NCBI RefSeq assembly: GCF_007845675.1
Contig: NZ_VOBR01000021.1
Coordinates: 62,001-126,000 of the forward strand
Length of the DNA: 64,000 nucleotides
Source of the DNA: Lentzea tibetensis
GTDB taxonomy: Bacteria > Actinomycetota > Actinomycetes > Mycobacteriales > Pseudonocardiaceae
Reading direction: 5' to 3'
Position 1 is the stretch's first letter. Each line of letters begins with the position of its first letter. A program made the position numbers and the translations under genes. Shown piece by piece: positions 1 through 64,000 of the stretch. The notes below the pieces were generated by a model. The model did not search any database, was not told where the DNA came from, and was given only the letters and a program-made list of their open reading frames with translations.

Positions 1-190
1 GCGCGCCGCTCGGTGCGGCCACGCTGGCGCCCGCGAAGACCGCGAAACCCCAGCCGAAGTTGATGAGCAACCATCCGCCGCCGGTGCCGAGCGTGTCCTT
101 CAGGACCACGTTCGCGACCACACCGGCACCCATCAGGATGAGAATCGCCGTGCCCAGCGTCTCCCATACGAAGATCGCGCCCAAGCTCAT
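1..190 (-). CDS. glpF: Glycerol uptake facilitator (MIP/aquaporin), partial
   Basis: Passive glycerol channel of the inner membrane, MIP family. Only the first 63 residues are in the window; the C-terminal part runs off the left edge. The start MSLGAIFVWETLGT, a first hydrophobic helix, then VLKDTLGTGGGW and a second helix with NFGWGFAVFAG match the N-terminus of actinobacterial GlpF. The first NPA box would lie just beyond the edge. The ATG follows an AGGAGG ribosome site (about 191-204 on the minus strand). It is divergent from glpD, which supports a glycerol catabolic role. glpK is not in the window and may follow to the left. Confidence 0.88.
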   Translation of the reverse strand, partial: MSLGAIFVWETLGTAILILMGAGVVANVVLKDTLGTGGGWLLINFGWGFAVFAGASVAAPSGA

Positions 191-422
191 CCGCCGACCT
201 CCTTGTGCCTGTTCAAGGCAGGAGCGCACTGTCCGGTCCGGGCCGCGCTGCCCACCCAACAATGTGCTCGGACGCTACTTCCCCCGCTGATCAGTTGTCT
301 ACGTCAAGTACATGAGTAGGGGTCGTTTTTGGGCCATTGGGACCTGTCGTCCTCACCCGTGGGCGAACCCGTGTTGCTGCAGGTAACGTGAGGCGCGAGT
401 CGTTCCCAGGGAGGCGTCTGTC
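191..422. promoter_or_regulatory. Divergent glpF/glpD promoter region
   Basis: This 232-bp gap separates the divergent glpF and glpD starts and must hold both promoters. The part around 285-335 is the least GC-rich and includes GATCAGTTGTCTACGTCAAG. I cannot fix the -35/-10 boxes or a GylR-type operator with confidence. A GGGAGG ribosome site (about 409-414) precedes the GTG of glpD. Confidence 0.5.
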
Positions 423-2186
423 GTGGCAACGCGCAAGAACGCAGCTGCAGCACCGCAAACCCCATCAGCCCCTCCGATCACCGGCAGGCTCGGCCCGTCG
501 GAGCGGGAGGAGGCGTGGTCGCGTCTGGGGTCGGAGACGTTCGACCTGGTGGTCATCGGCGGTGGTGTGGTCGGTGTGGGCGCCGCGCTCGACGCCGCGA
601 CGCGCGGCCTGCGGGTCGCGCTCGTCGAGGCGCGCGACCTCGCGTCCGGCACGTCGAGCCGGTCGAGCAAGTTGTTCCACGGCGGACTGCGCTACCTGGA
701 GCAGCTGGAGTTCGGTCTGGTGCGGGAAGCGTTGCGGGAGCGGGAACTCCTGCTCAACCGCATCGCGCCGCACCTGGTGAAGCCGGTGGCGTTCCTGTAC
801 CCGCTGACCAACCGGATCTGGGAGCGGCCGTACACCGCGGCCGGCCTGTTCCTCTACGACTCCATGGGCGGCGCGCGGTCCGTGCCGGGCCAGAAGCACT
901 TCACGCGGGCAGGCGCGCTACGCCTCGTGCCCGCGTTGAAACGCGACGTGCTCATCGGCGGGATCCAGTACTACGACGCACAAGCCGACGACGCGCGGCA
1001 CACGATGATGGTCGGCCGCACCGCCGCGCACTACGGCGCCGTCGTGCGAACCTCGACCCAGGTCGTCGGTTTCCTGCGCGAGGCGGACCGGGTGTCCGGT
1101 GTGCGCGTGCGCGACGTCGAGGACGGCCGCGAGACCGAGGTGCGCGCGCACGCGGTGATCAACGCGACCGGCGTGTGGACCGACGAGCTGCAACGGCTTT
1201 CGGGTTCTCGCGGCAGGTTCCGGGTGCGCGCGTCGAAGGGCGTGCACATCGTCGTGCCGCGCGACCGCATCGTCGCCGAGTCCGGGATGATCCTGCGCAC
1301 CGAGAAGTCCGTCCTGTTCGTCATCCCGTGGCGCAACCACTGGATCATCGGCACCACCGACACGGACTGGAACCTCGACCTCGCGCACCCGGCCGCGACC
1401 AAGAAGGACATCGACTACCTGCTGGAACACGTGAACTCCGTGCTCGCGACACCGTTGACGGTCGACGACATCGAGGGCGTCTACGCGGGACTGCGGCCGC
1501 TGCTGGCCGGTGAGTCCGAGTCGACGTCGAAGCTCTCGCGCGAGCACGCTGTCGCGCGCGTCTCGCCGGGCCTGGTCGCGATCGCGGGCGGCAAGTACAC
1601 GACGTACCGCGTGATGGGCGCGGACGCCGTGGACGCCGCGTCGGTCGACGTGCCCGGCCGCATCCAGCCGTCCATCACGGACAAGGTCCCGCTCGTCGGC
1701 GCGGACGGCTACCACGCGCTGGTGAACCAGGCGGACCAGCTGGCGACCAAGCACGGCCTGCACCCGTACCGCGTGCGGCACCTGCTGGACCGCTACGGCT
1801 CGCTGGTGCACGAGGTGCTCGGCATGGCGTCGGGCAACCCCGAGCTGCTCAAGCCGATCCCGGCCGCACCGGACTACCTCCAGGTCGAGGCCGTCTACGC
1901 CGCGTCGCACGAGGGCGCCATGCACCTCGAGGACGTGCTGACCCGGCGCACCCGCATCTCCATCGAGTACCCGCACCGCGGCGTCGACTCGGCGGAGGCG
2001 GTGGCGCGGCTCGTCGCGCCGGTGCTCGGGTGGGACGAGGACGCGATCAAGCGCGAGGTCGAGGTGTACAACGCGCGGGTGGACGCGGAGCGTGCTTCGC
2101 AGACGGAGCCGGACGACTCGGCTGCGGACGCGGTGCGCGCGGCGGCACCTGAGGCGAGGGCGCAGTTGATCGAGCCGGTGAGCTGA
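423..2186 (+). CDS. glpD: Aerobic glycerol-3-phosphate dehydrogenase
   Basis: FAD enzyme that oxidises sn-glycerol-3-phosphate to dihydroxyacetone phosphate at the membrane and passes electrons to quinone. It has 587 residues, normal for the family. The N-terminal FAD site GGGVVGVG is near residues 46-53, with VALVEARD at the end of the second strand and the family signature SSRSSKLFHGGLRYL near 78-92. The C-terminal third fits the DAO C-terminal helical domain. The GTG start at 423 has GGGAGG just upstream. It is divergent from glpF and ends in a strong hairpin shared with the converging ESX genes. The last 40 residues are Ala/Glu-rich and probably disordered. Confidence 0.95.
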   Translation: MATRKNAAAAPQTPSAPPITGRLGPSEREEAWSRLGSETFDLVVIGGGVVGVGAALDAATRGLRVALVEARDLASGTSSRSSKLFHGGLRYLEQLEFGLVREALRERELLLNRIAPHLVKPVAFLYPLTNRIWERPYTAAGLFLYDSMGGARSVPGQKHFTRAGALRLVPALKRDVLIGGIQYYDAQADDARHTMMVGRTAAHYGAVVRTSTQVVGFLREADRVSGVRVRDVEDGRETEVRAHAVINATGVWTDELQRLSGSRGRFRVRASKGVHIVVPRDRIVAESGMILRTEKSVLFVIPWRNHWIIGTTDTDWNLDLAHPAATKKDIDYLLEHVNSVLATPLTVDDIEGVYAGLRPLLAGESESTSKLSREHAVARVSPGLVAIAGGKYTTYRVMGADAVDAASVDVPGRIQPSITDKVPLVGADGYHALVNQADQLATKHGLHPYRVRHLLDRYGSLVHEVLGMASGNPELLKPIPAAPDYLQVEAVYAASHEGAMHLEDVLTRRTRISIEYPHRGVDSAEAVARLVAPVLGWDEDAIKREVEVYNARVDAERASQTEPDDSAADAVRAAAPEARAQLIEPVS

Positions 2187-2199
2187 CCGCAGTGAGTTG

Positions 2200-2245
2200 G
2201 TCGTGAGTGATCAGGAGGCCTCTAGCACTCCTGATCACTCACGAC
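2200..2245. terminator. Perfect 18-bp hairpin between glpD and the ESX gene
   Basis: GTCGTGAGTGATCAGGAG (2200-2217) and its exact reverse complement (2228-2245) enclose a 10-base loop, between two convergent genes. No T-run follows, as is usual in high-GC actinomycetes. The minus-strand stop codon of the EspG-like gene (2222-2224) is inside the loop, so its last residues are encoded by the stem. A bidirectional terminator is the natural reading. Confidence 0.8.
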
Positions 2246-3061
2246 CCCTGTAGACAAGTGCGCCGAGGCCTCGGCGAGCAGCTCGGTGAGGTGGTGGTGC
2301 AGCCGCCGGGCGTCGATGGGCGACATCGTGCTCCACGGCTGCTGCCCCGGCGTGCTGCGCCGCATCTGGAGGTAGCGGCCCTTGGGGGTGTCGAAGAAGC
2401 TGATCACGCGGTCGGGGCGGACCCGCTTGCCCCACTTGTCGCGGGCGGCGGCGCCGAACTGGCCGCGTGAGGTCACCTCGCGCACCATCTCGGAGAGCGT
2501 GTGGGCGTCGTCCTGCCGCACGCCGCGCGAACGCAGCTCGGACTCCAGCTGCTCGGGGGACTGGGCCTTCGCGGCGGAGGCGTCCAGGTCCGCCGACGGC
2601 AGGGTCACCGAGTGGCCCTCGCCCGCCGGTTGCGCCGGCAGCACGGACAGCGCCTCGCGGGGCAGGCCCTCGTAGGCCGCGGGCCGCAGGGAGATCTGGT
2701 CGTTGTCGAGCACCGCCAGCACGGCTGACTGGCCCTTGGCCGCCGCCAGGACGCGCACGCTGCGGCCCAGCCACAGTCGCCCGTCCACCTCCTGCTGCGG
2801 GCGGTTGAGGATGTGCAGCAGGTCTTCCAGCATCGGGTCGAGCGAGCGTCGGCCGCCGAGACCGCGCGATTCCAGCGCGGCCCACGCCTTGTCCTCCAGC
2901 GCGCGCCGTTCCTCGCGGGTCTTGCCCGGTGACGGCACCTTCAGCACCAGCGGCATCATCTCGAGCCTCAGGTGCTCCCAGAGCACGTCGAACTCGAGCG
3001 TCGACACGCTCACCGGGTCACGCAGGTCGTTCGTCCCGAGGTCCAAGCCGAACATGGTCAT
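2222..3061 (-). CDS. ESX secretion-associated protein, EspG family
   Basis: EspG proteins are cytosolic chaperones that bind PE/PPE-type substrates of type VII secretion. This 279-residue protein has family-like length and starts MTMFGLDLG; it contains VLWEHLRLEMMPLVL near the N-terminus, a central LWLGRSVRVLAAAKG strand pair, and a C-terminal FFDTPKGRYL followed by SPIDARRLHHHLTELL. Its ATG overlaps the stop codon of the PPE-like gene upstream (TGATG), so the two are translationally coupled, as expected for a chaperone and its client. A second ATG two codons later is an alternative start. The last codons lie in the terminator stem. Confidence 0.8.
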   Translation of the reverse strand: MTMFGLDLGTNDLRDPVSVSTLEFDVLWEHLRLEMMPLVLKVPSPGKTREERRALEDKAWAALESRGLGGRRSLDPMLEDLLHILNRPQQEVDGRLWLGRSVRVLAAAKGQSAVLAVLDNDQISLRPAAYEGLPREALSVLPAQPAGEGHSVTLPSADLDASAAKAQSPEQLESELRSRGVRQDDAHTLSEMVREVTSRGQFGAAARDKWGKRVRPDRVISFFDTPKGRYLQMRRSTPGQQPWSTMSPIDARRLHHHLTELLAEASAHLSTGVVSDQEC

Positions 3062-4248
3062 CAGTCGGTCGTGCTCTCCCCGATCACGGGCAACGTGTAG
3101 CTGCCGACACCGTAGATGTCGTCGGTCTCCCGGAGGTAGTCGGCGGCCTGGTGGACCGTCTCCTCTTCCTCCTCGTCGCGCCGCGCGCCCATCCCGCCGA
3201 ACGGGTCGAACGCCGGTGGTGCCGGAGCGACGGTCCGCTTGTGGACCGTGTCCGACGAGCCGCCACCGATCGTCCCCGCCCCGCCCATCAGCGGTGCGGC
3301 GGAGTTCTGCGCGACAGCCGCCTGCTGCCCGGCCACGACCGCGCCCGCGGCCGATGAGCTCGCGGCGGTCGAGTCCGGGGCCAGCTGGTCCTTCTTGGCG
3401 ACCTTGCGCTGCGCCTGACCGGGCACGACCGCACCGGACGTGCCGACGGAGCCGGCACCGCCGGAGGCCGAGCTGACCGAGGTCGACCCGCCGGACGTGT
3501 GCACGGCGGGCGCACCGGACGTGCGCGTCGTCGAGCCGCTCGTGGAAGTGGAACCGGGACCGGACGCGGAGCGAGCCGGTGGCACCGCGGCACCGCGGCC
3601 GGCAGCAGAACCCGCGCGCCGGGCGGGCACACCGGCGGTGCCGTGCGACCCGAGTCCGAACACCGGGGCGGCGCCCATGACACCGGGCCCGTCGGCCCGC
3701 ACGGGGCCGGAAGCGTTGATCACCAGCTGCGGCGGCTGGTGGAACTGCCCGAGGGTCGAGGTGTTGGCGGTGGTGCTGGACGCATAGGTCGACATCACCT
3801 CGCGCGCGCGGTTCTCCGCCGCGTCGGCCGCCTGTTCCTGCTTCTCGTGGTCGGTCTGCCCGCCGAACAGGTGCGTCAGTCCGCTGACCAGCGCGTTCGG
3901 CTGCTCGGCCGTCACCGCCACCGGCGGCGGCATGTCCGAGCGCGCCTTGCTGATGTGGTCGGCCTGCAGCTCGGCGGAGATCCGCATGACCTCGGAGCCG
4001 GTCCGCGCGTCGTCGGCCCACGTGGCGAGCGGGTTCAGCCCGGCCCGCGCGACGTCCGCGGCCTTGCCCTCCCAGGACGCGCCGGAGCCCGTGATGCCGG
4101 CGTGCAGATCGCCGTTGATCTCCGTCAGCGCGGCCGACACCCCGGCCCAGCGCTCCATCGACGCGTGCGACGCCGACGGGCCCGGTCCGGCGTTGATGCT
4201 CTTGTACAGCTCCTCGTGGCTGTAGCCCTGCCAGCGGTGTTCGACCAT
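3061..4248 (-). CDS. PPE-like ESX substrate with long Ser/Thr/Pro/Ala-rich tail
   Basis: The N-terminal about 170 residues look like a helical PPE/WXG-fold domain: an early HRWQGYSHEELY segment, WEGKAADVARAGLNPLATWADDA in the second helix (an SxxWEG turn), then QADHISKAR. The rest is low-complexity Gly/Ser/Thr/Ala/Pro and ends in an acidic tail. The family is secreted with a PE or WXG partner through ESX and is read by EspG. The ATG overlaps the stop of the small gene upstream and its own stop overlaps the EspG-like start, giving a tight three-gene operon. The effector role of this protein is unknown. Confidence 0.75.
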   Translation of the reverse strand: MVEHRWQGYSHEELYKSINAGPGPSASHASMERWAGVSAALTEINGDLHAGITGSGASWEGKAADVARAGLNPLATWADDARTGSEVMRISAELQADHISKARSDMPPPVAVTAEQPNALVSGLTHLFGGQTDHEKQEQAADAAENRAREVMSTYASSTTANTSTLGQFHQPPQLVINASGPVRADGPGVMGAAPVFGLGSHGTAGVPARRAGSAAGRGAAVPPARSASGPGSTSTSGSTTRTSGAPAVHTSGGSTSVSSASGGAGSVGTSGAVVPGQAQRKVAKKDQLAPDSTAASSSAAGAVVAGQQAAVAQNSAAPLMGGAGTIGGGSSDTVHKRTVAPAPPAFDPFGGMGARRDEEEEETVHQAADYLRETDDIYGVGSYTLPVIGESTTD

Positions 4249-4613
4249 CAGCAGCCGCCCTTGTTCATCAGCCCGGTGTTGTCACCCTCGATGACCCGGT
4301 ACTGGCGTTCGACCTCGTCGAGCGAGTCCATGGCCTGCTTGAGCTGCTTCTGGTAGTTCTGCAGCGCCTCCAGGGCGGAGTCGCCCGAGGACACCGAGCG
4401 CTCGTTGAAGATCTCGGCCGCCTCGGCGGACACCGGGTCGCCTGCCCACGGCCGCACCCTGAACTCGGTCACCGCGAGCTCGATCTGCTTGTCGAGTTTC
4501 GTCAGCGCCGTCGAGAACGCGTTGCGCAGCGTGGGGATCGAACCCGGCTCGACGTTCAGCGCGTGCTGAACGGGAGGCAGGGCATCCGCTCCGCTGGTTC
4601 CTCCAGGCGGCAT
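4248..4613 (-). CDS. Small helical ESX-associated protein (WXG100-like partner)
   Basis: 121 residues, mostly predicted helix, with two long amphipathic stretches (SIPTLRNAFSTALTKLDKQI and LEALQNYQKQLKQAMDSLDE) joined by a turn with RPWAGDP, reminiscent of WXG helical hairpins. I chose the ATG at 4613 because GGAGG lies 7 bases upstream; an upstream ATG at 4640 lacks a good site. It is first in the operon with the PPE-like and EspG-like genes and overlaps the next start by one base. This suggests it is the PE/Esx-type partner of the PPE-like protein. The exact family is not recognised. Confidence 0.65.
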   Translation of the reverse strand: MPPGGTSGADALPPVQHALNVEPGSIPTLRNAFSTALTKLDKQIELAVTEFRVRPWAGDPVSAEAAEIFNERSVSSGDSALEALQNYQKQLKQAMDSLDEVERQYRVIEGDNTGLMNKGGC

Positions 4614-4710
4614 GGCGCGACCTCCGGCGGGTGAGTGCACGAACGTTTCGACACTCTAACCACAGGGCGTGACGCTGTGGAGTGGCCTGCGTGACATCCG
4701 CCCGTGTGGG

Positions 4711-5295
4711 TCAGCGCGTGTGCAGCAAACCGGCGAGCGCCGCCTCGGCCACTCGCGTCGCACCCAGACACAGATGATCTTGCTGCGTGGGCGTGGAATT
4801 GCCGCCGTCACGGAACATGACGTCGAGGAACTGTCCTTCGGCCACGTCGATCTCGACGTTGCACAGCTGCTCCATGCCGGGTGTGCGGACAGTGACGGCC
4901 GGGAAGCCGCTGACGACACCCACCTGAGCGTCGACCTGGGCGTTGTCGCTGAGCCAGACGTCCACCCCGGACGCCGTCACGAGCGCCAGCCGCGCCACGT
5001 TGCCGCCCCGCAGGCCGCGGATCGTGCACGCCCGCGCGTTGCCGAAGCTCGGCTCCACGTACGCGGTCGGCTTGCTGTCCAGTCCGAGCTGGGTGAGCTG
5101 GTCGGCGTTGAGCACCGCGCACGGGTCGACGGCGTCCAGCGGCACCTCCTGCGGCCGCGGCGGCAGCGTCACGGTGCTCGACGTCGTCGTCGGCGGGGGA
5201 GGCGGATCACCCTTGTCAGCCCGCTGCTCGGGGAGCGCGGTGCAGGCCGACGAGAGCAGAGCGGTCAGCACGAGCAAGGTCGCCGTCGTCCGCAT
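4711..5295 (-). CDS. DUF3558-type lipoprotein
   Basis: Predicted membrane-anchored lipoprotein of 194 residues. A short basic N-terminus, a hydrophobic stretch and the lipobox LLSSAC (Cys at residue 18) are followed by a Pro/Thr linker. The globular part has DPCAVLNADQLTQLGL near 57-72 and a later Cys in ACTIRG, the pattern of the actinobacterial DUF3558 family. Function is unknown. It lies upstream of the ESX accessory genes in the same direction, with a 97-bp gap before them, so it may not share their transcript. Confidence 0.8.
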   Translation of the reverse strand: MRTTATLLVLTALLSSACTALPEQRADKGDPPPPPTTTSSTVTLPPRPQEVPLDAVDPCAVLNADQLTQLGLDSKPTAYVEPSFGNARACTIRGLRGGNVARLALVTASGVDVWLSDNAQVDAQVGVVSGFPAVTVRTPGMEQLCNVEIDVAEGQFLDVMFRDGGNSTPTQQDHLCLGATRVAEAALAGLLHTR

Positions 5296-5301
5296 GGCCG
5301 G

Positions 5302-5868
5302 TCACCGTAGCTGTTCTGGTGTCGGGTCGGTGGCCAGCCGCGACCACAGCAACATGTCTTCGCGCTGGTCATCGATGATCTTCTCTTCGCGAAGACGCCC
5401 CTCCAGGGTGAATCCGCACTTCTCCGCGACGCGCTGCGACGGCTTGTTGTTCACCCCGCACCGGTACGTGACGCGGTGCAGCTCGGCCGCCTGGAACGCC
5501 CACGGCAGCACCGCGTTCAGCGCCGTGACCGCGACGCCGCGCCCCCGGTGCCGGGGGTGGGTCCACAGCGTCACCTCGGCGAGGCCGTCCCGCGCGTAGA
5601 CGTCCCGCAGCGTCACGTCGCCGAGCAGCTCGGCGGTGACCGCGTCGCAGATCGCCCAGGAGAAAGCCACGTCGCGCTCCCACTGGCGGCCGCGGAACCC
5701 GATGTACGCCCGAGCGGCCTCCGGGCTGTCGATGCCGAAGCTCGGCAGCCAGCGCTGGGTCTCGGGATCGGCGAACGCCTCGGCGATGGCGAACGCGTCC
5801 TCGATCCGGTCGTCCGACCGCAGTGCGCGCAGGTAGAACTCACCCGCGTTGATCTCAACTGGTTCCAC
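5302..5868 (-). CDS. GNAT N-acetyltransferase (RimJ/RimL-like)
   Basis: 188-residue GNAT-fold acetyltransferase. The acetyl-CoA loop is RHRGRGVAVTALN (Q/RxxGxG/A motif), followed by VTYRCGVNNKPSQRVAEKCGFTLEGRLRE, the Asn and C-terminal motif typical of RimJ/RimL-type enzymes that acetylate N-terminal or small-molecule amines. Substrate is unknown. It is last in a minus-strand group with a HAD hydrolase (10-bp gap) and a DUF1707 protein, and lies 6 bp before the lipoprotein start. Confidence 0.85.
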   Translation of the reverse strand: MEPVEINAGEFYLRALRSDDRIEDAFAIAEAFADPETQRWLPSFGIDSPEAARAYIGFRGRQWERDVAFSWAICDAVTAELLGDVTLRDVYARDGLAEVTLWTHPRHRGRGVAVTALNAVLPWAFQAAELHRVTYRCGVNNKPSQRVAEKCGFTLEGRLREEKIIDDQREDMLLWSRLATDPTPEQLR

Positions 5869-5878
5869 GCCGAGCAGG

Positions 5879-6649
5879 CTAATGGTCGCTGGTGAACCCG
5901 TCGTACCGTTCCGCCAGCTCGTCGAGCGTCACCCGGTGCGCGGCAGCGGGCGAACCGTCCGGCGCGGTCGTCAGCTCGACGACCCAGTCCACGGCCTCGG
6001 CGTCGTCCTCGCCGGCCAGCATGTCGCGGTGCACCGCGCACGGCGACCAGCCCTCGCCTGCCAGCTCCCGCGCCAGTTCCTCCGCGTCGTCGCGGTCCGG
6101 CAGCACCAGCAGCACCATCGCGGGCACGAGCTCCCGCGCCAGCAACGCGTCCCGCAGCGCCTCGGTGTCCGGGACGTGCACGGCATCGATGCCCAACGCC
6201 CGTGCCGCGTCGACGTTCTTGGCGCTGTCGTCGCAGAAGACCGTGTGCTCTGGTCGGTAGCCCAGCACGTCGAGTGCGCGCTGGAACGCCTCGGGAGCCG
6301 GTTTCGCCACACCCATGCGGGCCGACGACACGACCGCGTCGACCTCCCGGTCCAGCCCGAGCAGCCGCAGATCGGACTCCAGCCGCGTGGTGGCGTTGCT
6401 CAGCAGCGCCACGTGGCACCGCTGCCGCGCGGCGCGCACCAGCGCGACCGCTTCACCGATCACCTCGCCCGCGTCGTTCCACGAGGCGGCCCGCGGAACG
6501 CGCTCGGCGACCGCGGCCCGCCACTGCTCGTCGGTGATCGCGCCGGTGACGGCCGCGTGCAGCAGCGCAGGCTCGAACGCGACCTCGAGAATCGCCGGGT
6601 CGGTCGCGGTGAACCGGCGCAGGACCCCGTCGAGGTCCAGCAACAGCAA
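5879..6649 (-). CDS. HAD-superfamily hydrolase with C-terminal extension
   Basis: HAD-type phosphatase of about 256 residues. Motif I is DLDGVL at the N-terminus, motif II is SNAT, the motif III lysine is in GVAKPAPEAF, and motif IV is CDDSAKNV. After about residue 175 an extra domain follows (MVLLVLPDRDDAEELARELA then WVVELTTA) that I do not recognise. The start is uncertain: no ATG or GTG is well placed. TTG at 6649 or CTG at 6658, which overlaps the DUF1707 stop codon, are the plausible choices, and both imply translational coupling. Substrate is unknown. Confidence 0.78.
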   Translation of the reverse strand: MLLLDLDGVLRRFTATDPAILEVAFEPALLHAAVTGAITDEQWRAAVAERVPRAASWNDAGEVIGEAVALVRAARQRCHVALLSNATTRLESDLRLLGLDREVDAVVSSARMGVAKPAPEAFQRALDVLGYRPEHTVFCDDSAKNVDAARALGIDAVHVPDTEALRDALLARELVPAMVLLVLPDRDDAEELARELAGEGWSPCAVHRDMLAGEDDAEAVDWVVELTTAPDGSPAAAHRVTLDELAERYDGFTSDH

Positions 6650-6654
6650 CGGTT

Positions 6655-7050
6655 TCAGCGCGGCCGCCTGCCCTGCGCCGCGCCGAACAGCATCGCCGCG
6701 ATGGGGATGATCAGCAGCAGCAACCACAGCTTCGTGAAGAACACGAGCGCGACGACAGCGAGCCCGATCGCCGGGATCACCGCGCCCTGCCACCTCGGCA
6801 CGGGGGAGACGGCGCCGCTGTCCTGCGGGTACAACGGCATGGGCATGCCGAACGTCGGCCGCGGGTCGGGGAGGTCGGTGAACAACGCGAGCAGCTCACC
6901 GCGCGTCTTGGCCGTGGTGATCTTCGCGGAGCGCTCGCCGTACTCCTCCACGTCGATGCGCCCGGCCGACATGTGCTCACCGAGCACCTGCAGGGCCTGG
7001 CTTCGCTCGTCGTCACCGATCCGGATGTCCCGCGGCGGGATCTCGCTCAC
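6655..7050 (-). CDS. DUF1707 domain membrane protein
   Basis: 131 residues. The N-terminus has the DUF1707 pattern: RDIRIGDDERSQALQVLGEHMSAGRI, then EYGERSAKITTAKTRGELLALFTDLP. Two hydrophobic segments follow (about 88-105 and 107-122) and a basic tail. Such proteins are small actinobacterial membrane proteins of unknown function. The GTG start and the coupling with the HAD gene suggest a short operon with the acetyltransferase. Confidence 0.85.
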   Translation of the reverse strand: MSEIPPRDIRIGDDERSQALQVLGEHMSAGRIDVEEYGERSAKITTAKTRGELLALFTDLPDPRPTFGMPMPLYPQDSGAVSPVPRWQGAVIPAIGLAVVALVFFTKLWLLLLIIPIAAMLFGAAQGRRPR

Positions 7051-7090
7051 ACCGTCAATCCTAGGCGCGTCCCGCCGCGGGGCCGGTCAC

Positions 7091-8860
7091 TCAGTCCTTG
7101 ATCTCACAGATGACGGTGCCCTGGGTGATCGGATCGCCGGGCGCGGCCGCCAGACCCGTCACGGTGCCCGCCTTGTGGGCCGTCACCGGGTTCTCCATCT
7201 TCATGGCCTCCAGCACGACGATCAGCTCGCCCGCCTCGACCTGCTGGCCGTCCTCGACGGCGACCTTCACGATCGTGCCCTGCATCGGCGCGGCCACCGC
7301 GTCACCGGAGACGGCGGCCGTGGCCTTGCCCGCCCGCTTGCGCGGCTTGGCCTTGGCGCTCTTCGCGCCGCCACCGCCACCACCGATCGCGAGGTCACCG
7401 GGCAGCGACACCTCGAGGCGACGGCCACCGACCTCGACCACGACGGTCTGGCGCGGCGTCTCCTCGTCGGACTCGGCGGCGCCACCGCTGAACGGCTCGA
7501 CCGTGTTGTCCCACTCGGTCTCGATCCACCGGGTGTGCACGGTGAAGCCCTCGGACTTCTCGGCGGTGAACGCCGGGTCGCGCACGATCGCGCGGTGGAA
7601 CGGCAGCACGGTCGCCATGCCGTCGACGACCATCTCGTCCAGCGCGCGGCGCGCGCGGGCGAGCGCCTGGTCGCGGTCCTCACCGGTGACGATCAGCTTG
7701 GCGAGCAGCGAGTCGAACTGGCCGCCGATCACCGTGCCGCTCTCGACACCGGCGTCCACCCGGACGCCGGGGCCGGACGGGGCGGTGAACGTCGTGACGG
7801 TGCCCGGTGCGGGCAGGAAGCCGCGGCCGGCGTCCTCGCCGTTGATGCGGAACTCGATGGAGTGCGCACGCGGCGCGGGGTCCTCGGTGAAGCGCAGCCG
7901 CTCGCCGGCGGCGATGCGGAACTGCTCGCGCACCAGGTCGATGCCGGTGGTCTCCTCGGAGACCGGGTGCTCGACCTGCAGTCGCGTGTTCACCTCGAGG
8001 AACGAGATGGTGCCGTCGACGGCGACGAGGTACTCGACGGTGCCGGCACCGTGGTAGCCGGCCTCCTTGCAGATGGCGCGCGCGGAGGTGTGGATGGACG
8101 CGCGCTGCTCGTCGGTGAGGAACGGCGCGGGCGCCTCCTCGACCAGCTTCTGGTGGCGGCGCTGCAGCGAGCAGTCGCGGGTGCCGACGACGATCACGTT
8201 GCCGTGCGTGTCCGCGAGGACCTGGGCCTCGACGTGGCGCGGCTTGTCCAGGTAGCGCTCGACGAAGCACTCGCCGCGGCCGAAGGCGGTGACCGCCTCG
8301 CGGACGGCGCTGTCGAACAGCTCGGGGATCTCCTCCAGCGTGCGGGCGACCTTGAGTCCGCGACCGCCACCACCGAACGCCGCCTTGATGGCGACCGGGA
8401 GACCGTGTTCCTGCGCGAAGGCGATGATCTCGTCCGGCCCGGACACGGGGTCCTTGGTGCCGGGGACGAGCGGCGCGCCCGCGCGCATCGCGATGTGCCG
8501 CGCGGTGACCTTGTCACCCAGGTCGCGGATCGCCTGCGGCGTCGGGCCGATCCAGATGAGGCCCGCGTCCATCACGGCCTGGGCGAACTCGGCGTTCTCG
8601 GAGAGGAAGCCGTAGCCGGGGTGCACCGAGTCCGCGCCGGAGCGCTTGGCGACGTCCAGCAGCTTGTCGACGGAGAGGTAGCTCTCGCCGGGCGTGTTGC
8701 CGCCGAGCGCGAACGCCTCGTCGGCCAGCCGGACGAAAGGTGCGTCCCTGTCCGGGTCCGCGTAGACCGCGACACTGGCCAGCCCGGCGTCCCGACAGGC
8801 GCGGATGACCCGGACGGCGATCTCACCGCGGTTGGCGACGAGGACCTTGCGCAGCGACAC
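7091..8860 (-). CDS. accA3: Acyl-CoA carboxylase alpha subunit (biotin carboxylase + BCCP)
   Basis: Carboxylates its own biotin with ATP and bicarbonate, to feed the AccD carboxyltransferases that make malonyl- or methylmalonyl-CoA. It has 589 residues: biotin carboxylase N-terminus ([19 protein letters not shown]), ATP-grasp loop [10 protein letters not shown], catalytic [14 protein letters not shown], then a linker and a biotinyl domain with EAMKM (biotinylated Lys about 554). This matches actinobacterial AccA3/AccA2 in length and order. The GTG start has GGGAGG upstream. The partners accE, accD and birA are further along in this window. The symbol is used by analogy with mycobacteria. Confidence 0.95.
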
Positions 8861-8979
8861 GACGTCCTACCTCCCTGAACTCGCGAGTAACTTGAGCTGG
8901 GTTCGAAGTTTACGGACGTTCGCCCGCCGCACCAGGGAGAGCCACCTCACTCCGGACGCGGATCGGGAACAATCACGCC

Positions 8980-9621
8980 GTGCGCACCTCCAAGCCCGTG
9001 CTGGTCACCGCGATCGCCGCTGCTCTCGTGACGGCAGCGGGCATGGCGTACGCGTACGCCCAGCGTCCGTCAGCCCAGGACGAGGCGGGTGGCGACGCCA
9101 ACCTGCGGTGCGGGACGACCGTCTGCCAGTCCGTCATCGGTCGCGGCGTCGACGGCGACATGGTCGAGGCGCTGACCGGTGCCGGCGGCGGCCGGATCAG
9201 GGTGACCAACTCGTCCGGGGCGTTCTTCATCTTCGAGATGACGATCGCCGAGGCCGGCGCGAAGGTGGAGGGCGACAAGGCGCTGGAGTGCGCGACGGCG
9301 CCGTCGGTCGACGTGTGCCTGGTGCGCGGCACGAAGGGCGCCGACGTGCTCGGCGAGGCGCTGGTGCGGCGCGGCGGCGTGTGGAGCAGGGTGTCCGCCA
9401 CGTACCTGTCGACCGGTGCCTACCTGGCGCTGCACGACGTCGACAAGGACGGCGTGGTCGACGTCGTCGCCGTTCAGCGCGGCTGCGAGGGGAAGTGCGC
9501 GTTCACGCAGGTCTTCCGGGTGGTCGGCGACGACCTGGGCTGCACGCCGCCCGTCGACACGGCGGAGCAGGCCAACCGCACGCCGGAGCTGTCGCAGTTG
9601 CGCCCCTGTGCCGAGGCTTAG
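8980..9621 (+). CDS. Signal-anchored or secreted protein of unknown function
   Basis: 213 residues with an N-terminal hydrophobic segment (VLVTAIAAALVTAAGMAYAYA, about residues 7-27) that could be a signal peptide or anchor. The mature part has several cysteines, suggesting disulfides outside the cell, and a short DVDKDGVVDVVAV segment that resembles an FG-GAP/EF-like calcium loop. I recognise no family. Its start is divergent from accA3 (119 bp) and its 3' end overlaps the converging gene by 4 bp. Confidence 0.7.
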   Translation: MRTSKPVLVTAIAAALVTAAGMAYAYAQRPSAQDEAGGDANLRCGTTVCQSVIGRGVDGDMVEALTGAGGGRIRVTNSSGAFFIFEMTIAEAGAKVEGDKALECATAPSVDVCLVRGTKGADVLGEALVRRGGVWSRVSATYLSTGAYLALHDVDKDGVVDVVAVQRGCEGKCAFTQVFRVVGDDLGCTPPVDTAEQANRTPELSQLRPCAEA

Positions 9622-10013
9622 CAGTCCACGCGTCGGCTGCTCAGGCCCGAGAGCCCTCGGATGATGGCTTCGCGGCAGCGGGTCTCGCCGTCCACGTGCA
9701 TCCGCATCCGGAGGTAGACGACGCCGTCGTCCTTGCTCGTCCGGTCGACGACCTCGACCTCATCGCTGCCGACGAACTGCCCGGCGCGCGCGGCGGCGGC
9801 GACGTCGGAGAGGAGGCGCTGCTCGGCCCGGTCCACGTGGTCGGCGAACGGCCAGAACGGCACGCCGTACGCGATGGGGTCGCTGGCGAGCACCTGCCCC
9901 ACGCCCCACGACCCGGCGACAGCCCCGAGCACCGCGAGCACGGCGAGGATCCGCCGACGCCGGCCTTCGCGTCCCGATCCGCGTTCGGTCAGTACGAGTA
10001 CCCGGCGATTCAC
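9618..10013 (-). CDS. Small membrane-anchored protein of unknown function
   Basis: About 131 residues if the GTG at 10013 is used; ATG at 10049 and GTG at 10079 are in-frame alternatives, none with a clear ribosome site. A basic stretch (GREGRRRR) precedes one transmembrane helix (ILAVLAVLGAVAGSWGVG). The outer domain carries two cysteines near its end (TRCREAI and the terminal VDC) that could pair. No family recognised. It is divergent from maf and converges on the other anchored protein; both may act in the envelope. Confidence 0.6.
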   Translation of the reverse strand: MNRRVLVLTERGSGREGRRRRILAVLAVLGAVAGSWGVGQVLASDPIAYGVPFWPFADHVDRAEQRLLSDVAAAARAGQFVGSDEVEVVDRTSKDDGVVYLRMRMHVDGETRCREAIIRGLSGLSSRRVDC

Positions 10014-10082
10014 AACAAGAGCTTGCCCGCGCAACCGCCACACCCGCATCGGTAGTACTACGTGCTCTGACAAACTCACGCC

Positions 10083-10688
10083 GTGCGCGTAGTCCTCGCT
10101 TCCCAGTCGCCCGCCCGTCTCAACGTCCTGCGCTCCGCCGGGGTCGACCCCGAGGTGCGGGTGTCCGGCGTGGACGAGGAGGAGCTGCAGGCGTCACTCG
10201 ACAACCCGACCCCGGCCGAGATCGTGGTCGCCCTGTCGAACGCGAAGGCCGAGGTCGTCGCGACTTCCGTCGAGGGTGACGCGGTGGTGATCGGCTGCGA
10301 CTCCATGCTGGAGTTCGACGGCGAGGTCGTCGGCAAGCCCGCCACCGTCGAGGTCGCCCGCGACCGCTGGCAGCGCATGGCTGGCAAGACCGGCGTCCTG
10401 ATCACCGGCCACACCGTGCTGCGCGTGTCCGCGGGCGAGATCACCGCGCGCGCCTCGTCCGCCGAGCCGACGACCGTCCGCTTCGGCACCCCGACCGACC
10501 GCGAGCTGGAGGCCTACCTGGCGTCCGGCGAACCGATGCACGTGGCGGGCGCGTTCACGATCGACGGCCGCGGCGGCTGGTTCGTCGACGGCCTCGACGG
10601 CGACCACTCCAGCGTCATCGGCATCAGCCTCCCGCTGACCCGCCGCCTGCTGGCGTCCGTCGGGGTCTCGATCGCCGACCTCTGGTAG
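10083..10688 (+). CDS. maf: Maf-like nucleoside triphosphate pyrophosphatase
   Basis: House-cleaning enzyme that hydrolyses non-canonical or modified nucleotides to monophosphates. It has 201 residues, with the Maf start VVLASQSPARLNVLRSAG, the SNAKAEVVA segment, GCDSMLEFDG with the catalytic Asp, and GKTGVLITGHTV. GTG start at 10083. In many actinobacteria maf lies beside accE/accD; here a symporter and an AraC/VOC/UvrA operon sit between them. Confidence 0.92.
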   Translation: MRVVLASQSPARLNVLRSAGVDPEVRVSGVDEEELQASLDNPTPAEIVVALSNAKAEVVATSVEGDAVVIGCDSMLEFDGEVVGKPATVEVARDRWQRMAGKTGVLITGHTVLRVSAGEITARASSAEPTTVRFGTPTDRELEAYLASGEPMHVAGAFTIDGRGGWFVDGLDGDHSSVIGISLPLTRRLLASVGVSIADLW

Positions 10689-10704
10689 ATCCTCGTCACA
10701 TTTC

Positions 10705-10716
10705 CCCTGATCAGGG
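10705..10716. promoter_or_regulatory. 12-bp palindrome CCCTGATCAGGG after maf
   Basis: Perfect palindrome between maf and the symporter, flanked by TTTC and AAGG so that it extends imperfectly. With no loop it fits an operator better than a hairpin. It could control the symporter, which starts 150 bp downstream. Its core TGATCAGG also occurs in two hairpins elsewhere in the window. Confidence 0.35.
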
Positions 10717-10866
10717 AAGGTCTCGTCGTTGCTCGGGTGTTGAGCCTGGCGATGAACGAGTTGCTGACGCGTCGCCGTCACATCGACCTGGGTCGCAGGA
10801 CGACCGCGGGCTGTACGGGCTGAACCGCCCCCAGCCCTCGTTCGCTCATCCCCTGCAGGAGATCCT

Positions 10867-12159
10867 GTGTCGCTCGTCAGCACCTACCGCAAGCCGAAGG
10901 TATTCGGCACCGCCGTCCTCGCCGCCCTCGTACTGGGCGCACTCGCCGGCTGGCTCGGCAAGAACACCTGGGTCGCGTCCGCGCTCGACCGCATCGGTGA
11001 CGTCTTCACCAGCCTGTTGCAGCTCACCGTCATCCCGCTCGTCTTCACCGCGATCATCGTCGGCATCACGTCGCTGCGCGGCCTCGGTGGCGGGCGCACC
11101 GCCGCCCGGCTCGGCGGGAAGACCTTCCTCTGGTTCGGGATCACGTCCTTCATCGCCGTGCTCATCGGGCTCGCGATCGCGTTGATCTTCAAGCCTGGGC
11201 TCGGAGTGCAGGTGACGCCCAGCCAGGCCGCGGTCGACAAGCTCGCCGCTCGTGCTTCCGGGTCGTGGAGCGGACTTCTGGACAGCCTGATCCCGTCCAA
11301 CCTGTTCGCCGCCTTCACCGAGGGCGAGGTGCTGCAGGTCGTGTTCATCGCCGTGCTGGTCGGGTTCGCCGCCTACGCTCTGGGTGAGAAGGCCGCGCCG
11401 TTCGTCGCGTTGAACCAGTCGGTGTTCGACCTGGTGCAGAAGGTCGTCGGGTGGATCATCCTGCTGGCGCCGCTCGGTGTGTTCGGGTTGATCGGCAACG
11501 CCTTCGCCACCTACGGCAACGCGTTCGTGCGACCGCTGTTCTCGTTGATCGCCGCGGTGTACGGCGGGACGTTGCTCGTGTTGTTCGTCGTGTACCCGTT
11601 GCTGCTCAAGTTCGTCGGGCGTGTCAGTCCCGTTGAGTTCTTCCGCAAGGCTTGGAACGCCATCCAGTTCGCGTTCGTGTCTCGGTCCTCCGGCGCTACG
11701 TTGCCGTTGAGCCGTCAGGCTGCTGTGGACCTCGGGGTGCCTTCCAACTACGCGTCGTTCGCCGTGCCGTTGGGGACTACGACCAAGATGGACGGTTGCG
11801 CTGCCGTTTACCCCGCTATTGCGACTGTCTTCATCGCCAACCTGTTCGGGGTTCAGCTCGGGGTTTGGCAGTACGTGGGGATTGTGGCTGTCGCGGTGTT
11901 CGGGGCTCTTGCCACTGCCGGGACCACCGGGTGGTTCACCATGCTCACGCTGACGTTGAGTGTGGTTGGGTTGCCGCCTCAGGTGATCGCCACCGGTGTT
12001 GCTGTCGTGTACGCGATCGACCCGATCTTGGACATGATCCGGACTGCTACCAACGTCGCCGGGCAGATCACCGTGCCGGTGCTGGTGGCGCGGAGCGAAG
12101 GTCTGATCTCCGACGGTGCCCCTGAGGACGCGCCGGTGGCCGTCCCCGTGGCTGCCTGA
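10867..12159 (+). CDS. Dicarboxylate/amino acid:cation symporter (DAACS family)
   Basis: Sodium- or proton-coupled importer of acidic amino acids or C4-dicarboxylates, GltP/DctA-like. It has 430 residues, multiple hydrophobic helices, the SRSSGATLPLS re-entrant serine-rich motif and the TTTKMDG and NLFG segments that build the substrate and cation sites. The GTG start at 10867 follows AGGAG at 10858. No operon partners are close; the palindrome upstream may be its operator. It is accessory relative to the accA3/maf/accE order. Confidence 0.92.
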   Translation: MSLVSTYRKPKVFGTAVLAALVLGALAGWLGKNTWVASALDRIGDVFTSLLQLTVIPLVFTAIIVGITSLRGLGGGRTAARLGGKTFLWFGITSFIAVLIGLAIALIFKPGLGVQVTPSQAAVDKLAARASGSWSGLLDSLIPSNLFAAFTEGEVLQVVFIAVLVGFAAYALGEKAAPFVALNQSVFDLVQKVVGWIILLAPLGVFGLIGNAFATYGNAFVRPLFSLIAAVYGGTLLVLFVVYPLLLKFVGRVSPVEFFRKAWNAIQFAFVSRSSGATLPLSRQAAVDLGVPSNYASFAVPLGTTTKMDGCAAVYPAIATVFIANLFGVQLGVWQYVGIVAVAVFGALATAGTTGWFTMLTLTLSVVGLPPQVIATGVAVVYAIDPILDMIRTATNVAGQITVPVLVARSEGLISDGAPEDAPVAVPVAA

Positions 12160-12203
12160 CCTCCTGGTGCGGGGTGGTTGGGGCTCCCGCCCCTTGCCCC
12201 CGG

Positions 12204-12220
12204 CCGGGGCTCCGCCCCGG
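12204..12220. terminator. GC-rich hairpin after the symporter
   Basis: CCGGGGC-TCC-GCCCCGG forms a 7-bp stem. It lies in a 12187-12227 stretch made of related GGGGCTCC/GCCCC blocks, a repeat style common between genes in actinomycetes. It probably ends the symporter transcript. A second small hairpin (GCGCC-TTC-GGCGC) follows near 12280. Confidence 0.5.
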
Positions 12221-12330
12221 ACCCCGGCACCACCGGAGGCCTGTGCTTGCTTTTCGTAGATGGTTGCTTGGTGGTTTGTGCGCCTTCGGCGCTCTGGGTT
12301 CTTCTCGTGTGACATGGCACGATCACGCAC

Positions 12331-12774
12331 GTGACCAGCACACCTGCCGAGGCGCAGCGTCTGCGTGACCTCGCCCTGCTGCGCCGGGTCCGCGACCGGA
12401 TGGATCGGGAGTACGCGCAGCCGCTGGATGTCGAGGCGCTCGCACGTGGCGTGAACATGTCGGCGGGTCACCTCAGCCGCCAGTTCAAGCTGGCTTACGG
12501 AGAGTCGCCGTACAGCTACCTGATGACGCGGCGCATCGAGCGTGCGATGGCGCTGTTGCGTCGTGGCGACCTGAGTGTCACCGAGGTCTGCTTCGCGGTC
12601 GGCTGCCAGTCGCTGGGTACTTTCAGCACGCGCTTCACCGAGCTCGTCGGCATGCCGCCCAGTGCCTACCGGCAGGAGGCGGCGCTGGAGACCGAGGGCA
12701 TGGCGCCGTGCGTCGCCAAGCAGGTCACCAGACCGGTCAGGAATCAAGAAGCGCGGGCTTCGACCCCGACTTAG
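12331..12774 (+). CDS. AraC-family transcriptional regulator
   Basis: 147 residues, essentially one AraC/XylS DNA-binding domain with two helix-turn-helix units: the first around ALARGVNMSAGHLSRQFKLAYG (about 39-60), the second around VTEVCFAVGCQSLGTFSTRFTELVGMPPSAYR (about 84-114). There is no ligand-binding domain. GTG start at 12331. The VOC gene starts 10 bp downstream and UvrA2 follows, so it is likely the local regulator of that operon. Confidence 0.9.
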   Translation: MTSTPAEAQRLRDLALLRRVRDRMDREYAQPLDVEALARGVNMSAGHLSRQFKLAYGESPYSYLMTRRIERAMALLRRGDLSVTEVCFAVGCQSLGTFSTRFTELVGMPPSAYRQEAALETEGMAPCVAKQVTRPVRNQEARASTPT

Positions 12775-12784
12775 TGTTTCCGCC

Positions 12785-13195
12785 ATGGACGTCAACATTC
12801 ACGCGAGCTTCCTCCCGCACAACGACCCGGCCGCCGCGATCGCCTTCTACCGCGACACTCTCGGCTTCGAGATCCGCAACGACGTCGGCTACAACGGGAT
12901 GCACTGGATCACCGTCGGTCCCGCGAACCAGCCCGACACGAACATCGTGTTGTACCCGCCGGAGGCCACGCCCGGTCTCACCGACGACGAGCGCAGGCTC
13001 ATCACCGAGATGATGGCCAAGGGCACCTTCGGCAACGTCAGCCTGGCGACCAAGGACCTCGACGGCTACTTCGACCAGCTGCAGGCCAAGGGTGCCGAGG
13101 TCGTCCAGGAACCGACCGACCAGCCGTACGGCGTGCGCGACTGCGCATTCCGCGACCCCGCGGGAAACCTCATCCGCATCCAGGGACTGAGCTGA
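12785..13195 (+). CDS. VOC-superfamily (glyoxalase/bleomycin-resistance fold) protein
   Basis: 136 residues with a VOC fold: two beta-alpha-beta-beta-beta halves, AIAFYRDTLGFEIRNDV near the N-terminus and GNVSLATKDLDGYFDQL, then DCAFRDPAGNLIRIQG at the end. The conserved Glu of metal-binding members is not at the usual end position (IRIQG), so it may bind or sequester a ligand rather than catalyse. Tight placement between AraC and UvrA2 suggests a role in drug or DNA-damage resistance. Confidence 0.85.
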   Translation: MDVNIHASFLPHNDPAAAIAFYRDTLGFEIRNDVGYNGMHWITVGPANQPDTNIVLYPPEATPGLTDDERRLITEMMAKGTFGNVSLATKDLDGYFDQLQAKGAEVVQEPTDQPYGVRDCAFRDPAGNLIRIQGLS

Positions 13196-13204
13196 CGCGG
13201 ACAG

Positions 13205-15595
<2,391 letters not shown>

Positions 15596-15602
15596 CCGAA
15601 CC

Positions 15603-15634
15603 GACGGGGGCACCTGCGTGCAGGTGCCCCCGTC
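15603..15634. terminator. 14-bp hairpin between uvrA2-like gene and accE
   Basis: GACGGGGGCACCTG-CGTG-CAGGTGCCCCCGTC, perfect 14-bp stem with a 4-base loop, seven bases after the UvrA2-type stop and just past the converging accE stop. It likely terminates both transcripts. Confidence 0.88.
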
Positions 15635-15638
15635 GTCG

Positions 15639-15856
15639 TCAGCCTGGGAAACCCGAGGCGCGCCAGGCGCCCGGTCCGTGCTGCACGGGCCGCCGCACCA
15701 GCCGCGACCGATCCGCCCACGCGGACCGGCGCGCGGGTGCGTCGGCGGCCGGGGCGGCCGAGGCCAGCCCGGCCACCACGGCGGTCAGCGCCGCCAGCTC
15801 GTGGTCGTCCGGCGTGCCGCGCACCAGCCGCAGCAGAGGCCGCTCCGCTTCGCCGC

Positions 15857-15860
<4 letters not shown>
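15639..15860 (-). CDS. accE: Acyl-CoA carboxylase epsilon subunit
   Basis: 73-residue protein, below the size where simple gene calls are reliable. It has the AccE pattern: [23 protein letters not shown] at the N-terminus, a low-complexity Ala-rich linker, and a C-terminal [12 protein letters not shown]....[11 protein letters not shown] tail with the conserved tryptophans. In actinobacteria this subunit stabilises the AccA/AccD complex. Its GTG overlaps the accD stop by four bases (GTGA), so the two are translationally coupled. Confidence 0.9.
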
Positions 15861-17494
<1,634 letters not shown>

Positions 17495-17611
17495 GACCGG
17501 GCAGCCTAACGAGCCGGGCGCGTTCCGCACCGGATCAGTTGTCCAGGTCACGGGATGCGAGCCCCTCATCTCTTTTGGGCCGGCTCGCGCCGAGTCCAAT
17601 AGCCTTGCCCG

Positions 17612-18427
17612 GTGACCTCCGCACTCGACGCCGACGCCCTGCGCGCTGAGCTCGTCGCACCGCACGGCCCGTACTCCGCGCTGGACGTCGTGCCGACCAC
17701 CCGGTCGACCAACGCCGACCTGGCCAAGGCCGCCGTAGCGGGTGCGGCCGACCGCACCGTGCTGCTCTCCGAGGAGCAGACCGCGGGGCAGGGACGCCGC
17801 GGCCGCACGTGGTCGTCGCCACGCGGCGGGCTGTACCTGAGTGTGCTGTTCCGGCCGACCGACGTGCCCGCGCAGCGCCTCCCCTGGCTGAACCTGCTCG
17901 CCGGTGTCGCCCTGGTGCGTGTCGCCCGATCGTTGGAAGTTCCGGCGGCGCTGAAGTGGCCCAACGACCTGCTGCTCGGCTCCGCGCAGCGCAAGGGCGC
18001 GGGCATCCTCTCCGAGATCACCGCGGGCGTCGCGCAGGCCGTCGTCGTCGGCATCGGGCTGAACGTCGCGCCGCTGCCGTCGGACGTGCAACCCGCGCCG
18101 GGTGGACTGGAGCCGACGTCGCTCGCCGACGAGGGCGCCACCGCGGACCGCAACGCCATCGCGATCAGCCTGCTCCGCGAGCTCGGCGCGCTGGAGGCGA
18201 AGTGGCGCGAGACGGGCGGCGACCCGTTCGCGTCCGGGCTGCACGAGGAGTACCAGCAGCACTCCGCGACGGTCGGTGAACGCGTGCGCGTCGAGCTGGC
18301 GGGCGGCGTCCAGCTGCACGGCACCGCGCAGCGCATCGAGGCGGACGGCACGCTCGTCGTGCGCGCGCAGGACGGGACGGACCACGGCGTGTCAGCCGGT
18401 GACGTGGTGCATCTGCGCCGTGCGTGA
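17612..18427 (+). CDS. birA: Biotin--[acetyl-CoA-carboxylase] ligase
   Basis: Attaches biotin to the carboxylase through biotinyl-5'-AMP. It has 271 residues and no N-terminal helix-turn-helix, so it is a class I (non-repressor) ligase. [10 protein letters not shown], the biotin/AMP loop [30 protein letters not shown] and KGAGILSE are all present. GTG start at 17612. It is divergent from accD, the pair it serves, and is followed by a PH-domain gene in the order conserved in mycobacteria. Confidence 0.94.
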
Positions 18428-18441
18428 TTAGGGTTGGCCCC

Positions 18442-18966
18442 ATGGCCTACCCCGACGATCTGCTGAGCTCCGGCGAGCACGTCGTGATCCACAAGCACCC
18501 GCACTGGAAGATGCTCCTGCTGCCGGTGTTCTGGTTGCTCGTGGTGGTCGCCGCGGCCACGTTCCTCGCCGGACTGGTGAACGAGCAGTCCTGGGCGACG
18601 ATCGCGTGGATCGCGCTCGCCGTCGTCGCCGTGGTGCTGGCGCTGTGGCTGACGATCACGCCGCTGCTGCGCTGGCGCACCACGCACTTCATCGTGACGT
18701 CGGAGCGCGTGATGTACCGCGAGGGCGTCTTCAACCGCACCGGCCTGGACATCCCGTTGTCGCGCATCAACAGCGTCCGGTTCCAGCACAGCCTGCTCGA
18801 CCGGGTGCTCGGCTGCGGCACGCTGATCATCGAGTCGGCGTCCGACGAGCCGCTCGAGTTCGACGACATCCCGCAGGTGGAGAAGGTGCACACGCTGCTC
18901 TACCGCGAGGTCAACGACAACCCCGACGACGACTACCGCCCGAGGACGCTCGATGAGCGCGCGTGA
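18442..18966 (+). CDS. Bacterial PH-domain (bPH2) membrane protein
   Basis: 174 residues with two transmembrane helices (about 31-50 and 57-75) and a following PH-like domain: TTHFIVTSERVMYREGVFNRTGLDIPLSRINSVRFQHSLLDRVLGCGTLII. Function is unknown but the gene is conserved beside birA. I chose the ATG at 18442; a GTG at 18424 would overlap birA. Its end overlaps the next start by 14 bp. Confidence 0.85.
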   Translation: MAYPDDLLSSGEHVVIHKHPHWKMLLLPVFWLLVVVAAATFLAGLVNEQSWATIAWIALAVVAVVLALWLTITPLLRWRTTHFIVTSERVMYREGVFNRTGLDIPLSRINSVRFQHSLLDRVLGCGTLIIESASDEPLEFDDIPQVEKVHTLLYREVNDNPDDDYRPRTLDERA

Positions 18967-19879
18967 AGCCGGTCTGCCCGAGGTCGTCGCGTCCGGTGAG
19001 CTGCCGTCCGAGGTGACGATCTGGGAGGTCGGCGCGCGCGACGGCCTGCAGAACGAGTCGAACGTCGTGCCGGTCGGCGTGAAGCTGGAGTTCCTCGACC
19101 GCATGGCCTCCTCCGGTCTGTCCGTTTTGGAGGCCACGTCGTTCGTGCACCCGAAGTGGGTGCCGCAGCTGGCCGACGCGGCCGAGCTGCTGGCGGGACT
19201 GGAGCAGCGGCCGGGCGTGAGCTACCCCGTGCTGGTGCCGAACGAACGCGGGCTCGACCGGGCGCTGGAGGCCGGCGTCACGCACATCGCGATCTTCGCG
19301 TCGGCGACGGAGACCTTCGCGTCCCGCAACCTGAACCGCACGCTCGACTCCCAGTTCGAGATGTTCGAGCCGGTCGTGTCGCGTGCCCGCGCCGAGGGTC
19401 TGGACGTGCGCGGCTACGTGTCGATGTGCTTCGGTGACCCGTGGGAGGGCGCGGTGCCGCGCGAGCAGGTCGTCGCGGTCGGCCGCAGGCTGCTGGACAT
19501 GGGCTGCTCGCAGCTGTCGCTCGGCGACACCATCGGCGTCGCGACGCCCGGTCAGGTCGAGGCGCTGCTGGACGCGTTCGGCGACGTGTCCTCTTTGGCC
19601 GTCCACTTCCACGACACCTACGGCCAGGCGCTGTCGAACACGCTGGCCGCGCTGCGCCGCGGGGTGACCACTGTGGACTCGTCCGCGGGCGGGCTCGGCG
19701 GCTGTCCCTACGCGGAGTCGGCGACGGGCAACCTCGCGACCGAGGACCTCGTGTGGATGCTCGACGGGCTGGGCGTGAAGCACGGCGTCGACCTGGACCA
19801 GCTGGTCGCCACCAGCGCGTGGATGGCCGAGCAGCTCGGCCGTCCGTCACCGTCACGGGTGGTGCGCGCGCTCACGTGA
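18953..19879 (+). CDS. Hydroxymethylglutaryl-CoA lyase
   Basis: 308-residue HMGL-like TIM-barrel enzyme of leucine catabolism, cleaving HMG-CoA to acetyl-CoA and acetoacetate. VGARDGLQNE holds the metal-binding Asp, AVHFHDTYGQALSN the metal histidines, and GGLGGCPYAESATGNLATEDLVWML the active-site Cys loop that marks HMG-CoA lyase over related synthases. It overlaps the PH gene upstream and the GNAT gene downstream (GTGA), so all three are coupled. Confidence 0.92.
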   Translation: MSAREAGLPEVVASGELPSEVTIWEVGARDGLQNESNVVPVGVKLEFLDRMASSGLSVLEATSFVHPKWVPQLADAAELLAGLEQRPGVSYPVLVPNERGLDRALEAGVTHIAIFASATETFASRNLNRTLDSQFEMFEPVVSRARAEGLDVRGYVSMCFGDPWEGAVPREQVVAVGRRLLDMGCSQLSLGDTIGVATPGQVEALLDAFGDVSSLAVHFHDTYGQALSNTLAALRRGVTTVDSSAGGLGGCPYAESATGNLATEDLVWMLDGLGVKHGVDLDQLVATSAWMAEQLGRPSPSRVVRALT

Positions 19880-20421
19880 ACGTCGTCGAGCTGACTCCCG
19901 GCTCATGGCCGTTGCTGGAGGAGTTGTTCGCCTCCAGCAAGACCGTGACGTGGTGCTACTGCACGTGGTTCATGCAGACGTCCAGGGAGCTGCACGACAA
20001 CGACAACAAGGCGGTGCTCCGGTCGAAGCTGGGCCAGCCGATCGGACTGCTGGCCGTCGACGACGGCACGCCCGTCGGCTGGGTGGCCGTCGCACCGCGC
20101 GCCGCCTACTCGCGGCTGGCGAAGTCGAAGATCACCGCGCCGGTCGAGCCGGACATCTCGGACGTCTGGTCGGTGACGTGCTTCTTCGTGCACCGCACCG
20201 GCAGGCGCAAGGGCGTGACGAAGACACTGCTGAACGCCGCCGTGGAGTACGCGAAGGAACGCGGCGCGCGGGCCGTCGAGGGCTATCCGGTCGACACCGG
20301 CGGGAAGAAGGCCCAGCCGGGGGACCTCTACCACGGCACGCTGTCGGTGTTCCTCGACGCGGGCTTCAGCCTGGTCGAGCGGCGCGGGACGAAGCGGGCG
20401 CTGGTCAGTCGCGCGTGCTGA
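19876..20421 (+). CDS. GNAT-family acetyltransferase
   Basis: 181 residues. N-terminus VVELTPGSWPLLEELF, then CYCTWFMQ, a motif found in a group of actinobacterial GNAT proteins. The CoA loop is HRTGRRKGVTKTLLNAAVEYA, then an EGYPVDTGGKK segment. Substrate unknown. The GTG start overlaps the HMG-CoA lyase stop. Its last 17 bp overlap the converging MaoC gene. Confidence 0.85.
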   Translation: MNVVELTPGSWPLLEELFASSKTVTWCYCTWFMQTSRELHDNDNKAVLRSKLGQPIGLLAVDDGTPVGWVAVAPRAAYSRLAKSKITAPVEPDISDVWSVTCFFVHRTGRRKGVTKTLLNAAVEYAKERGARAVEGYPVDTGGKKAQPGDLYHGTLSVFLDAGFSLVERRGTKRALVSRAC

Positions 20422-20842
20422 ACAACCCGGTGCAGACGAAGCGGAACACGCATTCGTCGCCCCGGTGAGCGGTGCCCCGGAACTCCACGAGCCCGAGCCC
20501 CGGCTTGCTCTTCGACACGCGTGCGCTGAGCACCTCGAAACCGAAGGCGAGCGTGTCGCCGGGGAAGACGGGCGCCAGCCAGGACAGCTCGCGGCCGCCC
20601 GGCGAGCCCTGCGACGTCGAGTCGACCAGGATCGCGTCCGCGTAGGCGCGCATCCACAGCGACGCGGTGTACCAGCCGGAGGCGGACAAACCGCCGAAGA
20701 TGGACGCGCGGCCCGCTTCCTCGTCGAGGTGGAACGGCTGCGGGTCGAAGCGCTTCGCGAAGTCCAGCATCTCGTCCCGGTCGACGACCACCTCGCCCAG
20801 CGGGATGATTCGGCCTGCCGGGAGGTCTTCGAATGCGATCAC
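20405..20842 (-). CDS. MaoC-like (R)-specific enoyl-CoA hydratase/dehydratase
   Basis: 145-residue single hot-dog domain. IPLGEVVVDRDEMLDFAKRFDPQPFHLDEEAGRASIFGGLSASGW carries the hydratase catalytic pair (Asp and His in DPQPFHLDE) and the helix, followed by VFPGDTLAFGFEVLSAR. It hydrates trans-2-enoyl-CoA or acts on related acyl thioesters. GTG start at 20842 has no good ribosome site; a short leader is possible. Confidence 0.88.
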   Translation of the reverse strand: MIAFEDLPAGRIIPLGEVVVDRDEMLDFAKRFDPQPFHLDEEAGRASIFGGLSASGWYTASLWMRAYADAILVDSTSQGSPGGRELSWLAPVFPGDTLAFGFEVLSARVSKSKPGLGLVEFRGTAHRGDECVFRFVCTGLFSTRD

Positions 20843-20944
20843 CGCTAAAACGTAGCGAAAGACGTAACTGAATCGGCCTGGAACCGATCTACTGGCAACG
20901 ACGTCCAAAGACAGCACAGGGCTATGCGTGGGTGAGGGGGACCG

Positions 20945-21430
20945 GTGGACGACCACCGAGCGCAGGTCGAGGAGCTCCTCGCTGACTACCGGCGGAGCAG
21001 GGAGCAGCTCGCGACGGTTCAGCGCGAGCTGAAGGCGGTCACGGGGTCGGCGTCCAGTCCGGATGGGACGGTCACCGCCACCGTCGGTCCGAAGGGCACG
21101 CTGACCGCGCTGGAGCTGACCGACCAGGCCTACCGGAAGTACCGGCCGGAGCAGCTGGCCGAGCTGATCGTCCGCACCACCAACGCCGCCGCCGCGAAGG
21201 CCGCCGAGGGCACGAACAAGGCGCTCAGCGCCATCCTGCCCGCGAGCACGGACCCCTCCTCGCTGGTCGAGGGCACCGCGGACCTGCGTCCCGACGAGAT
21301 CGCACCGCCGGAGGCCGCCTTGGCCGCTGCCGCGCCGCGTCGTCGTCGTGACCACATCGACGACGACGAGGACTACGAGCAGCGGGAGAGCTGGCTCGAC
21401 TCCGAGCTGATCAACAGGAGGTCGCGGTGA
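20945..21430 (+). CDS. YbaB/EbfC-like protein of an ESX toxin operon
   Basis: 161 residues. The first 105 fit the YbaB/EbfC fold: long N-terminal helix, SPDGTVTATVGPKGTLTALELTD beta hairpin, then a C-terminal helix. A charged tail follows. Actinobacterial paralogues of this kind often head operons of WXG100 proteins and ESX-exported toxins; whether they bind DNA or act as adaptors is not settled. GTG start after GGGGG; the stop overlaps the WXG100 start (GTGA). Confidence 0.82.
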   Translation: MDDHRAQVEELLADYRRSREQLATVQRELKAVTGSASSPDGTVTATVGPKGTLTALELTDQAYRKYRPEQLAELIVRTTNAAAAKAAEGTNKALSAILPASTDPSSLVEGTADLRPDEIAPPEAALAAAAPRRRRDHIDDDEDYEQRESWLDSELINRRSR

Positions 21431-21741
21431 GCGGCTACGAGGCTGATCTCGAACGGCTCACCAGCGGGGCCACCGAGTTCAACGGGTTCGCCCAGACCGC
21501 GGGGGAGATCGCGTCCGGGCTGCAGGGCTTGCTGTCGGGCTTCGGCGCCTGCTGGGGCAACGACTCGGTGGGCCAGAGCTTCGCCGCCGGGCACGAGAAG
21601 CCGACCGGCGACACGTTCGGGGTGCTCGGTTCGCTGTCCGAGCAACTGGGGGGCATCGGCGAGAAGTTCGCCGCGACGGCGGAGACGTACCGCCACGTCG
21701 AGGAGAGCAACGCGTCGGCCATGAAGAGACTGGAAGGCTGA
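21427..21741 (+). CDS. WXG100-family small secreted protein
   Basis: 104 residues, the size of EsxA/EsxB. Two helices flank a WGND turn (FGACWGNDSVGQSF, a W-x-N/G variant) near residues 40-45. Such proteins dimerise and guide ESX export. It is coupled to the YbaB-like gene upstream and two bases from the toxin gene downstream, so it is likely the export partner of that toxin. Confidence 0.85.
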   Translation: MSGYEADLERLTSGATEFNGFAQTAGEIASGLQGLLSGFGACWGNDSVGQSFAAGHEKPTGDTFGVLGSLSEQLGGIGEKFAATAETYRHVEESNASAMKRLEG

Positions 21742-21742
21742 C

Positions 21743-24241
21743 ATGGGGATCGAGCTGCCCGCCGAGCTCGCGGACGTCGCGTCTCGGGCAGGCGTCCAGT
21801 GGCCTCAGGCCGACGAGGACGCCATGCGCGCCAGTGCCACCGCCTGGCGGGACACCGGCGACAAGATCAAGACGCTGAGCACCGACACCGACGGTTCCGC
21901 GGGCCGCGCGATGGAGTCGATGAAGGGCGCGACCGGCGACGCCGCGCGCGGCCACTGGGCGAAGATGGTCGCCCCGGACGGGCAGTTCAACCAGGCGGCC
22001 CGCGGTTGCCACGCCGCCGCCGACCGCCTCGACCACGCCGCGCAGCAGGTGGGTCAGGCCAAGGTCGAGATCGTGCGCGAGCTGGTCACGCTCGCCAAGA
22101 ACAACGACGCCGCCAACCAGGCCGCGTCCGCCGGGCACCCGACCGCCCTGCTCGGGCTGGACACCGCGGTGCGCGGCACGGCGGCCAACGTCGCCAACCT
22201 CTCCAACACGCTGTCCTCCGCCGTCCGGCTGGACAGCGGTGTCGACATGGGCCAGGCGTCGCCGCCCGTCAACACCAGCCCCGGCGCGCACGGTCCCGGC
22301 GGTGGCTCGCCCGGCGGCCTGCTCGCCCCGGTGGCTCAGGTGGTCGCGCCCGTGACGCAGGTAGTGGCGCCCGTCGTCGCTCCGGTGACGGACACCGTCG
22401 CTCCCGTGGTGGCCCCGGTCGCCGACGCCGTGCGCCCGGTGGCCCAGGTCGCCGCGCCGGTCGTCGCCCCGGTGGCCGATGCCGTGCCTGGCGTGCACCC
22501 GGTGGTGGACCCGGTCGTCGGCAAGCCCGACCACGCACCCGGTGCGGACGGTCGCGGCCCGGACAGCGCGCCGGGCAGGGACCAGGGCGGCATCGTGCCG
22601 CAGGTCGTGGACAAGCTCGGTGCCGCCGTCCAGCCGGTGGTGGACGCGGTTCCCGGCGTCGGTGACGGCCCGTCCCGCGGCCACGGCGACACGAACATCC
22701 TGCCGTCGGTCGTCGACCGCCTCGGCGACGCCGGGCCGGTGGGCGACGCTGTTCCCGGCGTGGGCGAGGGACGGCAGAGCCTGTCCGGCACCCTGATCCC
22801 GCCGGTCGCGGAGGGCACGACCGCGGCATCGGCCGCGGCACTGCTCGACCGCCCGCTGCTCACCCCCGAGGCCGCTCCCGCGGCGGGCCCGCAGGCTCCG
22901 GCGGCCGCCACGCCGCAGGCCCCGGCCGCCCAGGGCGGTCCCGGTCTCAACGCTCCTTCGCTCGGCAACGCCCCCACCATGGGTGGCCCCGCGGCGGCCC
23001 CGGCTGCTGCGGCTGGTGCTGTCGGCGGTGTGGTCGGCCAGGCCCAGGGCTCTGCCGCGCAGGCGGGTCAGGCCGCTCAGCAGGCGACCGGCCGTGCGGC
23101 CGACGCCGCCGCCAAGACCGCCGACCAGGCCAAGCAGGCGGTGCCCGGCACGGGTTCCGGCGGGCCGAGTTCCGGCACGCCTGGGGCCAAGACGGACGCC
23201 AAGGCCGCGGCGGCCGGCGCCCACGTCGACGCCAAGCTCGGTGACGGCCAGCCCGGTGCGGGCAAGGGCGCGGTCGTTGATGCCAAGGGCGCGGTGGCCC
23301 ACGCGGCCGCCGGGATCGACGGCTCGGGTGGCAAGACCGATGCCAAGGGCGTCGGTGCGAACGCAGCTGCCCAGGGTTCCGCCGTGACCGACCCGAAGGT
23401 GGATCCGAAGGCCGACCCCAAGGCGGACCTCAAGGCCGATGGCGCGGGAGCGCACCGTTCCACCGCCGAGTTCGGCGTGGTCGCCCAGGACCTGGGCGCC
23501 GCGTCCCCGCTCTCGCACCTGATCCCCACGGACCACGAGCGCCAGGAGGCGATCGCCGCCGCACTGGGCAACCCGGTCCAGCAGGTCCAGTCGGCCAGCG
23601 CGCTGGGCACGTGGTTCCTGGCACTGGTGTATCCGCTCGGCCAGGTCCCGAAGCTCAGCAGGAGGCCGGTCCGCCAGCTCCCGCCCCCGCCGGAGGAGGT
23701 GGACTTCGCGGCGGGCCAGCGCTTCGCACCGCAGGACCACCCGGAGTCCGGCCTGGTGGACACGTCGTTCGCCGACCGTCCTGAGCAGACCGAGGGCCTC
23801 GCGCAGGAGCACCCGGCGGTCCAGGCGCTGCTCGACGGCTACGACCCGCTCGGCGGCGCGCACGAGCACGACTGGGAGCGCAGGTTCCTGGTCCGCGCGG
23901 AGCCGGTGGAGTACGCGTGGCCGCCTGCCGAGCTGTTCCCCGAGGGCGGGTACGAGGAGGGCAGGCCCGAGGTGCTCGACGAGGGCGCCGTGCTCGACCG
24001 GTTCGGGTCCGCCGAGGGCCGGGTGCTGTCGCAGGCGGGCACGCCGTTCGCGCAGCGGAGCCTGCCGCCGCACGCGCTGGACGAGGGCTACCACCAGTAC
24101 AAGGTGTTGCGCGCGCTCCCGGTGTGGCGCACGGTCAGTGCACCCTGGTTCGGTCAGCCGGGCGGTGGCGCGCGCTACCGCACCACGTACCCCGTCGCGG
24201 ACCTCGTCGCGCTCGGCTACCTCATGGAGATCACCGCATGA
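21743..24241 (+). CDS. ESX-exported polymorphic toxin with C-terminal TNT domain
   Basis: 832 residues. The N-terminal about 170 are helical and WXG/PPE-like (SGRAMESMKGATGDAARGHWAKMV). A long Pro/Ala/Val/Gly linker with APV-type repeats follows (about 195-560). The C-terminal about 100 residues match the TNT (tuberculosis necrotizing toxin) pattern: WPPAELFPEGG, LDRFGSAEGRVLSQAGTPFAQRSLPP, then YKVLRALPVWRT and PWFGQPGGGARY. TNT of CpnT hydrolyses NAD+. The gene is followed by a coupled immunity gene (ATGA). This is a toxin for competitors or hosts, exported through ESX. Confidence 0.88.
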   Translation: MGIELPAELADVASRAGVQWPQADEDAMRASATAWRDTGDKIKTLSTDTDGSAGRAMESMKGATGDAARGHWAKMVAPDGQFNQAARGCHAAADRLDHAAQQVGQAKVEIVRELVTLAKNNDAANQAASAGHPTALLGLDTAVRGTAANVANLSNTLSSAVRLDSGVDMGQASPPVNTSPGAHGPGGGSPGGLLAPVAQVVAPVTQVVAPVVAPVTDTVAPVVAPVADAVRPVAQVAAPVVAPVADAVPGVHPVVDPVVGKPDHAPGADGRGPDSAPGRDQGGIVPQVVDKLGAAVQPVVDAVPGVGDGPSRGHGDTNILPSVVDRLGDAGPVGDAVPGVGEGRQSLSGTLIPPVAEGTTAASAAALLDRPLLTPEAAPAAGPQAPAAATPQAPAAQGGPGLNAPSLGNAPTMGGPAAAPAAAAGAVGGVVGQAQGSAAQAGQAAQQATGRAADAAAKTADQAKQAVPGTGSGGPSSGTPGAKTDAKAAAAGAHVDAKLGDGQPGAGKGAVVDAKGAVAHAAAGIDGSGGKTDAKGVGANAAAQGSAVTDPKVDPKADPKADLKADGAGAHRSTAEFGVVAQDLGAASPLSHLIPTDHERQEAIAAALGNPVQQVQSASALGTWFLALVYPLGQVPKLSRRPVRQLPPPPEEVDFAAGQRFAPQDHPESGLVDTSFADRPEQTEGLAQEHPAVQALLDGYDPLGGAHEHDWERRFLVRAEPVEYAWPPAELFPEGGYEEGRPEVLDEGAVLDRFGSAEGRVLSQAGTPFAQRSLPPHALDEGYHQYKVLRALPVWRTVSAPWFGQPGGGARYRTTYPVADLVALGYLMEITA

Positions 24242-24504
24242 ACCTCGAAGAGCTCACCGGCTGGCTGGACCGGATCGGCGTCCCCGAGAACGTCGTGTCC
24301 ATCGGTGCCGAGGCGGACAACAGCTGGTGCGTCCTGACCGACGACGAGGGCTACGAGGTGTTCTGGCGCGAGCAGGGCAACCGGTACGACTGGGCCCGGT
24401 TCACCAGCGAGTACGTGGCGTGCCACTACCTCTTCGGGCGACTCGCCTGGGCCCAGGTCGCACGGGGCGCCCTGAGCGTCCAGGAGGTCACGCCTCAGCC
24501 CTGA
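24238..24504 (+). CDS. Putative TNT immunity protein (IFT-like)
   Basis: 88 residues, starting at an ATG that overlaps the toxin stop (ATGA). It has NLEELTGWLDRIGVPENVVSIG and then WCVLTDDEGYEVFWREQGNRYDWARFTSE, acidic and Trp/Tyr-rich. Position and size fit the cognate cytosolic inhibitor of the NAD-glycohydrolase, as IFT is for CpnT. It ends 4 bp from the converging phosphatase. Confidence 0.82.
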   Translation: MNLEELTGWLDRIGVPENVVSIGAEADNSWCVLTDDEGYEVFWREQGNRYDWARFTSEYVACHYLFGRLAWAQVARGALSVQEVTPQP

Positions 24505-24508
24505 GGCA

Positions 24509-25288
24509 CTACGACAGTTCGAGCAGTTCCAGCGCGGCCGAATGGATCAAGCCGTTCGACGTCAGCACGCTGCCCCGGTCGTACGCGGCCACGCCGGCCA
24601 GGTCGGTGAACGTGCCGCCCGCCTCTGTCACCAGCACCTGGAACGGCGCGACGTCCCACGGGTTCACGATCGCCTCGGCGGCGATGTCGATGGCGCCCTC
24701 GGCGACCAGGCAGTGCTGGTAGAAGTCGCCGAACGCCCGGTTCTCCCAGCACGCGTCGACGAGCCGCAGGTACGACTCGCGCGAGTGGTGCTCCACCCAC
24801 GAACCCAGGTGCGTCGTGGACAGGTAGGCGTCCTCGAGGGACGACACCCCGGACACCGAGATCGGGCGCTCACCGGACGAGTCCGACATGAACGCACCGG
24901 CACCGGCGGAGGCCCACCAGCGCCGCGCGAGAGCGGGCGCGCTGACGACACCCACGACGGGCGTGCCGTCCACCACGAGCGCGATCAGCGTCGCCCACAC
25001 GGGCACGCCGCGCAGGAAGTTCTTGGTGCCGTCGATCGGGTCGATCACCCACGCGCGCCCGGACGCGGTGCCGCCGCGCTCCTCGCCCACGATCGAGTCG
25101 GCGGGACGGGCCTCGGCCAGCAGTTCCCGCACGGCGTCCTCGACGGCCATGTCGGCGTCGGTCACCGGTGTGCGGTCCGGTTTCTTCGACACCGAGAGGT
25201 CGTGGGCGCGGAAGCGGGTCGCGGTGATCGCGTCCGCGGCGTCGGCCAGTCGCAGGGCGAGTTCGAGATCAGCACCGTGGGTTGACAC
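24509..25288 (-). CDS. hisN: Inositol-monophosphatase-family histidinol phosphatase
   Basis: 259-residue Mg-dependent phosphatase of the IMPase fold. Signatures: VGEERGG for the first metal ligand, VIDPIDGTKNFLRGVPVWATLIAL as the main motif, and NPWDVAPFQVLVTEAGG as the C-terminal motif. Actinobacterial members of this length and sequence are the HisN enzyme of histidine biosynthesis; inositol phosphatase activity is the alternative. No other his genes are near. It is divergent from the response regulator. Confidence 0.85.
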   Translation of the reverse strand: MSTHGADLELALRLADAADAITATRFRAHDLSVSKKPDRTPVTDADMAVEDAVRELLAEARPADSIVGEERGGTASGRAWVIDPIDGTKNFLRGVPVWATLIALVVDGTPVVGVVSAPALARRWWASAGAGAFMSDSSGERPISVSGVSSLEDAYLSTTHLGSWVEHHSRESYLRLVDACWENRAFGDFYQHCLVAEGAIDIAAEAIVNPWDVAPFQVLVTEAGGTFTDLAGVAAYDRGSVLTSNGLIHSAALELLELS

Positions 25289-25320
25289 GGCGAGATCGTT
25301 GCACGCCTACGCTGAGTGCC

Positions 25321-25995
25321 GTGAGCGTGGTGTTGCTGGCCGAGGACGACCCGGCGATCGCGGATCCGCTGTCGCGTGCCCTGCAACGGGAGGGCTACTC
25401 GGTGCAGGTCGTCGGCGACGGCCCGAGTGCGCTGGATGCCGCGGCGGCCGGGGGAGTCGACCTGCTGGTGCTGGACCTCGGCCTGCCGGGGATGGACGGC
25501 CTCGAGGTGTGCCGCAGACTCCGCGCGGGCGGGCGCGGCATCCCGGTGCTGATGCTCACCGCGCGCGCGGACGAGGTCGACTTCGTCGTGGGACTCGACG
25601 CGGGCGCGGACGACTACGTCGCCAAGCCGTTCCGGCTCGCCGAGCTGATGGCCCGCATCCGCGCCCTGCTGCGCCGCCGCGCCCCCGGCACGCTGGAGGT
25701 CAACGGCGTGCGCATGGACCTGGCAGCCCGCCGCGTCACCGTCGAGGGCCGCGAGGTGCAGCTCGCGAACAAGGAGTTCGAGCTGTTGCGCGTGCTCATC
25801 CAGCGCGCGGGTCAGGTCGTGAACCGCGACGAGATCCTCTCCGAGGTATGGAACGACCCGGACCTGAAGGGCAGCAAGACGCTGGACATGCACATGTCCT
25901 GGTTGCGCCGGAAACTCGGCGACGGCACGCCCAACTCCGCGGAACGGCGCATCGCGACCGTCCGCGGCAAGGGCTTCCGCTTCAACTCGGACTGA
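25321..25995 (+). CDS. OmpR/PhoB-family response regulator
   Basis: 224 residues. The receiver domain has the acidic pair in LLAEDDPAI, phosphoacceptor Asp52 in LVLDLGLPGMDG, Thr in MLTARA and Lys in DYVAKPFRL. The winged-helix effector domain runs from about 130 (NKEFELLRVLIQRAGQVVNRDEIL) to the end (IATVRGKGFRF). I chose the GTG at 25321. Its stop lies one base before the kinase start. Confidence 0.95.
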   Translation: MSVVLLAEDDPAIADPLSRALQREGYSVQVVGDGPSALDAAAAGGVDLLVLDLGLPGMDGLEVCRRLRAGGRGIPVLMLTARADEVDFVVGLDAGADDYVAKPFRLAELMARIRALLRRRAPGTLEVNGVRMDLAARRVTVEGREVQLANKEFELLRVLIQRAGQVVNRDEILSEVWNDPDLKGSKTLDMHMSWLRRKLGDGTPNSAERRIATVRGKGFRFNSD

Positions 25996-25996
25996 C

Positions 25997-27271
25997 GTGC
26001 GCCGCCGAATCCTGCGAGCCATCCTGCTCGCCGTCGCCGTCACGTCCTTCGTGCTGGGCCTCCCGCTCGGCTACTCGGCGCTGCAGCTCGTCGAGGACAA
26101 CGCCCGCGGCGACCTGCTCAGCCGCGCCCAGCGCATCGCGACCGCACTCGACGACCAGATCGCCAACGGCCAGCGCATCGACCTCGAAGCCGTGCGCATC
26201 GTCGTGCCCGAGGAGGGCAGGCTGACCGTGCAGTCCGCCGCGGGCACCCAGAGCATCGGCCCCGAACTGGGCGACGCGGTGCTCGTGGTCGACCTGTCGA
26301 TCGCGCAGCAGGGCAACGTCCGGCTCGAGGTCCCGTCCGGCCCGATGCGCACGTCGCAGGCACAGGTCGCGCTGCTGGTGGTCCTGCTGCTGGTGGTGTC
26401 CGTCGCCACCGGCACGATCGTCGCGACGGTGACCGCGCAGAAGCTGTCCCGCCCGCTGCGCGATGTCGCAGCCCGCGCGGCGAGGCTGGGCGCGGGCGAC
26501 TTCCGCGCCGAGGAGACCAGACACGGCGTGTCCGAACTGGACCTGGTGCTGGAAGCGCTGGACACCTCCGCCACCGCACTGGCCCGCCTCGTACAACGCG
26601 AACGCGACCTCGTCGGCGACGTGTCACACCAGCTCCGCTCGCGCATGACCGCGCTGCAACTCCGCCTGGAAGCTCTGGCCGACCACCCCGAACCCGAAAC
26701 CGCCGCCGAGGCGGGCGCCGCACTGGAACAGGCCGAACGCCTCAACGCCGTGCTCGACGAACTCCTGGCAGCCGCCCGAGCCGCGCGCGCCGTCGGCGCC
26801 GAGCCGGTCGACCTGAACGGGGCGCTCAGCGCGATCTCGGAGGAGTGGCGCGAGCCGCTGCGCGGTCAGGGCCGCAGCCTGCGGGTGCGCGTCCCCGAGG
26901 GCCTGATGGTGCGCGCCACACCCGCCCGCCTGCGCGAGGCGATCGGCGTGCTGCTCGACAACGCCCTGCGCCACGGCGAGGGCCAGGTCGTGGTCTCCGC
27001 GCGCGGTGAAGAGGGCACCGTCGTCGTCGAGGTCAGCGACGGCGGCACCGGCGTACCCGACGAGCTCGCCGCCCACATCTTCGAACGCGGCGTCTCCGGC
27101 GGCGGCTCTACCGGTGTCGGCCTCGCGCTGGCGCGTGCACTCGTGGACGCGGACGGCGGCCGCCTGGAGCTGTCGACCGCCCGGCCCGCGACGTTCGCCG
27201 TCTTCCTGCCCGTGCCCAAGGCGGAGGACGTCGTCGGCGTCTCGTGGCGCTCGCGCGCAACCCCGCGTTAG
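25997..27271 (+). CDS. Sensor histidine kinase
   Basis: 424 residues, partner of the response regulator just upstream. Topology: TM1 (about 8-28), an outer sensor region of about 90 residues, TM2 (about 123-146), HAMP, then the H-box RDLVGDVSHQLRSRMTAL with His211, the N-box LLDNALRHG, and G-boxes SDGGTGVP and GGSTGVGLALARALVDADGG. The HQLR type belongs with actinobacterial VncS/CutS-like kinases. The signal is unknown. Its TAG stop overlaps the stop of the converging gene (TTAG). Confidence 0.95.
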   Translation: MRRRILRAILLAVAVTSFVLGLPLGYSALQLVEDNARGDLLSRAQRIATALDDQIANGQRIDLEAVRIVVPEEGRLTVQSAAGTQSIGPELGDAVLVVDLSIAQQGNVRLEVPSGPMRTSQAQVALLVVLLLVVSVATGTIVATVTAQKLSRPLRDVAARAARLGAGDFRAEETRHGVSELDLVLEALDTSATALARLVQRERDLVGDVSHQLRSRMTALQLRLEALADHPEPETAAEAGAALEQAERLNAVLDELLAAARAARAVGAEPVDLNGALSAISEEWREPLRGQGRSLRVRVPEGLMVRATPARLREAIGVLLDNALRHGEGQVVVSARGEEGTVVVEVSDGGTGVPDELAAHIFERGVSGGGSTGVGLALARALVDADGGRLELSTARPATFAVFLPVPKAEDVVGVSWRSRATPR

Positions 27272-28638
27272 CGCTTCACGCGCGCCCGGATCGCCAGCAG
27301 GGCCAGCGCCAGCAGCAGCGGGCAGATGATCCGCAGCACCATGTCCGTGACTCGTCCGGCCGATGTCAGCGGGAGGTTCGTGGCGGGTCTGACGAGCGAC
27401 ATCGAGCTCTGCGCCGCCGTGTAGACCGCTTCGGACCAGCCGGGCTTCGGGCCCTGCACGGTGTGCGGCACGTATGTCGGCGGCGAAGTGTTGGTCGGGA
27501 CGTACTCGGTTGTCGTCGTACTGGCGAACCCGACGGTGCCGAACAGCAGCGTTGCCGTCAGGAACACCACGGCCAGGGTGGTCAGCGCCCGCCAGGCGCG
27601 CAGGCCGTAGCCGGCGAGCAGCCAGTACCAGTAGAGGAGGTACCGCTCGGCCTTGGACTCCGTGCCGCGTCTGCGCATCTCCATCTCGCCGTAGTAGAAG
27701 TCGGCGGCTCCGGGAGCGTTCTTGCGGTCCTCGAAACCTTTGCGCAGCGACCGGTAGATCCGTTCGATCTGCCGTGCGTCGCGCCTCTTCTGGTCGATGT
27801 CCGTGGTGCCTCTGGTCTCCCAGCGGTATTCCTCGTACAGGACTCTGCGCCGTTTCCGCGGTGGCAGCAGGAACTGGTCGCTTCGGCCGATCCGCAGTTC
27901 ATCGAGGTTGTGCGCACGCCCGAACTCGCACCTGCTCAGATCCACCTGCTCGAGCACGAGGTTGCCGACGTTGGCTTCGTCGAGCGACAACACGCGCGGC
28001 TCGCTGGTCGCCTCTGTGAAACCGGTGAGGTCAGGGTGGCGGGAGGTGACCAGGAACGGTGCGTCGAACTTCGCCTCGCTGAGGTTCACCGCCGCGCCCA
28101 ACACCCGGACGCTGCCGCCTTCGGAGAAGTCAACACCCTGCAGGTGCAACTTCGGGCCCACAAACTGGATCTCGACGAGCGGCCCGAAGCTGGCGCGTGT
28201 GAAGTCAGCTCGATCCCGGCAGAGGATGTCCAGCGTTGCGCGCACGCCGAATGTCGCGTCTCTCAGCGCGACGCTGCCTTCGAACCGGACCGTTCCGAAG
28301 ACCAGGTGGTCGCCGAACTCCGCTCGCTCGAAGCTGCTGCCGTCCCCGAACCTCATGCGGTTGAACGACGTGCCGTTCGGAAAGATGGCTTCGTTGCAAA
28401 GGATCTTCCACGCGGCGTCTTCATCAGGCGGAGCCTCAGAGATCAGCTCTTGCACCAGTTCCTGGGTGAACATGACTCCCCGCGCATCCACCAGGCGCGC
28501 GCTCCGAGCCGACTCCAGATACTCCCGGCGCTGGTCAGGATCAGCGTGGCGGAGGCACCTCTGAGCGGCCACAGCCGAGCCCTGGCACCCGCGTTGGCCG
28601 ATCGGAAGTCGACAGCGATCCCGCCGCGCAGACGTCAC
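27268..28638 (-). CDS. Pentapeptide-repeat-like membrane protein
   Basis: 456 residues. The middle has an F/L-every-five pattern (FNRMRFGDGSSFERAEFGDH and FEGSVALRDATFG) that fits a right-handed pentapeptide-repeat helix, about residues 90-250. After it come basic and helical linkers (RQIERIYRSLRKGFEDRKNA), two C-terminal transmembrane helices (about 355-378 and 436-452) and an outer loop of about 60 residues between them. Related proteins with an N-terminal repeat and C-terminal membrane part occur in actinomycetes without known function. The start is uncertain; ATG at 28638 is used. Confidence 0.68.
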   Translation of the reverse strand: MTSARRDRCRLPIGQRGCQGSAVAAQRCLRHADPDQRREYLESARSARLVDARGVMFTQELVQELISEAPPDEDAAWKILCNEAIFPNGTSFNRMRFGDGSSFERAEFGDHLVFGTVRFEGSVALRDATFGVRATLDILCRDRADFTRASFGPLVEIQFVGPKLHLQGVDFSEGGSVRVLGAAVNLSEAKFDAPFLVTSRHPDLTGFTEATSEPRVLSLDEANVGNLVLEQVDLSRCEFGRAHNLDELRIGRSDQFLLPPRKRRRVLYEEYRWETRGTTDIDQKRRDARQIERIYRSLRKGFEDRKNAPGAADFYYGEMEMRRRGTESKAERYLLYWYWLLAGYGLRAWRALTTLAVVFLTATLLFGTVGFASTTTTEYVPTNTSPPTYVPHTVQGPKPGWSEAVYTAAQSSMSLVRPATNLPLTSAGRVTDMVLRIICPLLLALALLAIRARVKR

Positions 28639-28675
28639 ATGGGGCTGTCGTCAGAGTCGCGCTCCGCGTTTCCAC

Positions 28676-29212
28676 TCAGGAGTGGCCGAGCTGTTCCTCT
28701 TCCTCGAGCGGACGGCCCTTGCCGCGCGCGTTCTCCTCGGGGAAGACCCACTTCTTGTACCCGTACCACCGGAAAGCCATCGCGACCAGCGTGCCGATGA
28801 TCTGCGCGCTGGCGAAGTCGGCGATCTCCTGAACCGCGCGCGTGACAAAGGGTTCCTCGAGGTCGAACACGTACCGCGACACCCACAGCGGCAACGAGTT
28901 CAGCACGATGCCGATGCCGTTGACCAGGAAGAACAGGGCGGCCTCGTGGTGTCGCTCACGGCCACCGCGCGTGCGGAACGACCACTCGCGGTTCAGCACG
29001 TACGACACGATCGTGGCGATCAGCGTCGCGATGATCTTCGCGGTGACCGGCTTCTCGACCAGGACCGTCGTCTTCAAGCCGATGAAGACGGCCGTGTCGA
29101 TTATGAAGCAGGTGCCGCCCACCAGGGCGAACTTGACCAGCTCACGATGCTTCAGCGCGATCGACCGGATCGGTTCCGGAAACCGCGAGATCACTGTTTC
29201 GCCCAGGGACAC
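28676..29212 (-). CDS. GtrA-family membrane protein (copy 1)
   Basis: 178 residues, four transmembrane helices and the GtrA pattern: ELVKFALVGGTCFIIDTAVFIGL, then IIATLIATIVSYVLNREWSFR and a C-terminal helix with KKWVFP. GtrA-like proteins are thought to move polyprenyl-linked sugars across the membrane. A GtrA gene lies next to purK in mycobacteria. A paralogue lies upstream and overlaps its start by 71 bp. Confidence 0.88.
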   Translation of the reverse strand: MSLGETVISRFPEPIRSIALKHRELVKFALVGGTCFIIDTAVFIGLKTTVLVEKPVTAKIIATLIATIVSYVLNREWSFRTRGGRERHHEAALFFLVNGIGIVLNSLPLWVSRYVFDLEEPFVTRAVQEIADFASAQIIGTLVAMAFRWYGYKKWVFPEENARGKGRPLEEEEQLGHS

Positions 29213-29744
29213 TCGCGCAGTCTACGGAGATCGGGTGAACGCGCCGATCCGGTCGCGCGCCGGCGTCCGGGAAGACCCACTTCCGAGTCGCCCAGAACTT
29301 GAAGCCCGTCGCCAGCAGCATGCCGATCACCGAGCCGCTCGCGAAGTCCGCGATCTCCTCGACCAGCGGGCTGACCAGGGGCGTCTGCAGGCCGAACAGG
29401 TGTCGCGACGCGTACAGCGGCAGCAGGTTGATCGCGACGCCGATGCCGCTCACGAGGAAGAACAACGCGGCCTCGTGGTGTCGCTCACGCCCGCCGCGCG
29501 TGTGGAACGACCACTCGCGCGACATCACGTACGACACGATGATCGCGACCAGCACGCCGATGGCCTTCGCGGTGACGACCTTGTCGGACAGGATCGTCAG
29601 CTTCAGCCCGTACCAGATGCCGTTGTCGATGAGGCACGTCGTGCCACCGACCAGAGCGAATCTGATGAGCTCGCGGTGGGAGTTGAGCAGGAACTGAACG
29701 GGTTCCGGGAAGCGGCTCAGGGCACGGCGGACGACTGGCAGCAC
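29142..29744 (-). CDS. GtrA-family membrane protein (copy 2)
   Basis: 200 residues, clearly a tandem paralogue of the downstream gene: both have SRFPEPV/I, REL-F-LVGGT, SYV-REWSF-TRGGRERHHEAALFFLV and the C-terminal KWVFP. The last about 35 residues are unlike GtrA and run 71 bp into the start of copy 1, so this tail may be recent read-through. GTG start at 29744. Role as for copy 1. Confidence 0.85.
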   Translation of the reverse strand: MLPVVRRALSRFPEPVQFLLNSHRELIRFALVGGTTCLIDNGIWYGLKLTILSDKVVTAKAIGVLVAIIVSYVMSREWSFHTRGGRERHHEAALFFLVSGIGVAINLLPLYASRHLFGLQTPLVSPLVEEIADFASGSVIGMLLATGFKFWATRKWVFPDAGARPDRRVHPISVDCASVPGRNSDLAVSGTDPVDRAEAS

Positions 29745-29774
29745 CGGGGCAGCTTACGGATCACCGCCGAGGCC

Positions 29775-31979
29775 TCATTGGTGGGGTGGCAGGCACGGCC
29801 AGGGCAGCAGGTCGGGGATGAGCGGCGGACGCCACGGCGGCGCGGGCAGGCACGGCGGCAGCGACGGCTCCGAAGGCGTGGTCGGTGCGGGTGTCGTCGG
29901 TGGCACCGTGGGCTGAGGCGGCACGAGCGTCGGCGGCACGACAGGTGGCACGACAGGTGCCACGACCGGAGGCGCCGGCTTGGCGGGCTCAGTGGTCGTG
30001 GTCGTCTGCTTGGGCGGTGTGGTCGTGGTCGTAGTGGTCGGCGGCACGCTGGACGTCGGGTCCACGGGTGGGTCGACGGGTGGGTCGACCGGCTCCCACG
30101 GGTGCGGCTTGATCGGCACGGTGACCGTCTTGGTCGCGTTGCCGAGCGTCGCCGTCACGGTCACGGTCCCGCCGCGGTGCGGCAGCCCGAACGCCCAGAA
30201 CGACATCCGGAACCGCTCGCCGGGCTCCAGCTCGTCGAGGCACTGGATGATGTTCTTGCCGACCCGTGAGCACTCGCGGCACGGCGTGAAGATCACGATG
30301 TTCTCGGTGGACGTCGCGGTCAGCTTGAGCGTCCCGGCGCGCGGGCCCCGGTTGCGGGCGGTCACGTCGACCCGCGGGTCCCAGTGCACCTGGTGCCACG
30401 TCGACACGGTCAGCTCGATGTCGTCCTTGACCGGCTGCACCTCGACGGCGACGTTGATGTTCACCGACAGCGACGTGCCCGCGTTGACGGTGCCGGTGAT
30501 CACGCCACCGGTGGCGTCGGGTGTCGCGCGCAGCCGGAACACGAACGTCGCCGACCCGCCGGGCGCCAGCGCCCCGACAGATGTGCAGGTGAGCGTCCCG
30601 GTGCCCGCCGGGCACGTGACGCTCTGGTCCGCGGCCCCGTCGACCTGCACCAGCCGGGCCGATGCGAACGACACGGCCCCGCCGACCGACTGCACACCGG
30701 GCGGCAGGTTCAGCGTCACGCTCGCCGGCGGCGCGGCCGTCTGGCCGCTGTTGCGCACCGTGATCGGCAGGTCCTTCGCGGCCTCACCGGGCGTCAGCGA
30801 GAAGCCGCTCGGCACGGTCGGCACGAGCGAGGGCGGCGTCGGCTGAGGCTGCGGCTGTGGTGACGGAGCGGGCGGCGCGGGAGCCGGCTGCGGCGGAACC
30901 GGGGCGGGAGGCGACGGCACCGTCGGCTGAGGAGGCTGTGGTGTCGGCGGCTGGGGCTGCGGCGGCTGCACCGGTGGCTGGACGGGCGACGGCTGGGTCA
31001 CCGCGGGCGGCGTCTGCGCCTGCACCGACGGGATGACCGGCGCGGGCCCGCCCGAGGCCAGCGTGATCGCGACGGCCGCGGCCAGCGCGGCCGTGGAGGC
31101 ACCGACACCGGCCAGCTGACGCGGCAACGCACTGGCGGCACCCGCCGCACCAGCGCCGGCCGCCGCGACACCGGTGACGGTCGTGGCCGTCCCGGCGAGC
31201 GCGATGTAGCCCGTGGCACCGGCACCGAGCACCAGCGGAGCGACGAAGCCCCGCAGCGCGCCGTTGACGTCCGCCAGCTCGGCGGCCAGCGCACGGCACT
31301 GCCCGCACTCGTCGAGGTGCGCCTCGACCTGCGACGTCTCCCGCTTGGACAGCCCGGCCCGCGTCCACGCGCCGAGCCGGTCGACGGTCGCCTTGCAGCG
31401 TTCCGCCGTGACCTGGGCGAGGTGCATCTGGAGGTACTGCTGCCGCAGGCCCTCACGGGCGCGGTAGGCCAGCGCGGACACGCCGTTCGCGGTGAGCCCG
31501 AGCAGCGGCGCCACCTCGGCGGGCGACTGGCCCTCGATCTCGGTGTGCCAGAGGACCATCTGCCAGCGCTCCGGCAGCGCGGCGAACGCCCGTGCGGCGA
31601 GCGAGCGCTCGAGCCCGGCCACGGCGGTGTCGCTGAACTGGACCGGCGGCGCGACGTCCGTCATGTCCTCGGTGAGGTCGAGCTTCTTGTCCCTGCGCGT
31701 CTTGTCGTACGCGGTGTGCCGCAGCGCGGTCAGCAGGTAGGCGCGGAACGCCGAGTCGGGGCCGCGACCGGCACGCAGCGTGTCCAGCACCTTGGCGAAC
31801 GCGTCCGACACCAGGTCGTCCGCCTCGGCGGTCGAGCGGGCCAGTTGGCGGGCGAGGTTGTAGGCCGCAGCGACGTGCCGTTCGTACAGCTGGCCGTACG
31901 CGTCGATCGTCCCGCCGCGCACGGACTCGATCAGCTCCGCGTCGCTGGGCCCTTGGACGTCTGCAGGAACGGTCGCCAA
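29775..31979 (-). CDS. ECF-like sigma factor fused to zinc anti-sigma domain, TM and outer domain
   Basis: 734 residues combining a complete regulatory circuit. Sigma region 2 (about 25-95: YGQLYERHVAAAYNLARQL, DDLVSDAFAKVLDTL) and region 4 (about 128-185: LPERWQMVLWHTEIEGQSPAEVAPLLGLTANGVSAL) are followed by a zinc-binding anti-sigma motif H-x3-C-x2-C (H221, C225, C228). Hydrophobic segments come at about 246-310. The outer part has a Pro/Gln-rich stalk, a DUF11/CARDB-like beta domain (about 390-515), a second beta region, and Thr/Pro-rich tails. The start is TTG at 31979 with GGAGGG upstream. It may need proteolysis to free the sigma domain. Confidence 0.85.
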   Translation of the reverse strand: MATVPADVQGPSDAELIESVRGGTIDAYGQLYERHVAAAYNLARQLARSTAEADDLVSDAFAKVLDTLRAGRGPDSAFRAYLLTALRHTAYDKTRRDKKLDLTEDMTDVAPPVQFSDTAVAGLERSLAARAFAALPERWQMVLWHTEIEGQSPAEVAPLLGLTANGVSALAYRAREGLRQQYLQMHLAQVTAERCKATVDRLGAWTRAGLSKRETSQVEAHLDECGQCRALAAELADVNGALRGFVAPLVLGAGATGYIALAGTATTVTGVAAAGAGAAGAASALPRQLAGVGASTAALAAAVAITLASGGPAPVIPSVQAQTPPAVTQPSPVQPPVQPPQPQPPTPQPPQPTVPSPPAPVPPQPAPAPPAPSPQPQPQPTPPSLVPTVPSGFSLTPGEAAKDLPITVRNSGQTAAPPASVTLNLPPGVQSVGGAVSFASARLVQVDGAADQSVTCPAGTGTLTCTSVGALAPGGSATFVFRLRATPDATGGVITGTVNAGTSLSVNINVAVEVQPVKDDIELTVSTWHQVHWDPRVDVTARNRGPRAGTLKLTATSTENIVIFTPCRECSRVGKNIIQCLDELEPGERFRMSFWAFGLPHRGGTVTVTATLGNATKTVTVPIKPHPWEPVDPPVDPPVDPTSSVPPTTTTTTTPPKQTTTTTEPAKPAPPVVAPVVPPVVPPTLVPPQPTVPPTTPAPTTPSEPSLPPCLPAPPWRPPLIPDLLPWPCLPPHQ

Positions 31980-32121
31980 GTCTTGTGTCCCTCCTCGCGG
32001 GGCTCAGTGTGACGTACGGCATCGCACACAGTCACGTCGAACCCCCCGACCGGATTGCGTCACGAACGTGGAGCGCCCGCGTCTCCTTGCTGGATGCGAC
32101 CGGGAAGGAAGAGGTGTCCGG

Positions 32122-32889
32122 GTGGGTGTTGCACAGGAGGAACGCCTGCTGAGGTCCAGGTGGCGGACCGCCACGATGGCAGCGGGATGGGCGTTTCCGG
32201 CCGACTGGCAGCTCGCCGAGGTGGACGAGGTGTGCGCTGTGATGCTCGGCGCCGCCGACCCCGGTGACGCGCTCGTCCGGCTCGGGAGGGCTCGCGCCGA
32301 GGCCGGAGCCGGGCTCAGCGAGACGTTGCTGGACCTCGCGGCGTTGCACGCGGTGCTGACCGAGGGCACGGCGATGGTGGGCGCTGATGTCGACGCGTTG
32401 CCCGCGCGGATGCTGCGGATGACCGCGCTCGGCTGGGCGGACGTCATCACCAAGCAGGTCGGCAGCTGCGCGTCGGAGGACCCGCTCACCGGTCTCGCCA
32501 CGGCGGCGTACCTGCGGACCCGGCTCGGCGAGGTGTACCGCGAGCTGTCCGTTCCCTCGGCGGTCTACCTGCTGGTGCTGCTGCGGCTCGACCTGTCGCA
32601 GGCGACCGGCTGGTCCCGCGTGGTCGCGATGACGCTCCTCTCGGACGCCATGCGCACGGTCTTCGACGGTGGCGAGACGCTCGCGACCATCGGTCCCGGT
32701 GTCGCCGCCGTGCTCACCAGACGCGACGACGTGCTCGCCAGACAGATCTCCAACCTGCGGGTTCTCGCCGCCGACAGCCTGGCCGTCGACCCGCACGTCC
32801 GCCCGACCGGACCGGCCGACGTCTGGATCGAACGGCTGCCCGCCACGCACGCGGAAGCCTGCACGCTCATCACCGCTCTCGGACGCTGA
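32122..32889 (+). CDS. Degenerate GGDEF-domain-like regulatory protein
   Basis: About 255 residues. An N-terminal helical part precedes DPLTGLATAAYLRTRLGEVY, very close to the start of GGDEF domains (DxLTGLxNR). The following LLVLLRLDLS matches the LLxLDLD strand, but where GGDEF should stand there is IGPGVAAVL. I infer a GGDEF fold without cyclase activity. GTG at 32122 has GGAAGAGG upstream; ATG at 32176 is the alternative. It is divergent from the sigma fusion gene, which suggests a shared regulatory theme. Confidence 0.6.
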   Translation: MGVAQEERLLRSRWRTATMAAGWAFPADWQLAEVDEVCAVMLGAADPGDALVRLGRARAEAGAGLSETLLDLAALHAVLTEGTAMVGADVDALPARMLRMTALGWADVITKQVGSCASEDPLTGLATAAYLRTRLGEVYRELSVPSAVYLLVLLRLDLSQATGWSRVVAMTLLSDAMRTVFDGGETLATIGPGVAAVLTRRDDVLARQISNLRVLAADSLAVDPHVRPTGPADVWIERLPATHAEACTLITALGR

Positions 32890-32939
32890 CTCCCCTGTCC
32901 CGCGTCCGAACTCTTCCCGTCCCCACCGGAAGTGTTCTA

Positions 32940-32961
32940 TTGTTCTAGTTCACTAGAACAA
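32940..32961. promoter_or_regulatory. GntR operator, 9-bp inverted repeat
   Basis: TTGTTCTAG-TTCA-CTAGAACAA is a perfect 9-bp inverted repeat with a 4-bp spacer, 15 bases before the regulator start. A third half-like TGTTCTA lies just upstream (32933-32939). It sits where the promoter must be, so it is likely the autoregulatory operator of the YtrA-type regulator. Confidence 0.8.
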
Positions 32962-32976
32962 TCTGGGGAGCACGTG

Positions 32977-33369
32977 GTGGTCGAGTTCAGGGTCGACCGG
33001 GCCAGCGGCCTACCGGCCTACCTGCAGTTGGGCAGGCAGGTCAGGGAGGCGCTGCGCCTGGGGTGGCTCCAGCCGGGCGATCGGTTGCCGACCGTCCGCG
33101 ACGTCGTCGCGACCAGCGGCGTGAACGCGAACACCGTGCTCAAGGCCTATCGCGAACTGGAGCTGGCCGGCCTCGTCGAGGCGCGCCAGGGCTCCGGCAC
33201 CTACGTGAAGTCGTCGCTGGGTTCCGCCGCGCCCGAAGCGCTGGACGACCTCCGGGCGAAGTTCGCGGCCTGGGTGCGCGAGGCGCGCTCCGCCGGGTTG
33301 GAGGACGAGGACATCGACGCGCTGGTGCGCGCGGTGCTGAGCGGGGGATCCGATGACGGTGCTGGCTGA
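32977..33369 (+). CDS. GntR-family regulator, YtrA type
   Basis: 130 residues: winged helix LPAYLQLGRQVREALRLGWLQPGDRLPTVRDVVATSGVNANTVLKAYRELELAGLVEARQGSGTYV, then a short helical C-terminal region, as in the YtrA subfamily that controls ABC transporter operons. GTG at 32977 is preceded by GGGGAG at a good distance; another GTG lies just upstream at 32974. It heads the double ABC operon, with a strong operator overlapping its promoter. Confidence 0.92.
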   Translation: MVEFRVDRASGLPAYLQLGRQVREALRLGWLQPGDRLPTVRDVVATSGVNANTVLKAYRELELAGLVEARQGSGTYVKSSLGSAAPEALDDLRAKFAAWVREARSAGLEDEDIDALVRAVLSGGSDDGAG

Positions 33370-33402
33370 AGCTGTCCTTGGTAGTTGGACAGGAGCTGCG
33401 GC

Positions 33403-34200
33403 ATGACCGTGCGAGTCGCTGGCGTGTCGAAGCGGGTGCTCCGGAACTGCACGTTCGAGCTGCCCGGCGGCGGGGTCACCGCGCTGGTCGGTGCCAACGG
33501 TGCGGGCAAGACCACCCTGCTGAACGTGCTGGCGGGCCACCTGACCGCGGACTCGGGTCACGTCGCGGTCGCCGGGCGGGTGGCGTTCGTGGCGCAGGAC
33601 AAGCCGATGTACAAGGGTTTCACGCCGCTGGACGTGCTCCGGTTCGGCGGTCACATGAACAAGGTGTGGGACGAGTACAAGGCGCACAGCTGGCTGCACC
33701 GCTACAAGGTGCCGCTGAAGCGGCGCTGCGGTGAGCTCTCCGCCGGGCAACGCGCGCACGTCGCGTTCGCGCTGGCGCTCGGCTCGCGGCCGGACGTGCT
33801 GCTGCTCGACGAGCCGCTGTCCGAACTGGACCCGCTGGCGCGCCGCAGGGTGGTGCGCGACCTGCTCGCGGAGGTCGCGGACACAGGGATGACGCTGCTG
33901 TACTCGACGCACGTGGTCGCCGAGCTGGGTGGTGTCGCCGACCGGTTGTTGTTGCTGTCGAACGGGAAGCTGATCGTCGACGGCGACACCGACGAACTGC
34001 TCGGCCAGCACGTGGAGATCACCGGTCCGGCGGCCGACCAGCCTCCGGTGCGCGGTGACGTCGTGCTGGCGAGGCACTACGACCGCCAGTCGACGTTTCT
34101 CGTGCGCTGCCAAGGGGAAGCGGTCGCCGAGGAGCCGTGGTCGGCGCGCCCGGTCACGCTCGAGGAGCTGGTCGTCGCGCACCTGGAGGCCGTGGCGTGA
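33403..34200 (+). CDS. ABC transporter ATP-binding protein (copy 1)
   Basis: 265-residue ATPase. Walker A is GANGAGKTT, the signature is the non-standard LSAGQRAH, Walker B is VLLLDEPLSELDP, and the H-loop is STHVV. A C-terminal extension of about 60 residues follows. ATG at 33403 has AGGAG upstream. Its stop overlaps the permease start (GTGA). It is paralogous to the second ATPase at 35618. Confidence 0.93.
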   Translation: MTVRVAGVSKRVLRNCTFELPGGGVTALVGANGAGKTTLLNVLAGHLTADSGHVAVAGRVAFVAQDKPMYKGFTPLDVLRFGGHMNKVWDEYKAHSWLHRYKVPLKRRCGELSAGQRAHVAFALALGSRPDVLLLDEPLSELDPLARRRVVRDLLAEVADTGMTLLYSTHVVAELGGVADRLLLLSNGKLIVDGDTDELLGQHVEITGPAADQPPVRGDVVLARHYDRQSTFLVRCQGEAVAEEPWSARPVTLEELVVAHLEAVA

Positions 34201-35075
34201 GAGGCCTGTTGTGGCTGACGTGGCGTCAGCACCGGTGGGTGCTGTGCTCGACCGCGGTGGTCGTGCTGCTCGCGTCGTGGCTGCTGATCGAGCTGGACCT
34301 CGCGAACACGCCGGGCGATGCCGTTCCGCTGTCCGGCTTCTACGCGCAGCTGGTGCAGACGGCGTTCGGTGGTCTGGTCGGGATGTTCTGGGGCGCACCG
34401 CTGGTCGCCCGCGAGTTCGAGGAGCGCACGTACCTCGTCGCGTGGGGCCAGGACGTCTCGCCGGAGCGGTGGCTCGCGGGCAAGGTCGCGCTGCTGGGGC
34501 TCGTCGCGGTGCTGCTGGCCGTGCCGATCGGCCTCGGTGACGGGTACCGCGGCCACCAGGACGTGTCGTGGGACGTGTTCGAGGTGAGCCCGCTGGTGCA
34601 GGCCGGGTACGTGCTCTTCGGGCTCGCCGCCGGCGTGCTGATGAGCGCGCTCGTGCGGCACACGCTGACCTCGATGGGGCTGACGCTCGCGCTGTACGTC
34701 GCCGTCCGGATGGTGATGTCGCTCGGCGCCCGCGACCACTACCTGCCGACCGAGCGCGTGTTGTCAGAGGTGGGTGAGGCCAGGCAGCTGCCGGAAGGCG
34801 TGCAGATCGTCGAGACCGGGTACCTGGACGGCGACGGTCACGTGATGGGCATGCCGTCCGAGTGCACGGCGTTCGTGAACCCGCAGAACTGCATCCGGAC
34901 GCACGGCGGCGCGCACAGCTTCGTCGACTTCCAGCCGATCGACCGCCTGCCCGGCTTCCAGGTCGCCGAGTTCTTCGCGTTCACGGCGTTCGCCGCCGGG
35001 CTGTTCTTCCTCGCTTTTCTGCGGCTGCGCAGGGGATGGCGGCCGTCGCGATCGCATCGGAGGATCGCCGCGTGA
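34197..35075 (+). CDS. ABC transporter permease (copy 1)
   Basis: 292 residues, six predicted membrane helices, starting MRGLLWLTWRQHRWVL. FWGAPLVAREFEERTYLVAWGQDVSPERWLAGK is shared with the other two permeases of the operon and looks like a conserved cytosolic coupling segment. A large outer loop (about 185-255) separates the last two helices. ABC-2 type of unknown substrate. Coupled to the ATPase upstream and the next permease downstream. Confidence 0.85.
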   Translation: MRGLLWLTWRQHRWVLCSTAVVVLLASWLLIELDLANTPGDAVPLSGFYAQLVQTAFGGLVGMFWGAPLVAREFEERTYLVAWGQDVSPERWLAGKVALLGLVAVLLAVPIGLGDGYRGHQDVSWDVFEVSPLVQAGYVLFGLAAGVLMSALVRHTLTSMGLTLALYVAVRMVMSLGARDHYLPTERVLSEVGEARQLPEGVQIVETGYLDGDGHVMGMPSECTAFVNPQNCIRTHGGAHSFVDFQPIDRLPGFQVAEFFAFTAFAAGLFFLAFLRLRRGWRPSRSHRRIAA

Positions 35076-35617
35076 CCGGGCTGCTGTGGGTCACCTGGCG
35101 CCAGCACCGCGCGGTGGTGAGCTGGACGACGGTGCTCGTCCTGGTCGTGGTGCTGTTCTCACCGGATCTGATCGACTGGGCGTTCCGCAACGCGTTCGGT
35201 GCTGTGGTGGCGGTGTTCTGGGGTGCGCCGCTGGTCGCGCGGGAGTTCGAGGAGCGCACGTACCTCGTGGCGTGGGGCCAGGACGTCTCGCCCGCGCGGT
35301 GGCTGGCCGTGAAGTGCGGCCTGCTGGGATCCGCGGCCGTGGTGCTGGCCGCGTTGCTCGACGTGCGGCAGATCGGCTTCACGCTGTTCGGGTTCGCGCT
35401 CGGTGTCGTAGCGGGCTTCGTGACGCGGCGGACGGTGCCCGCGATCGCGTTCACGCTGGTCGGGTACGTGCTGGTGCGCTGGCTGTTCGCCGGTGAGACC
35501 AGCGTGTGGCTGTTCGAGTCGAGCGTCCTTTGTGGAGTGTTCGGCGCCGTGTTGATCCCGGTCGCGTTCGTGCTGCTCTCGTGGCGGACGAACGCCTTTC
35601 GGATGGGGGTGGCGTGA
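35072..35617 (+). CDS. ABC transporter permease (copy 2, short)
   Basis: 181 residues, starting MTGLLWVTWRQHRAVV, with the same FWGAPLVAREFEERTYLVAWGQDVSPARWLA block. It lacks the large outer loop seen in the other two copies, so it is probably a trimmed paralogue. The GTG overlaps the stop of copy 1 and the next ATPase starts directly after its stop codon. Confidence 0.82.
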   Translation: MTGLLWVTWRQHRAVVSWTTVLVLVVVLFSPDLIDWAFRNAFGAVVAVFWGAPLVAREFEERTYLVAWGQDVSPARWLAVKCGLLGSAAVVLAALLDVRQIGFTLFGFALGVVAGFVTRRTVPAIAFTLVGYVLVRWLFAGETSVWLFESSVLCGVFGAVLIPVAFVLLSWRTNAFRMGVA

Positions 35618-36415
35618 ATGGGGATTCACGTCGAAGGTGTGTCGAAATGGGTGTTGCGCGACTGCTCGTTCGAGTTGCCGTCCGGGAGCGTGACCGCGCT
35701 GGTCGGTGCGAACGGCGCGGGCAAGACGACGCTGCTGTCGTTGCTGGCCGGTCTGCTCTCCGCTGACTCCGGCCAGGTGCGCGCCGACGGGCGCGTGGCG
35801 TTCGTCGCGCAGGACAAGCCGCTGTACAAGCACTTCACCGCGACGGACGCGCTGAGCTTCGGCAAGCACACCAACAAGGTGTGGGACCAGGAGCGGGCGG
35901 TCGGGTGGCTCTCGCGGTTCGGGGTTCCGTTGAAGCGCGCGTCCGGCAGGTTGTCCGGAGGCCAACGAGCGCACATCTCGTTCGCCGTGGCTCTGGGTTC
36001 CCGGCCGGATGTGCTGCTGCTCGACGAGCCGCTGTCCGAGCTGGATCCGCTGGTGCGCAAGGAGGTCACCGCCGCTCTGCTCGGTTTCGTGGCCGACGAG
36101 GGCACGACTCTGGTGCTGTCGACGCACGTGGTGTCGGAGCTGTCCGGTGTCGCCGACCGGTTGTTGTTGCTGGCGCAGGGGGAGCTGCTCGTCTCGGGTG
36201 AGGTGGACGACCTGCTCGGGTCGCACGTCTCGTACGTGGGGCCGGTGTCCACCGCGGCGCCTGGGCCCGGTGACGTCGTGCTCGCGCGGCACACGGCCGC
36301 GCAGTCGCAGTTCCTGGTGCGCACGCCGTCACCTGTTTCCGTTGCGGAGCCGTGGGTTTCGCGTCCCGTGTCGCTGGAAGACCTCGTACTGGCTCACCTG
36401 GAGGTGGCCGAATGA
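35618..36415 (+). CDS. ABC transporter ATP-binding protein (copy 2)
   Basis: 265 residues with Walker A GANGAGKTT, signature LSGGQRAH, Walker B VLLLDEPLSELDP and STHVV H-loop. Same length and layout as copy 1, and close in sequence throughout, including the C-terminal extension (GDVVLARH). This copy has the canonical LSGGQ that copy 1 has altered. It overlaps the last permease start (ATGA). Confidence 0.93.
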   Translation: MGIHVEGVSKWVLRDCSFELPSGSVTALVGANGAGKTTLLSLLAGLLSADSGQVRADGRVAFVAQDKPLYKHFTATDALSFGKHTNKVWDQERAVGWLSRFGVPLKRASGRLSGGQRAHISFAVALGSRPDVLLLDEPLSELDPLVRKEVTAALLGFVADEGTTLVLSTHVVSELSGVADRLLLLAQGELLVSGEVDDLLGSHVSYVGPVSTAAPGPGDVVLARHTAAQSQFLVRTPSPVSVAEPWVSRPVSLEDLVLAHLEVAE

Positions 36416-37335
36416 TCTGGGTGACCTACCGCCAGCACCGCTGGCTCGTGGCGGGCACGGCGCTGGCCGTCGCGCTGATGGCGCTCGTCCGCGTGCTGCC
36501 GAGGATGCCGGACTACATCTCCTACGGGGCCTTCGGTGCGATCGCCGCGGTGTTCTGGGGCGCGCCGCTGCTCGCGCGGGAGTACGAGGAGCGCACGCAC
36601 GTCTTCGCGTGGTCGCAGGACGTCAGCCAGGGGCGGTGGCTGGCGGGCAAGGTGCTCGCGCTGGGGGCCGCGCTGACGTTGTTCGCGGTGGTGCTGTGGC
36701 TGGCCGGCCTGGGGACCACGACCTCGAGGTACCCGTGGGACAGCTTCGAGCTGGGGCTGTTCCCGTTGCTCGGCTACGCCTGGTTCGGTTTCGCGCTCGG
36801 GCTCGCGGCAAGTGCGCTGACCAGGCGGACTCTGGTCGCGATGGGGTTGTCGCTCTTCGTGTTCACGGTGACCAGGGTGGTGCTCGCGCGCTGGGGGCGC
36901 GAGCACTACCTTCCTCCGGTCCACACCTGGCGCCCCGACCCGCCGCCTGGCGTCGACTACGTGCCGCAGCTGCCGCGCGACGGCCTCTGGATCGACAGCG
37001 GCTACGCCGACCGCAACGGTGACCCGATGCCGCCACCGCTGCAGTGCAACGGCGACGACACGTGCCTCAAGGCGAACGGTCAGATCGGGCACTTCGTCGA
37101 CTACCAGCCAGGTTCCCGCTTGGTCACGTTCCAGCTGATCGAGTTCGCGATCTTCGTGGTGCTGGCCGCCCTGCTGCTGTTCGTGGCGTTCAGAGCGCTC
37201 CGGCGTGGTACGCGCTCCAGGCCGACGGGAAGCGCGGCCGGAACCCCAGTTCCCGCTGGATCCGGTTCGTCGACACGATCCCGTGCCACGGATCCGGATG
37301 CTGCGTCGGTTCGGCCGGAAGAGGAACCCCGTTGA
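36412..37335 (+). CDS. ABC transporter permease (copy 3) with read-through tail
   Basis: 307 residues; starts MIWVTYRQHRWLVAG and has FWGAPLLAREYEERTHVFAWSQDVSQGRWLAGK. Six helices and an outer loop of about 80 residues with a possible disulfide (CNGDDTC). After the last helix (RALRRGTRSR) the last about 45 residues are low complexity and are encoded antisense to the epimerase gene; the original stop has probably been lost. It ends the double ABC operon. Confidence 0.82.
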   Translation: MIWVTYRQHRWLVAGTALAVALMALVRVLPRMPDYISYGAFGAIAAVFWGAPLLAREYEERTHVFAWSQDVSQGRWLAGKVLALGAALTLFAVVLWLAGLGTTTSRYPWDSFELGLFPLLGYAWFGFALGLAASALTRRTLVAMGLSLFVFTVTRVVLARWGREHYLPPVHTWRPDPPPGVDYVPQLPRDGLWIDSGYADRNGDPMPPPLQCNGDDTCLKANGQIGHFVDYQPGSRLVTFQLIEFAIFVVLAALLLFVAFRALRRGTRSRPTGSAAGTPVPAGSGSSTRSRATDPDAASVRPEEEPR

Positions 37336-37975
37336 TCTGGTGCAGTTCCGCGGCCGTCATCGGACTGTCGTCGGCGGCGTTGTAGATCCCGGTGTGCGGC
37401 GCGTCGAGCGCGAGGAACAACGCCTGCGCGACGTCCGCGTGGTGGATCAGGTGCAGCCGGTGGTGGGCGGGCCAGGTGCTCGCCCACCGCAGCGCCTCGC
37501 GCAGGTGCGGGTCGCCGTCGCCGTAGACGAACGCGAGCCGCACGATCGTCCCGTTCGTCGCCTTCTCACCCAGCGCCTTGGTTCTCGCGTACTCGCCCCA
37601 CTGCACGGGAGGTTCCGCCGGATCGTCCTCAGTGGACGGACGGCCGAGTCCTTCCGGGTACACCAGGTTCGTGCTGACGTGGACGAACCTGGGTACCTCC
37701 CTCGCCGCCTCCACGAGCTTCCTGGTGCCGCCGACGTTGGTCGCCTCGTGGTCGGTGTCCGTGCGGAGGCCGGCGGCGAGGTGCAGCACGGCGTCCGCTC
37801 CGTGGACGAGCTCCTTGAGCGCGTTGTCGTCGTTCAGGTCGCCGTTGACGACCGTGGCGCCGGGGACCGTTCCGGTGCGGACCAGCGCGGTCACCTCGTA
37901 CCCCCTGGCCAGGAGCCGCGGCAGCAGCCTGCTGCCGACCCGCCCGGTCGCGCCGGTCAGTGCGATTCGTGTCAT
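37190..37975 (-). CDS. NAD(P)-dependent epimerase/dehydratase (extended SDR)
   Basis: 261 residues, Rossmann start ALTGATGRVGSRLL, then GDLNDDNALKELV, DAVLHLAAGL, VHVSTNLVYPEG (Ser/Thr and partner) and EYARTKALGEKA with the YxxxK pair. Its substrate is unknown. It is divergent from an HTH regulator 61 bp away, a pairing common in actinomycetes. Its 3' end overlaps the converging permease by 146 bp. Confidence 0.88.
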   Translation of the reverse strand: MTRIALTGATGRVGSRLLPRLLARGYEVTALVRTGTVPGATVVNGDLNDDNALKELVHGADAVLHLAAGLRTDTDHEATNVGGTRKLVEAAREVPRFVHVSTNLVYPEGLGRPSTEDDPAEPPVQWGEYARTKALGEKATNGTIVRLAFVYGDGDPHLREALRWASTWPAHHRLHLIHHADVAQALFLALDAPHTGIYNAADDSPMTAAELHQINGVPLPAEPTQHPDPWHGIVSTNRIQRELGFRPRFPSAWSAYHAGAL

Positions 37976-38036
37976 GCGTCCAGCCTGTTGTTCTTCGTCT
38001 CGGCCAACCAGGGACTGTTGATCCCCGGCTAACCTC

Positions 38037-38858
38037 GTGGTCGTGGACCGACAGGAGCTGGCCCGCTTCCTGCGCGCTCGCCGGGAGCGGATGACGCCGT
38101 TGGCCGATGGCCGCCGACGGACACCTGGGCTGCGTCGCGAGGAGGTCGCCTCGCTGGCCGGGATGTCGACCGACTACTACACGCGTCTCGAACAGGCCCG
38201 CGGTCCGCACCCGTCGGCCTCCGTGGTGGCCGGGCTCGCACGTGCTCTGGAGCTGTCCACCGACGAGCGCGACTACCTGTTCCGGCTGGTCGACGTGCCG
38301 GTGCCCGCCGCTGGTCCCGGTTCGCTCCGGCCGGGCCTGCGGCTCCTGCTCTCCCGCTTGCAGTCCGACTGCGCCACGGTGATCACCGACACGGGTGACG
38401 TGCTGGCGTGGACGCCGCTGGCCTCGCTGGTGTTTCCCGAGGTCGAGGACGGGTTGAACCTGTTCCGGCTGTTCTTCCTGTCCGGGCTGGAGAGCCGCAT
38501 CCCGGCGCCGGATCGTCTCGACGTCGCTCGCTCGCACGTCGCCGACCTGCGCGCGACGCTGGCCAGGCGGCCCTCGGTCCGGCCGCTGGTCGACTCGCTG
38601 CTGGAGAGTCCTCTGTTCGCGCGGCTGTGGGCGGAGCAGGAGGTGGCCGTGCGGCGGTCGGCGCGCAAGCGGATCGTGCACCCGGTCGTGGGGCTGCTGG
38701 AGCTCGACTGCGAGGTGCTCCTGTCGCCCGAGCAGGACCAGCGGCTGGTGCTGCACACGGCACCGCCCGGCTCGGTCACCGCCGCTCGGCTCGACTTGTT
38801 GCGTGAACGGGCCGTTGACGATCCCGCGCAGCTGTGGGTCCTGTCGCCGGGTGGATGA
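38037..38858 (+). CDS. MmyB-like HTH transcriptional regulator
   Basis: 273 residues. An XRE helix-turn-helix near the N-terminus (TPGLRREEVASLAGMSTDYYTRLEQARGPHPSASVVAGLARALEL) is followed by a MmyB-like ligand-binding domain (about 95-270). This family senses small lipophilic ligands and usually controls the divergent oxidoreductase, here the epimerase. GTG at 38037 or 38043. The stop lies two bases before the left inverted repeat of the HNH element. Confidence 0.9.
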   Translation: MVVDRQELARFLRARRERMTPLADGRRRTPGLRREEVASLAGMSTDYYTRLEQARGPHPSASVVAGLARALELSTDERDYLFRLVDVPVPAAGPGSLRPGLRLLLSRLQSDCATVITDTGDVLAWTPLASLVFPEVEDGLNLFRLFFLSGLESRIPAPDRLDVARSHVADLRATLARRPSVRPLVDSLLESPLFARLWAEQEVAVRRSARKRIVHPVVGLLELDCEVLLSPEQDQRLVLHTAPPGSVTAARLDLLRERAVDDPAQLWVLSPGG

Positions 38859-38860
38859 GT

Positions 38861-39022
38861 GCCGGGCTTCGCCCGGACCACGGGTGATGCCTCCTTCGTC
38901 GGCGTCACCCGTACCGGATTCTTGGGTGGCTTGGCACCGTGGTCCGGTCCGGTGGTCGGTTTCGTGGTTTGGTCGCGTTGAGTCCGTAGTCGCCGGGTGG
39001 TGGCTCGTCTTTTCGTTCTTTT
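38861..39022 (+). repeat. Left inverted repeat of the HNH element
   Basis: Pairs with 40240-40404 in inverted orientation: near identity over the outer 80 bases, a divergent middle, then near identity again around GCGTTGAGTCCGT and GGTGGCTCG. Hairpin 1 is CCGGGC-TTC-GCCCGG (38862-38876). Hairpin 2 is a 12-bp stem (38880-38912). The segment GGACCACGG also pairs with CCGTGGTCC further in, allowing an alternative fold. Confidence 0.85.
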
Positions 39023-39105
39023 CCTTCCGCCTCAACGATTATGGATGAGTACGTGACTCTAACGAGTGACAGCGGTTCGAACAATTGTGCGGTAATGTGT
39101 TCGTT

Positions 39106-40272
39106 GTGAACATCGAGGGGGCTCTCGACACAATCCAGCACTGCCAGAAACAGATCGACTACTGGCAGGCCCAGCAGGTTCGCGCATTGGGTGAATACGC
39201 CGAACTCACGTGGCAGGACGAGTTCGCGTCCTCCGAGATCGCCGCGATGATGCACTGGACCCGGAACTGGACCGAGGACCGGATGATGGTCTCCCGGGAT
39301 CTCGTGTCGCGGCTGCCGTTGACGGTCGACGCCCTGGAGAAGGGCGAGATCGACCTCTACAAAGCACAGATCATCCACACCCAGACCCTGCCACTCAGTG
39401 CTGAGCAGGCGGCCGAGGTCGAACAACGCGTACTCACCAAGGCGCCCGAGCAGACCAGCGTGCAGATGCGGCGCCGAGGGCGGCGGATCGTGATGAGCGT
39501 CGACCCCGACGGAACCCGCGAACGCGCCGAAGCCAAGAAAGCCGCCCGCGCCGCCGGGATGGAGTCCCTCGAGGACGACATGGCCAAACTGTGGGTCACC
39601 ATGCCCGCCGACAAAGCCATGGTCAGCTGGCTGCGCGTCGACAAGCTCGCCCGCGCCGCGAAGTTCCCCGGTGACACCCGCACCCTCAACCAGCGCCGCG
39701 CCGACGTCGTCGCCGACCTGCTGCTCGCGACCCCGGACAACGCCAGCCCGGTCAAGGTCGAGCTGCTGGTCACCGTCTCGGCCACTACGCTGATGGGTCT
39801 CGACGAGCATCCCGGCGAGATGGACGGCTACGGGCCGATCAGCGCCGACCTGGCCCGCGAACTCGCCGGGGACGCGACCTGGCGCCGTCTGCTCACCGAC
39901 CCGGCCTCCGGCGCCCTGCTCGATGTCGGCACCAGCACCTACCGGCCCCCGGCGCATCTGCGCCGGTTCATGTGGGCGCGGGACAAGACCTGCACCCAGT
40001 ACGGCTGCACCGCGAAAGCCACCCGCTGCGACCTCGACCACACGGTCCCGTTCCCCGAAGGCCCGACCGCCGACCACAACCTCGGCCCCCGGTGCGGACA
40101 CGACCACCGCCTCAAGCACGAATCAGCCTGGCAAATCACCCAACCCTCCCCAGGCACATTCCGGTGCGTCAGCCCCACCGGCCGCGTCTACATCCGCGAA
40201 CCCGAACCAGTCCTCCCCGGCTTCAACTATGAACCAAGAGAAAGAATGAAAAGGCGAGCCACCGCCCGGTAA
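39106..40272 (+). CDS. DUF222 domain protein with C-terminal HNH endonuclease motif
   Basis: About 388 residues. The N-terminal two thirds fit DUF222 (LGEYAELTW, SEIAAMMHWTRNWTEDRM, LPLTVDALEKGEIDLYKAQII). The C-terminus has CTQYGCTAKATRCDLDHTVPFPEGPTADHNLGPRCGHDHRLKH, the HNH nuclease core with zinc cysteines. The 3' end reaches 33 bp into the right inverted repeat. Start is uncertain: GTG at 39106, with TAATGT seven bases upstream that could be a -10 of a leaderless transcript; TTG 39085 and GTG 39097 are alternatives. Confidence 0.88.
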   Translation: MNIEGALDTIQHCQKQIDYWQAQQVRALGEYAELTWQDEFASSEIAAMMHWTRNWTEDRMMVSRDLVSRLPLTVDALEKGEIDLYKAQIIHTQTLPLSAEQAAEVEQRVLTKAPEQTSVQMRRRGRRIVMSVDPDGTRERAEAKKAARAAGMESLEDDMAKLWVTMPADKAMVSWLRVDKLARAAKFPGDTRTLNQRRADVVADLLLATPDNASPVKVELLVTVSATTLMGLDEHPGEMDGYGPISADLARELAGDATWRRLLTDPASGALLDVGTSTYRPPAHLRRFMWARDKTCTQYGCTAKATRCDLDHTVPFPEGPTADHNLGPRCGHDHRLKHESAWQITQPSPGTFRCVSPTGRVYIREPEPVLPGFNYEPRERMKRRATAR

Positions 40273-40404
40273 CCACGGACTCAACGCAACGAGAATCTCG
40301 CAAGGCAAGCATCGGATCGGGACCACGGTGCCAAGCCACCCAAGAACTCGGTACGCGTGACGCCGACGGAGGAGGCATCACGCGTGGTCCGGGCGAAGCC
40401 CGGC
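40240..40404 (-). repeat. Right inverted repeat of the HNH element
   Basis: Reverse complement of the left repeat with scattered differences. The hairpin at 40353-40385 keeps its 12-bp stem although one pair has changed from G:C (left) to C:G (right). The terminal hairpin CCGGGC-TTC-GCCCGG is identical. It includes the end of the HNH gene and stops 73 bp before purK. Confidence 0.85.
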
Positions 40405-40477
40405 AACCCACGCTCCCGGCCGCTTACCTGCGGTCGCGCGATGGACCAGCCATTTAGCCCAGTAGAGTGCGTAACCC

Positions 40478-41661
40478 GTGGACTCCCGAACCCGTCTCCC
40501 CGTCGTCGGCATGATCGGTGGCGGCCAGCTCGCGCGCATGACGCACCAGGCCGCGATCCCGCTCGGCCAGTCCCTGCGCGTGCTCGCCGCGTCCGAATCG
40601 GACCCCGCCGCCCTGGTCGCCCGTGACGTCGTGCTGGGCACGCACACGGACCTCGACGCGTTGCGCGCGTTCGCGAAGGGCTGCGAGGTCGTCACGTTCG
40701 ACCACGAGCACGTGCCCGGCGAGCACCTGCGGGCGCTGCTCGCCGAAGGCGTGAAGGTGTTCCCCGGTCCGGAAGCGCTGCTGTACGCGCAGGACAAGTG
40801 GGAGATGCGCGAGAAGCTGTCGTCGCTCGGCCTGCCGGTCCCGCCGTACGCGGCGGTCTCGAACGTCCAGGACGTGCTGCGCTTCGGCGCCGCCGAGGGC
40901 TGGCCGTGCGTGCTGAAGGCGGTGCGCGGCGGGTACGACGGCAAGGGCGTGTGGATGCTGAACACGCCGTCGAGCGCCGAACGCGTGGTGCCGGAACTGC
41001 TGGCCGCCGGAACGCCGCTCATGGTCGAGCAGTGCGTGCCGATGCGCCGCGAGCTGGCCGCGCTGGTCGCGCGCTCGCCGTTCGGGCAGGGCGCGGCGTG
41101 GCCGGTCGTCGAGACCGTGCAGCGAGACGGCATCTGCGTCGAGGTGCTCGCCCCCGCGCCCGGAGTGGACGGTGAGGCCGCGCAAGCGCTTGCGCTCCAG
41201 GTCGCGGACGCGCTCGGCGTCGTCGGTGTGTTGGCGGTCGAACTGTTCGAGACCGCGTCCGGTGTGGTCGTGAACGAGCTCGCGATGCGTCCGCACAACT
41301 CGGGCCACTGGACGATCGAGGGCGCGCGGACGTCCCAGTTCGAACAGCACCTGCGCGCGGTGCTCGACTACCCGCTCGGCGCGACCGACCTCATGGCACC
41401 CGCGGTCGTCATGGCGAACGTGCTGGGCGCGATGACGCCGGTCGCGATGGGCCCGGACGAGCGCCTGCACCACCTGTTCGCGCGGTTCCCGGACGCCCAC
41501 GTGCACCTGTACGGCAAGGAGGAGCGGCCGGGTCGCAAGATCGGGCACGTGACCTTCCTCGGCGCCGAGATGGAAGCCGTTCGCTCAAGGGCCAAGCTGT
41601 CCGCGCATTGGCTTTCCACGGGCGAATGGCTCGACGGATACGACATTCACGGAGGCACGGA

Positions 41662-41665
<4 letters not shown>
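40478..41665 (+). CDS. purK: 5-(carboxyamino)imidazole ribonucleotide synthase
   Basis: ATP-grasp enzyme that makes N5-CAIR from AIR and bicarbonate in purine synthesis. 395 residues: [11 protein letters not shown] at the N-terminus, [23 protein letters not shown], the loop [16 protein letters not shown], and [40 protein letters not shown] with metal ligands. GTG start at 40478. Its stop overlaps purE (GTGA). Confidence 0.95.
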
Positions 41666-42150
<485 letters not shown>

Positions 42151-42178
42151 GTGCGCAACGGCACACGACGTGCCAGGT

Positions 42179-42208
42179 GAACGTTCGCTAACATTCCTCT
42201 CAGATAAT
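42179..42208 (+). promoter_or_regulatory. Likely promoter of the acyl-CoA dehydrogenase gene
   Basis: GATAAT (42203-42208) is a good -10 box; TGAACG (42179-42184) about 18 bases upstream is a weak -35 and overlaps the palindrome GAACGTTC. A GGGAGG ribosome site and GTG start follow at 42229. Confidence 0.45.
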
Positions 42209-42228
42209 CCTACTGGGAGGTAACACCG

Positions 42229-43392
42229 GTGAACCCGAGCTTCGGCACCTACCAGCTCGCCGAGGAGCACGAGGCGCTGCGAGAGGCCGTGCGCTCGCTC
42301 GCCGAGAAGGAGATCAAGCCCTTCGCCGCCGACGTCGACGAGCAGGAGCGCTACCCGTCCGAGGCGCACAACGCCCTCGTCAAGTCGGGTTTCGCGGGCG
42401 TCCACATCCCCGAGGCCTACGACGGCCAGGGCGCGGACTCCGTCGCGACGTGCATCGTGATCGAGGAGATCGCGCGCGTCTGCGCGTCGTCGTCCCTGAT
42501 CCCGGCCGTGAACAAGCTCGGCACCATGCCGATCCTGCTCTCGGCGTCCGAGTCGCTGAAGCAGCAGGTCCTGCCGTCCATCGCGTCCGGCGAGGCCATG
42601 GCGTCCTACGCGCTGTCCGAGCGCGAGGCGGGCTCCGACACGGCGTCCATGCGCACGCGGGCCCTGCTGGACGGTGACCACTGGGTGCTCAACGGCACCA
42701 AGTGCTGGATCACCAACGCCGGCGAGTCCTCCTGGTACACCGTCATGGCCGTGACGGACCCCAAGGCAGCCAAGAAGTCCGCGGGCATCTCGGCGTTCGT
42801 CGTCCACAAGGACGACCCCGGCTTCTCGGTGGGCCCGAAGGAGCGCAAGCTCGGCATCAAGGGCTCACCGACCCGCGAGATCTACTTCGAGAACTGCACG
42901 ATCCCGGCCGACCGCACCATCGGCGACCCCGGCACCGGCCTGAAGACGGCACTCGCGACCCTCGACCACACCCGCCCGACCATCGGCGCCCAGGCCGTCG
43001 GCATCGCGCAGGGCGCACTCGAGGCAGCGGTCGACTACGTCAAGGACCGCAAGCAGTTCGGCAAGTCGATCGCCGACTTCCAGGGCGTCCAGTTCATGCT
43101 CGCCGACATGGCGATGAAGATCGAGGCCGCCCGCCACATGGTGTACGCGGCCGCCGCCAAGGCCGAGCGCGGCGAGCAGAACATCGGCTTCATCACCGCC
43201 GCCGCCAAGTGCTTCGCGTCCGACGTGGCCATGGAGGTCACCACCGACGCCGTGCAGCTCTTCGGTGGCGCCGGCTACACGCGCGACTTCCCCGTCGAGC
43301 GCATGATGCGCGACGCGAAGATCACGCAGATCTACGAGGGCACCAACCAGATTCAGCGGGTCGTCATGTCCCGCGCCCTGCTCAAGGGCTGA
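42229..43392 (+). CDS. Acyl-CoA dehydrogenase (FadE25-like)
   Basis: 387-residue FAD acyl-CoA dehydrogenase of beta-oxidation. Signatures: YALSEREAGSD at the FAD site, GTKCWITNAG, RPTIGAQAVGIAQGALEAAVDYVKDRKQFGK and the end QLFGGAGYTRDFPVERMMRDAKITQIYEGTNQIQRVVMSRALL, with the catalytic Glu in IYEGT. In mycobacteria fadE25 follows purE in the same way. Ends in a hairpin. Confidence 0.94.
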   Translation: MNPSFGTYQLAEEHEALREAVRSLAEKEIKPFAADVDEQERYPSEAHNALVKSGFAGVHIPEAYDGQGADSVATCIVIEEIARVCASSSLIPAVNKLGTMPILLSASESLKQQVLPSIASGEAMASYALSEREAGSDTASMRTRALLDGDHWVLNGTKCWITNAGESSWYTVMAVTDPKAAKKSAGISAFVVHKDDPGFSVGPKERKLGIKGSPTREIYFENCTIPADRTIGDPGTGLKTALATLDHTRPTIGAQAVGIAQGALEAAVDYVKDRKQFGKSIADFQGVQFMLADMAMKIEAARHMVYAAAAKAERGEQNIGFITAAAKCFASDVAMEVTTDAVQLFGGAGYTRDFPVERMMRDAKITQIYEGTNQIQRVVMSRALLKG

Positions 43393-43406
43393 GCACGCCC
43401 CAGTCG

Positions 43407-43439
43407 AGAGGCTCCTGGTCCACGTGATCAGGAGCCTCT
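43407..43439 (+). terminator. 11-bp hairpin after the acyl-CoA dehydrogenase gene
   Basis: AGAGGCTCCTG (43407-43417) pairs with CAGGAGCCTCT (43429-43439) around an 11-base loop, 14 bases after the stop. Its TGATCAGGAG run is also part of the glpD terminator stem. Confidence 0.85.
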
Positions 43440-43544
43440 TCGCGTTGAAGGGCGAGTCAGTAGGCACACAGCCCTACTGGCGTATGTCCTGTGTTCGCCG
43501 AACCTGCCATCGTCGAATTTGCCGACGATGGCGGGGGAGTGGAC

Positions 43545-44309
43545 ATGGACCTGATGAGTTGGCTTGCCGTGGTGAGCGGCGTGATCTCGATCATCGCCTT
43601 TGTGTTCGCGATCTGGGTGTGGCTCAAGTCCGACATCAAGGTTCTCGAACTGTCAGCCGCATTGCAGACCGTGCACGGCATCGCTGAATCCGTCGTGTGG
43701 AACACGCATTTCGTCAATGCGGGCGATGAGTCCACGCGACTCAGTCAGATGGAACGCGCGCACGGTCAGGTCATGGCCATTCGGACGTTGACGGCGAAGT
43801 ACGTCGAGGTCCAGGTCGGCTACCGGAACACCGAGATCGGGACCTTGATCGATCGCCGGATCATCTGGACCACCGACTGGCTCGGCAGGCTGGAGTCCTC
43901 GCGAGAGGTGCGCGAGGTGTGGTTGCTGACCCACGACCTCGAGCCGGACCTCAGTGCGGCCAAGACAACAGCCATGGTGAAGAAGAACGTGGCCACGGGA
44001 ACGCGCTACGTCTATTTTCACCCCGCCGACCTTCCTGATGTGGAAAGCAAGGTGCGGAGGTTGCGGCGCAACGTCGGAGGCGACACAGTGCAGGTCAGGT
44101 TCGTCGCGATCAGCGATCCCGGCTTGTTCACGCCAGCGAACGTCATCATGTTCTTCAAAGACGAACCCGCGTACGGGACGGACCTCGTGTTCCAGGAGAT
44201 CGTCCTCACCAAGATTTCCGAACGCGGAATCTTTTGGCAGGAACACGAACGCGACTACGCGGCCAAGCTCGTCCACCGGCTGCGACAGGAGTTGGACAGG
44301 GCCTCGTAA
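43545..44309 (+). CDS. Single-TM anchored cytosolic protein of unknown function
   Basis: 254 residues. One N-terminal helix (LMSWLAVVSGVISIIAFVFAIWVWL, about 4-28) anchors the protein; the rest is cytosolic. The core EVREVWLLTHDLEPDL, MVKKNVATGTRYVYFHPADLPDVESKVRRLR and VQVRFVAISDPGLFTPANVIMF resembles a phospholipase-D-like or nucleotide-sensor type fold seen in several signalling proteins, but I cannot name the family. It has lower GC and more AA/TT codons than its neighbours, suggesting transfer. ATG at 43545 with GGGGGAG upstream. Confidence 0.6.
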   Translation: MDLMSWLAVVSGVISIIAFVFAIWVWLKSDIKVLELSAALQTVHGIAESVVWNTHFVNAGDESTRLSQMERAHGQVMAIRTLTAKYVEVQVGYRNTEIGTLIDRRIIWTTDWLGRLESSREVREVWLLTHDLEPDLSAAKTTAMVKKNVATGTRYVYFHPADLPDVESKVRRLRRNVGGDTVQVRFVAISDPGLFTPANVIMFFKDEPAYGTDLVFQEIVLTKISERGIFWQEHERDYAAKLVHRLRQELDRAS

Positions 44310-44313
44310 ATGA

Positions 44314-44691
44314 TCAACTCCGGGGCTCGAACAGCTCGACCAGGTTGCCCGCCGGGTCGGCGATCAGGATCTGACGACCGCCGGGCCCCGAGACGAGGTC
44401 GCTGCGGAACTGCAGCCCGGCGGCCTGCAGCCGGGAGATCTCGGCGTCGAGGTCGCTGACGACGAGGTGGATGCGGTTGCGGCCCGCGGCACCGGAGTCG
44501 GCGGGGGTGGCGCGGGCCCCGGAGCTCGCCGGGCCGGACAGCAGCAGGCGCAGCGGGCCGCGGACCACGTCGGCGAACGCGGGTGCGGCGTTGGTGTGGG
44601 CGGTGAAGCCGAGGTGGGTCGTGTAGAAGTCGACGGCGGCCTGCACGTCGTCGACCAGGTAGCGAACGCTGGCCAACTGGGGAGCGGTCAT
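44314..44691 (-). CDS. VOC-superfamily protein
   Basis: 125-residue VOC-fold protein: VRYLVDDVQAAVDFYTTHLGF, RIHLVVSDLDAEISRLQAAG and ILIADPAGNLVELFEP with a metal-type Glu at the end. Likely a glyoxalase-like lyase or resistance protein of unknown substrate. Its ATG overlaps the stop of the ArsR-ArsC fusion (ATGA), so it is the second gene of that operon. Confidence 0.88.
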   Translation of the reverse strand: MTAPQLASVRYLVDDVQAAVDFYTTHLGFTAHTNAAPAFADVVRGPLRLLLSGPASSGARATPADSGAAGRNRIHLVVSDLDAEISRLQAAGLQFRSDLVSGPGGRQILIADPAGNLVELFEPRS

Positions 44692-45392
44692 GCCGGTACC
44701 TCCTGGAGTGAGGGCAGCAGGTGGCGGACGCGGGTGTCGATCTCCGCGGTGATGCGCTGGAACACGGGATAGGTGTCGGGCTCGGCCAGGCTCCAGTGGG
44801 TCCGCACTGAGCCGGGGAACGCGGGCAGGACCTCGCGGACCCTGTCGCACAGGCTGATCACGTGGTCGAACCGGTGGCCTGCCACCTCGTCCAGAGAACG
44901 CGGGTGCGCGGCGATGTCGATGCCGTAGCCCGAGCGCAACGCGAGCACCGCGTGCGGGTTGATGTGCGGCTTCGGATGGCTGCCCGCGCTGGTGACCGAC
45001 ACCTGGCCGCGGGTGTGGTGGCGCAGCAACGCCTCGGCGACGGGGGAACGGGCGCTGTTGCCCGTGCACGTGAAGAGCACGTGGCGCGGTGCGAACGTCG
45101 TCGACGGAGAGGGACGCAGCGCCGGGTGGAGTGCGGCGCCGACCGAGGCCAGCGCCGAGGAGCAGCGGTCCAGGTCCAGGTGGTAGTAGCTGTCGCGGCC
45201 GTCGAAGTCGCTGCGGCGGGACGCGACCAGGCCCTCCTCGCGCAGCAGGCGCAGGTGGTAGGAGACCAGGTTCTGCGGTTCGCCGACCAGGTCCGTCAGC
45301 TCGCGGACCCGGTGGTCGCCCGCGGCCAGCGACGTCAGCAACCGCCACCGCAGGGGGTGTGCGGCCAGCCGTACGAACGCCGGAGGCTCCAC
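44688..45392 (-). CDS. ArsR-type regulator fused to low-molecular-weight phosphatase (ArsC-like)
   Basis: 234 residues in two domains. Residues 1-85 form an ArsR winged helix (LRWRLLTSLAAGDHRVRELTDLVGEPQNLVSYHLRLLREEGLVASRR). Residues about 100-230 form an LMW-PTP/arsenate reductase fold with P-loop CTGNSARSP and the later ISLCDRV. Such fusions are known in actinobacteria near arsenic genes, but no arsenic exporter is seen here. Likely an As(III) or oxidant sensor linked to an arsenate reductase. Confidence 0.88.
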   Translation of the reverse strand: MEPPAFVRLAAHPLRWRLLTSLAAGDHRVRELTDLVGEPQNLVSYHLRLLREEGLVASRRSDFDGRDSYYHLDLDRCSSALASVGAALHPALRPSPSTTFAPRHVLFTCTGNSARSPVAEALLRHHTRGQVSVTSAGSHPKPHINPHAVLALRSGYGIDIAAHPRSLDEVAGHRFDHVISLCDRVREVLPAFPGSVRTHWSLAEPDTYPVFQRITAEIDTRVRHLLPSLQEVPA

Positions 45393-45405
45393 GCCCCCGA
45401 CAATA

Positions 45406-45423
45406 CATCAAACTGGTTTGATG
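45406..45423. promoter_or_regulatory. ArsR-type operator
   Basis: CATCAAAC-TG-GTTTGATG, a perfect 8-bp inverted repeat, 13 bases before the fusion gene start. It matches the ATCAA-N6-TTGAT style of ArsR sites and lies in the only A/T-rich stretch of this gap, so autoregulation is likely. Confidence 0.82.
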
Positions 45424-45429
45424 GACCTG

Positions 45430-45618
45430 TCAGCCGTTCGTGACGTGATCGACGACGCCTCCGCGGTGCCACACGCGCATGCGGTCCTCGCGGAAGTCCA
45501 TCGTCACCATCGGGTTCGTGTCCAGGTCCAGCACCTGGACGTCGTACCCGTCGGACTCGAGGCGGCCCACGGCGTCAGCCACGGGCCGCCCGGACAGGGT
45601 GCTCAGGTCGAAGGTCAT
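45430..45618 (-). CDS. I78-like small peptidase inhibitor family protein
   Basis: 62 residues. GRPVADAVGRLESDGYDVQVLD followed by TMDFREDRMRVW, then GVVDHVTNG, fits the I78/potato-inhibitor-I-like fold (the RMRVW strand and the G-x-V end). No signal peptide, so it acts in the cytosol if at all. It is the last gene before the ArsR operator on the minus strand and may be transcribed with the SRPBCC gene upstream. Confidence 0.7.
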   Translation of the reverse strand: MTFDLSTLSGRPVADAVGRLESDGYDVQVLDLDTNPMVTMDFREDRMRVWHRGGVVDHVTNG

Positions 45619-45642
45619 GCACCCATCGAAGCAGAAAGGGCG

Positions 45643-46116
45643 TCACTCGAACGTCGGGAGCAGCTCAGCGAGGCGGTCGTACGAACGGCCCGCGCCGTCG
45701 GACATCCCCGTCGCCAGCACGGCGTCGCGGACTTCCAGCGACGGCAGCTGCATCGTCGCCGTCATGGTGGTCACGCCGTCGGACTCGACGAAGGTCGTGG
45801 TCACCTGCGCGGGCGGGTTGTCCTCGAAGTGTTCGGTGTGGACGATGCGCGAGTGGGGCGTGAGCTCCTCGTACGAGCCGTACATCTCGAACGGGGCGCC
45901 TTCGGCGTCGGACGGTGCCCAGCCGTAGCGCCACTTGCCGCCCACCTGGAGATCGATCTCGCAGATCGGCATGGTCCAGCCGTCGGGGCCCAGCAGCCAC
46001 CGCTGCACCAGCGCCGGCGTGGTGAACGCCTTCCACACCAGGGAAGCCGGGGCGTTGAACACGCGGGTCATCGTGATCTCGGTGTCCGAGGGCAGCGTGA
46101 CGAGGGTTTCAGTCAT
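45643..46116 (-). CDS. SRPBCC/AHSA1 domain protein
   Basis: 157-residue START/Bet v1-like fold: RVFNAPASLVWKAFTTPALVQRWL at the N-terminus, then GGKWRYGW and a long C-terminal helix. AHSA1-type proteins bind a small hydrophobic ligand. Paired with the ArsR regulator just upstream (8-bp overlap), a very common two-gene unit of unknown ligand. Confidence 0.92.
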   Translation of the reverse strand: MTETLVTLPSDTEITMTRVFNAPASLVWKAFTTPALVQRWLLGPDGWTMPICEIDLQVGGKWRYGWAPSDAEGAPFEMYGSYEELTPHSRIVHTEHFEDNPPAQVTTTFVESDGVTTMTATMQLPSLEVRDAVLATGMSDGAGRSYDRLAELLPTFE

Positions 46117-46444
46117 CGGATTGCTCCTTCATCTCTTCGAGGAGTGCGTCGAGACGCGTGTAGGACGCGTCCCAGAACTGGCGGAAGTTCTCCGCCCACG
46201 CGGAGACCTCCCGCAACGGCGCGGCCGACAGCAGGCAGGGACGCCACTGCGCCTCCCGGCCTCGGGTGATCAACCCGGCCCGCTCCAGCACGTGCAGGTG
46301 CTTGGTGATCGCAGGCCCGCTCATCGCGAACGGTGCCGAGAGCTCCTTCACGGTGGCCTCACCCTCAGCCAGTCGCGCGAGGATCGCGCGGCGGGTCGGG
46401 TCGGCCAGTGCCGCGAACACGAGGCTCAGTGGGTCCGTTGCCAT
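46109..46444 (-). CDS. ArsR-family HTH regulator
   Basis: 111 residues: ALADPTRRAILARLAEGEATVKELSAPFAMSGPAITKHLHVLERAGLITRGREAQWR, winged helix without metal cysteines. It heads the SRPBCC operon and probably binds the palindrome just upstream of its start. Confidence 0.93.
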   Translation of the reverse strand: MATDPLSLVFAALADPTRRAILARLAEGEATVKELSAPFAMSGPAITKHLHVLERAGLITRGREAQWRPCLLSAAPLREVSAWAENFRQFWDASYTRLDALLEEMKEQSDD

Positions 46445-46453
46445 GAGAGTGCC

Positions 46454-46467
46454 TAACCGCTCGGTTA
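46454..46467. promoter_or_regulatory. Likely operator of the ArsR/SRPBCC operon
   Basis: TAACCG-CT-CGGTTA is a perfect 6-bp inverted repeat 9 bases from the regulator start. It is followed by an AATTAACTACTAGGTTAG stretch that repeats the GGTTA half-site. A divergent promoter for doxX lies about 90 bp away. Confidence 0.65.
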
Positions 46468-46558
46468 ATTAACTACTAGGTTAGACGCGCTGGACAGGAA
46501 GTCAAGAGGCAATCGACAGGGTCCCGACAGTCCGCAACTGGTTGAAATCGGTACAATG

Positions 46559-46576
46559 TAGTTAAAATTCGAACTA
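46559..46576. promoter_or_regulatory. Promoter region of doxX with TAGTT/AACTA inverted repeat
   Basis: TAGTT-N8-AACTA surrounds TAAAAT (46563-46568), a plausible -10; TTGAAA at 46542 is a possible -35 with a short 15-base spacer. This A/T-rich patch is unusual for the window. Confidence 0.4.
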
Positions 46577-46590
46577 TGTCGGGGAGTGTC

Positions 46591-47004
46591 ATGGAACGGC
46601 TGAAGGACGTGACCGCGCTGATCGCCCGCATCGGGGTCGGGGTCGTCTTCATCGCGCACGGCTGGCAGAAGATCTCCGAGTGGGGACTCGATGGCACGGC
46701 CGCTTCGTTCGAGAAGATGGGCGTGCCGCTGCCCACGCTGTCGGCCTGGTTCGCGGCCGTCGTCGAGGTCGGTGGCGGGCTCGCGCTCGTCCTGGGCGTC
46801 GCGCTGCCGATCGCCGGTCTCCTGCTCGCCGTCGACATGGCCGGCGCGCTGGCGATCGTCCACCTGCCCAACGGGCTGCTCGGCCAGGGCGGCTACGAGC
46901 TCGTGCTGGTGCTGGGTGTGGCGGCGCTCGCGCTCGGGTTCAACGGTGGCGCGTACGCGCTCGACCGGGTGCTGTTCAGGAAGAAGTCCCCAGCTCGAGT
47001 GTGA
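46591..47004 (+). CDS. DoxX-family membrane protein
   Basis: 137 residues with four helices, LIARIGVGVVFIAHGWQKISEWG at the start and VVEVGGGLALVLGVALPIAG. DoxX members are small quinone-linked or redox membrane proteins, often involved in thiol stress. ATG at 46591 is preferred because GGGGAG is just upstream; ATG at 46576 is in frame but lacks a site. The 3' end overlaps the converging TIGR03089 gene by 29 bp. Confidence 0.88.
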   Translation: MERLKDVTALIARIGVGVVFIAHGWQKISEWGLDGTAASFEKMGVPLPTLSAWFAAVVEVGGGLALVLGVALPIAGLLLAVDMAGALAIVHLPNGLLGQGGYELVLVLGVAALALGFNGGAYALDRVLFRKKSPARV

Positions 47005-47668
47005 TCTTCTCGCTGTCCCGGCGCGCGGGCATCCGCTCCGCGTCGGGACTGCTCACCTGCACCAGCGTGCCGCCACCCGCCAGTACGGCCAGGAAACCGT
47101 CCAGCAGGCCGCCGGGCCACTCCACAGTGGACATCACGCGCGAGTCGAGACCGATTCCCAATGCGGCAGCACGGGTGCGGGCCGCAGCCACCAGTGAGTC
47201 CACATCGGACGAGTCGAGCGCGGGTGCCGAGCCGTCGAGAGCGGCCCACGGCGAGAAGTCGTCACCGTGCACCCGCACGTCGTCGTTGTAGTCGACCGGT
47301 GCGCCGGACCCCGCGCCCATCGGGTGCAGCGACGCCACGGCCACCACGTCCGCCGCGGCCGAACCACCAGGCGGCACAACGGCAACGGCCGCGGCGACAT
47401 CGGTGGTCACCACGTGCGCCCCGCACCACCACGCGCCCAGCAGGACGCCCACGGTCTGCCAGTGCGCGGGCAGCAGCACCGCGACGGGATCACCGGGCTG
47501 CACGTCGTGCTCGTCGCGCAACCAGTTCGCCGTCTTGGCCGCCCAGTTCCGCACGGTCGCGCGCGAGAGCTCGATCCGGGTGACAGCGGCGTCGTCGTAG
47601 TGGGTGATGAGCGGACGTCCGGGGTCCGCGGCGACCAGCGGTCCGAACAGGATCTCGGTCACGCTCAC
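46976..47668 (-). CDS. TIGR03089 family protein
   Basis: 230 residues. It resembles the N-terminal part of AMP-binding enzymes (RNWAAKTANWLRDEHDVQPGDPVAVLLPAHWQTVGVLLGAWWCGA) but has no phosphate loop or C-terminal domain, so it is not a ligase. This actinobacterial family of unknown function often lies beside LCP proteins and rmlD, as here. The GTG at 47668 follows AGGAG; the LCP stop is 10 bp away. Confidence 0.85.
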   Translation of the reverse strand: MSVTEILFGPLVAADPGRPLITHYDDAAVTRIELSRATVRNWAAKTANWLRDEHDVQPGDPVAVLLPAHWQTVGVLLGAWWCGAHVVTTDVAAAVAVVPPGGSAAADVVAVASLHPMGAGSGAPVDYNDDVRVHGDDFSPWAALDGSAPALDSSDVDSLVAAARTRAAALGIGLDSRVMSTVEWPGGLLDGFLAVLAGGGTLVQVSSPDAERMPARRDSEKITLELGTSS

Positions 47669-47678
47669 CACGGAACTC

Positions 47679-48848
47679 CTAGTCGACGCAGGGCACACCG
47701 GCCTGGGCGGCGGAGGGGAACGTGCCGTCCAGCTGCACCAGCTTGCCACCGCCGAACCGCGACGACGGGGTCGGGGCCGGTGAAGTCGCGCCGACCAGCT
47801 GCGCCACGAACGCCTTCACGGCCTCGCGGTCGACGGTCACCACCGACTGACCGCGTTCGTTGCGGAAGTCGATGTTCGTGACCGGGATCGTCGCGAACTC
47901 GACGTTGCCGGACGCCAGCGACTGCGCCTGCTGCGCCAGCGTCGCGATGTTCAGGTCCTCGTCGATCACGACGGACTTCGACACCGCGTCCAGCAGCCCG
48001 CTCATCTTCGACTGGTCGGTGAAGGTACCCGCGGACAGCAGCTGCTTCACCGCCGCCGACATGAACGCCTGCTGCCGCGCGATGCGGCCGAGGTCGCCGT
48101 TCGGCATGTTGCGCTGCCGCACGAACGACAGCGCGTCGGCGCCCTGCACCAGCTGCTCACCGGCGCGGAAGTTCGCGCCCGAGTTCGGGTCCGACGTCGC
48201 GGCCTTGAGGCACACCGGCACGCCGCCGATCACCTCGGTCAGCAGGTAGAAGCCGTACAGGTTGACCTCGGCGTAGTGGTCGACGCGCAGGCCCGTCAGC
48301 TCCTGGACGGCCTGCACCAGCGCCTTGCGGCCCGCCTCGTCCGACTTCTTCTCCCGCTCGGCCAGGTCCGAGACGCCCTCGGCCTGCAGGCGTTCCGCGG
48401 TCAGGAACTTCACCGCGCCGTACGCAGAGTTGATCTTGTCCTCGCGGAAGCCCGCGATCGGCACGTAGGTGTCGCGCGGGATGGAGATCGCGTTCGCCTT
48501 GCCGCCGTTGTGCGGGATGCGGATCAGGATGAGCGTGTCCGTGCTGACGCCGTCGGTCGCCTCGGTGCGCAACGCCTTCAGCACGTCGGCGGGCAGCAGC
48601 CTGCCCTGCGCGTCGTGCCTGCTGTCGCTGCCGACCAGCAGGATGTCCGTCGCACCGTCCTCTGCGGACGGTGAGTTCGGGATGTCCTCCAGCACGTTCA
48701 GGATGTTCGTCGTGTTGACGCTCTCCTGCACCCGCCGCAGCGTCGTCCAGCTGTAGCCGGAGACCGCGAGCGTGACGACCGCGAGCAGCGCGACGAACAC
48801 CCTGCTGGTGATCAGCAGAGCCTTCTTCGCACGTGCGGCAGCGCTCAA
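47679..48848 (-). CDS. LCP (LytR-CpsA-Psr) ligase, copy 1
   Basis: 389 residues. One TM near the N-terminus (about 15-36), then the LCP domain: DILLVGSDSRHD, TDTLILIRIPHNGGKANAISIPRDTYVPI with the phosphate-binding arginine, KINSAYGAVKF, and ALSFVRQRNMPNGDLGRIARQQAFM. It attaches arabinogalactan or teichoic-type polymers to peptidoglycan. I chose TTG at 48848, with GGAGGAA six bases upstream. No LytR_C domain is attached. TIGR03089 follows. Confidence 0.92.
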   Translation of the reverse strand: MSAAARAKKALLITSRVFVALLAVVTLAVSGYSWTTLRRVQESVNTTNILNVLEDIPNSPSAEDGATDILLVGSDSRHDAQGRLLPADVLKALRTEATDGVSTDTLILIRIPHNGGKANAISIPRDTYVPIAGFREDKINSAYGAVKFLTAERLQAEGVSDLAEREKKSDEAGRKALVQAVQELTGLRVDHYAEVNLYGFYLLTEVIGGVPVCLKAATSDPNSGANFRAGEQLVQGADALSFVRQRNMPNGDLGRIARQQAFMSAAVKQLLSAGTFTDQSKMSGLLDAVSKSVVIDEDLNIATLAQQAQSLASGNVEFATIPVTNIDFRNERGQSVVTVDREAVKAFVAQLVGATSPAPTPSSRFGGGKLVQLDGTFPSAAQAGVPCVD

Positions 48849-48918
48849 CGGTTCCTCCAACGAACGGTGTGTGCGACCAGGCTATCCAGTGCGGACGCCG
48901 CACACCGGCATTTCCGCG

Positions 48919-50460
48919 TCAGTTGATGCAGGCCACACCATCGGCGGTGATGGGAGGGGTGGAGCTCGACGGGGGTGTCGTCGATCCCGGCGCGTTCTGG
49001 GTCTCGACGTCCTCGGAGCTGGGAGCGGAGTAGTCCGTGCCGATGTCGACCTGCACGGTCCCCTTGGTCACGTCGGGGTCGACCTCGATCTGGACGTCCG
49101 GCCCGACCTCGGCGGCGACCTTGCGCGCGCTCGCCTCGTCGCCCTCGCCGTACCGCACGACCGTCGTGTCCGCGACGGCGACCGTGCGGGCCGCACCGCG
49201 GACGAAACCCTTGGCGGTCAACGTGTTCAGCACTTGCGCCGCGAGGCCCTGGATGCCCGACGCGTTGTTCACGCCGACCGTGATCGACGAGTTCGGCGGT
49301 GCGGGCACGGAGGACGACGTCGGCGCGGGCGACGAGCTGCCGGTCGGCTTGTCGGTCGCGAGCTCGGTGATGAACTTCTTCACCTGCGCCGGGTTGACCG
49401 GAAGCACGTTGCCGTCGCCGTAGGTGTCGGTCGGCGGGCCGACCGGGATGGTGCGGAACTGGATGTTGCCGCTCACCAGGCCCTGCATCTGCTCGGCGAA
49501 CGTGGCGATGTCCCAGCCCTGGCTCAGCACGACCGACTTCTTGACCGCGTCGACCAGCCCGCTCAGCTTGTCCGTGTCGGTCAGCGTGCCCGACGACAGC
49601 ACCTTCTTGGCCAGCGCGCCGATGAACACCTGCTGGCGCACGATCCGGTCGAGGTCGCCGTTCGGCAGGTTCTTGCGCTGCCGCACGAACGACAGCGCCT
49701 GCGCGCCCGCGATCGTCTGCTTGCCCGCCTGGAAGTTCGCGCCCGAGTCGGAGTCGCTGGTCGCCTCCTTGAGGCAGACGTCGACGCCGCCGATGGCGGT
49801 GGTGACCTCGTAGAACGAGGCGAGGTTGACCTCGGCGTACCGGTCGATCTTCACGGCGTCGCCGGTCATCTTCTCGATCGTCTTGATCAACGTCTTGCGC
49901 CCGGCGGTCATCGACTCGGTGCGCAGCCGCGCCTCGTCGGTGACGCCCTTGTTGCGCAGGTCGGTGTCCGTCTGGTTCTTCTGCCGCGCGAACGCGGAGT
50001 TGATCTTGTGTTTGCCGAACCCGTCGGCGATGTCGACGTACGCGTCGCGGGGGAAGGAGATCGCGACGGCACGCGTCCCGTCGACCGGGATGTGCACCAG
50101 GATCATCGTGTCGGTGTTCATCTCGCCGTCCGCGATGCCGCCGTTCAGCATCGCGAGCACCTCTCGGGACAGCGGGTTGCCCTGCGCGTCCGTGCGGCTG
50201 TCCACGCCGACGAGCAGGATGTCGACCGCGCCGTCGAGCGGCTTGCGGGCGGGCCCGGCCGCGCCCTGGTCCGAACCGAAGACGTCCGTCGTCACGACGC
50301 CGGCGTTCAGGTCGCGCTGGAACGCCCACCCGTACCACGTGACCAAGAGCACTGCCGTCGCCAGCAGTGCCACGAAGGTGCGAGCCGTGATCATGAACGC
50401 GCGGAACGAAGCAGTGGTCGGCGTCGCTGTGATGCGAACAGGACCACTCCTGTCTTCCAC
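48919..50460 (-). CDS. LCP ligase, copy 2, with LytR_C domain
   Basis: 513 residues. TM near the N-terminus, LCP domain with DILLVGVDSRTD, TDTMILVHIPVDGTRAVAISFPRDAYVDI, and ALSFVRQRKNLPNGDLDRIVRQQVFI. After a Pro/Ser linker comes a LytR_C domain (ITVGVNNASGIQGLAAQVLNTLTAKGF), then a Thr/Pro tail. I chose GTG at 50460, which follows a strong GGGGGAGGAA; ATG at 50478 would overlap that site. It is divergent from rmlB, consistent with wall polysaccharide assembly. Confidence 0.92.
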   Translation of the reverse strand: MEDRSGPVRITATPTTASFRAFMITARTFVALLATAVLLVTWYGWAFQRDLNAGVVTTDVFGSDQGAAGPARKPLDGAVDILLVGVDSRTDAQGNPLSREVLAMLNGGIADGEMNTDTMILVHIPVDGTRAVAISFPRDAYVDIADGFGKHKINSAFARQKNQTDTDLRNKGVTDEARLRTESMTAGRKTLIKTIEKMTGDAVKIDRYAEVNLASFYEVTTAIGGVDVCLKEATSDSDSGANFQAGKQTIAGAQALSFVRQRKNLPNGDLDRIVRQQVFIGALAKKVLSSGTLTDTDKLSGLVDAVKKSVVLSQGWDIATFAEQMQGLVSGNIQFRTIPVGPPTDTYGDGNVLPVNPAQVKKFITELATDKPTGSSSPAPTSSSVPAPPNSSITVGVNNASGIQGLAAQVLNTLTAKGFVRGAARTVAVADTTVVRYGEGDEASARKVAAEVGPDVQIEVDPDVTKGTVQVDIGTDYSAPSSEDVETQNAPGSTTPPSSSTPPITADGVACIN

Positions 50461-50502
50461 CTTTCGTTCCTCCCCCATATACCTCAGCTTAGTCGCACCT
50501 CT

Positions 50503-50508
50503 TTTATA
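50503..50508 (-). promoter_or_regulatory. Possible -10 box of the LCP copy 2 gene
   Basis: On the minus strand TATAAA (50508-50503), in the only A/T-rich patch of the 134-bp gap between the LCP gene and rmlB. No convincing -35. It gives a leader of about 40 bases. Confidence 0.4.
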
Positions 50509-50594
50509 TGACAGACGATGTGACGTCGCGGTGGGTTGCACCGATGGTGCACGTGACAGACTGCGACGACCGACCCACACAGGAGGACACGGGT

Positions 50595-51587
50595 ATGCGC
50601 GTACTGGTGACGGGCGGGGCCGGCTTCATCGGCTCGCACTACGTGCGGCAGTTGGTGAGCGGTGCTTACAGCTCGCTCGCCGACGCCGAGGTCGTCGTAC
50701 TGGACAAGCTCACCTACGCGGGCAGCGAGGAGAACCTCGCCCCGGTCGCGGACAGTCCCACCCTGCGCTTCGTGCGCGGTGACATCTGCGACGGTGCGCT
50801 GGTCAAGGAACTGATGGCGGGCGTCGACACGGTCGTCCACTTCGCCGCGGAGTCGCACGTGGACCGGTCGATCACCGGCTCCGCGGACTTCGTGCTGACC
50901 AACGTGCTGGGCACGCAGACGCTGCTGCAGGGCGCGTTCGACGCGGGCGTCTCGAAGTTCGTGCACGTCTCGACGGACGAGGTGTACGGCTCCATCGAAG
51001 AGGGATCGTGGACCGAGGACCACATCCTCGAGCCGAACTCCCCGTACTCGGCGTCCAAGGCGTCGTCGGATCTGCTGGCGCGCGCGTTCCACCGCACGCA
51101 CGGGCTGCCGGTCAGCATCACCCGGTGCTCGAACAATTACGGCCCGCACCAGTTCCCCGAAAAGGTGATCCCTCTATTCGTCACCAATCTGATGGACGGG
51201 CGCAAGGTCCCTCTTTACGGTGACGGCCTCAACGTGCGCGACTGGCTGCACGTCGACGACCACTGCCGCGGCATCCAGCACGTCGTCGACGGCGGGCGCC
51301 CCGGCGAGATCTACAACATCGGCGGCGGCACCGAGCTGACCAACCGCGAGCTGACCGAGCGGCTGCTGGAGGCGACCGGCCGCGACTGGTCGTTCGTCGA
51401 GCCGGTCACCGACCGCAAGGGCCACGACCGCAGGTACTCCGTGGACATCTCGAAGATCTCCACCGAGCTGGGCTACAAGCCGCAGGTCGACTTCGCCGAG
51501 GGGCTCGCCGCCACCGTCCAGTGGTACCGCGACAACCGCGCGTGGTGGGAGCCGCTGAAGGAACGCGCCGCGCTGGCCGGGAGCTGA
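50595..51587 (+). CDS. rmlB: dTDP-glucose 4,6-dehydratase
   Basis: 330-residue extended SDR, second step of dTDP-L-rhamnose synthesis. MRVLVTGGAGFIGSHYV, FAAESHVDRSI, STDEVYGSIEEGSWTE with the Asp-Glu pair of dehydratases, and PYSASKASSDLLARAF with YxxxK. ATG at 50595 after AGGAGG. The gene rmlD follows directly. Confidence 0.95.
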   Translation: MRVLVTGGAGFIGSHYVRQLVSGAYSSLADAEVVVLDKLTYAGSEENLAPVADSPTLRFVRGDICDGALVKELMAGVDTVVHFAAESHVDRSITGSADFVLTNVLGTQTLLQGAFDAGVSKFVHVSTDEVYGSIEEGSWTEDHILEPNSPYSASKASSDLLARAFHRTHGLPVSITRCSNNYGPHQFPEKVIPLFVTNLMDGRKVPLYGDGLNVRDWLHVDDHCRGIQHVVDGGRPGEIYNIGGGTELTNRELTERLLEATGRDWSFVEPVTDRKGHDRRYSVDISKISTELGYKPQVDFAEGLAATVQWYRDNRAWWEPLKERAALAGS

Positions 51588-51588
51588 C

Positions 51589-52410
51589 GTGATCCTCGTG
51601 CCAGGAGGTCGTGGCCAGCTCGGCCACGACCTCGCCGCGTTGTCGGACGACGTGCGCGCGCTGCCGTCGTCCGAGCTCGACATCACTGACGCCGCAGCGG
51701 TTTCCGCGGCTGTCCGCGGCGCCTCGGCGGTGATCAACTGCGCCGCCTACACGGCCGTCGACGCGGCGGAGACGGACGAGGACCGCGCGTTCGAGGTGAA
51801 CGCCGTCGGACCGGGCCTGCTCGCCGAGGCGTGCGCCGAGCGCGGAATCCCGCTCGTGCACGTGTCCACGGACTACGTGTTCCCCGGTGACGCGGACCGG
51901 CCGTACGAGCCGACCGACGCCACCGGCCCGCGCACCGCGTACGGGCGCACGAAGCTCGCGGGCGAGCAGCGGGTGCTCGCCGCGGGCGGCTGGGTCGCGC
52001 GCACCGCGTGGGTGTACGGCGTGTCCGGCAACAACTTCGTGCGCGCCATGCAGAACCTGGAGTCCACAAGGGACACTTTGTCCGTCGTGGACGACCAGCG
52101 CGGCTCGCCGACGTGGTCGGCCGACCTCGCCGCCGGGCTGCTGGAGCTGGTGCGGGTGCGGCCGGAGCAGCGGCTGCTGCACGCGACCGGCGGCGGCGAC
52201 ACGACGTGGTTCGGCTTCGCACGGGCCATCTTCGAGGAGCTGGGCGCCGACCCGGAGCGGGTGAAGCCCTGCACCACCGCGGACTTCCCGCGCCCGGCAC
52301 CGCGTCCCGCCTACTCGGTGCTGTCCGGGAAGTCGTGGGCGGATGCCGGGCTCACCCCGCTGCGGCACTGGCGCGAAGCGCTGGCCACCGCGTTCAAGAA
52401 CGGTTTCTAG
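51589..52410 (+). CDS. rmlD: dTDP-4-dehydrorhamnose reductase
   Basis: 273 residues, last step of dTDP-rhamnose synthesis. Rossmann start LVPGGRGQLGHDLA, VINCAAYTAVDAAETDEDRAFEVNAVGPGLLAEAC, HVSTDYVFPGDADRPYEP and TAYGRTKLAGEQ with the YxxxK pair. GTG start one base after the rmlB stop. The end overlaps the converging patatin gene by 4 bp. rmlC is not here. Confidence 0.95.
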   Translation: MILVPGGRGQLGHDLAALSDDVRALPSSELDITDAAAVSAAVRGASAVINCAAYTAVDAAETDEDRAFEVNAVGPGLLAEACAERGIPLVHVSTDYVFPGDADRPYEPTDATGPRTAYGRTKLAGEQRVLAAGGWVARTAWVYGVSGNNFVRAMQNLESTRDTLSVVDDQRGSPTWSADLAAGLLELVRVRPEQRLLHATGGGDTTWFGFARAIFEELGADPERVKPCTTADFPRPAPRPAYSVLSGKSWADAGLTPLRHWREALATAFKNGF

Positions 52411-53249
52411 CCCCAGAGCTCGGCAACCTGTGCGGCGACCGCGGAGGCCTGGCGATAGCCGGCCTCCGCGACCGCGGGCAGCAGCGCCGGGTCCATCGGG
52501 TTCGTGTTGACCGCCTCGACCGTCTCGTCGGCGAACACCGTCACGACGGAAGCGCCCGTCCGCGCGCGCAGTTCGCTCACCTGCTCCGGCACGTTGCCGA
52601 TCGGGCTGAAGCCCTCCGCCATCGGTGCCAGCACGAGGATTCGCTGACACTTCCCGGCCAGGTCCGCGTTCGCGGGCGAGCGGATGAACCCGTCGACCCA
52701 CCGCCTCCCGCCGACCTGCGCGGGCGGGTAGACGAACGGCAGCGCGCAGCTGGCGGTCACCGCGTCGGTGAGCGACACCCCGCTGTTCGCGTCGAACGCC
52801 ACGAACTCGCCGCTCTCCGCGTCGACGGCGGTGACGAGCAGCCGCTGCGCCGGCCAGTCCGAAAACGGGCACAACGCCAGAACTCCGGCTCTCAGCTCCT
52901 CTTCCGTCGCCAGGGGCGGCGTTTCCAATGCGGTGCGCCCCAAACGAGCTCGAGCGAGCTCCAGGTTCTTCCCGCTGCTGATCAACGCGCCGAGCTCGGC
53001 CATCGCCTGTGAAGTGAGCAATCTCGCAGGCCCTGGGTTGTTATTCGTGATTAGCTTCGCGAATATTTCTCGCGGATCGACGCCGGAAGCATGTTGGGCG
53101 CCGACTGCCGACCCGCAGGAAGTGCCGATCGTGAGATCGCTTCCACGCAGATCAATGCCTATTTCGGTGAGCGCGGCGAGCATGCCTACCAGCCATCCGA
53201 ACCCTGTCAGCCCGCCACCACCGAGTACGAGTGCCCGTTCATCCCTCAT
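52407..53249 (-). CDS. Patatin-like phospholipase
   Basis: 280 residues. Oxyanion loop ALVLGGGGLTGFGWL, nucleophile elbow GTSCGS (GxSxG), and the catalytic Asp in VDGFIRSPANADL give the Ser-Asp dyad of patatin lipases. No signal peptide. It is divergent from the lyase gene and is the first gene of the accessory island after rmlD. Confidence 0.9.
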   Translation of the reverse strand: MRDERALVLGGGGLTGFGWLVGMLAALTEIGIDLRGSDLTIGTSCGSAVGAQHASGVDPREIFAKLITNNNPGPARLLTSQAMAELGALISSGKNLELARARLGRTALETPPLATEEELRAGVLALCPFSDWPAQRLLVTAVDAESGEFVAFDANSGVSLTDAVTASCALPFVYPPAQVGGRRWVDGFIRSPANADLAGKCQRILVLAPMAEGFSPIGNVPEQVSELRARTGASVVTVFADETVEAVNTNPMDPALLPAVAEAGYRQASAVAAQVAELWG

Positions 53250-53283
53250 TGTTGGAAGTCTGAACCTATCGGTTCTCTAAGTT

Positions 53284-53299
53284 TCCCTAGCTTTAGGGA
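53284..53299. promoter_or_regulatory. Palindrome in the lyase promoter
   Basis: TCCCTA-GCTT-TAGGGA is a perfect 6-bp inverted repeat directly upstream of TATGCT (53303-53308), a likely -10 of the lyase gene. It would lie in the promoter spacer, where a repressor or MerR-type activator binds. It also lies between the divergent patatin and lyase genes. Confidence 0.5.
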
Positions 53300-53356
53300 T
53301 TCTATGCTTGATCACGCCCCTGAAGTGCGGTCGGTGAAACGGGGAAGGATTTTCCC

Positions 53357-54958
53357 ATGGCATCAATTCTGCTCGGTTCTGATGAGCTCACGTCGTCCGC
53401 TGCCGCGTCGTTCGCGCGTCGCCCGGACGGAAGAGTCATCAGATTGGACGACGAGGCGGAGAAGCGCGTCGTCCGCTCCGTTCAGCTGATGCGCGACCTC
53501 ATCGCCACCGGACAGCCGATGTACGGCATCACCACGGGTTTCGGGGACAGCTGCGTCAGGCAGATCAGCCCGGACAAGGTCGTCGCGCTCCAGCGCAACC
53601 TGGTCCAGTACCACCTGAACGGGTTCGGCCCGATGGCCGAACCCGAGGTCGTGCGCGCGACCATGCTGATCCGCGCGAACTGCCTGTCCCGCGGGTACTC
53701 GGGCGTGCGTCCCGAGGTGATCAACCTGCTGGTCGACTGCCTGCACAACGACATCCTGCCGATGATCCCCGAGCGCGGGTCGGTCGGCGCGAGCGGCGAC
53801 CTGGTGCCGCTGTGCTATCTGGCCAACGCGCTGACCGGGGACGGCGAGGTGCTGTTCGACGGCTCGGTCGTCCCGGCGCGGCACGCGATGCGCGAGTGCG
53901 GGCTCGAACCGGTCGTGCTGGAGGCCAAGGAGGGCCTCGGCCTGATCAACGGCACGTCGTTCATGTCCGCGTTCGCGTCGCTGGCGCTCAGTGACGCGGC
54001 CGAGCTGGCCGCGGTCGCGGACGTCTGCACGGCGCTCGCGATGGAGGCGCTGCTCGGCAACCGCGGCCACTTCGAGTCGTTCATCCACGAGCAGAAGCCG
54101 CACCCCGGCCAGCTGCGCAGCGCCGCCACGATCCACGGCCTGCTCGACGGCTCCGAGCTGGCCCGCGAGTACTCGCAGGTGCTGTCCGCGAACAAGGCGC
54201 TGGGAGGCAACCGCTTCCAGGAGCTGGAGCACTCGATCCAGAACCGCTACTCGCTGCGCTGCGCACCGCACGTGACGGGCGTGCTGTACGACACCGTCGA
54301 GTGGGCGACCCGCTGGGTCGACGTGGAGATCAACTCCACGAACGACAACCCGCTGTTCGACATCGAGGCCGCCACGATCCGCAACGGCGGCAACTTCTAC
54401 GGCGGCCACGTCGTGCAGGCGATGGACTCGCTCAAGGTCGCGGTGGGCAGCGTCGGCGACCTGCTCGACCGCCAGCTCGCGCACCTCGTCGACGACAAGT
54501 TCAACATCGGCCTCACGCCGAACCTCATCCCGTTCACCGACGACGACGAAGAACTGGGCCTGCACCACGGGTTCAAGGGCACGCAGCTCGCCGCGTCCGC
54601 GCTGACCGCGGAGGCGCTGAAGCTCGGCATGCCCGCGACCGCGTTCTCCCGGTCGACCGAGGCGCACAACCAGGACAAGGTCAGCATGGGCACGATCGGC
54701 GCGCGCGACGCGCGAACCGTCGTCGAGCTGGTGCGCCAGGTCGCGGCGATCAACCTCGCCGCCACCTGTCAGGCCATCGACCTGCGCGGTGCCGACAAGC
54801 TCGGCCAGGGCACCCGCGCCGCGTACGACCTGGTCCGCGAGCACATCGCGTTCCTCGACCGGGATCGCAGGCTGGACGGCGATCTGTCCGCTCTCGTCGA
54901 GGTCATCAAGTCCGGTGCGTTCGGCGCCATCGCCGAGAAGTTCGGCGAGGACAGGTGA
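53357..54958 (+). CDS. MIO-type aromatic amino acid lyase or aminomutase
   Basis: 533 residues, HAL/PAL/TAL/TAM superfamily. The A-S-G triad (residues 145-147 in GSVGASGDL) forms the MIO cofactor; Tyr56 in YGITTGFGD is the catalytic lid tyrosine; ELEHSIQNRYSLRCAPHVTG and INSTNDNPLF are conserved. The C-terminal half has AHNQDKVSMG, the NQD form of PAL, TAL and aminomutases, while histidine lyases have QED. The selectivity site reads NLVQYHLNG, so Phe versus Tyr is open. It starts a coupled operon (GTGA with the next gene). Confidence 0.93.
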   Translation: MASILLGSDELTSSAAASFARRPDGRVIRLDDEAEKRVVRSVQLMRDLIATGQPMYGITTGFGDSCVRQISPDKVVALQRNLVQYHLNGFGPMAEPEVVRATMLIRANCLSRGYSGVRPEVINLLVDCLHNDILPMIPERGSVGASGDLVPLCYLANALTGDGEVLFDGSVVPARHAMRECGLEPVVLEAKEGLGLINGTSFMSAFASLALSDAAELAAVADVCTALAMEALLGNRGHFESFIHEQKPHPGQLRSAATIHGLLDGSELAREYSQVLSANKALGGNRFQELEHSIQNRYSLRCAPHVTGVLYDTVEWATRWVDVEINSTNDNPLFDIEAATIRNGGNFYGGHVVQAMDSLKVAVGSVGDLLDRQLAHLVDDKFNIGLTPNLIPFTDDDEELGLHHGFKGTQLAASALTAEALKLGMPATAFSRSTEAHNQDKVSMGTIGARDARTVVELVRQVAAINLAATCQAIDLRGADKLGQGTRAAYDLVREHIAFLDRDRRLDGDLSALVEVIKSGAFGAIAEKFGEDR

Positions 54959-55959
54959 GGACCGCGCTGGTCGGGGCACCCGGCAAACCGTTCGAGCTCG
55001 TCGAGGACGGGCCCGCCGAGGCGGGACTCGGCCAGGTGCTGGTCAAGGTCGACGCCTGCGGCATCTGCCACACCGACGCCATGTTCACCGCGGGGCTGTT
55101 CCCCGGAGCCAGGTTCCCGATGGTCGCCGGACACGAGGTCGCGGGCACCATCCAGCAGCTCGGGTCCGATGTGGACGGTTGGCGGACCGGTGACCGGGTC
55201 GGCGTCGGGTTCTGCGCCGGCTCGTGCGGGCGGTGCTCGCCGTGCCGCGCGGGCGACTTCGTCTTCTGCACCAGCCGCGCCATCACCGGCATCACGCACC
55301 GGGGCGGCTTCGCCGAGGGGCTCGTCGTGCCCGCGGGTGCGCTGTCGGCGATCCCGGACGAGATCTCCGCACCGGACGCCGCGCCGCTGATGTGCGCGGG
55401 CGTCACGACGTTCAACGCGCTGCGGCACAGCGACGCGTCCGGCGGTGACCTCATCGCGGTGCTCGGGCTCGGCGGGCTCGGCCACCTCGCGGTGCAGTTC
55501 GCCGCGAAGATGGGTTTCGACACGGTCGCGGTGTCGCGCGGCACGGACAAGCAGGAGCTCGCGCACCACTTGGGCGCCAGGCACTTCGTCGACAGCCGGA
55601 CGACCGACGTCGCCGGGGCGTTGCGCGATCTCGGTGGCGCCAGGGTGATCCTCTCCACGATCACGCACGCGCCCGCCGTGAGCGCGGCCGTCGGCGGTCT
55701 CGCGCCCCGCGGCGAGCTGATCGTCGCGGGTGCCTGCGCGGACGCGATCGGCGTCGACACCGGTGTGCTGATCGACCAGGGCAGGCGGATCTCCGGCTGC
55801 CTCGTCGGCACGCCGAAGGACATCGAGGACACCCTCGCGTTCTGCGCGCTCACCGGCATCCGGCCGATGGTCGAGACGGTGCCGTTGCAGGACATCGAAC
55901 GCGCGTTCAGCCGCATGCTGGACGGTTCCGCACGATTTCGGATGGTGGTGCTGCCATGA
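54955..55959 (+). CDS. Zinc-dependent alcohol dehydrogenase
   Basis: 334 residues, MDR family. Catalytic zinc: CGICHTD (Cys35) and GHEVAG (His60, Glu61). Structural zinc: Cys91, 94, 97 and 105. Rossmann GLGGLGHLAVQFA near 170. Related to cinnamyl alcohol dehydrogenase and AdhP types. GTG start overlaps the lyase stop. In context it may act on an aryl aldehyde or alcohol. Confidence 0.92.
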   Translation: MRTALVGAPGKPFELVEDGPAEAGLGQVLVKVDACGICHTDAMFTAGLFPGARFPMVAGHEVAGTIQQLGSDVDGWRTGDRVGVGFCAGSCGRCSPCRAGDFVFCTSRAITGITHRGGFAEGLVVPAGALSAIPDEISAPDAAPLMCAGVTTFNALRHSDASGGDLIAVLGLGGLGHLAVQFAAKMGFDTVAVSRGTDKQELAHHLGARHFVDSRTTDVAGALRDLGGARVILSTITHAPAVSAAVGGLAPRGELIVAGACADAIGVDTGVLIDQGRRISGCLVGTPKDIEDTLAFCALTGIRPMVETVPLQDIERAFSRMLDGSARFRMVVLP

Positions 55960-56015
55960 GGACCAACTGGCTGGTCGGTCACGTTCGCTGCTGCGGAGTG
56001 GAGGTCCGGCTATGA
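55956..56015 (+). CDS. Possible 19-residue coupled micro-ORF
   Basis: MRTNWLVGHVRCCGVEVRL. The ATG overlaps the dehydrogenase stop (ATGA) and its TGA overlaps the ligase ATG in the same way. It contains the GGAGTGGAGG ribosome site of the ligase. It may be a coupling peptide that carries ribosomes between the two genes; it may also be chance. Two cysteines side by side are unusual. Confidence 0.3.
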   Translation: MRTNWLVGHVRCCGVEVRL

Positions 56016-57328
56016 CATCGTGGGTCGACGACTTCCTGCTCGCCGGGCCGGACGACGAGGTGTGCTTGCAGCTCGGTGGGCCGGTGCGCCGTTCGGAGCT
56101 GCGAACGGCGGTCGCCGGTCGGCAGAACCTGTTGCGGGACATGGGTGTCGGGCCGGTCCACTCGGTCGCGATGCAGCAGCCCGCCTCGCTCGACCACGTG
56201 GCGACGGCGCTCGCGGTGTGGCGGCTCGGCGCGCAGCTCGTGACCGTCGACCACCGGGTCACCAGGGCCGGCTTCGACGACGTGCTCGCGGTGTTGCGGC
56301 CGAAGGCGGTTGTGACGGTCGAGCGGATCAGCCAGCGTCCGGTGTGGACACCCCGGACCGACCACGTGCTGGTGCAGGTGACCTCGGGCTCCACCGGTGC
56401 GCCCAAGCTGGTCGGCCGCACGTTCACCGACATCGTCGCCGAGGTGGTGAAGACCGGGCGGCTGCCCGGCATGCCGGGACGCGGGGAGAGCGCGGTCGTG
56501 CTGGCCGCGTTCGCGCACACCTACGGCCTGTTCGCCGGTCTGCTGCACGGGTTGCACTCCGGTGCGCGGGTCGTGGTGCCGGAACACCCGACGGCGCGCG
56601 GCATCGCGACGGCCGTCGCGGAGGCGAGCGGTCCGGCGACCGTGTTCGGCGTCCCGTTCCACCTGCGGCTGCTCGCGTCGCTCAACGCCGACATGCCCGG
56701 ACTGGCGCGCGTCGTGTCGTCCGGCGAGCGCATCGAACCGGTGCTGGGCGAGATGGTCGCGTCGCGGCTGAACGTGCCGGTCGGCCAGATCTACGGGATG
56801 ACCGAGACCGGCATGATCGCGGGCGACCTCGACGGCTCGTGCCGCCCCTCCGTCGGCAGGCTCGCGCCCGGTGTCGACGTGCGGACGCCGGACGGCGAAC
56901 TGCAGGTGCGCATGGACGCCTCGCCGTATCTGGGCTTCGCGGAGGCCGGCAGGTGGCAAGCGGGCTGGTTCCGCACCGGTGACGCCGCGTCGGCCGGACC
57001 GGGCGGGCTGCTCACGTTGCACGGCCGGATGGACGCTCAGGTCACCGTCGGCGGCCTGAAGGTGGACCTGACCTCCGTCGAGTCGATCCTCTCCGCGCTG
57101 CCCGGCGTCGCGGACGCGGTCGTCGTGAACGACGGCGTGCTCAAGGCGTTCGTGGTGCTGCGCGAAGGGGGAACCGTGGACACCGACGAGCTCGACCGCG
57201 TGCTGGCACCGCACCAGCGGCCGCGGGTCGTCCACACCGTGTCCGCGTTGCCGCGCACCCCGTCGGGGAAGGTCGTGCGCGCTCTCGACCAGTTGAACGC
57301 CGCCGTACTGGAGGGATCACTGACATGA
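56012..57328 (+). CDS. Free-standing AMP-forming acyl/aryl ligase
   Basis: 438 residues of the ANL superfamily, shorter than most (about 500). Core motifs: TSGSTGAPK (124-132), YGMTETG (261-267), FRTGD (320-324), GRMDAQVTVGGLKVD (338-352) and PSGK with the catalytic Lys420. It adenylates a carboxylate and loads it on a carrier, most simply the next gene product. Its stop overlaps the carrier start (ATGA). Confidence 0.9.
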   Translation: MTSWVDDFLLAGPDDEVCLQLGGPVRRSELRTAVAGRQNLLRDMGVGPVHSVAMQQPASLDHVATALAVWRLGAQLVTVDHRVTRAGFDDVLAVLRPKAVVTVERISQRPVWTPRTDHVLVQVTSGSTGAPKLVGRTFTDIVAEVVKTGRLPGMPGRGESAVVLAAFAHTYGLFAGLLHGLHSGARVVVPEHPTARGIATAVAEASGPATVFGVPFHLRLLASLNADMPGLARVVSSGERIEPVLGEMVASRLNVPVGQIYGMTETGMIAGDLDGSCRPSVGRLAPGVDVRTPDGELQVRMDASPYLGFAEAGRWQAGWFRTGDAASAGPGGLLTLHGRMDAQVTVGGLKVDLTSVESILSALPGVADAVVVNDGVLKAFVVLREGGTVDTDELDRVLAPHQRPRVVHTVSALPRTPSGKVVRALDQLNAAVLEGSLT

Positions 57329-57735
57329 ACATCGCCGAGTTCGTCGGAGTCGACGGCGACTTCGCCGCGCTCGACGCGCGGGCGCGGCTCGACCTCGCGC
57401 TGCGGGTCGAGCGGCAGTTCCGGATCCGGTTCTCCGACGAGGAGATCGAGTCGCTTCCCCGCCTGTCCTGGCAGAACTTCGTCGAGCTGACGAAGGCACT
57501 GCTGAAGAGGACGCGCGTCGCGAGGCCGCCGACCCGGCAGGACGTGCTCGCGGTGCTCGCCGAGGTGCGCGGCACCAGCGAGGTCATCGAGGAGATCGAG
57601 TCGATGGAACTGCTGTGGCTGCTCAACTCCATGGAGCAGCGGTACGGCGTGACGCTCGACATCGACGAGCAGAGCCTGACCCGGATGCGGACGGTCGACG
57701 GTGCCGTCGGAGTGCTGTGCTCGTGCGTGGGCTGA
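57325..57735 (+). CDS. Two-domain carrier protein, first domain lacking the Ppant serine
   Basis: 136 residues. Residues about 70-132 form an ACP/PCP-like domain with IESMELLWLLNSMEQRYGVTL, where Ser93 stands where the phosphopantetheine serine of the usual DSL belongs. Residues 1-62 look like a second ACP helix bundle (LDLALRVERQFRIRFSDEE, then WQNFVELTKALL), but the serine position is Ala-Arg. It probably holds the aryl or beta-amino acyl group made by the lyase and ligase. Confidence 0.68.
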   Translation: MNIAEFVGVDGDFAALDARARLDLALRVERQFRIRFSDEEIESLPRLSWQNFVELTKALLKRTRVARPPTRQDVLAVLAEVRGTSEVIEEIESMELLWLLNSMEQRYGVTLDIDEQSLTRMRTVDGAVGVLCSCVG

Positions 57736-58475
57736 CCGTCGCCGTCACCGGCGCGAACCGGGGACTGGGCCGTGCCATCGCGGAACGAGCGGCGGACGCG
57801 GGAGCGGACCTGCTCCTGCTCGGCCGCGACCTGGACGCGTTGCGCGGTGTGGCCGCGGCGACCGGCGGCGAGGTGCGGTACCTCGACCTTGCCGATCCCG
57901 CGACCATCGGGCCCGCGCTGAGCGGGCGCGTCGACGTGCTGGTCAACAACGGGGGCGTGACCGGCCCCATCGGCCCGAGCTGGGAGGTCGCCGACCGCGA
58001 CTGGTGGGAGGCGATGGAGGTCAACGTCCGCGGCACCGTCCAGGCCTGCCACGCCGTCCTGCCCGGCATGCTCGCCAGGCACTCCGGCCGGGTGATCAAC
58101 ATCGTCAGCAACGCGGGCAGGCTCACCTGGCCGTCGGTCAGCTCGTACTCCGTCTCGAAGGCGGCCGTCATCAAGTTCACCGAGAACGTCGCCGAGGAAC
58201 TGCGCAACCGCGGTGTCTCGGTGTTCAGCTTCCACCCCGGACTGCTCGACATCGGCATGGCGGGCGGGCACCTCAACGAACGCCGCTCCACCGACCCGTG
58301 GCGCAACCAGATCCGCATCTGGCTGCGCATGGAGCGCAAGGCGGGCCGGTTCACCCCGCTCAGCCAGGCGCTCGAGACGCTGCTCCTCCTGCTCGACGGC
58401 ACCGCGGACCCGCTGAGCGGCAGCTACCTGACCGCCGATGACGACATCGCCGCACTCGTGAAGGAGAAGTCATGA
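57723..58475 (+). CDS. SDR-family oxidoreductase
   Basis: 250 residues. TGANRGLG (9-16) is the NAD(P) loop; NNGG replaces NNAG; Ser129, Tyr142 and Lys146 are the catalytic residues. Like FabG-type ketoreductases, it could reduce a beta-keto thioester on the carrier. It overlaps the carrier gene by 13 bp; GTG at 57723 is used, with another at 57717. ATGA overlap with the next gene. Confidence 0.88.
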   Translation: MRGLTVAVTGANRGLGRAIAERAADAGADLLLLGRDLDALRGVAAATGGEVRYLDLADPATIGPALSGRVDVLVNNGGVTGPIGPSWEVADRDWWEAMEVNVRGTVQACHAVLPGMLARHSGRVINIVSNAGRLTWPSVSSYSVSKAAVIKFTENVAEELRNRGVSVFSFHPGLLDIGMAGGHLNERRSTDPWRNQIRIWLRMERKAGRFTPLSQALETLLLLLDGTADPLSGSYLTADDDIAALVKEKS

Positions 58476-59602
58476 CCTCGACGCTCGCCCCGGCCGAGCT
58501 CGTCACGCGTGCGCGGGAGATGCGTCCCCGGCTGCTCGACCGGCAGGCGCTGACGGACGAGCTGACCCGCGTGCCCGAGGAGACCCACCTGGACTGCCTC
58601 GACGCCGAGCTGTACCGCATGCTCTTACCCCGCTCGTTCGGCGGGCTGGAGACGAGCCTGCGCACGTTCGTCGAGGTCGTCATCGAGATCTCCCGCGGCT
58701 GCCCGTCGACCGGGTGGAACCTCGCGCTCGCCGCGGGCCACTCGCACACGATCGCCGCGCTGTTCCCGCTCTCGGCGCAGCGGGAGATCTTCGGGTCGGG
58801 CGACTTCCGCGCCGCGATGCCCGTCGCGCCGACGGGAACGGCGGTGAGATCCGGTGACGGCTACGTGGTCAACGGCCGGTGGGGCTACGCGTCCGGCGTG
58901 ATGGTGTCGACGCACGTGATCGCCGGCGTGCTGATCGACGGCGTGCCCGGCATCGCGTGCGTGCCCGAGTTCGAGGTGCTGGAGGACTGGGACCGCGCGC
59001 TCGGCATGCGCGGCAGCGGCTCCAACAGCGTGGTCGTGTCGGACGTGCACGTGCCAGCGGACTGGGTGCTGCCCGGTTTCGTGCTCGACTGGGAGGCCAC
59101 CGGCGAGGCCGTGCACGGCAACCCGATGTACGGCGGGCGGCTGATGACGTTCTTCCAGCTGGAGCTGACCCCGGTGGTCGTCGGGTGCGCGTTCGCCGCG
59201 CTGGACGAGTACCGGCGGATCGTGTCGTCGAAACGGCTCATCCAGCCGCCGCACCAGCCGCGCCGCGAGCACCCCGAGTACCAGCGGATCCTCGGTGTGG
59301 CAACGGGTCTGGCCGAGAGCGCGAGCCGCACCGTGCTGTCGGTGGCCGACGACTACCGCTCGGGCATGTCGCTGGCCGACGACTACCGGCTCGCGGTCGT
59401 GTGCAACCAGGCGGGCCAGTTGGCCGCGCAGGCGGTCGAGATGCTCGCCGCCGCGTCCGGGACCGCGTCCGTGCTGGCCGGGCAGCGGATGCAGCGCTAC
59501 CTGCGGGACGTGCAGATGTACCGGACGCACTCGAACGCCCAGGTCGGCAACTGGGCGGCGACGTTCGGCCGGCTGGACCTGGGCCTTCCCCTGTCCTTCT
59601 GA
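58472..59602 (+). CDS. Acyl-CoA dehydrogenase-fold flavin monooxygenase (HpaB C2/HsaA-like)
   Basis: 376 residues. PRSFGGLETSLRTFVEVVIEISRGCPSTGWNLALAAGHSH and the C-terminal YRTHSNAQVGNWAATFGRLDLG match group D two-component flavin hydroxylases, which use the acyl-CoA dehydrogenase fold but hydroxylate aromatic rings with reduced flavin. No catalytic Glu of dehydrogenases is in its usual place. It would need a separate flavin reductase, not found in this window. It is the last gene of the coupled operon. Confidence 0.82.
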   Translation: MTSTLAPAELVTRAREMRPRLLDRQALTDELTRVPEETHLDCLDAELYRMLLPRSFGGLETSLRTFVEVVIEISRGCPSTGWNLALAAGHSHTIAALFPLSAQREIFGSGDFRAAMPVAPTGTAVRSGDGYVVNGRWGYASGVMVSTHVIAGVLIDGVPGIACVPEFEVLEDWDRALGMRGSGSNSVVVSDVHVPADWVLPGFVLDWEATGEAVHGNPMYGGRLMTFFQLELTPVVVGCAFAALDEYRRIVSSKRLIQPPHQPRREHPEYQRILGVATGLAESASRTVLSVADDYRSGMSLADDYRLAVVCNQAGQLAAQAVEMLAAASGTASVLAGQRMQRYLRDVQMYRTHSNAQVGNWAATFGRLDLGLPLSF

Positions 59603-59685
59603 ACCCGCCAACGCTCTGTGATCGGGCTGGGCCGTTGGGGTGACCTGTCTGGCACGGCCGTGCCTGATGCGAGAACCTATGCGCC

Positions 59686-59841
59686 ATGTTCGACAGCGGA
59701 CGTGCCCCCGAGCGTCCTCCGATGAAGCGGGATTCCGACCGGCAGCGCTTCCTGCGTTGCGTCGCCGCCGTGACCAGTTCGCGGCAGGTGTCGATGAGTG
59801 AGCTGAAGGACCACCGGCCTCCGGTGGGTCACAGCCGCTGA
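59686..59841 (+). CDS. Small protein of unknown function (51 aa)
   Basis: ATG frame of 51 codons, in the gap between the operon end and the converging regulator. Rich in Arg, Ser and Pro (RPPMKRDSDRQRFLRCVAAV). No ribosome site is clear. Codon use is GC-rich in third positions, as in real genes. No family. It might be a small regulator or noise. Confidence 0.35.
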   Translation: MFDSGRAPERPPMKRDSDRQRFLRCVAAVTSSRQVSMSELKDHRPPVGHSR

Positions 59842-59857
59842 GGCCGGGCTGGTGCGG

Positions 59858-62683
59858 TCATCCGCCCAGCCCGCTCGCAGTGCTCGCCCGGATCCGGTCG
59901 AGGCAGGTCGCCGCCTTCGCGATCCACCGCTGGTCACCCTGCCGCTCGAACACCTCCAACGCCTGCGCGGCGAGCCCGGCCGCCGCGGAGGAGTTGCCGC
60001 GCAACGACTCCAGCTCCGCGAGGCAGACGAACGTGCCCGCGGCGCCGTGTTCGTCCAGGGTCAGCGAGAACACCAGCCTGCTCTCGACCGCGCACGCGTA
60101 CGCCATCTCGATCCGGTCCGCCGCCCGGTGGTTGAACGCGAGGCTGCGCCACGCCGACGCCTCGCGCCGCCGGTCGCCGACCTCGCGGAACGTGTCGCGG
60201 GCGGTCGTCAGCAGCTCGTGCGCGCCCGCGAAGTCGCCGACCTCGCGCCGCACCACGCCCAGCTCACGCAGGCACGCGGCGTGCCAGCGCGGGCTGCCCA
60301 ATGACTCGTAGATGTCCGCCGCGGGCCGCAACGCGCGTTCGGCCAGCTCCCACTCGCCCCGGTAGCGGTGCAGGATCCCCTTCTCCCGCAACGTGTACGC
60401 GCGCCAGCCGAGGTCGGGGTCCTTGGCGAGGCACGCGTCGAAGCACGCGTGCGCCTCGTCCCACTTGCCCTGCAACCGCCGCGCGACGCCGATCGCCAGC
60501 ATCGTGATCACCTCGAGCCGCGGGTCGGCGGCCTCGGGCAGCAGCCGGACGCACTCGCGGAACCACGCCTCGGCACGGGCGAAGTCACGCGTCTCCCGCG
60601 CCGCGAGCCCGCGCGCGAACAACGCGTACGCCGCCCAGTACGCGCTGCCGATGCGCCGCGCGGCACCCAGCGACACCTCGGCGACCTCGGTCAGGTGGTC
60701 CCACTGCGCGCGCAGCTCGCAGTACGGGGCGATGGTCGCGGACAGCTGGCACACCAGCTCGTCCAGACCCGCGTCGGCCGCGATCCGGATGGCCGCCAGC
60801 ACGTTCGGGTGTTCCTCGTCGAACCACGCGGCCGGGTCGCGCACGAGCGGGTCGACGTCGATGCCGAACCCCGGCGCGGTGAACCGCGGCAGGCCGCCGA
60901 ACTCCAGCCCGCGGTCCGCCCGCTGCGCCACGTGCAGGTACGCGGCGAGCACCCGGTCGCGGATCTGCTCGTGCGCCTCGACTTCCTGTTCCTCCGCGAA
61001 CAGCCGGATCAGGTCGTGGAAGTGGTAGCGGCCGCCCGCTTCGAGGAGGTTCGCCTCCACGAGCCGGTCCAGCGTCCGTTCCGTCACGCGCAGGTCCTCG
61101 CCCAGCGCCGCCGCGACGGCCCACGCGCGGAAGCTCGTGCCGGGCAGCTTCGCGAGCACCCGGAAGACGTGCTGGTCGACGGGGTCGAGACCGGAGTAGC
61201 TGAGCGCGAACCCGGCCCGCACCTCGCGGTCACCGCCGACGAGCTCGTCGAGCCGGTCCCGCTCGTTCTCCAGCCGTTCCGCGAGGCCCGCGCTGGTGAG
61301 GTGGCTGAGCGAGCGCAGCTTCGTGCCGACGATCCGCAGCGCCAGCGGGAGCCCGCCGCACAGTCGCGCGATCCGTTCCCGCGCAGGCGACTCCGAGTCG
61401 CCGGACAGCGATGTCAGCAGCGCGACGGAGTCCGCGGGCGCCAGCGGTTCGAGGCGCACCTGGTGGCTCGCGTCGAGTCCGGTGAGCCTGCGCCTGCTCG
61501 TCACCAGCACGCCGCAGCCCGGTTCGCCCGGCAGCAGCGGGCGGACCTGCTCCTCGTTGGCCGCGTTGTCCAGCACGAGCAGCATCCGCTTGCCCGACAG
61601 GCGATCCCGGAACGCCGCCGCGCGCTCGTCCGGCGCCTGCGGGATGTCGACGCCCGCGACGCCGAGGTCGCGCAGGAACCGGGCGAGCACGTCGCTCGGG
61701 TCCGGCGGTGCCGCGCTCGCGCCGCGCAGGTCGACGAACAGCTGGCCGTCCGGGAACTCGGTCCGGTGCGCCAGCCGCACGGCGAACGCCGTCTTCCCGA
61801 CACCCGGCTGCCCGGTGACCGTGACGACCGACGGCGTGTCCGTCACGCGGCTCAGCTGCGCCACCGCGCCGCTGAGCTCGTCGGCGCGTCCGGTGTAGTG
61901 GGCGGTCTGCGCGGGGAGCTGGTTGGGCCTGCGCTCCAGCGCGCGGGTGGTGACCTCGGTGTCGTCGGCGAGCAGCGTCGCGTGCAGCTGCTGCAGCGAC
62001 CCGCCCGGCGCGATGCCCAGCTCGGTGTCCAGGATCCGGTAGATCTCCTGGTAGGCGTGCAGCGCGTCGGCCCGCCTGCCGGACCGGTGCAGCGCCAGCA
62101 TCAGCCGCTCCCACAGCCGCTCGCGCAGCGGGTTCGCCGCGACCAGCGACCGCAGCTCAGCGACCAGCTCGGCGTGCTGCCCCAGCGCGAGCCGCACGTC
62201 GGTGTGCCGCTCGACGACGGTGATCTGCTGCTCGGCCAGCCGGTCCAGCTCGGCGCGCAGCTCGGGCCCGGTTTCCAGGCCGGCCAGCGGCGCGCCGCGC
62301 CACAGCTTCAGCGCCTCGCCGTAGTCCGCCGCGGCGGTGGCCGGGTCACCGTCCCGCACGGCCTGGTCCGCGCGTCCGGTGAGCCTGCGGAACGCCGCCA
62401 GGTCCAGCTCGTCGCTCTCGACCCGCAGCAGGTAACCACCTGGACGGGTGGTCAGCCGGTCGGTCCCCAGCCTGCGGCGCAGCGCCGAGACGTAGGTGCG
62501 GATGTTGGCCTCCGGCGCGACCGGTGGCCGTTCCCAGAGCGCGTTGGTCAAGTAGTCGATGAATGCGGTCTCGTTGGCGCGCAGCAGCAGCGCGGCGAGC
62601 AGCGAGCGCTGTCTCGCCCCGCCGAGCGCGAGCACCTCGGCACCGTCGCGGACCTCGAAAGATCCGAGCACACGAAATTCCAC
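59858..62683 (-). CDS. SARP/LAL-type pathway regulator (AfsR-like)
   Basis: 941 residues. OmpR-like winged helix (1-95: RQRSLLAALLLRANE, IRTYVSALRRRLG), BTAD helical domain (about 100-245), NB-ARC ATPase with P-loop GQPGVGKT (291-298), Walker B KRMLLVLDN and VTSRRRL, and a C-terminal TPR-like region (about 640-930). This layout belongs to activators of antibiotic genes. I chose GTG at 62683, preceded by GGGGGGAG; the long open frame upstream is not coding. It converges on the lyase-carrier operon. Confidence 0.93.
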   Translation of the reverse strand: MEFRVLGSFEVRDGAEVLALGGARQRSLLAALLLRANETAFIDYLTNALWERPPVAPEANIRTYVSALRRRLGTDRLTTRPGGYLLRVESDELDLAAFRRLTGRADQAVRDGDPATAAADYGEALKLWRGAPLAGLETGPELRAELDRLAEQQITVVERHTDVRLALGQHAELVAELRSLVAANPLRERLWERLMLALHRSGRRADALHAYQEIYRILDTELGIAPGGSLQQLHATLLADDTEVTTRALERRPNQLPAQTAHYTGRADELSGAVAQLSRVTDTPSVVTVTGQPGVGKTAFAVRLAHRTEFPDGQLFVDLRGASAAPPDPSDVLARFLRDLGVAGVDIPQAPDERAAAFRDRLSGKRMLLVLDNAANEEQVRPLLPGEPGCGVLVTSRRRLTGLDASHQVRLEPLAPADSVALLTSLSGDSESPARERIARLCGGLPLALRIVGTKLRSLSHLTSAGLAERLENERDRLDELVGGDREVRAGFALSYSGLDPVDQHVFRVLAKLPGTSFRAWAVAAALGEDLRVTERTLDRLVEANLLEAGGRYHFHDLIRLFAEEQEVEAHEQIRDRVLAAYLHVAQRADRGLEFGGLPRFTAPGFGIDVDPLVRDPAAWFDEEHPNVLAAIRIAADAGLDELVCQLSATIAPYCELRAQWDHLTEVAEVSLGAARRIGSAYWAAYALFARGLAARETRDFARAEAWFRECVRLLPEAADPRLEVITMLAIGVARRLQGKWDEAHACFDACLAKDPDLGWRAYTLREKGILHRYRGEWELAERALRPAADIYESLGSPRWHAACLRELGVVRREVGDFAGAHELLTTARDTFREVGDRRREASAWRSLAFNHRAADRIEMAYACAVESRLVFSLTLDEHGAAGTFVCLAELESLRGNSSAAAGLAAQALEVFERQGDQRWIAKAATCLDRIRASTASGLGG

Positions 62684-62818
62684 GGTCTCCCCCCGAGCGC
62701 GCAGCCTACTCAGGAAAGCCCATTCCATCCTGTATGGAATCAGTGCGCGTGTTGTGCGGCCGCTCCGCCATCGTTCCCGGTGGGTCCGCAAGGGGCCCGC
62801 TCGACGAGGGGGAGACTC

Positions 62819-63292
62819 GTGAAGCGCTTCTTCATGGCGGCCGCGGCCGTCGCCGCGGTGTTCTCGATCGGCGCCGCCGCGCCGGCCGCGGCCGCACCGC
62901 ACAGCGAGGACAAGGTGCTCACCAGCACCGTCGCGGCGGACGACGTCAGCGCGATGGCCGTGTCGTGCTCGAACCTGTACTGGTGCATCTGGCGCGACCC
63001 GAACGCCACGAACAACAACTACCGGTACACCTGGTTCGGCTCGGACGGCAACTACGCCAACAACTACTGGTCCGGCGTGACCGTCAGCAACAAGGCGTCG
63101 GGCGTGTGGAACCAGGGCGACCGGCAGTTCGTGGTGATCTTCGACGGCCCGGACTACACCGGCAACTGGGCGTGCGTGCCCGCGAACACGCACATCCCGG
63201 ACCTGCGCAACGCGGCGACCGGTGACACGCCGGTCGGCTGGTGGAACGAGCGGATCTCGTCCCACAAGTGGAGCAACACCTGCACCAGGTAG
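62819..63292 (+). CDS. Secreted I36-type peptidase inhibitor-like protein
   Basis: 157 residues. Sec signal: KRFFMAAAAVAAVFSIGAAAPAAAA. The mature part has CSNLYWCIWRDPN, then YANNYWSGVTVSNKASGVWNQG and WACVPANTHIPDL, the small beta-crystallin-like I36 pattern with two disulfides (four cysteines). Such proteins inhibit metalloproteases or bind the surface. GTG at 62819 has GGGGGAG upstream. Divergent from the SARP gene. Confidence 0.85.
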   Translation: MKRFFMAAAAVAAVFSIGAAAPAAAAPHSEDKVLTSTVAADDVSAMAVSCSNLYWCIWRDPNATNNNYRYTWFGSDGNYANNYWSGVTVSNKASGVWNQGDRQFVVIFDGPDYTGNWACVPANTHIPDLRNAATGDTPVGWWNERISSHKWSNTCTR

Positions 63293-63296
63293 GTGC

Positions 63297-64000
63297 TCAG
63301 CGGGAGCGGCGGTAGGCCTCGACCGTCGCTTCCGCGCACCGCCGCCAGGTGAACTCGGCCGCGTGCGCGCGCCGGGCCGCCTGCGAGACGGTGGTCGCCG
63401 GCGCCGCGACGGCGTCGGCGAGCGCCACCTTCAACGCCTCGACATCGCCGACGGGCACGTGCGTGGCGTGCCCACCGGCCACCTCGCGCAGCGCCGGTAC
63501 GTCCGAGCACACGACGGGCACGTTGCACGCCAGCGCTTCCAGCACCGGCAGCCCGAAGCCCTCGTCGCGCGACGGCAGCACGAGCACCGACGCGCCCGCG
63601 ACGACGCTGCGCAGGTGCACGTCCGAGAGGTACCCGGTGCGCAGCACGCGTCCGTCCACTCCGGACGGGCCGGGTCCGGTGATCACCAGCGGTGGCAACG
63701 AGGGGTCGGCCGCGTGCGCCTCGATCAGGTACTTGAGGCCCTTGCGCGGACCGCCCGCGCCGACGAACAGCAGGTACTGCTTCGACAACCCGAGCCTGGC
63801 CCGCAGCGCGTCGCTCGGTGGCAGCGCGGCGAACCACGCCGGGTCGACGCCCAGCGGCGTCACCTTGATCTTGTCCGCCGGGATGGAGAACCGTTCCTCC
63901 ACCACGGAAGCGACCGCCCTGGTCGGCGTGCACACGACACCGGCGCGCTGCGCGGAGAGCTTCACCAGCTCGGGCAGCCGCCGGTCGGACGGCGGCAGGT
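63297..64000 (-). CDS. GT4-family glycosyltransferase, partial
   Basis: C-terminal half of a GT-B glycosyltransferase, cut at the right edge (N-terminal part missing). It shows KVTPLGVDPAWF, LLFVGAGGPRKGLKYLIEAH, LVLPSRDEGFGLPVLEALACNVPVVCSDVPALREVAG with the EGFGLPxLEA donor-nucleotide motif, and VEAYRRSR at the end. Likely in wall or capsule sugar synthesis, together with rmlB/rmlD and the LCP proteins on the other side of the accessory island. Confidence 0.9.
   Translation of the reverse strand, partial: LPPSDRRLPELVKLSAQRAGVVCTPTRAVASVVEERFSIPADKIKVTPLGVDPAWFAALPPSDALRARLGLSKQYLLFVGAGGPRKGLKYLIEAHAADPSLPPLVITGPGPSGVDGRVLRTGYLSDVHLRSVVAGASVLVLPSRDEGFGLPVLEALACNVPVVCSDVPALREVAGGHATHVPVGDVEALKVALADAVAAPATTVSQAARRAHAAEFTWRRCAEATVEAYRRSR

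Follow-up and report, generated by a model that had tools for sequence, protein, structure and literature searches.

The window, a stretch of 64,000 nucleotides from the soil actinobacterium Lentzea tibetensis, carries six genes on one strand between positions 53357 and 59602, which encode an MIO lyase, a Zn-dependent alcohol dehydrogenase (Zn-ADH), an AMP ligase, a carrier, a classical SDR and a group D flavin hydroxylase. All six open reading frames lie where the first-pass annotation had placed them, and Pfam plainly identifies five. The stop/start overlaps it described are found at four of the five junctions: 4 bases at lyase/ADH, ligase/carrier and SDR/hydroxylase, and 13 or 19 bases at carrier/SDR, depending on the choice of SDR start. 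The ADH/ligase junction, a 52-base gap, is the sole exception. Two features absent from that annotation are a patatin-like hydrolase gene and the two-domain make-up of the carrier.

Conservation and insertion of the cassette

In Lentzea sp. NBRC 105346, all six genes recur in identical order, with 65–86% identity (ORFs of this and the other compared loci were called with our own script, and their starts are approximate). Between the two strains, the carrier has a dN/dS of 0.52, and the five catalytic genes range from 0.20 to 0.39; together with the conserved order, these values indicate that the arrangement exceeds chance. The cassette sits between rmlD and a glycosyltransferase gene, which directly adjoin each other in all seven cassette-free Lentzea loci inspected (of 23 such genomes). 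Thus, the cassette is an inserted unit, found in one other Lentzea and missing at this site in 7/7 cassette-free loci. When genome contigs were scanned for the MIO enzyme, one locus (L100) among the best 80 of 589 confirmed matches held the cassette. We rejected rmlB and rmlD as sugar genes of the pathway: rmlD has a match of at least 74% in 25/25 Lentzea genomes, and both genes are present in the seven cassette-free loci.

The patatin-like hydrolase (PAT, positions 52407..53249, minus strand; PF01734, 63.9 bits against a cut-off of 27.7) is encoded divergently from the operon and keeps the GTSCG and DG motifs. It is 65% identical to its counterpart in NBRC 105346 and 53% identical to one beside a ligase-carrier pair in genome G099, while the best copies in the 23 cassette-free Lentzea reach 41–46%; no match is present at the empty insertion site in 7/7 loci. 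The patatin-like hydrolase belongs to the cassette unit and may be its release enzyme, a thioesterase or acyltransferase; the earlier statement that the locus has no thioesterase misses this linked gene. We identified neither an acceptor gene nor an exporter gene for the cassette. The SARP/AfsR-like regulator facing the operon (59858 to about 62635, start approximate; minus strand, convergent) is real, with BTAD, NB-ARC and TPR regions, but is not conserved. It lies inside the insertion here, but nothing in the NBRC 105346 locus (L041) matched it; its place in the core unit is therefore doubtful, and we rejected it as a core member on that ground.

Enzymes of the cassette

The MIO ammonia-lyase (53357..54958, plus strand; PF00221 (Lyase_aromatic), 557 bits) carries the ASG motif and the YHLNG loop. 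Among NCBIfam models it scored 728 bits with BagA (NF041222) and 389 bits with tyrosine aminomutase (TIGR03832); both values are below the cut-offs (1000 and 501 bits), yet NF041222 is the best family by far. By this measure the lyase is related to the BagA-type tyrosine ammonia-lyases (TAL), though not filed in that family. A relative with 56–57% identity (L088) has a phenolic acid decarboxylase (PF05870, 238 bits) encoded two genes away, and others lie in AHBA-type clusters (61%, L115; 59%, L249). The top PDB sequence match is the aminomutase SgcC4 (300 bits). FevV/BagA deaminates tyrosine to trans-coumarate, as described in an excerpt of PMC6692506. The likely product of the cassette lyase is p-coumarate, and beta-tyrosine is not likely, because the enzyme is far nearer BagA than the aminomutase and its partner ligase has no amino-acid Asp. 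A role as HutH was rejected, a separate MIO copy in the genome (contig C33, 36–38% identical) being the likelier candidate.

The ligase (LIG, 56012..57328, plus strand; PF00501 (AMP-binding), 119 bits; PF13193 (AMP-binding_C), 41 bits) reads FAHTYGLF in its A4 region, as does that of NBRC 105346, and FAHAYGLF is found in G099; neither contains the Asp that marks amino-acid adenylation domains. Ligases from 17 loci, of which 14 include a ketosynthase (KS), are 39–47% identical to it; for the ligases of 11 loci with an adjoining AHBA synthase gene, the figure is 32–40%. The cassette-type ligases form one clade in the ligase tree (support 99/99). Its relatives and gene order point to an aryl-acid:ACP ligase of the AvaA1/CmaA1 type adjoining carriers. 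In the portion of PMC10777205 consulted, CmaA1 and AvaA1 load 3,4-AHBA, so the cassette ligase could accept another aryl acid. Ten AHBA-synthase loci were fetched; four of them (L243, L246, L251 and L252) contain ligase, carrier, KS and a short ORF at the CLF position, with a second, diazotase-like AMP-binding enzyme in three of these four, and the other six gave no carrier or KS match. Of three copies of this short ORF (c9) compared with Pfam, one was KS-like, so the label "CLF" rests on position.

The hydroxylase (58472..59602, plus strand; PF08028 (Acyl-CoA_dh_2), 53.7 bits) is nearest to HsaA and the HPAH oxygenase in NCBIfam, and its PDB kin are HsaA, XiaF, Rv3094c and HPAH C2. By this kinship it is an acyl-CoA-dehydrogenase-like oxygenase component of the group D two-component monooxygenases. 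The cassette encodes no flavin reductase; other contigs of the genome have three PF01613 places. A family-wide search found hydroxylase matches in 55/391 genomes at E 1e-50. The nearest non-cassette relative (55%, genome G243) is encoded beside a flavin reductase, and the rest of the cassette is absent from all five further hydroxylase loci read (L232–L236). These nearest kin look like free-phenol enzymes. The Zn-ADH (MDR; 54955..55959, plus strand; PF08240 (ADH_N), 95 bits; PF00107 (ADH_zinc_N), 77 bits) scored 248 bits with the Ahr model (cut-off 470), and among its PDB relatives bacterial ADHs (up to 220 bits) precede cinnamyl alcohol dehydrogenase 2cf5 (168 bits). The SDR (57723..58475, GTG start at 57723 or 57717, plus strand; PF00106 (adh_short), 138 bits) is 41% identical to a homologue from the ligase-carrier cluster of G099.

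The two-domain carrier

The carrier (CAR, 57325..57735, plus strand) falls under the Pfam threshold (PF00550, 17.9 bits; cut-off 20.8), and its identity is settled by the C-terminal half, which is 43–54% identical to carriers adjoining related ligases. As judged from aligned residues, it is a fusion of A2- and A3-type carriers, resembling those of the ava/cma loading module. The pantetheine Ser stands at the aligned site in 18/18 A2-type carriers versus none of the three fused N-halves; the N-half from genome G248 has a Ser three residues past this site, so the loss there is not certain. Trp at position Ser+5 is found in 20/20 A3-type carriers, in 0/18 A2-type carriers and in all three fused C-halves. 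The C-half of the cassette carrier keeps Ser93 and the predicted ligase-contact Trp98, and the second predicted contact residue, His, is replaced by Asn. As far as the accessible text of PMC10777205 goes, AvaA1 recognises AvaA3, not AvaA2, with a Trp and a His as the predicted contacts. The dN/dS estimates of ∼0.67 for the N-half (56 codons) versus ∼0.28 for the C-half (69 codons) suggest that the N-half evolves faster.

Among the 30 ligase-carrier loci from the family search, A2 and A3 lie in one frame in three (our genome, G248 and G099) and in separate ORFs in 12; an A2-type carrier had no match in the remaining 15. The A2-less loci that were read (L043, L048 and L049) have no KS in their gene clusters, so the absence of a KS is not special to the cassette. 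A fourth A2-A3 fusion, with both Ser residues kept, occurs in another G248 cluster (L243). In an even sample across the class, one of 394 genomes, our own, matched both carrier halves in one stretch, and no second such carrier was found in that genome at E 1e-3. A structural model from a two-sequence alignment had a pLDDT of 68.6, with low confidence in the N-half (52–58). A fold search with it returned no match at E 0.001 (best E 0.19), though nearly all listed matches were acyl carrier proteins.

Proposed pathway and comparison with known systems

The model we favor, with moderate confidence, is an inserted and self-contained phenylpropanoid cassette that is based on the starter-loading module of an ava/cma-type type II PKS and probably makes a plant-like coumaric or caffeic acid unit on the carrier. 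The MIO enzyme would deaminate L-tyrosine to p-coumarate, as its family and context suggest. The AvaA1-like ligase would adenylate p-coumarate and load it onto Ser93 of the A3-type C-domain, an activity predicted from homology and motifs. Its sequence marks the N-domain as a decayed relic of an A2 carrier, the type that bears malonyl, presumably dispensable in the absence of KS and CLF. The ring would be hydroxylated beside the phenol, before or after loading, by the flavin hydroxylase together with a reductase from outside the cassette, giving the caffeoyl unit. The SDR and Zn-ADH may perform a redox step on the side chain or on an acceptor, and linkage makes the patatin-like hydrolase a candidate for freeing the unit as acid or ester. 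Of the product classes proposed in the first-pass annotation, a carrier-bound aryl-acrylate is thus supported by inference, whereas the beta-amino-acid branch is not supported, given the lyase scores, the A4 motif, and the L088 and AHBA-type contexts.

An order variant overlaps with the favored model: the hydroxylase could act first on free p-coumarate, the ligase then load caffeate and the carrier serve for transfer alone. This is possible, if somewhat unlikely. In its favor, putative ring-cleavage genes surround both the nearest non-cassette hydroxylase gene (L232) and the one in L234; of these neighbors, the flavin reductase alone was confirmed by family search. The coupling of the cassette hydroxylase gene to the SDR and carrier genes speaks against the variant, though not decisively.

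Instead, the hydroxycinnamoyl-carrier could act in trans as the starter unit of a ketosynthase whose gene lies elsewhere in the genome, but we consider this role unlikely. In the ligase tree, 14 of the 17 relative loci have a loading module that serves a KS, and searching the genome with the ava-type KS gave 30 KS-like places. None of the 30, however, is on the cassette's contig (C24; no match at E 1e-10) or in the cassette itself, in line with the earlier observation that no PKS or NRPS lies nearby; the best two are 39–40% identical to the ava-type KS, compared with 44–69% in the ava-like loci listed. The decay of the malonyl-carrier half and the lack of a second such carrier in the genome at the same E 1e-3 also argue against a trans starter. 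Slightly less probable still is a monolignol-like pathway, in which the charged acyl group is reduced and a CAD-like ADH acts on the hydroxycinnamyl aldehyde, yielding aldehyde or alcohol. The overlap of the lyase stop with the ADH start and the cinnamyl alcohol dehydrogenases among the ADH's PDB kin fit this idea, but the CAD match ranks under bacterial ADHs, and neither a thioester reductase nor an acylating aldehyde dehydrogenase turned up in the cassette; to our knowledge, classical SDRs are not known for the thioester-reduction step. A beta-tyrosine module as in C-1027 is very improbable: despite the similar gene list and SgcC4 as best PDB match, the lyase favors BagA and misses the aminomutase cut-off, and the ligase A4 motif has no Asp.

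Returning to the favored loading-module origin, a bolder and rather doubtful extension is a PKS-free, carrier-tethered hydroxycinnamate pathway, in which a TAL would have taken over from the chain-building steps of an ancestor resembling cma, the malonyl carrier, no longer of use, would have decayed into a structural pseudo-carrier, and the patatin would be a dedicated release enzyme or acyltransferase, giving a new caffeoyl ester or conjugate. Should the favored model hold, the cassette shows how a polyketide loading module is retained for a different task when its chain-building partners are absent, and a single gene displays the decay. It would offer a small, expressible system for bacterial carrier-bound phenylpropanoid chemistry. 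The patatin would then also be a concrete candidate for the release step, which for cma is ascribed to "an unknown thioesterase" in the portion of PMC10777205 at hand.

The earlier statement that no described cluster has exactly this set was not contradicted by the literature searched: a search on acyl-ACP/PCP terms found no papers, even with matching anywhere in the text, and the part of PMC11429834 available contains nothing on this gene set. The ligase-carrier core nevertheless has a described relative in the ava/cma loading module (PMC10777205, in part).

Four systems invite comparison. The beta-tyrosine module of C-1027 (SgcC4/C1/C2/C) comprises an MIO enzyme, an adenylating enzyme, a carrier and a flavin hydroxylase, all of which have counterparts in the cassette; the cassette differs in a lyase nearer TAL, an aryl-acid-type ligase and the lack of a condensation enzyme. 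The G099 ligase-carrier cluster (L044), from the same family, shares the patatin, the ligase, a fused carrier with decayed N-half and the SDR, and has a P450, an O-methyltransferase, a PapA-like acyltransferase, an S15-type hydrolase and another Zn-ADH where the cassette has its MIO enzyme, its own ADH and its flavin hydroxylase. No MIO match lies within about 28–30 kb of the G099 cluster, and a 59% relative is on another G099 contig. In the bagremycin/ferroverdin pathways, a BagA-type lyase (BagA/FevV TAL) likewise feeds a phenolic pathway, in which decarboxylation of coumarate gives p-vinylphenol, which is coupled to AHBA (PMC6692506, excerpt); the cassette instead has a ligase and carrier after the lyase, and no decarboxylase was found. 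Finally, the ava/cma loci are highly reducing type II PKS clusters for avenalumic acid and, in Kutzneria albida, p-coumaric acid, by the parts of PMC10777205 seen. The cassette order of ligase, A2-like and A3-like carriers equals cmaA1-A2-A3 (Table 1 of that paper), the starter carrier is of the A3 type with Ser and Trp, and p-coumaric acid is the cma product. Unlike ava/cma, the cassette has no KS, CLF, diazotase or AHBA genes, its A2 domain is decayed (no Ser at the aligned site) and fused, its coumarate would come from the lyase, and it adds a hydroxylase, an ADH, an SDR and a patatin.

The cassette and its genomic site

Family profile searches confirm the six plus-strand genes proposed by the first-pass annotation (53357–59602), at the positions and in the families it had assigned: an MIO lyase, a zinc alcohol dehydrogenase (ADH), an AMP ligase, a carrier, an SDR and a group D flavin hydroxylase. 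The carrier scores weakly against Pfam (17.9 bits, cut-off 20.8), and its identity is clear through homology. The overlaps reported for the junctions are present at four of five, but ADH and ligase are separated by 52 bases. A seventh gene, encoding a patatin-like hydrolase, lies on the minus strand (52407–53249), its start being 107 bases away from the lyase gene. The unit is real and uncommon. Carrier matches occur in 30 of 391 genomes of the family and, within the genus, in 2 of 25, namely this 9.36 Mb genome, of which the window is part, and G248, taken to be the nearest named relative, Lentzea sp. NBRC 105346 (locus L100). The best reading of the cassette is that of a PKS loading module of known kind, paired with a lyase and lacking a PKS.

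Of the 23 Lentzea genomes without the cassette, seven had the corresponding locus fetched. In all seven, rmlD is adjacent to the glycosyltransferase gene GTa, with 270–290 bases between match ends in six and about 770 in one. In NBRC 105346 this interval holds the seven genes from patatin through hydroxylase; in the window it holds these seven together with the SARP gene and a small I36-inhibitor-like gene. Because the patatin gene sits between rmlD and GTa with the cassette in both genomes, it is part of the inserted unit; the SARP gene is not common to both, since the NBRC 105346 insertion lacks it. The I36-inhibitor-like protein (62819–63292, plus strand; 20.3 bits, cut-off 21.1) adjoins SARP, and nothing in the NBRC 105346 locus matched it. 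The patatin is 65% identical to the NBRC 105346 copy and 53% to a copy beside the ligase in G099, a genome of the same family, while the best copy per genome in the 23 other Lentzea reaches 41–46%; it is a special copy. Between the window and NBRC 105346, dN/dS is 0.19 for patatin (a rough ratio, dS being high at 1.4), 0.20 for lyase, 0.33 for ADH, 0.39 for both ligase and SDR, and 0.32 for hydroxylase.

Elsewhere in the window, 21743–24241 (plus strand) encodes a protein whose N-terminus is WXG100-like and whose C-terminal domain is of TNT type; at a guess, the small ORF that follows (24238–24504) could be its partner. An ORF at 46976–47749 (minus strand), adjoining two LytR-CpsA-Psr genes, matches AMP-binding only over profile positions 12–78 of 384.

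Lyase and oxidoreductases

The alternative raised earlier, a beta-tyrosine module of the C-1027 type, finds its strongest argument in the PDB sequence search, where the lyase's top match is SgcC4, the C-1027 aminomutase (300 bits, with no entry scoring above it). Seven BagA-like lyases have Tyr85-His86 in common; at these positions SgcC4 reads Ser-His. Against the BagA/FevW model the lyase scores 728 bits, below the cut-off of 1000; the HutH models give 444 and 457 bits, TAM 389 and PAL 382. Relevant passages of PMC6692506 describe FevV as the tyrosine ammonia-lyase and FevW as a synthetase; the NCBIfam model name instead says FevW. Relatives of the lyase lie two genes from a phenolic acid decarboxylase (PF05870, 238 bits; locus L088 of genome G245), beside AHBA synthesis genes (L115, L249), and near O-methyltransferase and P450-like genes on contig C2 of the window's own genome (L009). 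These neighbourhoods fit p-coumarate as the product.

Two of these loci merit separate mention. L088 (9072–12354), with its lyase and decarboxylase, is a probable vinylphenol source. L009 (6541–11408) encodes a second BagA-like lyase (73%) with the O-methyltransferase, a MoaF-like protein (Pfam) and, by reading of the genes, two P450-like proteins; similar-looking sets occur in G099 (L180) and Saccharopolyspora spinosa (L129).

The hydroxylase matches at 52–55% an enzyme of genome G243, next to which lie a gene for a flavin reductase (125 bits for PF01613) and genes interpreted as ring-cleavage genes. No flavin reductase is present in the cassette; PF01613 occurs at three places elsewhere in the genome. 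The ADH belongs to the bacterial MDR enzymes, and its wider kin include CAD.

A carrier with one decayed half

The carrier fuses an N-terminal half of A2 type (the expected malonyl carrier of ava/cma-type type II PKSs) to a C-terminal half of A3 type (the starter carrier). Across 28 searched loci, counting rows aligned over the site, A2-type carriers keep the Ser in 18/18 and have Trp at Ser+5 in 0/18, while A3-type carriers keep both in 20/20, with His at Ser+8 in 13/20. In all three fused carriers (window, NBRC 105346, G099) the C-half has Ser and Trp and the N-half lacks Ser at the aligned site, near which the alignment is gapped, NBRC 105346 having a Ser three residues past it. Helix 1 of the N-half is mostly absent from the window and NBRC 105346 carriers. 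Carrier dN/dS is 0.52 overall, about 0.67 for the N-half (56 codons) and about 0.28 for the C-half, the half ratios being computed dN divided by dS.

NBRC 105346 also holds an ava-like cluster (L243) whose fused two-domain carrier (9813–10274) has both Ser residues and is an intact counterpart of the decayed fusion; because this pair retains both, fusion by itself does not account for the Ser loss. Among 30 ligase-carrier loci, 3 have fused carriers, 12 have A2 and A3 in separate ORFs and 15 have no A2-type match, so this ligase family often dispenses with A2. Unusual in the cassette are the retention of a decayed A2 half and the lyase as companion. A structure model from a two-sequence alignment places helices in both halves, four of them in the C-half from residue 71 (pLDDT 74–91, versus 52–58 in the N-half). 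A fold search with it returned nothing at E 0.001 (best 0.19), the listed matches being mostly acyl carrier proteins; the support from the model is weak.

Relatives of the loading module

The ligase adjoins a carrier in 30/30 matching loci. Thirteen non-cassette loci of this set were fetched at 20 kb (L042, L043, L045–L055): nine contain a KS pair, two carriers, an intervening short ORF, a second AMP-binding enzyme, and HPPD-like and PhyH-like enzymes; three (L043, L048, L049) have a single carrier and no KS; and L053 has a fragmented ligase. KS is present in five more loci (L201–L205). An AHBA-synthase query yielded ten fetched loci, four of which (L243, L246, L251, L252) have ligase, carrier (A2-type only in L252), KS and short ORF, and six no carrier or KS match. 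A tree built from 21 ligases groups the three cassette-type enzymes in a single clade (99/99); the branches of L044 and L115 are long. L044 (7627–19880), in G099, is a second cluster that combines the ligase with a fused carrier; it also encodes a patatin, a P450, an S15-type hydrolase, an O-methyltransferase, a PapA-like acyltransferase and an SDR. This SDR is a 41% homologue of ours, which makes four elements common to both clusters: patatin, ligase, fused carrier and SDR.

Twelve loci (L042, L045–L047, L050–L052, L054, L055, L201, L202, L205) hold an ava-like type II PKS cluster in which HPPD-like and PhyH-like genes also occur; those tested among them lack an AHBA-synthase match, and their starter is perhaps tyrosine-derived. 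As a side observation, L043, L048 and L049, which carry a related ligase, one A3-type carrier and an HPPD-like gene, with no KS in the script-called gene clusters, are another use of the loading module without a PKS.

The gene order I-H-ligase-A2-A3-KS of L246 is that of cma/ava in Table 1 of PMC10777205. According to that account, AvaA3 is the carrier that AvaA1 loads with 3,4-AHBA, AvaA2 is not recognised by it, malonyl is expected on A2, and the thioesterase is called unknown. The likeness of the cassette's ligase-carrier pair to ava/cma is one of gene order and of relatives.
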